In this document: positions 1 through 39,680 of the stretch, one piece after another | Layout: each line of letters starts with the position of its first letter | Position numbering within the stretch: the stretch's first letter is position 1 | NCBI GenBank assembly: GCA_937128505.1 | Contig: CAKZMM010000198.1 | Span: 1-39,680 of the forward strand | Direction of reading: 5' to 3' | DNA from: an uncultured Thermogutta sp. | GTDB lineage: Bacteria; Planctomycetota; Planctomycetia; Pirellulales; Thermoguttaceae | DNA length: 39,680 bases | Notes under the pieces: model-generated | Seen by the model: the letters and a program-made list of their open reading frames with translations, nothing else | Databases searched by the model: none | What the model was told of the DNA's origin: nothing | Position numbers and translations under genes: made by a program

Positions 1-1264
1 AACTTGCTCCCCGTGGGAGGAGTCGTGGCTGCCACACTACCTAGGTAGTAGCCGGAAGTGCGGTCTTGCTTTCTGCGAGAGGAGTCGTCCTGAGCCCGAA
101 CTCCTTCTAAAAAAGAAAAAGAATACCTAAGGACACGGCCGGGAACATTGATAATCCGGGGGATCTTGAGCCTCGCGCGCCGAAAGTGAAGCACAAACTT
201 GGGAATTGCGAAGACGGCGTATTCTCCGCCGCAAGCCTTCAGAAAGCCCATCCTGCGAAACCGTTTGCAAATAACCCGCAATTCCGCTGGATCACCGCTG
301 CCCATTGGCCCACCCGGGTAAGGCCTCAAAAAAACGACGCCGGATTTTATTTGTATCCCCCAAAGAGTCTGCTCTCTATCTATTCTTGCCTTTCTTTATT
401 CTTGCCTTGGCTCTTGCCCCCAAAGACTCTCCGTACACGATGAGCCGATCGGTCAGAACGACGTTTTGCGGTCATTAAATAATGGGACAATCATACAATT
501 AGCGAGCGCCTTCCGCCTGGGTCTTATTACACGCCGCCTAATCCTCCTATTTCTCCGGGCAACCAGTTCCCGAGACTACTTCCCGAGTTCTTCGGCAGCC
601 TGTTACTGCGATTGGGCATTTATTGGGTAGAATGAGGTTTAGCGGCCTTTGCGGATTTTTCCGGATCGACCGAGGCGCCATCCTCGAGGCACATCCGGCA
701 TTGGGCCGCTGCGGTTTCCCAATCTTTTTGCTCGGAAATTGAACACAAATTTTATCGGCCGGAACCCAGAACCCAGATTGGAACCCAGAATTACGTAGAA
801 AAAGAGCCAAAACAGTAGAAGTGGACATGCCCGGTGTGACTAATCGCGGAATCGCTTCTTGAAAAGTATCCGGGATTGCTCCATCAAAAGAATAAAAAAT
901 TTAGACGCATTCGGGCCGAAACTGGATGAACTTTCCGGAACAAAATCGGAAGGCCCGGTCATCGACCAACTAATGGCGTAGTAGATTGCTCGTTGCTTGA
1001 GGGGAACCGGACGATTGGTTGACCGGCCGTCGGCGCGGGCCTCATTTCGGGACGCACTATTGGCAAGAAGCTTCCGGTGTTTTGGGGTATTCGATTGCCG
1101 GGTCCTGCGGGGAACTTGGGGGCAGATGAACGATCAGTCCGAAAGGTTGAGAAAGCATGAAACACCAAGTGGGCACAAAAAAGTCATTGGCTTCTCCTCT
1201 AAGCTTTGGGCTATCGACAGTAGGGAAGTTTTGGCCGCGAGATTTACGGGGGCGAGGATCCAAG
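1..1264. other. Intergenic region, no supported gene
   Basis: I find no convincing coding region here: open frames on either strand are short, lack recognisable domains and have no Shine-Dalgarno context. Visible structure consists of short duplications. A 24-bp imperfect repeat starts at 3 and 65 (CTTGCT...GAGGAGTCGT, five differences, all transitions). A pyrimidine-rich stretch at about 350-440 repeats CCCCAAAGA and TATTCTTGCC. GAACCCAGA is repeated near 761-791. The promoter for the TPR/CHAT gene should lie in the last few hundred bases, but no clear -35/-10 pair was seen. Confidence 0.6.
3..88. repeat. Imperfect 24-bp direct repeat, 62 bp apart
   Basis: Copies at 3-26 and 65-88 share CTTGCT at the left and GAGGAGTCGT at the right. 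The five differences between them are all transitions. Start-to-start distance is 62 bp, close to the 61 bp seen for two perfect 28-bp pairs elsewhere in the window. Confidence 0.5.
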
Positions 1265-4200
1265 ATGGCTTGCGGCTTAGAGCTACTCGCTTCAAAAAAG
1301 GCGTGCTGGATATTTGTGGTAATTTTGGGGTTCGTACTCGGCTGGGGGAGAATAGCCGGGGCTCAAGAAAAGCTTGTCCCTCGCAGCACTCCCACCGCCC
1401 GATATTTCGCGGTTTTCGAAGCATATTACGACGGGGAATTTCGCACCGCCCTCAAAGCCTTTGAGGACGAATTGCGTGGCGGGATTAAGACGCCGCAGGT
1501 TCGCTGGATCGATTCGATCTGCTATCACACGATGGTCGGCGAGTGCTACTACGCCTTAGGATTGCTCGACGAGGCTTTAAGCCACTACACGGCGGCCCTT
1601 CAGCTTTATCTCGCCTATCCCGACTGGTTGATGCGGGTTCAATTCCCGGCGACCATCGGCCCCGCTCAATCGCAGGTGTATCGGCAGGTGCCTTGGGGGC
1701 CCGGGACGCGGCGATCCCCACCGGGGCATTTCCCGCGCGAGATGCTTGTCGGTCAAGGTCGGCTCGATAACCTCGATGCCATCCGGCAAGGGGGCGTGGT
1801 CCAATGGCCCGTGCTACTACCGGTGTGTGTGCAGGAGATTGTCCGCTGCACCACCTTGGCGATTCGCCGTCGGGCGGAGCTCCTCGGTCCTTTGGCGGAA
1901 CACGATCCCCTGACCACGGAACTCATCGCCGTTTTATCGCGCAGTCCGTGCCCGCCGAACCATTGGTCGCAGTCCTGGGTCGATATTCAATACGCCTTAG
2001 CCCTAATGTCAGGCGGAAAAACGACGGAAGCTCTTCCCCTATTGCACCGGGGGCTATTGGTCGTTGGCCAATATGACCATCCGCTCACCGCAACCGCGCT
2101 TTTAGAATTGGGCCGATTAGCCCTGGCACGGGGGGACTTCGATACTGCGGCCAATCTCTTCCACGAAGCCAGCATTTCCGCGTTTTACTTCGAGGATGGC
2201 GGTGTTTTGGAGGAAGCGTTTCGGTACGCGGCGCTTACGCATCTTTTGGCCAAGCGAGCTGGGGTGCTTCCCCTGCTGGGTCCGGCCGCATCGTGGGCCC
2301 AAGCCAAAGATTTTCGGCTACTGCGAGTTTCGCTCCTTGCAGCAACTGCGGAGCAACTGCTTGTGAGCCGGCAAAGCGAGCAGGCTTTGGGGGTGCTCGA
2401 AGAGGCGGATACACTCTTGGGAAGGCGCGAGATGGGCGAGGGGCGCTGGGCCAACCAAGTGCGTTTCCTTCAGGCGCTGGCCGCGTATCAACGGGGGCAA
2501 ATTCCCCAGGGGGATGCCCTAATGGCCCGGGTGCTGGAATTCATGCGGCGCGGCTCGGTGTGGTTGTTTCAAATCCGGCAAGTCGATCAGCGCTTCACCA
2601 GCGGACAAATCACCAATCGCGGCCCAATCACGCCGCGAAGTGCCATGGAGCTTTACACGAAACTTTTGAGGGACCCGCAACCGAGCGATTGGATCTTTCA
2701 GCCGTTGGAGTCTTTGTCGATCCTCTCCATACCACACAGCGAATCTTATGAAAACTGGTTTCTCGTGGCGCTGGCGCGGAATGAATTCGAGCTTGCCGTC
2801 GAGATCGCCGATCGCGCCCGTCGGCACCGATTCTGGAGCGTGCTCCCCTGGGGAGGGCGAATTCTGAACCTCCGGTGGGTCCTCGAAGCACCCGAGGAAC
2901 GGCTTTCGCCGGAGGCTATCCTTCAGCGGAAAGATCTCCTATCGCAATGGCCCGAATATGTCGCCTTAATGCAAAAATCGCGGGAATTCCAGGCGAGCTT
3001 ACGCGCGGCAAAACTGGCTCCCACTGATGGTCCACAACTGCGCGAGCTTTCGGAGCGGCTCAATCAATGGATGGCTATCTCGCGGCGGCAGGAGGTGATT
3101 TTGCGCGAGATGGCTTTGCGCCGCCAGCCCGCGGATATGGTCTTCCCCCCTGCGAAATCGCTGAAAGAAATTCGGGAAGGCCTCCCCGAGGGACATGCGT
3201 TGCTTGTGCTATTCGCCGTAGGCCGAGATTTATATGCGTTCTTGATCAACCGCGAGCAATACGACCATTGGCAGGTGAAATCACCGGAAGCCCTCATGCG
3301 CCGGTTGGCGGCCCTACTTAGAGCCCTGGGCCAGTATGAAGCTAACCGCGAGATGTCGACGCGGGAGCTATCCAGCGAGCAATGGAAAACGGAGGCCGCG
3401 GCCGTGCTCCAGGTTTTGGTGGAAGGCTCGCGGGCAGATCTAGCCGCCAATTTTCCGGAGTTGGTCGTGGTTCCCGATGGAGTGGGTTGGTATGTGCCTT
3501 TCGAACTTTTGACCGTCAATCGTTCCGGGCAACTTGAGCCGCTCTTGGCTCGGGTGCGAATCCGCTACGTTCCCACCGCCTCTTTGGCCACGCCGACAAT
3601 GGGGGGGCGGAAAGTCGCTCCCAAGACGTTGGTGGCACTCGGCAAACTCCATCCTCAGGAAGATTCCGCCACGGCCGAGCAGGCATATCAGCTATGGAAC
3701 CGCGTGACCGCAAATAGCGAACCACTCCTTCAGGCTCCCACCGCCCCGAGCAACGCGCTTGTGTCGGTGGTCGATCAATTGCTGGTTTGGGACGACTTGG
3801 GAATCGAGGAAAATCAGCCGCTGGGTTGGGTACCGATTCAAGCTTTCGGGCGCGGCCCTGGCAATAGCGTCGCGGATTGGCTGGAACTGCCTTGGGGCGG
3901 ACCGGATGTCCTCGTGCTCCCCGGCTTTCATACGCCCGTTGAGGCGGGCTTGCGGCGCTCGGGAACAGGACCGCTTGGGGGGGAGATTTTTGTGGCGGTG
4001 ACCGGGCTGATGTCCTCCGGGACGCGGACGCTATTGCTCAGCCGGTGGCGGACCGGGGGCCGCACCTGCATGGATTTGGTGCGGGAGTTTGTTCAGGAAT
4101 TGCCCCATACAACCGCCGCCGAAGCTTGGCAACGGGCCGTGCTTTTGGCTCAGAGTTGGCCGCTGGTTGTCGAGCAAGAACCGCGGGTGAGCCGAACCGC

Positions 4201-4471
4201 AAGTCCGAGCGGGCTGAAGGCAAGTCATCCTTTCTTTTGGGCCGGTTATATGCTGATCGATTGTGGCTTACCCCCCGAGCCTGAAGAAACACCGGCGGAG
4301 CCACCGGCCGCGGAAATGGTGCCCGCTGAACCGCGCGCACCGGAGGGGCCTCCGGCACCCCCCCTCAGCCGGCCGGAGCAACCCCGGAAGCAAAAGCCGA
4401 CGGGGCCGACGGGAAAAAAGCGTCGGTTGCTCCCCGCGGGTAGCGACGAAAACCGCGCGGCATCAGAATGA
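1265..4471 (+). CDS. Exported TPR protein with degenerate C-terminal CHAT domain
   Basis: The frame is open from 1157, but I prefer the ATG at 1265: GGCGAGG lies about 7 nt upstream and the product (1068 aa) then begins with a signal peptide or membrane anchor (hydrophobic 12-30, AGAQ near 31-34). Residues about 75-520 are helical TPR-like repeats (for example 84-115, 235-300, 360-420). Residues about 630-990 read as a CHAT (caspase-like) domain: VVVPDGVGWYVPFELL at 724-739 and HPFFWAGYML at 978-987 are typical landmarks. The segment that normally carries LSAC(N/E)T reads LPGFHT (875-880), so Phe878 stands where the catalytic Cys is expected, and no His-Gly motif is visible upstream. The domain is therefore probably not a protease. 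A Pro/Glu-rich then basic tail follows (992-1068). It is followed 553 bp downstream by a second exported TPR protein. The fold assignment is good; the role is inferred. Confidence 0.85.
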   Translation: MACGLELLASKKACWIFVVILGFVLGWGRIAGAQEKLVPRSTPTARYFAVFEAYYDGEFRTALKAFEDELRGGIKTPQVRWIDSICYHTMVGECYYALGLLDEALSHYTAALQLYLAYPDWLMRVQFPATIGPAQSQVYRQVPWGPGTRRSPPGHFPREMLVGQGRLDNLDAIRQGGVVQWPVLLPVCVQEIVRCTTLAIRRRAELLGPLAEHDPLTTELIAVLSRSPCPPNHWSQSWVDIQYALALMSGGKTTEALPLLHRGLLVVGQYDHPLTATALLELGRLALARGDFDTAANLFHEASISAFYFEDGGVLEEAFRYAALTHLLAKRAGVLPLLGPAASWAQAKDFRLLRVSLLAATAEQLLVSRQSEQALGVLEEADTLLGRREMGEGRWANQVRFLQALAAYQRGQIPQGDALMARVLEFMRRGSVWLFQIRQVDQRFTSGQITNRGPITPRSAMELYTKLLRDPQPSDWIFQPLESLSILSIPHSESYENWFLVALARNEFELAVEIADRARRHRFWSVLPWGGRILNLRWVLEAPEERLSPEAILQRKDLLSQWPEYVALMQKSREFQASLRAAKLAPTDGPQLRELSERLNQWMAISRRQEVILREMALRRQPADMVFPPAKSLKEIREGLPEGHALLVLFAVGRDLYAFLINREQYDHWQVKSPEALMRRLAALLRALGQYEANREMSTRELSSEQWKTEAAAVLQVLVEGSRADLAANFPELVVVPDGVGWYVPFELLTVNRSGQLEPLLARVRIRYVPTASLATPTMGGRKVAPKTLVALGKLHPQEDSATAEQAYQLWNRVTANSEPLLQAPTAPSNALVSVVDQLLVWDDLGIEENQPLGWVPIQAFGRGPGNSVADWLELPWGGPDVLVLPGFHTPVEAGLRRSGTGPLGGEIFVAVTGLMSSGTRTLLLSRWRTGGRTCMDLVREFVQELPHTTAAEAWQRAVLLAQSWPLVVEQEPRVSRTASPSGLKASHPFFWAGYMLIDCGLPPEPEETPAEPPAAEMVPAEPRAPEGPPAPPLSRPEQPRKQKPTGPTGKKRRLLPAGSDENRAASE

Positions 4472-5024
4472 GCTTCCATCCAAAATATTAAGGTCGTTTA
4501 GATCTCAAGCGATTGAGCTCTGTCAGATAAAAGGACATCGGACGAGGAAAACGGCTCGCGGTCGGCATCAAAATGATCAAGGATCCAAAGCAAGAGAAAT
4601 TTTGGTCCAACCCAGATTTCACATCGTTAACGAGATTTCGCATCACTATAATCTGCGGGGACTTCTGGACTACGAGGTTTTGAGAATCTCCGAGACGATG
4701 AGAATCTCTGTATCAGAAGTTTGGGGAAGTCAGATTACATGGAGAAACTGGATCGCGGGCTTCTGACCATCGAATTAAGCCGGGATATCACACGCACGAA
4801 TTCCACCTGGCAAAAAGCGCGCGGTTACCACGAATCGCCGAGGCTGATGATCACGCTGATTGTTGAAAACAAGCGCCCCATCCGAGATAAGATTTTTGCA
4901 GAAGGAACCAAAAGAGCCAATTTATTTATAAGAAAGTCTCGAAAAAAGAAGCCGCGAGCGCTGGGGTTGTGGCTTCGGAATCAACCCGGCGTGCTCGCTT
5001 CTTGATGTCGGGAGGAGCATAGCG
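4472..5024. other. Intergenic region between the two TPR genes
   Basis: This 553-bp stretch is more AT-rich than its neighbours. It contains short open frames without recognisable features and a small duplication (GAGAATCTC near 4683 and 4700). No terminator or promoter could be defined. Confidence 0.5.
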
Positions 5025-6662
5025 ATGAGCTACGTCGCCACTACGGTAATTTGGCTGGTGATAGCAGCGTGGGCAGGGAACCTGGCCGCTCAAACGGAGG
5101 GGCAGGCTGATCTGGATCGCGCCTTACAAATCAAAATCAAGTCCCGCACCTTAGGTGATTTGGGGGAGGTGATCCGCCTGTGCGAAAGTGCCCTGGCCAA
5201 GGGGCTCGATCTCGACAACGAACAATTCGCCCGGTCGCTCTTGGCTGCCACACGAATTCAACGCGGTCTGCAGTATGCCGAGGAACGCCTTTCCACCGAT
5301 GACCCGGATTGGCCCAAGGTGCGTCGCCTTGCTTTGGAGGACTTGCAAAAGGGGCTGGAGCTTGACCCGAACCATGCTCGCGCCTGGTTCCAGGTGGCTC
5401 GCTTGAATCTGTTGCCGGGTGGAAATCCCCGCGTGGCGCGCCTTGCGCTAGATCGGGCCATCGACACGAGTGTCGAAGAGCCCACCTTGCGAGCCGAGGC
5501 GTACCTGCTTCGTGCAAGTCTTCAGTCCGGTCCCCAGGATAAGCTCAAAGATCTAAATGCTGCTATCGAGGCTAATCCAAAGTTAACGATGGCTTATCGG
5601 CTGCGGGGAGCTTTGTACGCCGATTTGCAGGAGGAGGAAAAGGCCCTTGCCGATCTGGACAAGGCACTCGAGCTGGAGCCGGACCATCCCCTAACACTTC
5701 AGCTCCGTGGGATCATCCTGGCCGAGATGAAGCGGTATGACGAGGCCCTTAAAGTCTTAGAAAAAGTTCACGAGCTGCAACCGCAGGCTTTGGCGCCGCT
5801 ATTAGAACAAGCCAGGATTTTGGGCCTCCAAACCAATTTTCAAGAAGCGCTTGAGCGTCTGGATCAAGCCCTCAAGTTGCAACCGGATAACCCGGCCATT
5901 CTAGTGCTGCGGGCAAGTGTGTTTATCGAGCTGAAGGAACTGGCAAAGGCCCTGACCGATCTCGATCGGGCACTGGAATTACAGCCCGATTTGCCCATTG
6001 CCATGCGGCTCAAGGCCATGGTGCTAATTAGAGAGGGCCGACTCGGCGAAGCGGTGCGGGAACTTCGCCGACTTCGTGGTCGGGGGGTGGACAATCCCCT
6101 CGTCCTTCTGCAACTGGGTCTTTTGGAATTGGCAGCGGGCAGACCCCGGGCAGCGATCGAGCAGTTGAGCCGATTTCTCGAGTCGGAGCCGGAAAACGGT
6201 GTCGCCCTGAGCGCAAGGGCCGATGCCTATTTGAGCATCGGTAAACATGCAGAGGCAATCGCGGATTTTGAAAAGGCCGTGGAATTGGCTCCCGATAATG
6301 CCACTGTTTTGAATAATTTTGCTTGGGTTTTGGCCACCTCGCCGGACGAGCATCTTCGGGACGGAAAACGGGCACTCCCGCTGGCCCAAAAAGCTTGCGA
6401 ATTGACCGAATTCAAGGCCGCCTACGCCGTCAGTACGTTGGCGGCATGTTATGCCGAATTAGGTGATTTTGAGTCGGCGATCCGCTGGGCGGAAAAAGCC
6501 GTGGAATTGGCCACTGGATCCGAAAAAGAACAGCTCCTGCAAGAGCTCGAAAGCTATCGAAACGGCAAACCGTGGCGAGAACGGCAGGAAAAGCCCGAGG
6601 AGGCCGAGGAGGCCGATATTCCCGTCGAATCCCCGCCGGGGCCGGCTGCCCCAACTGAATGA
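5025..6662 (+). CDS. Exported tetratricopeptide repeat (TPR) protein
   Basis: The 545-aa product starts at the ATG preceded by GGGAGGAG about 8 nt upstream. Residues 1-22 form a signal peptide (hydrophobic 6-20, ending NLAAQ), so the protein should be exported. From about residue 100 to 505 it is a chain of some nine to ten TPR units of about 34 residues; the clearest are 189-222, 223-256, 291-324, 394-427 and 464-497, several with consensus ALxxLDxALELxPD. The tail (515-545) is rich in Glu and Pro. There is no enzymatic domain, so it is most likely a protein-interaction scaffold. It follows the TPR/pseudo-CHAT gene on the same strand, which suggests a related function, although the 553-bp gap makes co-transcription uncertain. 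Confidence 0.9.
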   Translation: MSYVATTVIWLVIAAWAGNLAAQTEGQADLDRALQIKIKSRTLGDLGEVIRLCESALAKGLDLDNEQFARSLLAATRIQRGLQYAEERLSTDDPDWPKVRRLALEDLQKGLELDPNHARAWFQVARLNLLPGGNPRVARLALDRAIDTSVEEPTLRAEAYLLRASLQSGPQDKLKDLNAAIEANPKLTMAYRLRGALYADLQEEEKALADLDKALELEPDHPLTLQLRGIILAEMKRYDEALKVLEKVHELQPQALAPLLEQARILGLQTNFQEALERLDQALKLQPDNPAILVLRASVFIELKELAKALTDLDRALELQPDLPIAMRLKAMVLIREGRLGEAVRELRRLRGRGVDNPLVLLQLGLLELAAGRPRAAIEQLSRFLESEPENGVALSARADAYLSIGKHAEAIADFEKAVELAPDNATVLNNFAWVLATSPDEHLRDGKRALPLAQKACELTEFKAAYAVSTLAACYAELGDFESAIRWAEKAVELATGSEKEQLLQELESYRNGKPWRERQEKPEEAEEADIPVESPPGPAAPTE

Positions 6663-6751
6663 TCAAGATCCCTGGCAAGGAGGTTGGTTAGGCCCCGGGT
6701 GAATGGGTAAGTTCTGTCGCGCGATTTCCGGGTAAACAACTTTCCATTGTT

Positions 6752-6812
6752 CTATTTCCCAAAAGATAGACGTTCCCTATTCCCAAAAGATAAACGTTTC
6801 CTAAAAGATTGA
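6752..6812. repeat. Tandem repeat, about 24-bp unit, 2.6 copies
   Basis: CCCAAAAGATA starts at 6758 and 6782, and a shortened third copy (CCTAAAAGATTGACG) follows at about 6800. The units share the pattern CCCAAAAGATA(G/A)ACGTT. It is non-coding and specific to this locus. Confidence 0.75.
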
Positions 6813-6897
6813 CGGCCCCAATTCCCGCGGTTGCTCAAGAGGTCCGCCCTCCTTTTGTTCCGACGATCGCACAGCACAGCCACAACAAATTCACTGC

Positions 6898-6986
6898 ACA
6901 AGGTCCACACGCTCGCTGGTCCAACCGCGTGCGGCTACCGTTTGCTCTCCGCGACGAGACAAGGTCCACACGCTCGCTGGTCCAAC
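6898..6986. repeat. Perfect 28-bp direct repeat pair with 33-bp spacer
   Basis: The copies at 6898-6925 and 6959-6986 are identical over exactly 28 bp (beginning ACAAGGTCCACACG and ending CTGGTCCAAC) and differ on both flanks. The intervening 33 bp are unrelated. The dimensions equal those of another, unrelated repeat pair at 39543-39631. Confidence 0.85.
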
Positions 6987-7150
6987 GGACAAGGAATAGG
7001 ACGAGTGGAATTTCGTGCCATCAGCTCAGAGCAATTCTCGATCCCCGAAGCCGGGGTCCGCCCATTTTCTGAGCATTTCACCTTTTTTTCTGAACATCTC
7101 AGCTTTTTGGGTGTTTCAGCGCGTTTTGGTATTTCGGCAAGACTTGCCGC

Positions 7151-7305
7151 TATTTGATCGGCACTTGTGGTATTTGATCGGCACACAGCAAGCTGCTGAG
7201 AGGAGTGGAGTACCGCCTTTTGCGGATCCCGCCGACGGGAATTGCGTCGCGTGTTAGCGTCGGAAGTCATATTCCGGAAGTTCACAACTTCTGGAAGTTC
7301 ACAAC
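7151..7305. repeat. Cluster of short direct repeats
   Basis: TATTTGATCGGCAC occurs at 7151 and 7171 (20-bp period). CGGAAGT...C units follow at 7261 and 7275, with TTC(C/T)GGAAGTTCACAAC at 7272 and 7289 (17-bp period). Confidence 0.7.
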
Positions 7306-7608
7306 AAAGAACCCAGGTTGAGCGCGCAAGCTTTTCTCAAAATCTTCAGTCTACTTAGCCTGTCCATTCCCGCTTTTCTGACCATACTTCGCTTTTAACG
7401 CATATTATCGAAAAAACGGGATTTTAGCTTACCTTTAGTTGACTTTGCCTTTCTTGTTCAACTGTTTCGGGCAGCTTTTCCGATACTATCGTCACGGACG
7501 GATAGTTTCGGAACCCAGGGGGTCAGGGGGCGGCGGAGAGTCGGGTGCCCGGATCATACCCCCAGGGAACAAGTCCCACGCAAGCTAGAGCGAGGACGCA
7601 GGTCAATC

Positions 7609-8760
7609 ATGTCAGGCATTAGCTACAGAGTATGTCTGCTGGCAGTGGTAGTTCTTGGGTGCCTCGGTCCGGCGGCGGCAAGCGACATCGAGGATATGCA
7701 GTGGTTTGCCCCCCGAGATTTGAGCTTCTTCGGAAGTGCCCCTCGGGCGAACGAGGGATTCTTCTTCGCCTATGAGGGTTTAGTGTGGGCGATTCCGAAG
7801 CCGGGCCGGGCCGCAATCGGTTTGGAGGGTGCCACACGGCTGGTTTATCTTTCGGAAACCATCCAAGCCGTCGAGACCAACACGATGACCAATTCTTTCA
7901 TCAAAGGGGACACGACAGGTGGTCATCGGTTTGACCTGGGCTTCATGACTCGGCATTCCGGTTGGTATTTCAGTGCTTTCCGACTCAATCCGGAAACCAC
8001 GCGGCACACGGCCCACGGGGTGAGCATCGTCTTCAACGACCCGCCCTTCGGCCCGTCACCCCCGAGATACCACCTCCAAGGTCCCATCGATACCTTGCTT
8101 ACGCGGATTGAAAACCTGCCTGTCCGGTTCGACACCGTCAATTTTAAGAACCGGGTGGAGGTGCAGAATTTCGAGCTCAGCTACGTTTACCGATTACACC
8201 CGAATCACTGGGGGGGTTTTTTCGAGGTGCTCGCCGGGGCCCGCTACCTGGAATTCGACGAACAAATCTGGGTGGTTGCTCAAGGGGGAACGTTGGACGA
8301 GACCAGTTGGAAGCATACCTCCGAAAACCACATCATTGGGCCGCAACTCGGGGGCCGCTGGTTCCGGAAGTTCGGGAATTGGACTTGGTCAACCGAAGGC
8401 CGGTTCCTTTTCGGATTCAATCGACAGAATTTCCATCAGAATGGTTTCTTCGGCTTTAACCTGACGCCCGATACGCTCGTTCAATATCAAATCAGCAACA
8501 TGGGTCCGAGCTACTTTGCCAGTTCGGCTTTCGAGGATGAATTCAGCCCGGTAATTGAAACCCGGATCGGCGCATCGTATCAAATCACTCGCGCGATTTC
8601 GGCTCGTGTCGGCTGGACCGGGATTTGGGTGGACAACATTGCTCGGGCCACCACCAGTATCAATTACGAGGTGCCCCGAATGGGCATCGACCTTAGCCGC
8701 AATGCCGACGGTTATGCGTTCATCCATGGCGTGACTTTCGGTCTGGATATCAACCGTTAA
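7609..8760 (+). CDS. BBP7 family outer membrane beta-barrel protein
   Basis: The 383-aa product begins with a classic signal peptide (hydrophobic 7-24, ending PAAAS). The mature protein is made of alternating amphipathic strands rich in Phe, Tyr, Trp and Gly, with the phrases typical of the planctomycete BBP7 family: WFAPRDLSFFG near the mature N-terminus, GFFFAYEGLVWAIP, then GGFFEVLAGARYLEFDE around 202-218 and a final repeat of strands ending HGVTFGLDINR. The C-terminal strand pattern agrees with a membrane-embedded barrel. Barrel size, cargo and function are unknown for this family. The gene stands alone between two long spacers, and a strong intrinsic terminator lies about 150 bp downstream, so it is probably monocistronic. 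No clear Shine-Dalgarno lies directly before the ATG. Confidence 0.9.
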   Translation: MSGISYRVCLLAVVVLGCLGPAAASDIEDMQWFAPRDLSFFGSAPRANEGFFFAYEGLVWAIPKPGRAAIGLEGATRLVYLSETIQAVETNTMTNSFIKGDTTGGHRFDLGFMTRHSGWYFSAFRLNPETTRHTAHGVSIVFNDPPFGPSPPRYHLQGPIDTLLTRIENLPVRFDTVNFKNRVEVQNFELSYVYRLHPNHWGGFFEVLAGARYLEFDEQIWVVAQGGTLDETSWKHTSENHIIGPQLGGRWFRKFGNWTWSTEGRFLFGFNRQNFHQNGFFGFNLTPDTLVQYQISNMGPSYFASSAFEDEFSPVIETRIGASYQITRAISARVGWTGIWVDNIARATTSINYEVPRMGIDLSRNADGYAFIHGVTFGLDINR

Positions 8761-9203
8761 GGCCCCGCCGTAAGCAGGGTGTTGGCAAGTCCGTTGATCC
8801 ACTCGACCAAAAATCCGCTAAGGCCGCTTGGTGAGTTTGCTCCCCGGACGGAGAAAAAATCCACAAAGGTGATCAACTGCCGCCTGTGAGCCTTTCGGCG
8901 AAACCCCTTGGCAGAATCCCTCGAACAGAGGGATTCTTTTTTGCGCCGAAGTCCCACCGCCGATTACGGCCGGGGCAGCCGCGACGGGCCATGGGACACC
9001 CATGTTTGCGAAGAAAGTCGGCCGATTGAAAGAAGCCGAGAGCCTCCAATCCCCTCGCTCGTTTAGAAATCGGCGGATGCCCAGACCACCCCGGCGGAAA
9101 GCGACCCCACCGGTTTGTGCTCCCAGCCCGCAATATCTTTAAGTGCGTAGCACAAATGTGTTTGCCAAAGCGCCGAGCGGTAAAGCCTCCAAAGAATATG
9201 TGC
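8761..9203. other. Spacer between convergent genes
   Basis: This 443-bp gap separates the 3' ends of the BBP7 gene (+) and the receiver gene (-). It holds the intrinsic terminator at 8913-8942 and no convincing gene. Confidence 0.6.
8913..8942 (+). terminator. Intrinsic terminator after the BBP7 gene
   Basis: AGAATCCCTC (8913-8922) and GAGGGATTCT (8928-8937) form a perfect 10-bp stem with a 5-nt loop, followed by a run of T residues to 8942. The T run on the + strand shows that it serves the upstream BBP7 gene; there is no matching A run for bidirectional use. Confidence 0.85.
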
Positions 9204-9614
9204 CTACGGAGCCTCCTTAGGCACCTGCCGAACCGAGTCGGCTTTATCCGCCATTTCCAGGGCTTTGTGAATGGCAAAGGCAAGCTCCACCGGGTCGCAG
9301 GGCTTGGTGAACAGTCGCTCGACTCCGGCGTCGTTAATGGCCGATATCGCCGCTTGGACCGTGGGAGCGCCGGTGATAAGAAACCGCTTGACGTGCGGTA
9401 AGTGCTTTGCGACCCAAGTGAGGAGCTCCGTGCCGTTCATCCCGGGCATCCAATGGTCGGCAAGGACCAAGTCAATTGGTCGGCTTTTCAAAATGAGCAT
9501 GGCCTCGTCCGCCGACCGTGCAGTGTACAGATGATACGGCTGGTGACGCAAGGCTCGAGCCAGCCCCCGAAGAAGGTTCTCATCATCATCCACAAGCAGC
9601 ACTCGTTGCGGCAT
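9204..9614 (-). CDS. Single-domain response regulator (receiver)
   Basis: The 136-aa product is a stand-alone receiver (REC) domain. It starts at the ATG at 9614, which is preceded by a GAGGAGG Shine-Dalgarno, rather than at the longer open frame. The acidic pair Asp9/Asp10 (LLVDDDE), phosphoacceptor Asp53 (LVLADHWMPGMNG), a Thr in FLITG and Lys in FTKPC are all in place, so it should be phosphorylatable. There is no output domain, so it presumably acts by protein-protein contact or as a phosphate relay. Its start lies inside the 3' end of the upstream kinase gene (29-nt overlap), which indicates translational coupling and makes that kinase the likely partner. Confidence 0.92.
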   Translation of the reverse strand: MPQRVLLVDDDENLLRGLARALRHQPYHLYTARSADEAMLILKSRPIDLVLADHWMPGMNGTELLTWVAKHLPHVKRFLITGAPTVQAAISAINDAGVERLFTKPCDPVELAFAIHKALEMADKADSVRQVPKEAP

Positions 9615-12600
9615 CGTACGACGGCTCCTCCTCAGGACGGTGGTGGACCGCCAGTTTTTGCGGCAAGAAAATCCGGAATGTACTCCCTTGCCCCACCCGA
9701 CTTTCGCAGCGGATGAAGCCCCCATGACTGCGAACGATCGAATCCGCCAAAGTCAATCCCTTCCCCACGTGTTTGAGTCCCTTAGTGGTGAAGAAAGGAT
9801 CGAAGATTTTGGATTGGATTTCCAGGGGGATTCCCGGGCCATTGTCCGCCACCACGATTTCTACGCCATTTTCCACCGAGCGGGTCTCAATCCGGATGAT
9901 GCCTTTCTGGCCCTCCCCCTCGCTTGGCCCTTCGGCGACTGCTTCGGCAGCATTAAAAATAATCTCGAAAAGGGCTTGATTGATTTCGCAGCCACTGGCA
10001 CAAATTTTGGGGAGGTCGTCCTCGAACTCCGTCACCAGTGTTGCCACCGGTTCCCATCGGGAGCGGCACAAGGTCAGTGTCGCCTCAATAAGCCGATTCA
10101 GATCAACCCATTCGCAGCCACCGGATCGCGATTCGGCAAACTGCCTCATGGCCTGAACAATCCCGGCGATTCGGGCCACCCCTTGCTCGGTCTCGATCAA
10201 GGCGCGAGGAATTTCCGATCTTAGATATTCCCACTCGCTTTTTTCTAAAGCCGTGCTCGCTTCCGCGGCAAGCTTCTGGAACGCGGTAAGATCCGCGTCG
10301 CCCACGCCAAGATTTACCATCTCCTCGAGGCGTTCGAGCAGGGCGCTCAACTCGTCGATATTGTTTCGCAAGAAGTTAAGATTGTCGTTAACAAACTGGA
10401 TAGGAGTATTCAGTTCATGGGCGACACCGCCGGCCAAACGTCCCAAACCTTCCAGGCGTTGAGCCCGCGCACATTCCTCTTCGAGCTGTTTGATGCGAGT
10501 GATGTCGGCAATCACCGCCGCCACAAACCAACAACCTTTTTCGTCCGCAAACGGAGAAGCCGTAATTTGAACGACCCGGTTTTGTTCTTTTGGCAGCACT
10601 TCCTCGGCAATAGCCGTTTTGCCCGAGTGTAAGGCCTCGCTGAAAACACATCGCCCCTGGGGCGGATCATTGCCCCAAAAATATTGGCAGCAGCTGCGTC
10701 CTGCGTAGGGGCCGTAAATTTTTTCCGATCGCGGATCCACGTACAGAAGCTGACCCTTGTGGTCGGCGATTACAAGGCCGGTGCTTGTGGCCCCGAGAAT
10801 GAACTCGAGTTGCTGTTTGAGCTTTCGGATCTCGGCTTCCGCTTGTTTATACTTTATCAGACTTCCCAGGCGATCAGCCACACTATCTAGAAGTTGCTGT
10901 TCCTCGCGGATGAACGATTTTAAGGTACTTTCGTTCACCGGCGGTTCGCTCACATAGCACACCTCAAGGGCTCCAATGAGGTGATTGCCCAGCATCACGG
11001 GGGATGCCATTTTCCAAACGGTCTCCTGGTAATTCCGCTCGGCTACAACTGAGCCATAAAGCAGTAACCTTGCTCCGACTAATTCGGGAAACCGGCAGGC
11101 TCCCGCGACTACTTCGAGAATTTTCGGGGCGATCTCGTTCGGTGAGTTCCAGGCACTGCTGACCAATTGCCCCACCTCGTAGAGCGCCCCAAGCTCCCGA
11201 ACTCGATACGAGAGCACCTGAGTTTGCTTGGCCAACTGCCTTTCCAGTGTTTTCCGCTTGATCAAATTGGCCAGAAGATCGGCGACTGTGAGCACCCAGT
11301 TTTTAACGCTTTCCACTTCGGTTTGCGGCAACTCGCAGGCCAGGCACAAAACTCCCCAAGGCTTGCCGGCTCCGTCCATCAAGGGGATGGAAAACTGCCA
11401 AATGTCGCCGACGCCTTGTGTCAGCCTTTGCCCCAGGAGCTGCAAGTACGGAGTGTTGAGCCCGGTGCTGATAATGGGACGCCTTTCTTGGGCAGCCCGT
11501 CCGCAATTGCACTCGCCAAGCAAAATTTCCATGCATCCCCCGCCATCGTCCGCCCGGTTGACAAAGGTCTCCAGTCGCAGGCGGTTTCCGTCCTCCCCAT
11601 CAGTCAAGAATATCGAAACCATCGCTCCGGGAGGGAGGAGACCACTTTGAACCAGCGCGTTAATGACCCGCTTGAGCTGCTCTGGAAGCGGTCCCTCTTC
11701 GAGCGAAAGACCGAGCAAATGATTGATCAGCTTTTGCTCCCGCAGATGCCGTTCACGCTCTTGCTCGCCGAGCCGGCGTTCCGTTGTATCCCGCGCAATC
11801 CCCAGGATACCCACCGGTTGACCCATCTCATCCAAAAGGAAGGAGGCGCGGATTTGGAACCACCGACTTTCCCCCGATTTGGTACGGTGCTCAAGCTCGA
11901 ACGATTCGACGGGGCGGTCCCCGGCCAAAACGCGCGGCAGAGTTTCTTTCAGTTTTGCCCAGGCGAGGGCCGTCGATTCCGGCGAAAGGATCATTTCCGC
12001 CGATTGCCCCAACAATTCCTCCGGCCGATAACCCAAAAGCGCTTCGACTGCAGAGTTGACATAGGTGAATCGTAGCTCGAGGTCCAGGCTCCAAATGATG
12101 TCTTTCACCGATTCGGTGATAATCCGATAACGTTCTTCACTTTCGCGCAAGGCCCTTTCCGCTTTCTTGCGTTCGGCAAGATCACGAATGACCGCTACCG
12201 CATGCCATTGTCCACACTGTTCGAAGGAAGCGAGGGAAAGCTCGATCGGAATCCGCCGGCCATCCTTGTGGAGGGCTTCGAGTTCCAAGGTACGTCCTAC
12301 GGCGGCACCACGGCCGGTTTGACAAAAATATTCGAAGCCTTTTTCGAACGCAGGAAGCAATTCAGGAGGACACAACAATTCGTGAGCATCGCGGCCAATT
12401 GCCTCCGCCGGGGTATAGCCGAAGATTCGTTCGGCAGCAGGGTTCCAAAAAACTATCGTACCGCCTCCGTCGATCATGATGATCGCATCCTGGGCGGCAG
12501 TAGCCATTTTTCGCAAGCATTCTTCGCTTTCGCGAAGCCGGATTTCCGTCTCGCGCATTTCGGTAATGTCTTGGGCGAAGCTAATAGCCCCGATTACTTG

Positions 12601-13353
12601 TCCGTTTTCATCTCGAAGTGCTCGGCACTGCCATGCAAGCAGGCGGGCCTTACCATCGCAGCGCTGCTGAAGGCTCTCCCCATAAACGGTAGAAGTATCC
12701 CCTTCGAAAAGCGTCTGCACGATGTCGTAAGTTCGTTGCCGCCCGACGAAATACTCCGCGGCCTCGCGGCCAATGCAATCTGGGCCAAAGAAGCGTTTGC
12801 CGCCATCATTTGCCCAGGTGTACACACGATTATTATCCACTTCCATCACGATGCCGGGCAGAGCCTCCAAAAGCGACCGGTGTCGGGCCTGAACTTGCTT
12901 TAGCTCCTTTTGAACCTGCTCGCGAAGCTCGCGCTCATCCGCTAAATGTCTTTTCAGATCCTCTAATTGCGTAGCAACTTGGGAACGCTCGACTTCACTG
13001 TCCTTCAATCGCGACGTTGTTTCCTGGTAAAACTTCTCGAAATCTTGGAGTTTCGCGCTTTGTTCCTCGAGCTTTTGATGAGTTTGGACCCGATATCGCC
13101 AAAGCGCCGAACCGAGAATTCCCCCCAAAATAAAGCTAAAGCCTAAGCTCATTATTCCTGCAATAACCCCCCTCAGAGCCCACCAGAAGTGGAGTGAAAG
13201 AAGTATCACCGCGACCACCGGCGGGCCTAATGCCGCGGCTAGGATGAGAAGCTGGCCCAATTCAACCCTCCGTTCGGGCTTTTGCCGACCGGCAAGTTCG
13301 CCTTCGGCCTCGGGAGGTTTGTGCGGGATTAATGGGCGGATGACCTTCAACAT
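9586..13353 (-). CDS. Membrane-anchored multi-PAS/GAF sensor histidine kinase
   Basis: The product is a 1255-aa kinase. Residues 33-86 form two transmembrane helices, followed by a coiled coil (90-160). PAS-like domains are at about 160-265, 277-395 and 405-525; GAF-like domains at about 555-700 and 718-830; a fourth PAS at about 848-952. The transmitter begins at about 965: H-box GGVAHELNTPIQF with His979, N-box around 1124-1139, G1 DNGPGIP 1170-1176, F-box DPFFTTKG 1185-1192 and G2 GKGLTLAD 1197-1204. Two cysteine groups may sense redox or a cofactor: GECNCG (613-618) in the first GAF, and Cys888/889 plus Cys902 in the last PAS. Because the membrane part has almost no periplasmic loop, it probably senses cytoplasmic or membrane signals. 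The ATG has no obvious Shine-Dalgarno. It overlaps the downstream receiver gene by 29 nt. Confidence 0.92.
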   Translation of the reverse strand: MLKVIRPLIPHKPPEAEGELAGRQKPERRVELGQLLILAAALGPPVVAVILLSLHFWWALRGVIAGIMSLGFSFILGGILGSALWRYRVQTHQKLEEQSAKLQDFEKFYQETTSRLKDSEVERSQVATQLEDLKRHLADERELREQVQKELKQVQARHRSLLEALPGIVMEVDNNRVYTWANDGGKRFFGPDCIGREAAEYFVGRQRTYDIVQTLFEGDTSTVYGESLQQRCDGKARLLAWQCRALRDENGQVIGAISFAQDITEMRETEIRLRESEECLRKMATAAQDAIIMIDGGGTIVFWNPAAERIFGYTPAEAIGRDAHELLCPPELLPAFEKGFEYFCQTGRGAAVGRTLELEALHKDGRRIPIELSLASFEQCGQWHAVAVIRDLAERKKAERALRESEERYRIITESVKDIIWSLDLELRFTYVNSAVEALLGYRPEELLGQSAEMILSPESTALAWAKLKETLPRVLAGDRPVESFELEHRTKSGESRWFQIRASFLLDEMGQPVGILGIARDTTERRLGEQERERHLREQKLINHLLGLSLEEGPLPEQLKRVINALVQSGLLPPGAMVSIFLTDGEDGNRLRLETFVNRADDGGGCMEILLGECNCGRAAQERRPIISTGLNTPYLQLLGQRLTQGVGDIWQFSIPLMDGAGKPWGVLCLACELPQTEVESVKNWVLTVADLLANLIKRKTLERQLAKQTQVLSYRVRELGALYEVGQLVSSAWNSPNEIAPKILEVVAGACRFPELVGARLLLYGSVVAERNYQETVWKMASPVMLGNHLIGALEVCYVSEPPVNESTLKSFIREEQQLLDSVADRLGSLIKYKQAEAEIRKLKQQLEFILGATSTGLVIADHKGQLLYVDPRSEKIYGPYAGRSCCQYFWGNDPPQGRCVFSEALHSGKTAIAEEVLPKEQNRVVQITASPFADEKGCWFVAAVIADITRIKQLEEECARAQRLEGLGRLAGGVAHELNTPIQFVNDNLNFLRNNIDELSALLERLEEMVNLGVGDADLTAFQKLAAEASTALEKSEWEYLRSEIPRALIETEQGVARIAGIVQAMRQFAESRSGGCEWVDLNRLIEATLTLCRSRWEPVATLVTEFEDDLPKICASGCEINQALFEIIFNAAEAVAEGPSEGEGQKGIIRIETRSVENGVEIVVADNGPGIPLEIQSKIFDPFFTTKGLKHVGKGLTLADSIVRSHGGFIRCESRVGQGSTFRIFLPQKLAVHHRPEEEPSYDAATSAACG

Positions 13354-13843
13354 GACTGTGAACAGCGTTTCACAACAAAAGTCAAAACAAAAGACCCTCG
13401 TACCGTAACATCGCTTATCCCATCAACCGGGAATAACAACCGGAAAATTGGTTTACCGTTGAGCAGGTCCACTTATTCATTGGCCCCTTGGCATCATAGG
13501 TCCTTGGCACACTATGTCCGATCGCGGCCGAAATCTACCAACACCAGCTTTTTCGGAGGTTGCCGGAGCGGCTGCATTCTCTCGCGGCCACATCGGTCGA
13601 TGGCCGAAACCCAAACCTACGCGATGCATGAAATTTCCCAACTGCCCGGCGCAATTCGCACGCTCAATTCCCGAAAATTTTCGATTGAATAATTCACTTC
13701 CCGCTTGAAGGTGTATTTCTCCAATGGCGGCCATGCAAATTTGTGCACGCCGAGGAAGCATCACATGGTGAATTCATACTCCAAAGTTGAGGCAACTTCT
13801 GAGCCTGGACCCTTTTTGAAAACCATCTTCAAAATGAGTGAAT
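13354..13843. other. Intergenic region within the signalling cluster
   Basis: This 490-bp gap separates the receiver/HD-GYP gene from the large kinase gene. No gene was recognised. CCTTGGCA is duplicated at 13486 and 13502. On the minus strand TTGACT (complement of about 13381-13386) could be a -35 box for the kinase, but the matching -10 is poor. The gap suggests that the last two genes of the cluster may have their own promoter. Confidence 0.5.
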
Positions 13844-15040
13844 TCAATACTGAGTGCCTCGAGTCGTGGCGACAACGTTCGGCTCCTCGCACCCCTCATC
13901 GGAGGCCCTAACGAAGACTTTGATGGGGGTTTGAACCCCCACATTAACTAAGTACGAAGCCAAGCGTGCCCGCATCGCCGGGGTAACTTCCTGCCCTTTA
14001 GCGCAAAGGAGAGTCCCGTGGATCGATCGCACATCTTCGGCAAGAATCGCCCCATCCACCAAACCCGCCACTCCCACCCGACGAATGACGAACACCTCTT
14101 GGATGGCCAGCAGGTGGCGTAAGGCGTCCAGAACAGCCGGATCATACCAGCCGACACGGTCGGTCATTTCCGCAAGCGCAATGTCCTCCGAGCGATTGGC
14201 TGAAAGCAGCGCATCGAAGTCGGCAGCCACTTTAAGGATCCGGCTCCCCAGCGGTAGATCCCCACCCAGCGGAGGCCCCGGCGGCACACCCCCGCCGTCA
14301 AAATGCTTGTCTTGGTACCGGATGATCCTTGCGACCTCCTCCATCCGGGGAATCCGCCGCAACAAGTCGTAAGCTACGCCGGAGGTTGAATGAATCGCCT
14401 CGCGCTCGGCTCGGCTTAATTCCTCTCCTCGCAGCGATTTCAACAAGGTGCTTTCCGGTACGGCAACATAGCCGATTTGTGAGAGCATAGCAGCCAGCTC
14501 AATCTGCCAAGCATTCTGTACCTGGAGTTGCGCGGCCAACTCCCGAGCCAAGCGCTGGATGCGCCCGGCGCGGCCAAAGGCCGTGGGATTTACCAGCCCC
14601 AAGACATCGGCAATAACCTTCAGGCTGCCGCTGAGGGTTTTTGACAACAGCTCCTTTTCGGCCGTGATGAGCCGGTACTGTTCGATTCCAGCTTGCAGAT
14701 TCTTCGCCAGCACCTCCGGCGGACAGGGCTTTGTGAGGAAGCGGAAGATGTGCCCCTCGTTGATCGCATCCATCGCGGTTTTTTGATCCGCGTTGCCGGT
14801 CAGAATCATGCGAACCGTTTGCGGAGCCATCGCTTTGACGTGCTTAAGAAGCTCAATACCGTTCATGCCGGGCATCCGCATGTCGGCGACTACTACCGCA
14901 AATGGACCACCTTCTTTGATGGCCTCTAAAGCCTCTTCCCCCCCAAGTGCCGTTTCCAAGTCGAACTGCTTGCGGAGATTTCGGCGGTATCCCTCCAGCA
15001 CGTTTAGTTCGTCGTCAACCAAAAGAATTCGTTCCGACAT
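13844..15040 (-). CDS. Response regulator with degenerate HD-GYP output domain
   Basis: The product is 398 aa, with a GAGG site 7 nt before the ATG. Residues 1-122 are a receiver with an intact site: Asp9/Asp10, Asp53 (VADMRMPGMNG), Thr81 and Lys104 (TKPC). Residues about 140-310 align with the HD-GYP fold, but the catalytic motifs are altered: the usual HDIGK reads SQIGY (187-191), and the usual HHE before DGxGYP reads Gln243-Asp244-Lys245 before DGGGVP. Cyclic-di-GMP hydrolysis is therefore unlikely, and the domain probably works as a phosphorylation-dependent binding module. The last 80 residues form a separate small domain (about 315-378). It is third from the end of the signalling cluster, 355 bp below the receiver-HDOD gene. 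Confidence 0.9.
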   Translation of the reverse strand: MSERILLVDDELNVLEGYRRNLRKQFDLETALGGEEALEAIKEGGPFAVVVADMRMPGMNGIELLKHVKAMAPQTVRMILTGNADQKTAMDAINEGHIFRFLTKPCPPEVLAKNLQAGIEQYRLITAEKELLSKTLSGSLKVIADVLGLVNPTAFGRAGRIQRLARELAAQLQVQNAWQIELAAMLSQIGYVAVPESTLLKSLRGEELSRAEREAIHSTSGVAYDLLRRIPRMEEVARIIRYQDKHFDGGGVPPGPPLGGDLPLGSRILKVAADFDALLSANRSEDIALAEMTDRVGWYDPAVLDALRHLLAIQEVFVIRRVGVAGLVDGAILAEDVRSIHGTLLCAKGQEVTPAMRARLASYLVNVGVQTPIKVFVRASDEGCEEPNVVATTRGTQY

Positions 15041-15395
15041 GGTTTAACCTCAAATACCGAGAATCTCAGAACGCCACCGCTCGGCCAAGATCGTTCGGCG
15101 ACATCCCATCAGCCCGTTACTCGGCGACATCCCATTCTCCCATTACCCCGAAGCCCAGTGCGAAGACGGTTTTGCGACCCTTGGCCACACTCATACTCCC
15201 TTAGGCAGGCGGTCGTTGGTTTACTCCTGATGCTATCGATGCAGCAAGAAACACGCTCCCTCACGCACGGTGGTTCAGGGTCCCGCCACGACGATCGGCA
15301 CACAATGGGTCCCGCACGCTTCGCTATGTCGGGAATTGCTACCGAAAGGCCCATTTGCGTATCAGACGGACCGCTTCACACCCGCCGGGTCAGAT
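15041..15395. other. Intergenic region within the signalling cluster
   Basis: This 355-bp spacer between two co-directional response-regulator genes contains no recognisable gene. It includes a 26-bp tandem duplication at 15095-15146. A promoter for the receiver/HD-GYP gene could lie here, but none was identified. Confidence 0.5.
15095..15146. repeat. Tandem duplication, 26-bp unit
   Basis: TCGGCGACATCCCAT occurs at 15095 and 15121. The full 26-bp units differ at about four positions in their right halves. Confidence 0.7.
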
Positions 15396-16595
15396 TCAAT
15401 TAAATCGATCACCCCTCTCACCGGATGAACTTGTGCTCATGCACTGGGCTAAATAATCAAATATCGAACTGCACCGCCGACTGCCGCGCTGAAGAAACTC
15501 ATGGAGCTCTTTTGCATGGGAGGAGCTCGCTTGCCACAAAACCGATGGTGACACCTCGGCATGGGCAACGATCGCATCTACAACCGCTTCGGGAATTCCC
15601 CAGAGCGCAAGCAGATACGCCCCCGCCGTGGGGTGATCCGCGCCGAATGCTTCCACTTCCAGAGCAAGCAGCGTTTGCCGAGGTCTCGCCTCCCGTAGAG
15701 CCGCCTCCAAGATTTGGCCGTAAACCTCCGGGTCATACATCGCCAAAACAATGATGCCCACACCCCGGAACATTCCGGCGCAGTAAGCGTGAGCCAACAC
15801 AGAGTCGGGCAGCCCCGCTTCGCGAGCTGCGCTTTCCACCTCCCGTGCAAGCTGCGCCGAATACAAGTTGATCTGTCTCAAAAGAGCTAAAAGCAGGGGC
15901 GATTCGGCCACCTTCCCTTGGTTTTCCGCATCAACCCCAAGCCTGCGGACCTCTTTCAGCCCAAGTGCCGCAATGGCTTCCGCCGGCGTTATTGCCCGAA
16001 GAGGCCGTCCGAAAAAGCCCGTGCTCGCCAGTTGCATCACTTTGGTGGCAAACCCGACGTCTTGCTGGGCGATTTTGGCCAAAGTCGCGGCAACTTCCTC
16101 CGCGCTTAGCCGAGCTTCTTCCCCTGAGGGGGTAATGAATTCGGCATGCTCAGGCAAAACAGGCAGTGCCCGCAAGGTGTGGATAAACTCGCGGAATCGC
16201 CCCCCGGGCAGTCGCTGACGAATCGCCCCCACCCAGGCCAGTGCCGTCCTCAGTACCTCGGCTTCGCACGGTTTGCTGAGGAATTGATGGGCAAATTCGG
16301 CACCGCGACCGATGGCCCCCGGCTCACACTGGCCGGAAAGCAACAATCGCACCGACCCCGGTATACGCGCCCGAACCTCGGCCAAAAGCTGGGCTCCGTC
16401 CATCACCGGCATCCGCATATCACTGACCACTACATCCGGCGGATTGGTTTCGCGAGCCTTTTCCAGTAACTCCAAAGCTTCCAAGGGGCCGAGGGCGAAA
16501 TCGGCTTGCCATTGATGGCGGAATGGGCGGAGAATCCGCCGAAGACCGTCAAGCACATATCGCTCGTCGTCGACGAACAAAATGCGCAAGTTCAT
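15396..16595 (-). CDS. Response regulator with HDOD output domain
   Basis: The protein is about 399 aa, starting at ATG 16595 (MNLRILFVDDE); a GTG two codons earlier (16601) is also possible. The receiver spans residues 1-120, with the acidic pair in VDDE, the phosphoacceptor Asp in VVSDMRMPVMDG (Asp61 counted from the GTG), Ser in LLLSG and Lys in FLSKPC. Residues about 140-335 form an HDOD domain: LRALPVLPEH, the QDVGFATKVMQLASTGFFG block and AEAIAALGLKEVRRL are characteristic. HDOD domains resemble HD hydrolases without the metal site and are regarded as signalling adaptors. The gene begins only about 20 nt after the stop of the upstream kinase gene, so the two are almost certainly co-transcribed and likely form a cognate pair. 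Confidence 0.92.
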   Translation of the reverse strand: MNLRILFVDDERYVLDGLRRILRPFRHQWQADFALGPLEALELLEKARETNPPDVVVSDMRMPVMDGAQLLAEVRARIPGSVRLLLSGQCEPGAIGRGAEFAHQFLSKPCEAEVLRTALAWVGAIRQRLPGGRFREFIHTLRALPVLPEHAEFITPSGEEARLSAEEVAATLAKIAQQDVGFATKVMQLASTGFFGRPLRAITPAEAIAALGLKEVRRLGVDAENQGKVAESPLLLALLRQINLYSAQLAREVESAAREAGLPDSVLAHAYCAGMFRGVGIIVLAMYDPEVYGQILEAALREARPRQTLLALEVEAFGADHPTAGAYLLALWGIPEAVVDAIVAHAEVSPSVLWQASSSHAKELHEFLQRGSRRCSSIFDYLAQCMSTSSSGERGDRFN

Positions 16596-16620
16596 CGCCA
16601 CACCGTCCCTTTCCGCCAGA

Positions 16621-18963
16621 TTATCGAGTCCCTACGCTTGGGGCCTTACCCAATGGCTCGATAGGCAGACGAACAATAAAGGTCGTATTCACCCCCTCTT
16701 GCGTCTGGAAGTCGATGGTGCCCCCGTGCCGATCCACCACAATGGATCGAACGATGGCCAACCCTTGGCCCGTGCCCCGTCCTACCTCTTTGGTGGTGAA
16801 GAACGGCTCGAAAATCCGGGACTGAATTTTTTCCGGAATTCCCATCCCCGTGTCTTGAATGCGGATCTCCACCATCGGCCCATCGCGTCGGGTGCTGACG
16901 GTAATCGTCCCTTTCTGCCCCGGGTTCTTCTTGACCTTATCGCCAATTGCATGGGCCGCATTGACCACAAGGTTAAGAATCATTTGATTGATGTCATCCG
17001 GAAAGCAAACCACCAGGGGCAGATTCGGTTCGAAATCGGTCACCACCTCCGCCACATATTTCCATTCGTTTCGCGACACGGTAAGGGTGCTTTCAATGCC
17101 CCGATTCAGATCGAAAGGTTGTTTCTGCCCGGCATGCGGATGCGAAAACTCCTTCATCGATCGAACGATTTTCGTAACTCGTTCCACTCCTTCCAAAGCT
17201 TGCTGGATAGCCTGGGGGATTTCCTCAAGCAGGTAATCGAGGTCAGTGGCCTGAACTACCCGCTTCAGATTTCCGAGTTCGTCGAGGATCTTGGTCGAAT
17301 CAAATGCCTCAAGATCGCTTTTTTCCGCCGAGCCCTTCGGTCCATCCTGAGGGAAGATCTCAACCAGTTGAGCCGTTTCTTTAAGCAAGTCTTGGAGTTC
17401 TTCGAATCCTTCCCGCAAAAAGCGGAGATTGTCGCCGATGTACTGCGTGGGGGTATTGATCTCGTGAGCAATCCCCACGGCCAACTGGCCAATCGATTCG
17501 AGCTTTTGGGCTTGACGTAGGTGTGCCTCTAGTCGCAGTTTTTCCCCGACATCGCGGAAGGTGACCACCGCACCGGTGCAGCGGCCACGATCCACCATCA
17601 AAGAGACCGTGTAATCCGCCGGGAATGCACTTCCATCGCGCCGCCAAAAAGTTTGATGGCCACAGATGAGCTTTTGATCGCCGAAAAGCCCCGCGCACAT
17701 CGCACAAGCATCCCGCGGCAACGGGTCGCCTTTTTCTGAGGTATGATGCACGGTTTCATGCCAAAACCGACCGACAAGCTCGGCCACTGGCCATCCCAAC
17801 ATCTTTGCAGCAGCCGGGTTGGCGAAGACGATTCGCCTGCTGGTGTCGAGCCCCACGATTCCTTCACCAGCGGCATCCAGGATCATCTGGTTTTGCAGAT
17901 GCAATCGACGAAGCGTCTCCTCGGACTGCTTTCGCTGGGTAATGTCGCGGAAAATGCCGGTGTAAACCCAGCGATCCCCCAACCAAACGCGGCTAACGCC
18001 AAGCTCGATTGGGATGGAGACGCCATCTTTTCGGCGACCGATAACCTCACGCAGCCCCCCTTCCAAGGATTTCAACACCGTGTGAGTTGCTTCCGGCCCA
18101 GCGGTGGGGGCAAGAAGCTCCGGGAAAATCAACGAGATTCTTTTCCCAAGTACCTCCTCGGGCTTATAGCCGAAAATTCGCCTTGCTTGCTCGTTGAACG
18201 ATTCCAGAAAGCCCTGTTCGTTGGCGATGAAAATCCCGTCGGCCGCCAGCATCATCACCCGCTGGAGTTGCTCGATGTGGGTCTCTTGCTCGCGAAGGCG
18301 CTTGTCCCGCTCTTCAATCGCCTCGTTGATGGCTGCCGCTTGCGAAGCACGGAGCACCTGGTGCTCGTTCTTCATGTGGCGAAGACGAGTTTGCAGGAGC
18401 GAGGTTTGCGTGTGGCAACCCCAAAGAGCGCGGAGGAGCAACCCGACGAACTTCCACATCGCCGGACTGTCGCCCCCGGTTTCTTCCCCAATCGGAAGCC
18501 CGGTTTCCTGCGATCCAGACTCGTCAGCAAAGATCGCACGCCTAACGACGGAGCCTTCTGCCACGGATTGGCCGAGCTTTTCGCACCCTCCTGACGAACC
18601 ACCAAATGCGGGTGCTTTCGTTAAGAGTCCGAAATAGATCGCCCCCTCGGCCTGAGGGAATCGGCCCACCAGAGCCTTCCAACCGGGATTGTTCGGCACT
18701 TGCGGAATATAACGGAACTTCCGGCTCTCAGAAGCGGAAGCGATCGAAGAAACTAAGCTCGGCACGACGGCCCGAAGCTTGGGGTCCGGTGCCCCGCAGC
18801 CCAAAGATTCGAGAACCAGACACTCGCCCCGCTGATTTGCAAAAAACCATGCCCCGAGATCCTCGCCGACAAGCTCGGGCGGGACTGCAACCGCCCCTCC
18901 GTCCCGCACTTGCGCTCCGAAGGCGAGATACAGTTCCTCAAAACTACTTGCCGTATGCCCCAT
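16621..18963 (-). CDS. Cytoplasmic PAS-domain sensor histidine kinase
   Basis: The product is 780 aa; an AGGAG site 7 nt upstream fixes the start. Residues 1-180 match no family I can name (possibly a diverged GAF-like sensor). A coiled coil follows (190-235), then PAS domains at about 235-345 and 355-475; the second contains three cysteines (420, 423, 434). The transmitter has the H-box VGIAHEINTPTQYIGDN with His500, an N-box around 656-672 (NLVVNAAHAI), G1 DTGMGIP, F-box FEPFFTTKE and G2 GTGQGLAI (730-737). No transmembrane helix is evident, so it should be cytosolic. It is flanked within 10 nt upstream by the HDOD gene, whose stop codon overlaps this gene's ribosome-binding site, and within about 20 nt downstream by the receiver-HDOD gene. 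Confidence 0.93.
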   Translation of the reverse strand: MGHTASSFEELYLAFGAQVRDGGAVAVPPELVGEDLGAWFFANQRGECLVLESLGCGAPDPKLRAVVPSLVSSIASASESRKFRYIPQVPNNPGWKALVGRFPQAEGAIYFGLLTKAPAFGGSSGGCEKLGQSVAEGSVVRRAIFADESGSQETGLPIGEETGGDSPAMWKFVGLLLRALWGCHTQTSLLQTRLRHMKNEHQVLRASQAAAINEAIEERDKRLREQETHIEQLQRVMMLAADGIFIANEQGFLESFNEQARRIFGYKPEEVLGKRISLIFPELLAPTAGPEATHTVLKSLEGGLREVIGRRKDGVSIPIELGVSRVWLGDRWVYTGIFRDITQRKQSEETLRRLHLQNQMILDAAGEGIVGLDTSRRIVFANPAAAKMLGWPVAELVGRFWHETVHHTSEKGDPLPRDACAMCAGLFGDQKLICGHQTFWRRDGSAFPADYTVSLMVDRGRCTGAVVTFRDVGEKLRLEAHLRQAQKLESIGQLAVGIAHEINTPTQYIGDNLRFLREGFEELQDLLKETAQLVEIFPQDGPKGSAEKSDLEAFDSTKILDELGNLKRVVQATDLDYLLEEIPQAIQQALEGVERVTKIVRSMKEFSHPHAGQKQPFDLNRGIESTLTVSRNEWKYVAEVVTDFEPNLPLVVCFPDDINQMILNLVVNAAHAIGDKVKKNPGQKGTITVSTRRDGPMVEIRIQDTGMGIPEKIQSRIFEPFFTTKEVGRGTGQGLAIVRSIVVDRHGGTIDFQTQEGVNTTFIVRLPIEPLGKAPSVGTR

Positions 18964-18973
18964 CGGTTAGCTC

Positions 18974-19849
18974 CTAGATCTGGAACAGCAAGGCATGTTC
19001 GGCAAGCGCTTGGTCGAGATCCTCAGCCAAAACCAGGATGTCCTCCCTGGTTAGGGCCAGTGCCAAAATGGCCTCTTGAAAGGAATCAGCCAGCTTTACC
19101 CCGACGGCCGTGTAACCTTTCAGGGTGCAGATCGCATTAGCCGCTTGCACGCAGTGAAGCGTCGTCAAATCCTGTCCCTTGTAGCCGCTGGGGTTATGGT
19201 GATAGCGGATAGCGGTTCGGACAGACTCGGGAAACCGCCATTTTTCGGCGATCCGTCCGCCGAGGATGGTGTGGTCAAATCCCAAAATCTGACGTTCGTT
19301 TTCGGGAAAGGTCCCGCCGGATTCCATGGCCGCCAGCACCCGACGGAAGTGCCCATGCACGTGCTGGTCTTCAAGGATGATGCCAATATCGTGGAGCAAA
19401 CCGGCTAGAAAGACATCCTCGAATTGATCAATCCTCCGCCGCATGGCCAGGAGCCGTGCGCAAAGCCCCACAGCCACGCAGTGCCGCCAGAGGCCCTTTC
19501 GCGAGTAATTGCCGATCGCGTCCGCCCCCCGAAAAAGCTCACTTACGCTGGCTGTGATCGCCAAATTACGGATTTGCTTCAGCCCCAAGTAAGCGATGGC
19601 TTGCTGAAGGTTGGTGATCCGCTCCCGGGCCCCATAGGCCGATGAATTCACGCAGCGCAGGACGCGGGCACTCAGAGCCGCATCCGTCTCCATGACTTCC
19701 TTCAAGTCAGCGGCCCCGGAACGTGGGTCATTGGCCACTTCCATGACGTTCAACGCCACCTGAGGCAAGGTGGAGATCTCGTCAATTCGTGCCAAGACCC
19801 GATCTAAAGTCGGGGGAGCCTCAGCGGCCAAAAAGCCGGCGTTACCCAT
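18974..19849 (-). CDS. HDOD domain protein
   Basis: The product is 291 aa if started at the ATG at 19849, which has an ideal AAGGAGG 5 nt upstream; the open frame extends further but without support. Almost the whole protein is an HDOD domain: RIDEISTLPQVALNVMEVAN at the start, then METDAALSARVLRCVNSSAYG, AIAYLGLKQIRNLAI and a retained LLHDIGIIL. The last phrase shows an HD-like His-Asp pair, unlike the receiver-HDOD protein downstream. HDOD proteins are linked to signal-dependent regulation and usually lack proven enzyme activity. It is the first gene of the signalling cluster; its TAG stop is part of the next gene's TAGGAG ribosome-binding site, a sign of translational coupling. Confidence 0.92.
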   Translation of the reverse strand: MGNAGFLAAEAPPTLDRVLARIDEISTLPQVALNVMEVANDPRSGAADLKEVMETDAALSARVLRCVNSSAYGARERITNLQQAIAYLGLKQIRNLAITASVSELFRGADAIGNYSRKGLWRHCVAVGLCARLLAMRRRIDQFEDVFLAGLLHDIGIILEDQHVHGHFRRVLAAMESGGTFPENERQILGFDHTILGGRIAEKWRFPESVRTAIRYHHNPSGYKGQDLTTLHCVQAANAICTLKGYTAVGVKLADSFQEAILALALTREDILVLAEDLDQALAEHALLFQI

Positions 19850-20946
19850 GCTGCCTCCTTTTGTTGGGATTGCAGAAATGGAAAACCTTTGGCCTGGCTC
19901 TGCGAGAGGACACACGAAGTAACGCCTCAAAGTAGCAGCACCAACGCAGGACCCGCAGAGAGGCATTTCATTCAAATATAGGCCACGGCTAAGCCCCGGA
20001 GGGCCAAACTGTGACGAAAATCCTAACCCTCGAAGTGACTAACAAGATTAGGCCTGGAAAATTCTTTTGGATGTTTTACCCCAGATTTTTCAAAAAGTAG
20101 GTGAGGTGCGAATAAAGTTGCCTATCCGCCGGAAATGTCTTTGCGGAAAGATTTCTGTCGGCAAGGAGCCTCTTCAACGCAACCGACGAAAACCCGGCGG
20201 CAAATCAGAATAAAAAAACCGTTTAGGCTATGCCCAAAGCCGGGACACCTACCAGCCAAAAGGGGGGAAATTAGAAAGGCGGATAATTAGGGCTCCTTAA
20301 CCAAGACTAAGTTTCCAAAAACGGTGGTTAATACATCCGTTTGCGATGCCAACTGGCTCACTCCCGCGTAGATCAGTCCGTTACCCCGGTGGGACCGGTT
20401 TTTAACCGGCTAAAGGCAAAAGGATTGTCCCAAGGAGCACGCCCCCTGAAAGCCGCGGATCCATGCCGAGTAAGCCCCTTAAACGCACGGGAGGCCGGAA
20501 CAGGTATTGAATGTCGCCCAAAATCCTGCGGTAAGCGCTTTACACGCACACCGGATCGAAGCGTGACGGGAGAAGCTTGCTCTCGGAGACTCCTAGTAGA
20601 AGGCTTAAGAAACTGGAGCCAGCGTACTTTTTCCGCCGATTGCCTCGGGCGGAGCATCGCTTTAAAATCCTCTTCAAAATTACGTTATAAATAGTCGGGA
20701 GTCTCGGTAAAATCATCAAGACATTGAATGAGGCAAACGGATTGGCCCACAGGCTCTTTCATTCTGCCTCGTTCTGTCTCACTCGACAGTATTTTCGCTG
20801 TGCCGTACCTCGCCGGCAGTGGGAACTGAAGGAGGATGTGGACGGCGAAAAAAAGGAACGAGTCGCGGTCTGAAGCCGAAGAGCCTCGGCCGACGGAAGC
20901 ATCGGTCACCCGCCCGGGTAAGTTGTCCAAAACTTGAGCTGAGGGA
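19850..20946. other. Long intergenic region between divergent genes
   Basis: This 1.1-kb spacer separates the signalling cluster (-) from the lipoprotein gene (+), so promoters for both should lie here. Open frames of up to about 117 codons (for example 20341-20694) have no recognisable motif and no good start context. A small palindrome CCGGTTTTTAACCGG lies near 20397-20411. I could not recognise a tRNA, riboswitch or mobile-element remnant. Confidence 0.55.
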
Positions 20947-21855
20947 ATGATGAACGCGGGAGTTGCGACGAAGTGGTGCGGAACAATCGTTGTGCTCATA
21001 AGCTTTTGGCTAAGCGGATGTTCCGGTGGCCAACAGACACCCCCGGTGGGTGCCTCGAATCGTGGCGAATCGGTCTTGGCCCCTCAAACAGCCCCCCAGG
21101 GTGCCGAGGGTGCTGGGGGGAGTCCAGGGGGCGTTGCGGCGGGGATGCCGGCAGTGGGTGAGGAGGAATTGGCAACCCGCGAATTCGCAACCCGAGGGAC
21201 TACCGGTCCGGCACCTGAGGTCGGCGGCTTAAGGCAGGAACCACCGCAGGGTGCCGCGGGGGAGATGCTGGTGCCGATCCCGTTGGAATTACCGGCCCCG
21301 GCATTTCGTGGCACACCCGTCCCGCTGAAGGAGCCCCGGGTCGAAAAGCCGCTCGGAAAGCCGAGACCTCCGTTTTTAGCGCCGCGGGGGACCGTAAACC
21401 TGGCGAAGGGGCAGCCGGTCTTGGCGAGCGATCTGCGCCCGCTGGGCGGAGAGGTCGATCTCGTGACCGATGGCCATAAGGAGGCAAGCGATTTCGGCGT
21501 GCTCGTGTTAAACCCCGGCAGTCAATGGGTGCAAATCGACTTGGGGCATCGCGCCGTGATCTACGCCATACTCCTATGGCATAATCACGCGGAAGCTCGG
21601 GTTTACCGCGATGTGATTGTCCAGGTGAGCGACGATCCCGATTTCTTGCAGTCGCACACGTTATTCAACAATGACTATGACAATACTTCGGGCCTAGGCG
21701 TGGGAAGTGACCTCGGATACGTGGAAACCGCAGAGGGCAAATTGATCGATGCACGGGGGATTGAGGGGCGATATGTTCGCCTGTACAGCTTCGGCAATCA
21801 CATGGATTCTTACAACCATTACACCGAGGTTGAGGTATACGGGAAGCCGCTGTGA
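20947..21855 (+). CDS. Lipoprotein with discoidin-like (F5/8 type C-like) domain
   Basis: The product is 302 aa; two ATG codons (20947 and 20950) directly follow GAGGGA, so the exact start is ambiguous by one residue. Residues 11-24 are hydrophobic and end in the lipobox LSGC (Cys25), so the mature protein should be lipid-anchored. Residues 26-145 are low complexity, rich in Gly, Pro and Ala, a likely flexible stalk. Residues about 149-299 resemble a galactose-binding/discoidin fold: VNLAKGQPVLAS, a DLVTDG element (171-176), WVQIDLG (194-200), IYAILLWH and the closing GRYVRLYS...YTEVEVYG. Such domains usually bind glycans or other surface ligands. No catalytic domain is present. Function is inferred from the fold only. 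Confidence 0.85.
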   Translation: MMNAGVATKWCGTIVVLISFWLSGCSGGQQTPPVGASNRGESVLAPQTAPQGAEGAGGSPGGVAAGMPAVGEEELATREFATRGTTGPAPEVGGLRQEPPQGAAGEMLVPIPLELPAPAFRGTPVPLKEPRVEKPLGKPRPPFLAPRGTVNLAKGQPVLASDLRPLGGEVDLVTDGHKEASDFGVLVLNPGSQWVQIDLGHRAVIYAILLWHNHAEARVYRDVIVQVSDDPDFLQSHTLFNNDYDNTSGLGVGSDLGYVETAEGKLIDARGIEGRYVRLYSFGNHMDSYNHYTEVEVYGKPL

Positions 21856-22020
21856 AAGATGTGGCAGCCGTTTCGGCTCATCGGCGTCGCACCCCGCACG
21901 TGTGATACCGCGGACCTGCAACCGAAAACCGCACGCTTATCGGCCCAAGACAAAAGCGAGCTGGGAGCCGGCTAAGGGTTTATAATCCCCCGAAGTTTTC
22001 TACCCGCGAGCAACCGAGGA

Positions 22021-23820
22021 TTGATCGAAAACTACGGAGTTTACCCCTTGCTTCCCGCAAGCTTCTCCGGATCGATCGGGAAAAGGTTCAGGGGACTTGG
22101 TTGGGGAATACTTTTCCTGGGATCACTTATTTTGGGGGGGTTGCTTCGCGGTGAAGATCTTGGAGCCCAGCCTCTCCATTGCGACGAAGCCGTGCAAGCT
22201 TGGCGTCTTCGCGAACTTTGGCGTAGCGGCCAAGTGGCCTACGATCCTCGGGAGTACCACGGTCCTGTGCTTCCCTTGGCTGCGTTTTTTGCCACGCAAG
22301 CGGCAGGTTACGGCGGCTTTAACGAGCTGAATGAGGAGATCCTGCGCGCCGTACCGGCTTTCTTTGGTTCGCTACTGATCCTGGGCTGCCTTTTCCTATA
22401 CGCCCCGCTGGGTCGAGACTCCGCCCTTTGGGCAGGCTTATGGACGGCCGTCTCCCCGACTTTCGTCTTTTATAATCGGTGCTTTATTCACGAAACTTTG
22501 CTTGTCTTTTTTTCATTCTTGGCCCTAGCGGCTGTTATCCGTTACGGGGTGGTCATCGGCGGAATAACTTCGACGGAGATTGCCTCACGAGGAAGGGAGG
22601 CCCACCGGGGCGAGCCATCGGATCAAAACCCCGCACAAGCGAGGACGGATGATTCGAAGCCGGTCCAATCGCGCTGGGTTTGGGTGCTTATTCTGGGGGG
22701 GGCGCTCGGCCTGATGCACGCGACCAAGGAAACCTGCGTGCTTGTGGCGACAAGTTTGGTGATCGCAGCCCTGCTGTGCTTGTCCCCGCAAGGGAAAGGA
22801 TTTTGGCGAACGGTGGGGCGTGATGCCGCCGCGGCCACTCTCATCGCGATGGGGCTTTCTGCCGCGATTTATTCCCAGGGCTTGCGGAATTGGCTTGCGG
22901 TGGCAGACTCGTATCGAAGCTACTTTCACTATCTGACTCGGGCAGCAGGCGCCGGAGAGGCCGCGGGGCATGTGGGCCCCTGGTATTACTATTTCGCCTT
23001 GCTTTTTGGCGTCCATCCTTTTGAGGGGACCACCTACACGGAATGGCCCGTGCTGGTTTTGGCTGCCTTCGGTGTGGTAGGGGGCTTGCGAGCGGGCAGA
23101 TCGGACCGTTACCGGCGGCAAATCGTCGCCTCCTTGGCCACCTACACCGTGATCCTCGCGGCCCTTTACAGCATTTTGCCGTATAAGACTCCCTGGTGTG
23201 CTTTAGGGTTTTTACATGGAATTATCCTGCTTGCAGGGGTCGGGAGTGCAGCGCTTTGGCGGAGCGAAATCGGCGGGCTGGTACGCTGGCCACTCCGTGC
23301 AATCTTGATCGGTCTTTTTGTGTGGGTAGCCGTTAGCTCTTGGAGACAGATATCCCCCTCGGCCGATTGGTCTAAACATCCGCTAGCATATTCGCCGAGC
23401 TCCCCGGATGTTCCCCGCCTGGCAGGCGAGCTCATGCGCCTTTTGCCTGCCGAAGATACTCACCAGCCGCAGATCCAAGTGATTTGCGAGGATCACGATT
23501 ATTGGCCTCTCCCTTGGTACTTTCGAAAGCTTAACCAAGTAGGCTGGTATCCAAGCGTGCCGACGGGGCCGCCGGCCCCGGTGGTGATCTGCTCGCCTCG
23601 GCTGGAGGCCCAGGTGCTCGAGCATTTGTACAGCCAACCCCCGCCGGGTAAGCGTGCACTCTACGTGCCGTTCGAAAGACAAGATGACGGGCCTCTCAGC
23701 CGCCCCTGGGAACTGCGGCCCGGTGTATCGCTCTTGGTGCTTGTGCAGTGGCGATTACTCGAAGGATTGGTTGGGGGGCAAGTTGGTCCTCAAGCCCACA
23801 TGCGACTTCAAAGGCCGTGA
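22021..23820 (+). CDS. Agl23-like (TIGR03663-type) GT-C membrane protein
   Basis: This is a polytopic membrane protein of up to 599 aa. The start is uncertain: TTG at 22021 has GAGGA directly abutting it, while TTG at 22048 has GGAG at an 8-nt distance and still keeps the first transmembrane helix (about 26-42). Just after that helix comes LHCDEA with Asp55-Glu56, followed by YDPREYHGP (75-82); both are hallmarks of the family called flippase activity-associated protein Agl23, related to GT39-type (GT-C) glycosyltransferases using lipid-linked sugar donors. About ten hydrophobic segments follow, then a soluble C-terminal part (about 450-590). A hydrophilic loop at about 180-220 looks like an insertion. 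The substrate is unknown; a role in envelope glycan or protein glycosylation is an inference. Confidence 0.82.
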   Translation: MIENYGVYPLLPASFSGSIGKRFRGLGWGILFLGSLILGGLLRGEDLGAQPLHCDEAVQAWRLRELWRSGQVAYDPREYHGPVLPLAAFFATQAAGYGGFNELNEEILRAVPAFFGSLLILGCLFLYAPLGRDSALWAGLWTAVSPTFVFYNRCFIHETLLVFFSFLALAAVIRYGVVIGGITSTEIASRGREAHRGEPSDQNPAQARTDDSKPVQSRWVWVLILGGALGLMHATKETCVLVATSLVIAALLCLSPQGKGFWRTVGRDAAAATLIAMGLSAAIYSQGLRNWLAVADSYRSYFHYLTRAAGAGEAAGHVGPWYYYFALLFGVHPFEGTTYTEWPVLVLAAFGVVGGLRAGRSDRYRRQIVASLATYTVILAALYSILPYKTPWCALGFLHGIILLAGVGSAALWRSEIGGLVRWPLRAILIGLFVWVAVSSWRQISPSADWSKHPLAYSPSSPDVPRLAGELMRLLPAEDTHQPQIQVICEDHDYWPLPWYFRKLNQVGWYPSVPTGPPAPVVICSPRLEAQVLEHLYSQPPPGKRALYVPFERQDDGPLSRPWELRPGVSLLVLVQWRLLEGLVGGQVGPQAHMRLQRP

Positions 23821-24135
23821 AGATCGATAGGAGAATCCTTCGCAAAGATCGATCGCGGAATGCTTAGCTTCTGAAGGGGATTTCTCCGCTTCGCGGTAGC
23901 CGGGCGTGGCGTGTTCGTGGTATTCCACGGTAAGCCGTATAAATCCCTGCGGCAGAATCCTTCAAGCAAAGAACTTGCATTAAGTAGGATCTTAAACGAC
24001 AATCGCCGAGATAATCGGGAGGCTGGGTTCTTGCGCCGTGACTTGGAAGAGCGCTTTGCGGCTCGAAGGAAGACTCGGCCGGCGTAAGAAGCTTTCCAAA
24101 GAAAGTTTAAACATCGCTTTGACGAGGGTCGAAAG
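23821..24135. other. Intergenic region upstream of the oxidoreductase gene
   Basis: No gene is seen in these 315 bp. AGAATCCTTC followed by GCAAAGA-like sequence occurs at 23832 and again at 23954, 122 bp apart. No terminator or promoter could be assigned. Confidence 0.5.
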
Positions 24136-25464
24136 ATGAAACGGGCATCATCAGCATCGGCTCATGTGGGAATTCGTCCGTCAAATTGCCGACGCGAGTT
24201 TTTGAAACACTCAGCCGTCTTGGCTGCGGGGATGGCAACTGGCCTGTCGGTGGCAAGAGCGGCTCATGCCAGCGGCAGCGAAATGCTGAAATTGGGCTTG
24301 ATCGGCTGCGGGGGACGGGGCTCGGGGGCAGTCATGGATGCTTTCGAGGCCGATCCCGGCACGGTCCTCGTCGCGATGACCGACCTATTTGAAGACCGTT
24401 TGCAGGGGGCGCGGCAACGGCTCGCTCAAGCCAAGCCGGATCGAGTCCAAGTGGACGACGATCATTGTTTCGTCGGCTTCGATGGGTATCAGAAGGTGAT
24501 CGATAGCGGCGTCGATGTGGTCCTCATCGCCTGTGCCAGCAAGTTCCACCCGAAGTACATGGCCGCGGCAGTGGCCGCCGGTAAGCACATCTTTATCGAG
24601 AAGCCGCATGCCGTCGAATTGCCGGATTTGCACAAGGTCACCGAAGCCTGCGAGGAGGCCAAACGCAAGGGCCTCAGCATCGTCTCCGGATTATGCTGGC
24701 GCTACCACGCAGGGGTCCGCGAGACCATGAAACGGGTGCACGATGGCGCTATCGGCGAGATTGTTGCCATCCAAGAAACTTACATGCGGTCGCCATATCG
24801 GTTGATCGAATTTGAGCCGGGCCTTACAGAAATTCAATATCAGTACCGCAACTGGTATCATTTTGCCTGGCTTTCCGGGGATGACATTTCCCAATCGCTT
24901 ATCCATAGCATGGATAAAGGCTCCTGGGCCATGCACGATCAACCACCGGTTTGGGCCTACGGATCCGGGGGACGTGCCGCCAGTTTCGGCCGCGTTTACG
25001 GCGATGTCTACGACCATTTTTCCATCGTCTTCGAATACCCCAATGGTGTGCGCATGTATGCCATCGGAAGGGCTCAAAACAACTGCTATAACGAAGTAAG
25101 CGATATCTTTTTTGGTACGAAAGGCCGCTGCGATCTGCTGAAGCATCGCATCGAAGGGGAAGTCAACTGGCGGTACGAGGGTCCAAAGTCAAATATGTAT
25201 GTCGCCGAACATCAGGCCCTTTTCCGCGCAATTCGTTCCGGCAATCCCATCAATAACGGCCATTACATGGTAACGAGTACCCGGTTAGCTCTGTTGGGAC
25301 TTTTGTGCGCGTATAGCGGCCGGCAAATCACTTGGGAGGAGGCTCTGAAAAGCCAATTCCGCTTGGGACCAGAAGAGTGCGATTTCAATACCGAACCGCC
25401 GGTCAAGCCCGACGAAAACGGCATTTACCCCGTTCCGATTCCCGGCGTAACAAAGATCGGCTAA
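24136..25464 (+). CDS. Tat-exported Gfo/Idh/MocA family oxidoreductase
   Basis: The product is 442 aa, with GAGGG shortly before the ATG. It begins with a twin-arginine signal (CRREFLKHSA at 18-27, then a hydrophobic stretch to about 45 ending RAAHAS). Residues 51-165 are the Rossmann fold with the nucleotide-binding turn GLIGCGGRGSG (54-64) and the conserved EKP triad (155-157). The C-terminal part is the Gfo/Idh/MocA alpha/beta domain, including a typical SLIHSMDKGSWAMHD segment that carries a candidate catalytic His/Lys. Planctomycetes have many such exported paralogues, thought to act on sugars or sugar derivatives with NAD(P); the substrate cannot be read from sequence. It lies downstream of the GT-C gene on the same strand, separated by 315 bp. 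Confidence 0.93.
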   Translation: MKRASSASAHVGIRPSNCRREFLKHSAVLAAGMATGLSVARAAHASGSEMLKLGLIGCGGRGSGAVMDAFEADPGTVLVAMTDLFEDRLQGARQRLAQAKPDRVQVDDDHCFVGFDGYQKVIDSGVDVVLIACASKFHPKYMAAAVAAGKHIFIEKPHAVELPDLHKVTEACEEAKRKGLSIVSGLCWRYHAGVRETMKRVHDGAIGEIVAIQETYMRSPYRLIEFEPGLTEIQYQYRNWYHFAWLSGDDISQSLIHSMDKGSWAMHDQPPVWAYGSGGRAASFGRVYGDVYDHFSIVFEYPNGVRMYAIGRAQNNCYNEVSDIFFGTKGRCDLLKHRIEGEVNWRYEGPKSNMYVAEHQALFRAIRSGNPINNGHYMVTSTRLALLGLLCAYSGRQITWEEALKSQFRLGPEECDFNTEPPVKPDENGIYPVPIPGVTKIG

Positions 25465-25487
25465 GCCCGGCGAAAATCGGCCGATCC

Positions 25488-25664
25488 GGGGTAAAAATAT
25501 CGATCTGGGATAAAACGATCTGGGATAAAAATATCGGTTGTGCATAAAAATATCGACTGCGGATAAAAAGATTGATTGAGGGTAAAAATATTTGTCGGGG
25601 ATAAAAATCACAAAAATATTTGTTAGGAATAAAAATACCGATCGTGGATAAAGATATCGATCAA
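25488..25664. repeat. AT-rich degenerate tandem repeat array (about 19-bp unit)
   Basis: About nine units of the form GGATAAAAATATCGATC, each 15-27 bp and mostly about 19 bp, lie between the convergent ends of the oxidoreductase gene and xseA. The units differ by substitutions and small indels. The reverse strand stays open across the array, giving a spurious frame with repeated YPRSIFL-like phrases. It is much more AT-rich than its surroundings. Confidence 0.85.
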
Positions 25665-25722
25665 TGGTCCGGCGAAGGGCGGACGAAAAAGGCACGTAAC
25701 GCCGTCGCCCCATGAGAGCCGA

Positions 25723-26991
25723 TCAACCCTCCGAACTCTTGGTTGGGGGGTACTCGGTCGGAGTTTCGCACCGTTCAACCCTGCTGACCGCCGCCCCTTC
25801 GGCAAATCGGGTATAGAGCACATCACCGGGCGTAAGCTCCGCAGCCGAGTAGACCGGGGCGGTTTTGCCCAGCTTTTGGGTGAGACTGTAACCGCGTCTT
25901 AGCACCGCCAGGGGGCTGAGGGCTTCCAGTCGGGCCGAAGCTCGCTCCCAGCGCTGTCGTGCTTTTTCCAGCCGCTGCTGCACGGCACGATGGAGTCGTT
26001 CCGAGCAACCGTCCAGGGTTTGCGTTAATTGATAAAGCCACTGCTTAGGCCGCCGAAATACCGTGCGGCCAGCCAGGAGATTCCACCGGGCCCGGGCCGC
26101 ATCCAATCGGGCACGCATCGCTGTGACCAATCGACCGGAGTATTGCCGTAATCGTAAGGAAAGTTCCTCAGCCGAAGGAACAAGTCGTTCCGCGGCCTCG
26201 CTCGGAGTCAAGGCTCGCAAGTCCGCCGCCAAGTCCGTCAGTGTCACGTCGATTTCATGTCCGACGGCAGACACCACAGGGATTCGAGAGGCAGCAACGG
26301 CCCGGACGACTTTTTCCTCGTTAAAGGTCCAAAGATCTTCTGTACTTCCCCCACCGCGGGCAATAACCAGGCAATCGAACGGGACTTTAAGCCGGTTGAC
26401 CGTGTGGATTGCCTCCACGATCTCCTCGGCTGCCCCCTCGCCCTGGACCCGCACGGCAACAACCAGCACTGAGACACCCCGCCAGCGACGCTGGAGGATC
26501 TGAAGAAAGTCGTGGATTGCCGCCCCGGTTGGGCTGGTCAGCAAAGCAAGGCGGCGGATGAAACGGGGCAAAGGCCGCTTTCGCGCCGGGTCAAAAAGCC
26601 CTTCCTTCGCCAATCGCTCGTATAACTGCCGGAAAGCGAGCTCTAAGGCACCGAGCCCTCTTGGTTCCAATTGGCTAATTACCAATTGGTATTTCCCATG
26701 AGGGGGATAAACATCCAAATAACCGAAGCAAACCACCTCCAAACCGTCCGTCAGTTCGAATCGAATTTTATTGGCGACCGATCGCCAAATTACGGCCGGC
26801 AATTGGGCCTGCGCATCTTTGAGAGTGAGATAAATGTGGCCCGACCGGGGGCGGGAAAGGTTTGAAATTTCCCCCATGACCCAAACCGCGGGAAAGTTCG
26901 CTTCAATCAGTGCTTTGATCTGCTGGCTAAGTTCACCAACCGTCAGCACCTGCCGGTGGTGCCAAAAGCTATGAAGCGGTAGCGTTGCCAC
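25723..26991 (-). CDS. xseA: Exodeoxyribonuclease VII large subunit
   Basis: The product is 422 aa, starting at GTG 26991 with a weak AGGG site. It is the catalytic large subunit of exonuclease VII, which degrades single-stranded DNA to short oligonucleotides in repair and recombination. Residues about 15-110 form the N-terminal OB-fold (LTVGELSQQIKALIE, VWVMGEISNLSRPRSGHIYLTLKD). The catalytic core includes the family signatures RRLALLTSPTGAAIHDFLQI (146-165), ARGGGSTEDLWTFNEE (211-226) and SAVGHEIDVTLTDLAADLRA (241-260). A coiled-coil region (about 285-360) and a small C-terminal segment follow. Length is normal for the family. No small-subunit gene (xseB), often adjacent, is seen nearby. 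Confidence 0.97.
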   Translation of the reverse strand: MATLPLHSFWHHRQVLTVGELSQQIKALIEANFPAVWVMGEISNLSRPRSGHIYLTLKDAQAQLPAVIWRSVANKIRFELTDGLEVVCFGYLDVYPPHGKYQLVISQLEPRGLGALELAFRQLYERLAKEGLFDPARKRPLPRFIRRLALLTSPTGAAIHDFLQILQRRWRGVSVLVVAVRVQGEGAAEEIVEAIHTVNRLKVPFDCLVIARGGGSTEDLWTFNEEKVVRAVAASRIPVVSAVGHEIDVTLTDLAADLRALTPSEAAERLVPSAEELSLRLRQYSGRLVTAMRARLDAARARWNLLAGRTVFRRPKQWLYQLTQTLDGCSERLHRAVQQRLEKARQRWERASARLEALSPLAVLRRGYSLTQKLGKTAPVYSAAELTPGDVLYTRFAEGAAVSRVERCETPTEYPPTKSSEG

Positions 26992-27182
26992 GGGTGGAAC
27001 CCTAGTTACGAAAGACGGTGCTAGTCATCGCGTAAGCTCTGAATTACAATCCCTCGCAAGAAAACCATGCATTTAGCTCAATGATTATTTTAGCCCGCCG
27101 GTTCGCAGATTTCCGCCGAGGGTCATTGCCGTTCGATTCGCCCGATGATTGAATGACTGGTTTTTCGGAGGCATTTTTTGCC

Positions 27183-27710
27183 ATGGATGCATTAGAAGCG
27201 ATTCGGACTCGTCGCAGTATTCGCAAGTTCCAACCGCGAGAGGTTCCCCGCGAGTTGATCCGCGTACTGCTGGAAGCAGCCATGCTGGCCCCCAGTGCGC
27301 GGAATGCTCAACCTTGGCAATTCGTCGTGATCGACGACCGGAAGATGCTGAGTGAATACGGCACGAAACACCCCAATGCTGAAATGGCCAAAGAGGCTCC
27401 CTTGGGCATTTTGGTGTGCGGGGATTTACGGCTAGAACTTTCCCCGGGTTATTGGCCGGTCGACTGTGCGGCTGCGGTACAGAATTTGTTGCTGGCGGCC
27501 CATGCTTTGGGTTTGGGAGCGGTTTGGACCGGTGTTTATCCCCGCGAGGACCGAATGAATACCCTGCGGCAAATGTGTCGGCTACCGGAACCGGTGATCC
27601 CTCACACATTGGTGCTGATTGGATACCCGGCGGAATCCCCGCCGATGCCCGACCGATTCCATGCCGACCGCATTTACCTCAATCAGTTTGGTCAAGCCAT
27701 GAGCTTGTAA
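27183..27710 (+). CDS. Nitroreductase family protein
   Basis: The product is 175 aa from ATG 27183, with GGAGG about 11 nt upstream; a start at 27153 would add ten residues without support. It is a small FMN-dependent nitroreductase-type flavoprotein: MDALEAIRTRRSIRKFQ carries the phosphate-binding Arg-rich N-terminus, MLAPSARNAQPWQFVVI is the classic FMN-contact motif, and AAAVQNLLLAAHALGLGAVWTGVY is the conserved central helix. The C-terminus (LVLIGYPAESPPMP...RIYLNQFGQ) fits the short subgroup without a long dimer extension. Such enzymes reduce nitro-aromatics, quinones or flavins with NAD(P)H; the physiological substrate here is unknown. It is divergent from xseA, with a 191-bp shared upstream region. 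Confidence 0.92.
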   Translation: MDALEAIRTRRSIRKFQPREVPRELIRVLLEAAMLAPSARNAQPWQFVVIDDRKMLSEYGTKHPNAEMAKEAPLGILVCGDLRLELSPGYWPVDCAAAVQNLLLAAHALGLGAVWTGVYPREDRMNTLRQMCRLPEPVIPHTLVLIGYPAESPPMPDRFHADRIYLNQFGQAMSL

Positions 27711-27885
27711 ACAGGGGTTCGCCGCAGTTGGTAGCGCGTGCAAAAAGGCCGACGCAAAGGATCCTGAGCTTCTGAAGTTCTTGAGCCAAGATTTGCGGGG
27801 CAAAAGTTCGGATGACCGAGTCGCGGAAGAAATAGGCCAGTGGCAGTTGCGGGGCTTGCTCCGCGTATTTGAGGAGGTTGCGCTC

Positions 27886-29796
27886 ATGAAAGCTAGTGGG
27901 AAACACACAGCTTTTATCGTGGCTTTGGCCATCGGTTTGATCGGGCTGCTGGCTTCGGGCGGAAATTCGGCGGCCTTAGCCGAGCAAACGAACCAATCAC
28001 TGCCGAATATCCTGTGGTTAACCTGCGAGGACATGGGACCGCACTTGGGCTGTTATGGAGATCGTTTTGCCACGAGCCCAAATCTGGACCGACTGGCCGC
28101 GAAAGGGATGCGTTATTTAAACGTTTGGTCGAATGCCCCGGTGTGCGCCCCGGCACGAACGGCGATTATCATGGGAGTGTGTCCGACCAGCTTAGGCGCC
28201 GAGCACATGCGGAGCGAGGTGGCTTTGCCGCCGGGAATGCGGATGTATCCGCAATTCTTGCGGGAGCGGGGCTACTACTGCACCAATAACGTCAAGGAGG
28301 ACTACAACGTCACCAAGCCGGGAAAAGTTTGGGATGAATCGTCGGGCAAGGCACACTGGAAAAATCGGGAACCAGGACAACCCTTTTTTGCCATTTTCAA
28401 TTTTACGACGACCCACGAGAGTCAAATCCGCGTGCGTCCGCATCAGTTACGGCATGATCCGAGCCGGGTGTCAATTCCGCCGTATCATCCCGACACACCT
28501 GAAGTGCGGCATGACTGGACCCAATACTACGACAAGATTGCGGAAATGGATTCCCAGGTGGGGGCGCGGCTTCGCGAACTGGAGGAAGCCGGTTTGGCCG
28601 AGGAAACAATCGTCTTCTTTTATAGCGATCATGGCAGTGGAATGCCGCGGAACAAGCGCTGGCCGATTAACGCCGGGCTGAGGGTGCCGCTTATTGTTTA
28701 TGTGCCCGAAAAATTCCGGCATTTGGCTCCCGCGGATTATCAGCCGGGGGGAACCAGCAGCCGGTTGGTTTCGTTCGTTGATTTGGCTACCACCCTGCTC
28801 AGTATTGCAGGGATCGAACCCCCGCCCTGGATGCACGGCCGTGCCTTCATGGGCAAATATGCTCAGGAAGGACCGCGGTATTTGTTCGGGTTTCGGGGGC
28901 GAATGGACGAGCGATTCGACATGGTGCGTTCGGTCCGGAATCATCGCTATGTGTATGTACGGCAATACATGCCCCATCTTCCTTTCGGGCAACATGTCGC
29001 CTATATGTTCGAGACGCCAACCACTCGGGAATGGAAGCGACTTTATGATGAGGGGAAATTGACGCCGGAGCAACGATTCTTCTGGGAACCAAAACCGCCT
29101 GAAGAACTGTACGATTTGGAAACCGATCCGCATGAAGTTCGGAACCTTGCCGACTCGCCCGAGCATCGGGAGGTCTTGGAGGAATTCCGCCGGGCTTTGC
29201 GGGAGCATGTGTTGGAGGTGCGCGATGCCGGATTCTTGAGCGAACCGGAAATGCATCGCCGCAGTGCCGGGAGCAGTATATACGAGTTCGCGCAGGATCC
29301 GAATCGTTATCCGCTGGAAAAGATCTTCGCGATGGCCGAATGTGCAGCACGGCGAAACCCGGAGGATCTTCAAGTACTTTTGCGCGGCATGACCGACCCC
29401 GATAGCGGCGTTCGTTACTGGGCGGTGATGGGTCTTGCCGTTCGGGGGAAACCGGCCGTAGAAAAGGGGACTCCGCTTCTGCGGCAACTTTTGCGGGATG
29501 ATCCCTCGCCTTCGGCGCGGATTGTGGCGGCTTGGGCACTGGCTGAGTACGGCGGGGCGGATGATCTCAGAAACGCGCTAGAGACCTTAGTGAGCTTGGC
29601 TCCGCCGGACAAAAACGGGGCATATACGGGGGCTTTTGCCGTGTGGGTACTCGATCTTTTGGGGCCAAAAATCGAACCGGTCAAGCCGCTTTTGGAAGGA
29701 ATATCGCGCACAGACCCGAATGCCCCTGCCCGGGCCAACAGCTATGTCGGTCGATTGCTGTCACACATTTTCGGAACCGCGGTAAAGTACGACTGA
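27886..29796 (+). CDS. Secreted sulfatase with C-terminal HEAT-like region
   Basis: The product is 636 aa from ATG 27886, which has a perfect GAGGAGG 8 nt upstream (the open frame runs further upstream but lacks support). Residues 1-33 are a signal peptide. It is an alkaline-phosphatase-fold type I sulfatase: LPNILWLTCEDMGPHLGCYGD (39-59) holds metal-binding Asp, CAPAR (87-91) is the CxPxR motif whose Cys is converted to formylglycine, TTTHES includes His177, and YSDHGSGM carries Asp248-His249. The sulfatase part ends near 450 (ELYDLETDPHEVRNL at 407-421). Residues about 485-605 contain helical pairs (LLRGMTDPDSGVRYWAVMGLA, ARIVAAWALAEYG) like HEAT repeats, possibly for substrate or partner binding. 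The substrate is probably a sulfated polysaccharide; this is inference. Confidence 0.94.
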   Translation: MKASGKHTAFIVALAIGLIGLLASGGNSAALAEQTNQSLPNILWLTCEDMGPHLGCYGDRFATSPNLDRLAAKGMRYLNVWSNAPVCAPARTAIIMGVCPTSLGAEHMRSEVALPPGMRMYPQFLRERGYYCTNNVKEDYNVTKPGKVWDESSGKAHWKNREPGQPFFAIFNFTTTHESQIRVRPHQLRHDPSRVSIPPYHPDTPEVRHDWTQYYDKIAEMDSQVGARLRELEEAGLAEETIVFFYSDHGSGMPRNKRWPINAGLRVPLIVYVPEKFRHLAPADYQPGGTSSRLVSFVDLATTLLSIAGIEPPPWMHGRAFMGKYAQEGPRYLFGFRGRMDERFDMVRSVRNHRYVYVRQYMPHLPFGQHVAYMFETPTTREWKRLYDEGKLTPEQRFFWEPKPPEELYDLETDPHEVRNLADSPEHREVLEEFRRALREHVLEVRDAGFLSEPEMHRRSAGSSIYEFAQDPNRYPLEKIFAMAECAARRNPEDLQVLLRGMTDPDSGVRYWAVMGLAVRGKPAVEKGTPLLRQLLRDDPSPSARIVAAWALAEYGGADDLRNALETLVSLAPPDKNGAYTGAFAVWVLDLLGPKIEPVKPLLEGISRTDPNAPARANSYVGRLLSHIFGTAVKYD

Positions 29797-30146
29797 GCTG
29801 ATGTAAAACCACCGTCGGGCGGTCGTACTCCCGATGTCGGGTATCCGCGCATGTGCATCTAGCGCTGCAAAATACCGGACATTTATTCCAATATTCCAAT
29901 TCGGCAGGGTTTTGTGGACTGAGGACTGAGCGTCGTTCGAATCGTCCGTCGTCCACCAAGTTAATCGCAGGAGCCGGGAAAGAAACCAGCGGCTTGGGCA
30001 GCAAATGCAGGAGCCCAAAAGCTGTGCGGGTCCGGAAAGGAGTGTAGGGATCGCTCAAAAACTGAACCTACGGTGGAACCGCATTCCTAAGCGTCTTCGC
30101 CGGACGTGAGAACGTTGAAGGTGAGATACATGGTCGGAGATTACTC
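29797..30146. other. Intergenic region upstream of the MFS gene
   Basis: No gene is visible in these 350 bp. Small duplications are present: ATTCCAAT twice near 29884-29899, and GACTGAG twice near 29918-29931. No clear promoter or terminator was found. Confidence 0.5.
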
Positions 30147-31385
30147 ATGAGTCAAGCACGGATAGGCCGCGAACAATGGCTGGTCTTAGGGGCGGCGTTT
30201 TTAGGTTGGATGTTCGACGGTTTGGAGATGGGACTTTTTCCGATCGCCGCTCGGCCGGCTTTGCAGGATCTGCTTCAGGTCACCAGCGATGCGGAGGTCG
30301 GGAGATGGAATGGGGTGCTGACGGCCTCGTTTTTGTTGGGGGCAGCCGCCGGCGGATTGGTGTTCGGCTGGCTGGGGGATCGGATCGGCCGGGTTCGGAG
30401 CATGGCCGCCAGTATTGCCGCTTACGCTCTGTTTACCGGGGCCTGCTACTTCGCAACCGCACCGTGGCAATTAGCGGTGCTACGATTTTGTGCAGCCCTG
30501 GGGATGGGAGGGGAATGGTCCCTGGGGGTAGCCCTGGTGGTGGAGTTTTGGCCGGAGCGATTGCGGCCACTTATGGCGGGAATTATTGGGGCGGCCGCTA
30601 ACGTGGGATTCTTGTCGATCGCTTTGCTGGCAGTTTTCTTTCCCGTGACACCGGATCAATGGCGGTGGATCATGCTGGCGGGTGCGTCACCGGCTATTCT
30701 GGCGGTATTGATCCTATTTTTCGTGCCGGAAAGTCGGCGGTGGCAGGCGGCGGTTCGGGAGAAAGCCGCGCGGCCTATTCGCGAGATATTCACGCCGCCG
30801 CTTCTGAAATACACCATTTTGGCGATCTGCTTTGCGTCGATTCCGCTGGTAGCGACTTGGGGTGGGGTGAGCGGATTTTTGCCGCTTTGGGCAGATCAAT
30901 TGGCTGGCCCGGCTCGCCCCTACGCCAAGGGAGTTACGCAGGTAGTCATTTCCATCGGGGCGATTATCGGGTGTATTGTGGCACCGATTATCGGAGGGCA
31001 AATTGGGCGGCGTCCTGTTTATTTCGGGCTCTGCCTTCTTTCTCTGCTGGCCTGTCAGCTTCTATTCCGGGAGTGGTGGCAATACGGGATCAACTTCTTG
31101 CTGATGGCCGGGATAGCCGGCTGTCTAACGGCGGCTTTCTACGGGTGGTTGCCGATGTACCTGCCGGAACTATTCCCCACCCGGGTCCGAGCGACAGGGC
31201 AGGGGCTGAGTTTCAATTTCGGGCGGATCCTAGCGGCCGGGGGCACACTGAGTACCGGACAGTTGATGCAGCTATTCCAGGGGAGCTATCCCCGCGCTTG
31301 TTCAACCATCACCTTGATTTACGTAGTCGGGTTGGCGTTGATTTGGCTTGCGCCGGAGACTAAAGGCAAGCCTCTTCCGGAGTAA
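30147..31385 (+). CDS. MFS transporter, sugar phosphate/aromatic acid:H+ symporter-like
   Basis: The product is 412 aa, with a GGAG site 7 nt before the ATG. Twelve hydrophobic segments in two six-helix halves fit the major facilitator superfamily. Helix 1 contains WMFDGLEMGLF with Asp24, and the loop after helix 2 has GWLGDRIGRVRSM, motif A of the superfamily; a weaker second copy (GGQIGRRPVYFG) precedes helix 8. The LPELFPTRVRATGQGLSFNFGRI segment late in the sequence is typical of the sugar-porter-like and aromatic acid:H+ symporter branches. The likely substrate is a small organic anion or acid, but this cannot be fixed from sequence. It precedes the NCS1-type permease on the same strand (292-bp gap), giving two transporter genes in tandem. 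Confidence 0.9.
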   Translation: MSQARIGREQWLVLGAAFLGWMFDGLEMGLFPIAARPALQDLLQVTSDAEVGRWNGVLTASFLLGAAAGGLVFGWLGDRIGRVRSMAASIAAYALFTGACYFATAPWQLAVLRFCAALGMGGEWSLGVALVVEFWPERLRPLMAGIIGAAANVGFLSIALLAVFFPVTPDQWRWIMLAGASPAILAVLILFFVPESRRWQAAVREKAARPIREIFTPPLLKYTILAICFASIPLVATWGGVSGFLPLWADQLAGPARPYAKGVTQVVISIGAIIGCIVAPIIGGQIGRRPVYFGLCLLSLLACQLLFREWWQYGINFLLMAGIAGCLTAAFYGWLPMYLPELFPTRVRATGQGLSFNFGRILAAGGTLSTGQLMQLFQGSYPRACSTITLIYVVGLALIWLAPETKGKPLPE

Positions 31386-31677
31386 GGGTTTAGGGAGTCG
31401 CACCCCAAGGAAAGTGTTACGCACGTGGCCCTTGGCTCGGCGGTTGGGCCTGCAAGGCAAACAGGCCTCTGCAGACTGATTGAAGGCAAAGCAGCCCATA
31501 AACCGGTTGCAAAGCGACCCCGGTTGCATTTAATATGTTGTCAGCTTTTCTGAGGCAAATGGTCGGTGTCGTGGCTTGTTGCGGTGTCGGAAGGTTCGGT
31601 GAGTGCACTTCGAGCATGGCCGGCTGCCGCCGTTTGGCGGCGTGTGCCATCAGCTCAGTAGAGAGAAGGAGATACCT

Positions 31678-33081
31678 ATGGCAAACCAGACACTTCCCGG
31701 TTATTTGGCGTCGGCTCGACCAAACCCCTTGTCCAATCGAGCTGCTTGGTACCTGAACACAGCGCAATCGTATGCGGGGATCTTCCTTTGGATCGCGTTC
31801 TTCGACCGGCTGGCGGGGGCGGCAAGCGGCGAAGGGGCCCTACGGATGCTCGGGTTGGGCGGTTCGCTCATTGCCCTTGCCGTCGCAGGGGGGATCGCTT
31901 TTGCCTTGTTTTATTGGGTGCCGGGGATGCTGGGGATGAAAACAGGCCTACCCCTTTACATTGTGGGGACTAGCACCTTCGGGACGATTGGAGGGTACTT
32001 TTTGCCTGGAATTTTTATGGGGCTCCTCCAGATCGGTTGGTACAGCGTCGGGACCTATTATGCAGCCTTGCTAATTTTGAAAGGGATCGGTTTACCACAA
32101 TATGCCGTATCGCTTTACGGTGAAGGGGGGCAGTTCAGCCTGGTGTTTCTCATTACCACGATCTTGTGGGGATACATTTTCGCTTTGATCGGCGCCTGGG
32201 GCATCAAATACGTGGCGCGCGTGGCTACATTTTTCCCAATTGTGCCGATCGTGATGCTCCTTGTTTCCGCCCGATTGGCAGCTCCGCATGTCGGCGGATA
32301 CGAGGCGCCCATAGCTGACCCGGTGGCTGGTTTCCTCCTAATCATTCAATTGGTGATCGGCTTTTTTGCAACGGCAGGCGCCGTGGGGGCGGACTTTTGC
32401 TCCAATAACCGAAATGCCGAGGACGTCAAATGGGGAGGAATCGCGGGGATTTGGCTGCCCATTGTATTTGCCGGGGGACTGGCAATGATTGCCGTGGCAG
32501 GAGCCCATGGGAAAAGCCCGGACCTCGTCAGCCTCACCTATAGTGATGCGTTGCCGGTGATCAACCCGACTTTAGGGAAAATCATGCTGATTCTCTTTGC
32601 CATTGGTTCGGTAGCTCCGGCGTGCTTCTGCTCGTTTATCATCGGCAACAGTTTGTCAACGATCTTAGGGAGCGAAAAAACCCGCGTGCCGTTGACCCTT
32701 GCCGGGGCCACGGTGGGAATCGTATTGGCGGCGCTGGGTGTAGCCGGCAATTTGGAGGCTTTCTTCGGCCTGATCGGGGCCTCGTTCGGTCCGGTCATCG
32801 GGGCCATGATCGCCGATTATCTGCTGAGCGGCGGCAAATGGGCGGGACCGCGTCGGGGGATTAGTATTCCTGGCTATGGGGCCTGGGCCGTCGGCTTCAT
32901 CGTGGGCATCCAGAACCACCCGTGGGTAGGCGGGCTGCCGAGTTGGGATATGGCGGCGGTTTACTCGTTGGTGGTCGGCTTTGTGGTATACCTGATCTTG
33001 GCTAAGTTGGGCCTCGAGCCGCCTGTCGTGGAAGCACCGCACCTGACGCAGGTCGAAGAGGGTACGACCACGCAATCCTAA
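31678..33081 (+). CDS. NCS1-type purine/cytosine permease
   Basis: The product is 467 aa from ATG 31678, with AAGGAG 6 nt upstream; the open frame extends 75 nt further without support. About twelve transmembrane segments match the nucleobase:cation symporter-1 family (cytosine, purines, allantoin, hydantoin or thiamine uptake). Characteristic features are the N-terminal NTAQSYAGIFLWIAFFDRLAG region of helix 1, GTSTFGTIGGYFLPG in helix 3, the long GAVGADFCSNNRNAEDVKWGG segment of the central helix-loop, and GASFGPVIGAMIADYLL near the end. The exact nucleobase or vitamin cannot be called. A 6-bp hairpin (GCCGCC/GGCGGC, 31626-31641) lies in the leader, but I could not match it to a riboswitch class. 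Confidence 0.9.
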   Translation: MANQTLPGYLASARPNPLSNRAAWYLNTAQSYAGIFLWIAFFDRLAGAASGEGALRMLGLGGSLIALAVAGGIAFALFYWVPGMLGMKTGLPLYIVGTSTFGTIGGYFLPGIFMGLLQIGWYSVGTYYAALLILKGIGLPQYAVSLYGEGGQFSLVFLITTILWGYIFALIGAWGIKYVARVATFFPIVPIVMLLVSARLAAPHVGGYEAPIADPVAGFLLIIQLVIGFFATAGAVGADFCSNNRNAEDVKWGGIAGIWLPIVFAGGLAMIAVAGAHGKSPDLVSLTYSDALPVINPTLGKIMLILFAIGSVAPACFCSFIIGNSLSTILGSEKTRVPLTLAGATVGIVLAALGVAGNLEAFFGLIGASFGPVIGAMIADYLLSGGKWAGPRRGISIPGYGAWAVGFIVGIQNHPWVGGLPSWDMAAVYSLVVGFVVYLILAKLGLEPPVVEAPHLTQVEEGTTTQS

Positions 33082-33144
33082 AAGTTGTGGAACCTCGAGA
33101 AAGGCATTAAGCCCGGTATATTCCGGCAAGCGCTCAGAACCCAT

Positions 33145-33193
33145 GGGGCCGCTTCTGACGGGATGCGCGTAGTGGCCTCTCCGAAGCGGCCCC
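33145..33193. terminator. Strong inverted repeat, possible terminator of the permease gene
   Basis: GGGGCCGCTTC (33145-33155) is perfectly complementary to GAAGCGGCCCC (33183-33193), an 11-bp stem with a 27-nt loop, 64 bp after the permease stop codon. A T run is missing, so it may be a non-canonical terminator or an RNA-stabilising hairpin. Confidence 0.4.
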
Positions 33194-33532
33194 TTGTCAT
33201 CGCGGGAAGCAGGCTGCACGTGCCGCAGCTTTGCCCTCGGGTACGGGTGGTTCCCTCGCATCTGCAAAAGACGCTTCTTCAATGTTCTCAACCCTTTTTG
33301 GCGGTTGGCAACCGCCGCAAGTTGTGCCGCATCTGGGGAGAAAGCTTCTCCTAGGTTAGGAAGATGCGAATCGGCGAGGCGGCTTCCTGCCATATCCGGG
33401 GAAGATTTCCTGCCATCCGGGGAGCAAGAGTGCCGGCAAGTGTACACGAACTCGCCGCTGATTAGGGTTTTGGATCGTGTAGGGCGGCAAGCTGCGGCAC
33501 CGTGCCGCGAGGCTTGTCAAGTCTCCCCGCTC

Positions 33533-33629
33533 CAAGGGTGTTCATTCAGAGAACTCTTCAAGGGTGTTCATTCAGAGAACTTTTCAAGGGTGTTCATTCA
33601 GAGAACTCTTAGAGAGTGTTCATTCGGCG
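33533..33629. repeat. Tandem repeat array, 26-bp unit, 3.7 copies
   Basis: Units start at 33533, 33559, 33585 and 33611 and share the core GGGTGTTCATTCAGAGAAC. The first three are nearly identical; the last is diverged (AGAGAGTGTTCATTCGGCG). Confidence 0.9.
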
Positions 33630-33933
33630 AAAAGAATACTCTTTAGGCAAGATTGCGGGATATAGTGCTTGTGCATCAGGAGAGGGACTTCTCCCACGCG
33701 AAATATTCGACCAAAGACTTTTCCACAGAATAGAAGGCACCCTCGAGTCATATTAGAAATTTAGAAATATTAGAATAGGATGCATCCGAGGCGTTCTTCT
33801 TTTCTGCGAGGCCCTTCCGGCATTGGGATAAGAGCTTCCTACAGAAACAAAGTAATATAGGGAACCTTAGGGCTGCCTCGGATAGAAAGTCCAAAAAAGG
33901 CAGTTTCCAACCAGTTTCAAAAAAATAATCATC

Positions 33934-35301
33934 CTAAAACTGTATCGGGCTTTCTTGCGTTTCCGTGAGAATCTGAGTAATGGCGCGGATAATGCTGCGG
34001 TAATCCGGGTCCATGGGAACGTCGTGTTGTACGGCACGGGCCAGGTCTTTGACCTGGCAACTACCGGAGGCAAATTCGTCGCTGCCCGCGATGATAGCGA
34101 CCTTGAAGCCACGACGGTCGGCATATTTGAGTTGCACGGAAAGCTTCTTGGGCTCGGGGAAAACTTCGACCCCGATTCCCGCGGCGCGGAGTTGCGCGGC
34201 CAGCCGCAGATAATCGTGCAATCGCGCCGGATCAAAATAGGTGATAAGAACCGTGGCGGGTGTAGCAGCTTGGGGAACCCTGCCCAGCTTTTCCATGGCC
34301 GCTAAAAGCCGATCGATCCCCAGCGAGGCTCCGACACCCGGTAACTCTTGATCGGTATAAAGCTCGGCGAGGTTATCATACCGCCCCCCGGAGCAAACGC
34401 TTCCGATATCCGGTAGGGCATTGAGAAAAGTTTCGTAAACGGTAGCGGTGTAATAATCGAGGCCGCGTGCGATGGAGGCATCAATTCGGACCACTGCCGG
34501 CGGTACCCCCGCTGCTTCCACCGCCGCCACTAGCTCGCGGAGTTGGCTGACGCCTTGTTGGCCAACGGGTACACCGGTAAGAAGCTGATCCAATTGGGCC
34601 AGAACGGCGTCGTTGGAGCCGGTTATTTGGGTCGCGGCGAGAAACCGCTCGGCATCCGATGCATTTAGGCCAACGGCTTGCAGCTCATCGAGCACGCGCT
34701 CTCTGCCAAGCTTGCCTAATTTGTCCAGGGCCCGCAAAGCCGCCACACTCCGGTCGGCTAAGCCGAATTTATCGAGCAGGCCGGTAAGGACCAGCCGACT
34801 ATTGACTCGCAGCGTGATTTCCGGGAATCCCACGGCACACATCAAGTCGTAGATGACCAAGGCGGTCTCGATGTCGGAGGCCAACGACCGAGTGCCGATT
34901 GTATCAAAGTCGCATTGAACGAATTCTCGATAGCGACCCCGCTGGGGGTTTTCACCCCGCCACACCGTGCCGATTTGGTATCGCTTTAACGGGGTTCCCA
35001 ACTCGTGGATGTGCTCGGCAGAAAATCGCGCAAAGGGAACCGTCAAGTCGAATCGAAGCCCCACCCATCGACCACCATGATCTTGGAATTTGTAAAGCTG
35101 CCGATCGCTTTCTTCGCCCGCTTTGCCAAGCAGGATTTCCAGGTATTCCAGCGCAGGCGTGTCGATCGGGCTAAACCCGTAGGAACGGTAGACCCGCCGC
35201 GCGGTTTCCATGAGCCGCTCGCGGACCAACATCGCTTGCGGCAAATAGTCGCGGAAACCTTTGAGAACTCGCGGAACGATTCGTGTTGGGGGTTGACTCA
35301 C
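33934..35301 (-). CDS. hisS: Histidyl-tRNA synthetase
   Basis: The product is about 455 aa from GTG 35301 (preceded by AGAGGAT); the frame is open to 35349 and a TTG there is possible. It charges tRNA-His with histidine. The class II core is intact: VLKGFRDYLP begins motif 1, RYQIGTVWRGENPQRGRYREFVQCDFDTIG spans motif 2, IARGLDYYTATVYE is the histidine-binding HisA motif, and GGRYDNL plus GVGASLGIDRLLAAME form motif 3. The C-terminal anticodon-binding domain (about the last 95 residues, from VLITYFD) is present. Length and domain order are normal. It lies downstream of dnaE in the same direction, with a 386-bp gap, so co-transcription is uncertain. Confidence 0.97.
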   Translation of the reverse strand: MSQPPTRIVPRVLKGFRDYLPQAMLVRERLMETARRVYRSYGFSPIDTPALEYLEILLGKAGEESDRQLYKFQDHGGRWVGLRFDLTVPFARFSAEHIHELGTPLKRYQIGTVWRGENPQRGRYREFVQCDFDTIGTRSLASDIETALVIYDLMCAVGFPEITLRVNSRLVLTGLLDKFGLADRSVAALRALDKLGKLGRERVLDELQAVGLNASDAERFLAATQITGSNDAVLAQLDQLLTGVPVGQQGVSQLRELVAAVEAAGVPPAVVRIDASIARGLDYYTATVYETFLNALPDIGSVCSGGRYDNLAELYTDQELPGVGASLGIDRLLAAMEKLGRVPQAATPATVLITYFDPARLHDYLRLAAQLRAAGIGVEVFPEPKKLSVQLKYADRRGFKVAIIAGSDEFASGSCQVKDLARAVQHDVPMDPDYRSIIRAITQILTETQESPIQF

Positions 35302-35687
35302 CGCTGGATGATCCTCTTCAAGCTTCGTAATGACCTTGAGATTTCGCAATGATGCCGCAACACAGGGATTTTCCCGGGGTTACTCATGCTTTGAAACGAT
35401 AAAAATCTACTTCCCTCGCAAGGGCTCGGCCCCCCGGTGCCTCCACCTTCAGTATTCCAGCACGGTCGATTCTGCATGGGCAGAAGGTCTTCGCATGTCA
35501 TCTTAATTTCTGCCGCCTTGTGCGCCTTCGATTGTCTTGATGGTCTCTGCGGAACGCAGGTGGGGCCGATCGCTATTCTCAAAGATCGACTGTTACCAAC
35601 GGTTGCTCAAAAACGGATGGCTTTAAAACTGCTGCCGATCTTACGCCTTTTTCCAGCTCCCGATAAGTCGCGAGTCGATTTTTCCGC
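35302..35687. other. Spacer between dnaE and hisS
   Basis: No gene was recognised in these 386 bp. It should contain the hisS promoter if hisS is transcribed independently, but no clear promoter or terminator is visible. Confidence 0.5.
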
Positions 35688-38600
35688 CTATGGTCCCGGA
35701 GCACTTCTTCCGTTACCCGCAGCGCCTTGACCATTGCGCCCCCTGGAACGCTCCGCGGGGCCATTGCGGGCATTGGCCCGCCGAAACGGTGTCCCGGTGA
35801 TAATCCGCGTATACCCAATACCGAGTAACTCGTCGAGTTTTTCGCGGAGCTTTCCGGTAATATCGACCCTCAATGCTTCGCAGGACATCGGTACCCGAGT
35901 TCCATCCAATAGTTCGACTACGACTCGGATCGGACTTTCGCCGGGAAACTCCGCCAAAAGCCTCGCCAACCGATCGACGGTCTCCAGCGTGTGGCGAGCC
36001 TCGCAAATGCGGATGGCAAGCCCCCGGGCACAACGTTGCGGAAGTTCCTCCATGGGGACGATTTCATTGGCAATCAGGGTTACCGATTCGATGTCGCCCC
36101 GTCGGTCCACCGTCCCGGCTATAACGACTTTGGCATCTTGTTTCAGCAGCGATCCGTAACGGAGGAACGGTTCGGGCCAGAGAATGCAGCGGATGCTGCC
36201 GGTTTGATCTTCCAGATCGAAATTGGCATAGCGGTTGGGGACTTCGGGGTCGATTTGCCGCGTTCGACCCAGACGAATATTCCCCACCAGTCCGCCGAGG
36301 ATCACCTCAGTACGGTGCGCGAGGGTGGCAGCCTCCTTCACCGAGTGGGTGCATAGGTCCTCAAGGAGGCTTTGATACTCGGCCAAGGGGTGGCTCGATA
36401 GGTAAAACCCTAGCACCTCTTTTTCATAGGCAAGCTTGAGATGTTCGGGCCATGGGGCTACATCCGGCAGTCGCGGAGCGGTGGAACTCACCGATTTTTG
36501 CGGCCCGCCAAATAGACCCAATTGGCCGCTTCGGCGGTCGGAGGCAGCCGCGGCTCCCGCCTGAATGGCCCGATCCAATACTTCGAACCACTGGGCGCGA
36601 TGGCCGCCCAACCGGTCGAAGGCCCCCGCCTTGATCAACGCCTCGATCGCCGAGCGGCTAACGGTAGTCGGATCGAGCCGTTCGCAAAAATCGAGAAGGT
36701 CCCGGTAGGGACCCCGGGCACGTCGTTCGGACACGATCGCTTCGGCCGCGGAGCCTCCGCATCCTTTAATTGCGGCCAAGCCGAAGGCGATCTTTCCGTC
36801 GATCACCGCAAATTCGACCTCCGAACGATTGATGTCGGGCCAAAGGATCTCGATTCCCATCCGCCGGCAATCTTCTAGATGTTCCACCAGCGAGTCCTTC
36901 TGCGTGAAATTACGCATCGGAATATCGCTGGAAAGGAGCGCCGCCATGAACGGAACCGGCCAATGAGTCTTCAGATACGCCGTGATATACGCAATCAGCG
37001 CGTACGCCGTGGAGTGACTTTTGTTGAACCCGTAGCCGGCGAATTTTTCGATCAGGCTGAAGACTTCCTCCGCCTCGCGTTTCTTCAGCCCTTGCCGCCT
37101 TGCTCCTTCGAGGAATTGCTCGCGGAATTTGGCGATCACCGGCAGCTTTTTCTTGCTGATCGCCTTGATGCAGGTGTATGCATCCGCCAAGGGAATATCC
37201 CCCAGTCGGTTGAGGATGCGCATCACCTGTTCTTGATAGACCATCACCCCGTGGGTTTCCGCGAGCACCTGTTCCATCACCGGGTGTTTATAGTCGGGCC
37301 TTTTTCGCCCGTGCTTGACATCGATGTAATCATCGACCATTCCCCCTTTCAGTGGCCCCGGTCGAAACAGTGCGTTGGTGGCGATAATGTCGCGGAAATG
37401 ATCCGGCTTCATGCGCTGCAAAAGCTCGCGGATTCCCATGCTTTCGAGTTGGAAGATGCCTTTAGTTTCACCGCGGCGGAGCAGGGCAAAAGTCTCCGGG
37501 TCATCCAACGGAAAGCTATAGGGGTCAACCCGCTCGCCGGTGGTCTGCTCGATCAACTCCACCACTTTGGACAGAATTGTCAGGTTTCGCAGCCCGAGGA
37601 AGTCCATCTTCAGCAGCCCAACCGCCTCCACATCGCCCATGGCCCATTGGGTGACGATTTCCTCTTTCCCCTGGACCCGTTGGAGGGGGAGGTACTCGGT
37701 CAGCGGTCGGTCAGCAATCACGACCCCCGCGGCATGGGTACCGGCATTTCGTGCCAAACCCTCGACCTGCCGTGCTAAATCCACGATCTCACGAACTTCG
37801 TGGTCCGATTCATACGCCCGCCGCAGCTCCTCGCTTTCTTCCATCGCTTTGTCGAGGGTCATCCCGGGCCTTTCCGGGACCATTGCGACAATGGAATTGA
37901 CGCGGGCCAAAGGGATCCCTAGGGCCCGACCTACGTCGCGGATTGCTGCCCGGGCTGCCAGGGTGCCGAAGGTCCCGATCTGCGCGACATTCTCCTCCCC
38001 GTATCTCTGCTTCACATACTGAATGACTTCCCCGCGACGCTGCTGACAGAAGTCGATATCAATGTCCGGGGCCTCGCGGCGGTTTTCATCGAGAAACCGT
38101 TCGAAAAGCAGGTCGTATTCGATCGGACAAACCGGACTCAGATACAGGGCAAAAGCCACCAGCGATCCCACGCCTGAGCCGCGGGCATTGGCGGCGATCC
38201 ACCTTTCCCGGGCAAACCGCACGAAATCCCAAACCACCAAAAAGTAATTGGCAAATCCAAGTTTGTTGATCACATTCAGTTCTCGGTCCAATCGCTCCAG
38301 CACCTCCGGGGCCAATTGCCCATCGCGCAAACGTCGCGGATCGTGCCGGTACCGCTCGCGCAAGCCCTGCAGACATAGTTCCCGGAGGAATTCCTCGGAG
38401 CTTTTTCCCTCAGGCGGATGGAAAACCGGAAAATGCCGCACTCCTAGCTCCAAGTCGATGTTCGCCCAGGAGGCGATCTCCGCAGTACGGGCCAAAGCCT
38501 CCTCAAGGCCGGAGAAAACAGTGTACATCTCTTGGGGCGAGCGGAGATAAAACTGATCGCTCCCCATCCGCATCCGGTCCGTATCGCTGCGAAGCTTGCC

Positions 38601-39293
38601 GGTATTGACGCATATTAGAACATCTTGGGCAACGGCGTCTTCCGGCCGGACATAATGGACGTCGCTCGTAGCGACAAGCGGGATCCCCATGTGGGCCGCA
38701 AGCTTTGCGGTTTGCCGGAGGATGATCTGCTGCTCTTCGAGCCCGTTGTTCTGCACCTCGAGGAAAAAGCGATCGCCGAAAACCTGCCGGTACCAATCCG
38801 CCGCCTCACACGCTTGGCGAAATTGGTCGCTACTTTCCGTCGATACCAATCGGCTGATCTCGCTGGACGCACAACCGCTTAAACAGACCAAGCCTCGACT
38901 ATGGGCCGCAAGAAGCTCCTTGTCGATCCTCGGCCGATAGTAATATCCCTCCAGAAAGGCGAGCGACGATAGCCGGATCAGATTCCGAAATCCCTCTCGG
39001 TCAATGGCAAGTAGGGTCAAATGACTGGCTGCGTCTTTCGCACTGGCGGCATCTTTGTGGAATCGGCTTTCGGGTGCCACATAGGCTTCATAACCGAGAA
39101 TCGGTTTGACGCCGATAAGCTTCGCCTTTCGGTAAAACTCCAATGCCCCATACAAATTCCCATGATCCGTCAGTGCCAAGGCCGACATTCCCAAGGCCTT
39201 GGCCCGCTCGAGTAATGCGTCGATTCTCGCCGCACCGTCCAACAAGCTATAGTGGCTATGGCAATGAAGATGCACAAAGGGTGGTATTCCCAT
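35688..39293 (-). CDS. dnaE: DNA polymerase III alpha subunit
   Basis: The product is 1201 aa, the replicative polymerase catalytic subunit. The N-terminal PHP domain (about 5-280) looks metal-binding: His10 and His12 in VHLHCHSHYSLLDG, Asp19, His44 (LTDHG), Glu69, His91, Cys141, and Asp211/His213 (SDVHY), so an active exonuclease site is possible. The palm holds the catalytic aspartates in PDIDIDF (Asp410, 412, 414), preceded by ARGSGVGSLVAF (370-381). Further C-terminal landmarks are the helix-hairpin-helix region (GYGFNKSHSTAYALIAYITAYLK segment and IKGCGGSAAEAIV) and an OB-fold (VILGGLVGNIRLGRT to VVIAGTVDRRGD). It ends in a short Gly/Arg/Asn-rich tail. The start is plausible (AGG just upstream) but not strongly supported. 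Three repeats lie in the upstream region. Confidence 0.97.
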   Translation of the reverse strand: MGIPPFVHLHCHSHYSLLDGAARIDALLERAKALGMSALALTDHGNLYGALEFYRKAKLIGVKPILGYEAYVAPESRFHKDAASAKDAASHLTLLAIDREGFRNLIRLSSLAFLEGYYYRPRIDKELLAAHSRGLVCLSGCASSEISRLVSTESSDQFRQACEAADWYRQVFGDRFFLEVQNNGLEEQQIILRQTAKLAAHMGIPLVATSDVHYVRPEDAVAQDVLICVNTGKLRSDTDRMRMGSDQFYLRSPQEMYTVFSGLEEALARTAEIASWANIDLELGVRHFPVFHPPEGKSSEEFLRELCLQGLRERYRHDPRRLRDGQLAPEVLERLDRELNVINKLGFANYFLVVWDFVRFARERWIAANARGSGVGSLVAFALYLSPVCPIEYDLLFERFLDENRREAPDIDIDFCQQRRGEVIQYVKQRYGEENVAQIGTFGTLAARAAIRDVGRALGIPLARVNSIVAMVPERPGMTLDKAMEESEELRRAYESDHEVREIVDLARQVEGLARNAGTHAAGVVIADRPLTEYLPLQRVQGKEEIVTQWAMGDVEAVGLLKMDFLGLRNLTILSKVVELIEQTTGERVDPYSFPLDDPETFALLRRGETKGIFQLESMGIRELLQRMKPDHFRDIIATNALFRPGPLKGGMVDDYIDVKHGRKRPDYKHPVMEQVLAETHGVMVYQEQVMRILNRLGDIPLADAYTCIKAISKKKLPVIAKFREQFLEGARRQGLKKREAEEVFSLIEKFAGYGFNKSHSTAYALIAYITAYLKTHWPVPFMAALLSSDIPMRNFTQKDSLVEHLEDCRRMGIEILWPDINRSEVEFAVIDGKIAFGLAAIKGCGGSAAEAIVSERRARGPYRDLLDFCERLDPTTVSRSAIEALIKAGAFDRLGGHRAQWFEVLDRAIQAGAAAASDRRSGQLGLFGGPQKSVSSTAPRLPDVAPWPEHLKLAYEKEVLGFYLSSHPLAEYQSLLEDLCTHSVKEAATLAHRTEVILGGLVGNIRLGRTRQIDPEVPNRYANFDLEDQTGSIRCILWPEPFLRYGSLLKQDAKVVIAGTVDRRGDIESVTLIANEIVPMEELPQRCARGLAIRICEARHTLETVDRLARLLAEFPGESPIRVVVELLDGTRVPMSCEALRVDITGKLREKLDELLGIGYTRIITGTPFRRANARNGPAERSRGRNGQGAAGNGRSAPGP

Positions 39294-39314
39294 CCTGGTT
39301 TCCCTACTTTGATT

Positions 39315-39421
39315 CAGCTCGATTCTTCCTTTCTTTTTCGTTCCACTCGTTCTAATCAGCTCGATTTTTTCCCTTTTTTGTCCTTTTTATCCGTTTGGTT
39401 TCATCCGGCTCGATTTTTCCG
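39315..39421 (-). promoter_or_regulatory. Three direct repeats upstream of dnaE, possible binding sites
   Basis: Read on the dnaE strand the repeats are GGAAGAATCGAGCTG, GGGAAAAAATCGAGCTG and GGAAAAATCGAGCCG, located at about 39315-39330, 39357-39372 and 39406-39421. They lie 22-130 bp before the dnaE start, spaced 42 and 49 bp apart. They could be regulator sites or simple duplications; no known operator was recognised. Confidence 0.4.
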
Positions 39422-39542
39422 TGCCCCTTCCGTGGAATATCACGAAAAGCCCCGATGCGGTCCACAGGGGTTCATCCGTCCCGCCATTCGGGCCCTAGCT
39501 GAGCGCTGATTCTCTCGCCGGAGGCTTAAGGAGCTATTCTAC

Positions 39543-39631
39543 AATGCTCCCCCGGGCAGGCGGCAGGCTCTGCCCTGGGTTGTTGCTCGTCGGGCTCAAG
39601 TGGAATGCTCCCCCGGGCAGGCGGCAGGCTC
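39543..39631. repeat. Perfect 28-bp direct repeat pair with 33-bp spacer
   Basis: The copies at 39543-39570 and 39604-39631 are identical over exactly 28 bp (beginning AATGCTCCCCCGGG and ending GGCAGGCTC) and differ on both flanks. The spacer is 33 bp. The sequence is unrelated to the equal-sized pair at 6898-6986. Confidence 0.85.
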
Positions 39632-39680
39632 CCTAGAACATTACCGACCTGGTCCATGTGCCGGCGTTCAGGGCGATCGT

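Follow-up and report, generated by a model that had tools for sequence, protein, structure and literature searches.

Response regulators with HDOD or degenerate HD-GYP output domains are common, and to our knowledge the mechanism of most of them is not known. Among the described systems closest to the present locus (accounts here draw on parts of the cited papers), the Shewanella set HnoK/HnoS-HnoB/HnoC/HnoD comprises two kinases and several receivers, one of them a degenerate HD-GYP protein: HnoD is reported to have no activity and to inhibit the phosphodiesterase HnoB (reviews PMC6335343, PMC8846402), acting on its partner by contact (PMC6335343). In the NosP-NosK-NosR system of Burkholderia, the kinase NosK, which carries HEINN, phosphorylates the degenerate HD-GYP protein NosR (PMC12570481). 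VC1087 of Vibrio cholerae, a REC-HD-GYP protein lacking the HD motif and described as inactive in vivo and in vitro, belongs to the predicted eight-gene operon VC1080-VC1087 together with a REC-EAL protein (PMC4212101, PMC4441509). On the HDOD side, the REC-HDOD protein DVU0330 of Desulfovibrio, which has the HD residues, showed weak phosphodiesterase activity on bis-pNPP and, in the part of the paper used here, none on c-di-GMP; the HDOD regulator GsmR regulates motility genes (both PMC4114195).

The locus analyzed here lies in a stretch of 39,680 nt from an uncultured Thermogutta sp. (contig CAKZMM010000198.1; the whole stretch is referred to as the window) and consists of six signalling genes, A to F, identified by open reading frames and Pfam:

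18974..19849, minus strand: A, stand-alone HDOD protein, 291 aa (Pfam HDOD 192.4 bits; HDIG; residues)
16621..18963, minus strand: B, two-PAS histidine kinase, 780 aa (HATPase_c 87 bits, PAS; motifs)
15396..16601, minus strand: C, REC-HDOD response regulator, 401 aa (Pfam REC 54.9 bits, HDOD 84.8 bits)
15041..15395, minus strand: C-D intergenic gap, 355 nt, unusually long, containing a 26-nt tandem direct repeat (15095-15146)
13844..15040, minus strand: D, REC-degenerate HD-GYP response regulator, 398 aa (Pfam REC; HD_5 133 bits)
13354..13843, minus strand: D-E intergenic gap, 490 nt, in which neither repeats nor a remnant were found
9586..13353, minus strand: E, large histidine kinase with several PAS domains and a GAF domain, 1255 aa (Pfam; motifs)
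9204..9614, minus strand: F, single-domain REC protein with KPC, 136 aa (Pfam REC 73.8 bits, taken on a longer frame of 173 aa)

The cluster resembles the Hno set in its two kinases, several receivers and single degenerate HD-GYP protein; however, the Hno set includes an EAL-type phosphodiesterase regulator and a DNA-binding regulator, whereas the window has HDOD proteins and no intact c-di-GMP enzyme. With the Nos system it shares an HExxN kinase and a REC-degenerate HD-GYP protein in one operon, phosphotransfer having been shown for Nos, but HDOD does not occur in the main text of PMC12570481. The NosP system itself was rejected for this cluster, which holds no FIST gene: the only FIST match of the genome lies on contig C95, and FIST was present in 9 of the 22 genomes searched, all 22 of which have D loci. 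The Vibrio operon likewise encodes a REC-HD-GYP protein minus the HD motif, but the partner there is the EAL protein VC1086, and HDOD has no occurrence in the part of PMC4212101 used here. DVU0330 shares the architecture of C. HnoD, VC1087 and DVU0330 were compared by description, NosR by description and by its NCBIfam model.

Organization of the gene cluster

The first-pass annotation had described six consecutive genes on one strand with gaps of 10 and about 20 nt and a 29-nt overlap, and all of these features were found again: A and B are separated by 10 nt, B and C by 19 nt, and the final 29 nt of E are shared with F. Gene A starts with ATG preceded by AAAGGAGG, gene C with GTG, and gene F with ATG preceded by GAGGAGG. 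As a result of the C-D and D-E gaps, the set divides into A-B-C, D and E-F, and tight coupling is limited to A-B-C and E-F. The earlier view of the six genes as one unit found no support in that form: the order A-B-C-D-E-F recurs in two relatives (L032 and L054), but gene A and the complete order were seen in close relatives only, and it is B-C-D that is conserved widely. The two gaps speak against a single six-gene operon; over the whole stretch, the counts of promoter-like (3 versus 4.2 expected, sd 2.0) and terminator-like matches (23 versus 15.4 expected, sd 4.2) decide neither way. The window gave no Rfam match at gathering thresholds and no tRNA.

In 63 other loci the distance between C and D ranges from -310 to 68 nt, which makes the gap of the window an outlier. 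A repeated element does not account for it: the gap sequence is single copy in the genome, and the 26-nt tandem repeat is the only one there. A remnant of a missing REC-HD-GYP gene was likewise rejected, since tblastn with module-related proteins (E 0.01) gave no match in the C-D or D-E gap; 110 of its 113 rows fell on the B-C piece, where the terminal parts of these two genes are included, and the other three, all weak (E 0.001-0.005), lay upstream of A.

Receivers and kinases

The two acidic residues, the phospho-accepting Asp, the Thr/Ser and the Lys of response regulators are present in C, D and F, so that the intact phosphorylation sites and the KPC motif earlier attributed to all three receivers were borne out at the sequence level. 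Among the homologues, the acidic pair, the phospho-Asp, the Lys and the Pro are invariant in 95/95 D (identical proteins of L033 and L055 both counted) and 74/74 C; 95/95 and 71/74, respectively, also have the Cys of KPC. Kinase B has the H-box HEINTP at residue 500 and intact G1 and G2 boxes (DTGMGIP, GRGTGQGL); it is probably bifunctional, given its HExxT/N motif. Kinase E has the H-box HELNTP, an unusual G2 box (HVGKGL) and a hydrophobic N-terminal segment that looks transmembrane on visual inspection. The Pfam HisKA cut-off was not reached (B: 15.7 versus 26.9 bits; E: not listed); HATPase_c and the H-boxes are present. A DNA-binding domain was absent from the Pfam matches of the six proteins up to E 0.1, with one exception below cut-off in B (Rv0623-like transcription factor model, 16.9 versus 28.3 bits). 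Pfam and conserved synteny thus agree with the earlier description of kinases beside receivers without DNA-binding output.

Conservation of the B-C-D core

Of the best 80 named D loci, 63, spread over 14 named phyla, have a called C as the immediate upstream neighbour of D in the same orientation, and in 50 of the 80 a kinase comes next upstream; a REC gene directly followed D in 14 of the best 80 broad loci. As these are the best 80 of at least 559 confirmed D relatives, the rates apply to those closest to D; phyla were taken from submitters' record titles, mostly of metagenome bins. In seven of the 80 loci less than 900 nt of sequence lay upstream of D, and ten had no called C directly upstream: C was one gene further upstream in L108, L113 and L128, a REC-canonical HD-GYP gene (X, see below) occupied that position in L052, a kinase was directly upstream of D in L081, L086, L112 and L118, and L071 and L099 had a strong HDOD match within 1.5 kb of D though called without C. 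Open reading frames were called mechanically as the longest frames, a procedure that overlooked A in L054 and both X and C in L036; 63/80 is therefore low if anything. A recheck covered 26 loci and the window, and the other 74 named loci rest on mechanical calls.

Of 82 D loci, 73 have an HDOD match of at least 60 bits no more than 1.5 kb away, versus 2 of 16 other-REC loci, full flanks not being demanded of the latter and both positive controls (L017, L018) coming from contigs with module genes (L047, L049). At E 1e-4 the figures were 75/82 and 4/16, the former including L035 and L052 by a 38-bit match only, where X, not C, lies. The distances of C and D correlate over 74 loci (Mantel r 0.23-0.41, p 0.001 each). 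The synteny search suggested by the first-pass annotation thus returned a conserved neighbourhood and not scattered homologues, narrow in the two six-gene relatives and wide in the B-C-D core, which argues against a chance assembly; the cluster appears to be a genuine switch that many bacteria have retained. A kinase, an HDOD and a degenerate HD-GYP protein kept together over many phyla point to the partners to be tested and offer a rewritten site for mutation; they tie the question of HDOD function to a specific kinase and a specific neighbour.

The HD-GYP site of protein D

Protein D of the window carries R157, S187/Q188, Y191, T219 and Q243/D244 where eight of eight canonical relatives have H, HD, K, H and HH, in agreement with its earlier designation as degenerate: the HD/HH metal ligands of canonical c-di-GMP phosphodiesterases are absent. 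The rows for Y and P of GYP were left out of this residue comparison. No D homologue has the HD dyad (0/95), the Arg-bearing loop of canonical HD-GYP domains is missing in 95/95, and 74/95 have SQ plus Q, in contrast to the HG-GTP motif reported for NosR in the available part of its description. In D loci from 16 named phyla a conserved R..SQ..C..Q.K set mostly stands in for the metal site, with Tyr for Cys in the window. According to the alignments, the active site is rewritten rather than merely lost; a family without H, HD, K and HH and with a conserved replacement is not expected to have phosphodiesterase activity.

The AlphaFold model of D (mean pLDDT 94.1) predicts an HD-GYP fold: residues 122-314 superpose on the DvhD HD-GYP domain (Z 21.3, rmsd 4.7, 188 aligned), and the model also matches Bd1817 (Z 20.8, rmsd 2.2, 160 aligned); a small C-terminal extension with strands follows (317-378). 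Mean conservation at eight hand-picked pocket positions was 0.75 versus 0.55 for the domain (p 0.015), a moderate signal that was rejected as proof of function, and position 244 is not conserved. Alignment A2 comprised 67 of the 96 D sequences, window included. The best NCBIfam match of D is NosR (NF053512; 233.4 bits, E 4.9e-69, under the curated cut-off of 400), and the pseudo-HD part alone still reaches 105 bits; the model is not specific, however, as the canonical REC-HD-GYP protein X matches it with 188 bits.

REC-HD-GYP gene X in relatives and the proposed mechanism

Among the loci of 15 relatives, seven carry an intact REC-canonical HD-GYP gene, X, which immediately follows B and belongs to the same run of genes; the window has none. 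The count comprises the window and those relatives in which a single contig has B upstream of D (L031-L037, L039-L043, L052, L054 and L056); left out were L055 (a copy of L033), L044 (lacking an upstream kinase), L038, L046-L051 and L053 (where B or D is absent or truncated) and L045 (B with a weak D but without X), with which it would read 7/16. X is situated between B and C in L031, L034, L036, L037 and L043 and in place of C in L035 and L052. Its motifs were checked in eight copies, three of them (L046, L047, L049) on contigs without D; the X of L036 is outside this set. A clean trade-off, with X present when C is degenerate, was rejected, as L031 has X and an intact C and L056 no X and a degenerate C. 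The claim of a module without output found no support in that form: the enzyme-less state characterizes this genome and certain others but not the module as such. X in the relatives' clusters points to cyclic-di-GMP, and its constant slot gives a concrete link. More widely, a canonical HD-GYP gene was detected within 8 kb in at least 9 of the best 80 broad loci (many contigs end sooner), which does not establish a local c-di-GMP enzyme as a core part in most phyla.

We give about an even chance to the following combined reading: the cluster would be a local form of an ancient phosphosignalling module of wide distribution, with the core B-C-D, and would work as a multi-regulator phospho-switch that operates through protein contacts with c-di-GMP enzymes, in the manner of HnoD/NosR. 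Gene order, domains, motifs, phyletic spread, the co-occurrence with REC-HD-GYP and the c-di-GMP enzymes encoded by the genome are observed; the phosphotransfer pairs, the protein contact and the c-di-GMP target are what we infer. Kinase B would set the phosphorylation of C and D and thereby alter the docking of their HD-superfamily output domains on partner proteins; D, by analogy with HnoD or NosR, would be a catalytically dead HD-GYP protein steering c-di-GMP enzymes by contact, and E and F might contribute a further input plus a receiver serving as shuttle or phosphate sink. The natural partner in relatives would be the REC-HD-GYP protein of the same gene run. The genome of the window has four GGDEF matches and two further HD_5 proteins but no REC-HD-GYP like X, so that D and C would act in trans, with the GAF-HD-GYP protein (contig C187) or the REC-GGDEF frame (contig C171) as possible targets. 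Against this phospho-switch stand the poor conservation of C in the window (29-38% to the other 51 rows of alignment A3, which holds 52 of 75 C sequences) and the 355 nt between C and D.

HDOD proteins and alternative readings

The residues give no support to HDOD domains being metal-less in general. Proteins A and C both exceed the Pfam HDOD cut-off (22.9 bits), and A retains H-HD-H-HH and surpasses the NCBIfam HDIG cut-off (35.4 versus 27.6 bits); all six His/Asp ligand-type residues are present in 61/74 C homologues, a retention of HD residues also described for DVU0330; the window's own C (AlphaFold mean pLDDT 90.2) has lost four of six (Y, R, G, H, H, A).

Tentatively, and with less confidence than the phospho-switch, D may be a refashioned, not dead, HD-GYP protein usually paired with an HDOD regulator that mostly keeps HD-type ligand residues, both forming a phospho-controlled pseudoenzyme-enzyme (or two-ligand receptor) complex in which a canonical HD-GYP protein can replace the HDOD protein. 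If true, this would be a pseudoenzyme-enzyme signalling principle of which we found no description for the HDOD or degenerate HD-GYP family.

Slightly less probable, and rather unlikely, is a phosphosignalling branch unrelated to c-di-GMP, with C and D as scaffolds for e.g. cell cycle, motility or sigma-factor control: 71 of the best 80 loci lack a canonical HD-GYP within 8 kb (subject to the same contig ends), the Arg-bearing loop is gone throughout the D family and GsmR offers a precedent in motility, but the fixed slot of X directly after B speaks for c-di-GMP.

Unlikely, too, is an enzyme-pseudoenzyme pair in which the HDOD domain of C is a metal-dependent phosphohydrolase or nucleotide binder, D its dedicated regulator and X able to replace C. 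The six residues in most C homologues, the substitution of X for C in two loci, the adjacency and correlated distances of C and D and the bis-pNPP activity of DVU0330 are consistent with such a pair; however, DVU0330 is reported inactive on c-di-GMP, the seventh ligand position is N in 48/74 and D in only 13/74 C homologues, and the Mantel correlation may reflect the common descent of the hosts. The loss of four residues makes C unlikely to be such an enzyme, here at least.

Finally, a decaying cluster, on its way out in this genome, is very improbable: the absence of X or a similar REC-HD-GYP from the genome, the YRGHHA signature of C, the two long gaps, the odd ATP-lid box of E and the lack of a strong D match in two same-genus genomes would fit, but all six frames are open and of full length, the receivers and both H-boxes are intact, and D retains the family signature with 63-65% identity to its nearest relative.

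Gene layout of the cluster and its receivers

The six minus-strand genes (A, HDOD; B, PAS kinase; C, REC-HDOD; D, REC with degenerate HD-GYP; E, TM/PAS/GAF kinase; F, single REC) lie in the window, which is contig C198 of a 5.58 Mb assembly of 198 contigs. Their positions and domains as named by the first-pass annotation were reproduced by gene calls and domain search, as were the intact phosphorylation sites and KPC motif of the three receivers; KPC is a family trait (95/95 D and 71/74 C homologues). The tight junctions that had been described are confirmed: A-B (10 nt), B-C (19 nt) and E-F (29-nt overlap). C and D, however, are 355 nt apart, and D and E 490 nt. Within the long C-D gap lies a tandem direct repeat of 26 nt (15095-15146; two copies, 85%).

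Distribution of the REC-HDOD/pseudo-HD-GYP pair

Thirteen D sequences, used as queries against the GTDB species genomes, yielded 559 confirmed relatives, the best 80 of which were kept. Among these best 80 of 559, 63 loci have a called HDOD gene immediately upstream of D and in the same orientation (62 as REC-HDOD; in locus L106 the gene is cut), with C-D gaps of -310 to 68 nt; the other 17 comprised seven truncated loci and ten without a called HDOD gene in that place. The next gene upstream encoded a kinase in 50 of the best 80. These 80 D proteins derive from 16 named phyla (plus five without phylum), and the 62 REC-HDOD loci within them from 14 (plus four without). An HDOD match of at least 60 bits was present within 1.5 kb in 73/82 D loci versus 2/16 loci of other REC matches, both positive control loci coming from contigs that bear module genes. 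On the quick D tree the phyla cluster yet interleave (28 changes versus a least possible 15 and 51.8 in shuffles); some transfer or paralogy is therefore likely. In the part of the open-licence PMC full-text result lists that was covered, no description of a kinase/REC-HDOD/REC-pseudo-HD-GYP unit was found. Degenerate HD-GYP regulators are already known from multi-regulator systems: Hno (PMC6335343, PMC8846402), NosPKR (PMC12570481) and VC1087 (PMC4212101, PMC4441509).

The HD-GYP site of D and the HDOD proteins

Judged from the alignment, the ligand positions of D are replaced, not randomised: the first His is Arg in 72/95 homologues, HD is substituted by Ser (83/95) and Gln (78/95) and retained in 0/95, Lys by Cys (75/95), the first His of HH by Gln (93/95) and E by Lys (68/95); SQ occurs together with Q in 74/95. 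DGxG is largely retained (D 62, G 72 and G 74 of 95), and T135, W178, P231 and R232 are invariant (95/95). The window's D differs by Tyr191 at the Cys position and Thr219 at the mid-domain His position (His in 69/95). No NCBIfam model exceeded its own cut-off for D (best 25 of 73). In the AlphaFold model (mean pLDDT 94.1), residues 122-314 match two HD-GYP domains, that of DvhD with Z 21.3 and that of Bd1817 with Z 20.8. A conserved C-terminal extension (317-378), modelled with strands, lies outside the matched fold and presumably resembles a motif of other HD-GYP proteins. The closest solved receiver is that of Rhodopirellula baltica (PDB 3kcn, 48% identity), deposited as 'adenylate cyclase homolog'. 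A Limisphaerales homologue (L092) carries HG at the HD position (aligned to 187-188). NosR is reported to have these two letters as well, a hint that it could be a member of this family.

The HDOD domains had been taken as metal-less. By sequence, this does not fit A, with all six ligand-type residues in the window and in 7/7 complete homologues (an eighth is cut), nor most of the C family (all six in 61/74); it would apply to the window's own C, in which these positions read Y,R,G,H,H,A.

Gene order in planctomycete relatives

The nearest D homologues are planctomycetal, and the smallest strongly supported larger clade around the window's D comprises 14 rows of Pirellulales, Pirellulaceae and Thermoguttaceae records. 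Strong matches (E < 1e-60) were obtained in 14/60 genomes searched as relatives (own genome counted; two genomes with two copies) and, at the same threshold, in 35/392 drawn from the phylum (own genome counted); two same-genus genomes had none (best E about 4e-12). The search for conserved synteny that the first-pass annotation had proposed recovered the complete A-B-C-D-E-F order in loci L032 and L054.

Some relatives possess an additional gene, X (REC plus canonical HD-GYP; H, HD, K, H and HH kept in 8/8 copies checked), which is absent from the window's cluster. Among 15 relatives' loci in which D shares a contig with B and lies downstream of it, X directly follows B in seven (L031, L034, L035, L036, L037, L043, L052), and it occupies the place of C in L035 and L052. 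A quick tree split 96 D from 8 X by a fully supported branch, at which long branches meet. Locus L034 (G026:C1:1941500-1961000) shows, at 5137-7379 and 699-2781, a kinase B divided between two frames that overlap, and an oppositely oriented pair resembling E-F that precedes A.

Kinases and proposed mechanism

The H-boxes of B (HEINTP) and E (HELNTP) conform to the H-E/D-x-x-T/N phosphatase motif described in connection with NosK (PMC12570481); both kinases are therefore likely to be bifunctional. The ATP-lid G2 box reads GRGTGQGL in B and HVGKGL in E (9586-13353), and GxGxGL is found in 111/137 kinase ORFs of related loci; E may be a weak kinase.

By analogy with NosK-NosR, for which phosphotransfer is demonstrated (PMC12570481), and with HnoD, which inhibits HnoB (reviews PMC6335343 and PMC8846402), the proposed role of D is contact-mediated control of a c-di-GMP enzyme. 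X would be its obvious partner in the relatives' gene run, and the replaceability of C by X suggests that both act at the same step; F, because of its single-domain form, might serve as shuttle or sink.

The window's genome contains four GGDEF matches, one of them following a REC match in a single 574-aa frame (contig C171), and two HD_5 proteins besides D: a GAF-HD-GYP-like protein with HD and HHEAWNGRGYP (C187; GAF named by eye) and an HD-GGDEF protein with a partly altered site (C124). These are possible targets of an HnoD-type regulator, but in trans only. A search of this genome with X retrieved no full-length REC-HD-GYP protein except D. Its HDOD matches number eight (three weak; two are A and C), and its sole FIST domain match lies on a separate contig (G000:C95:18365-18862).
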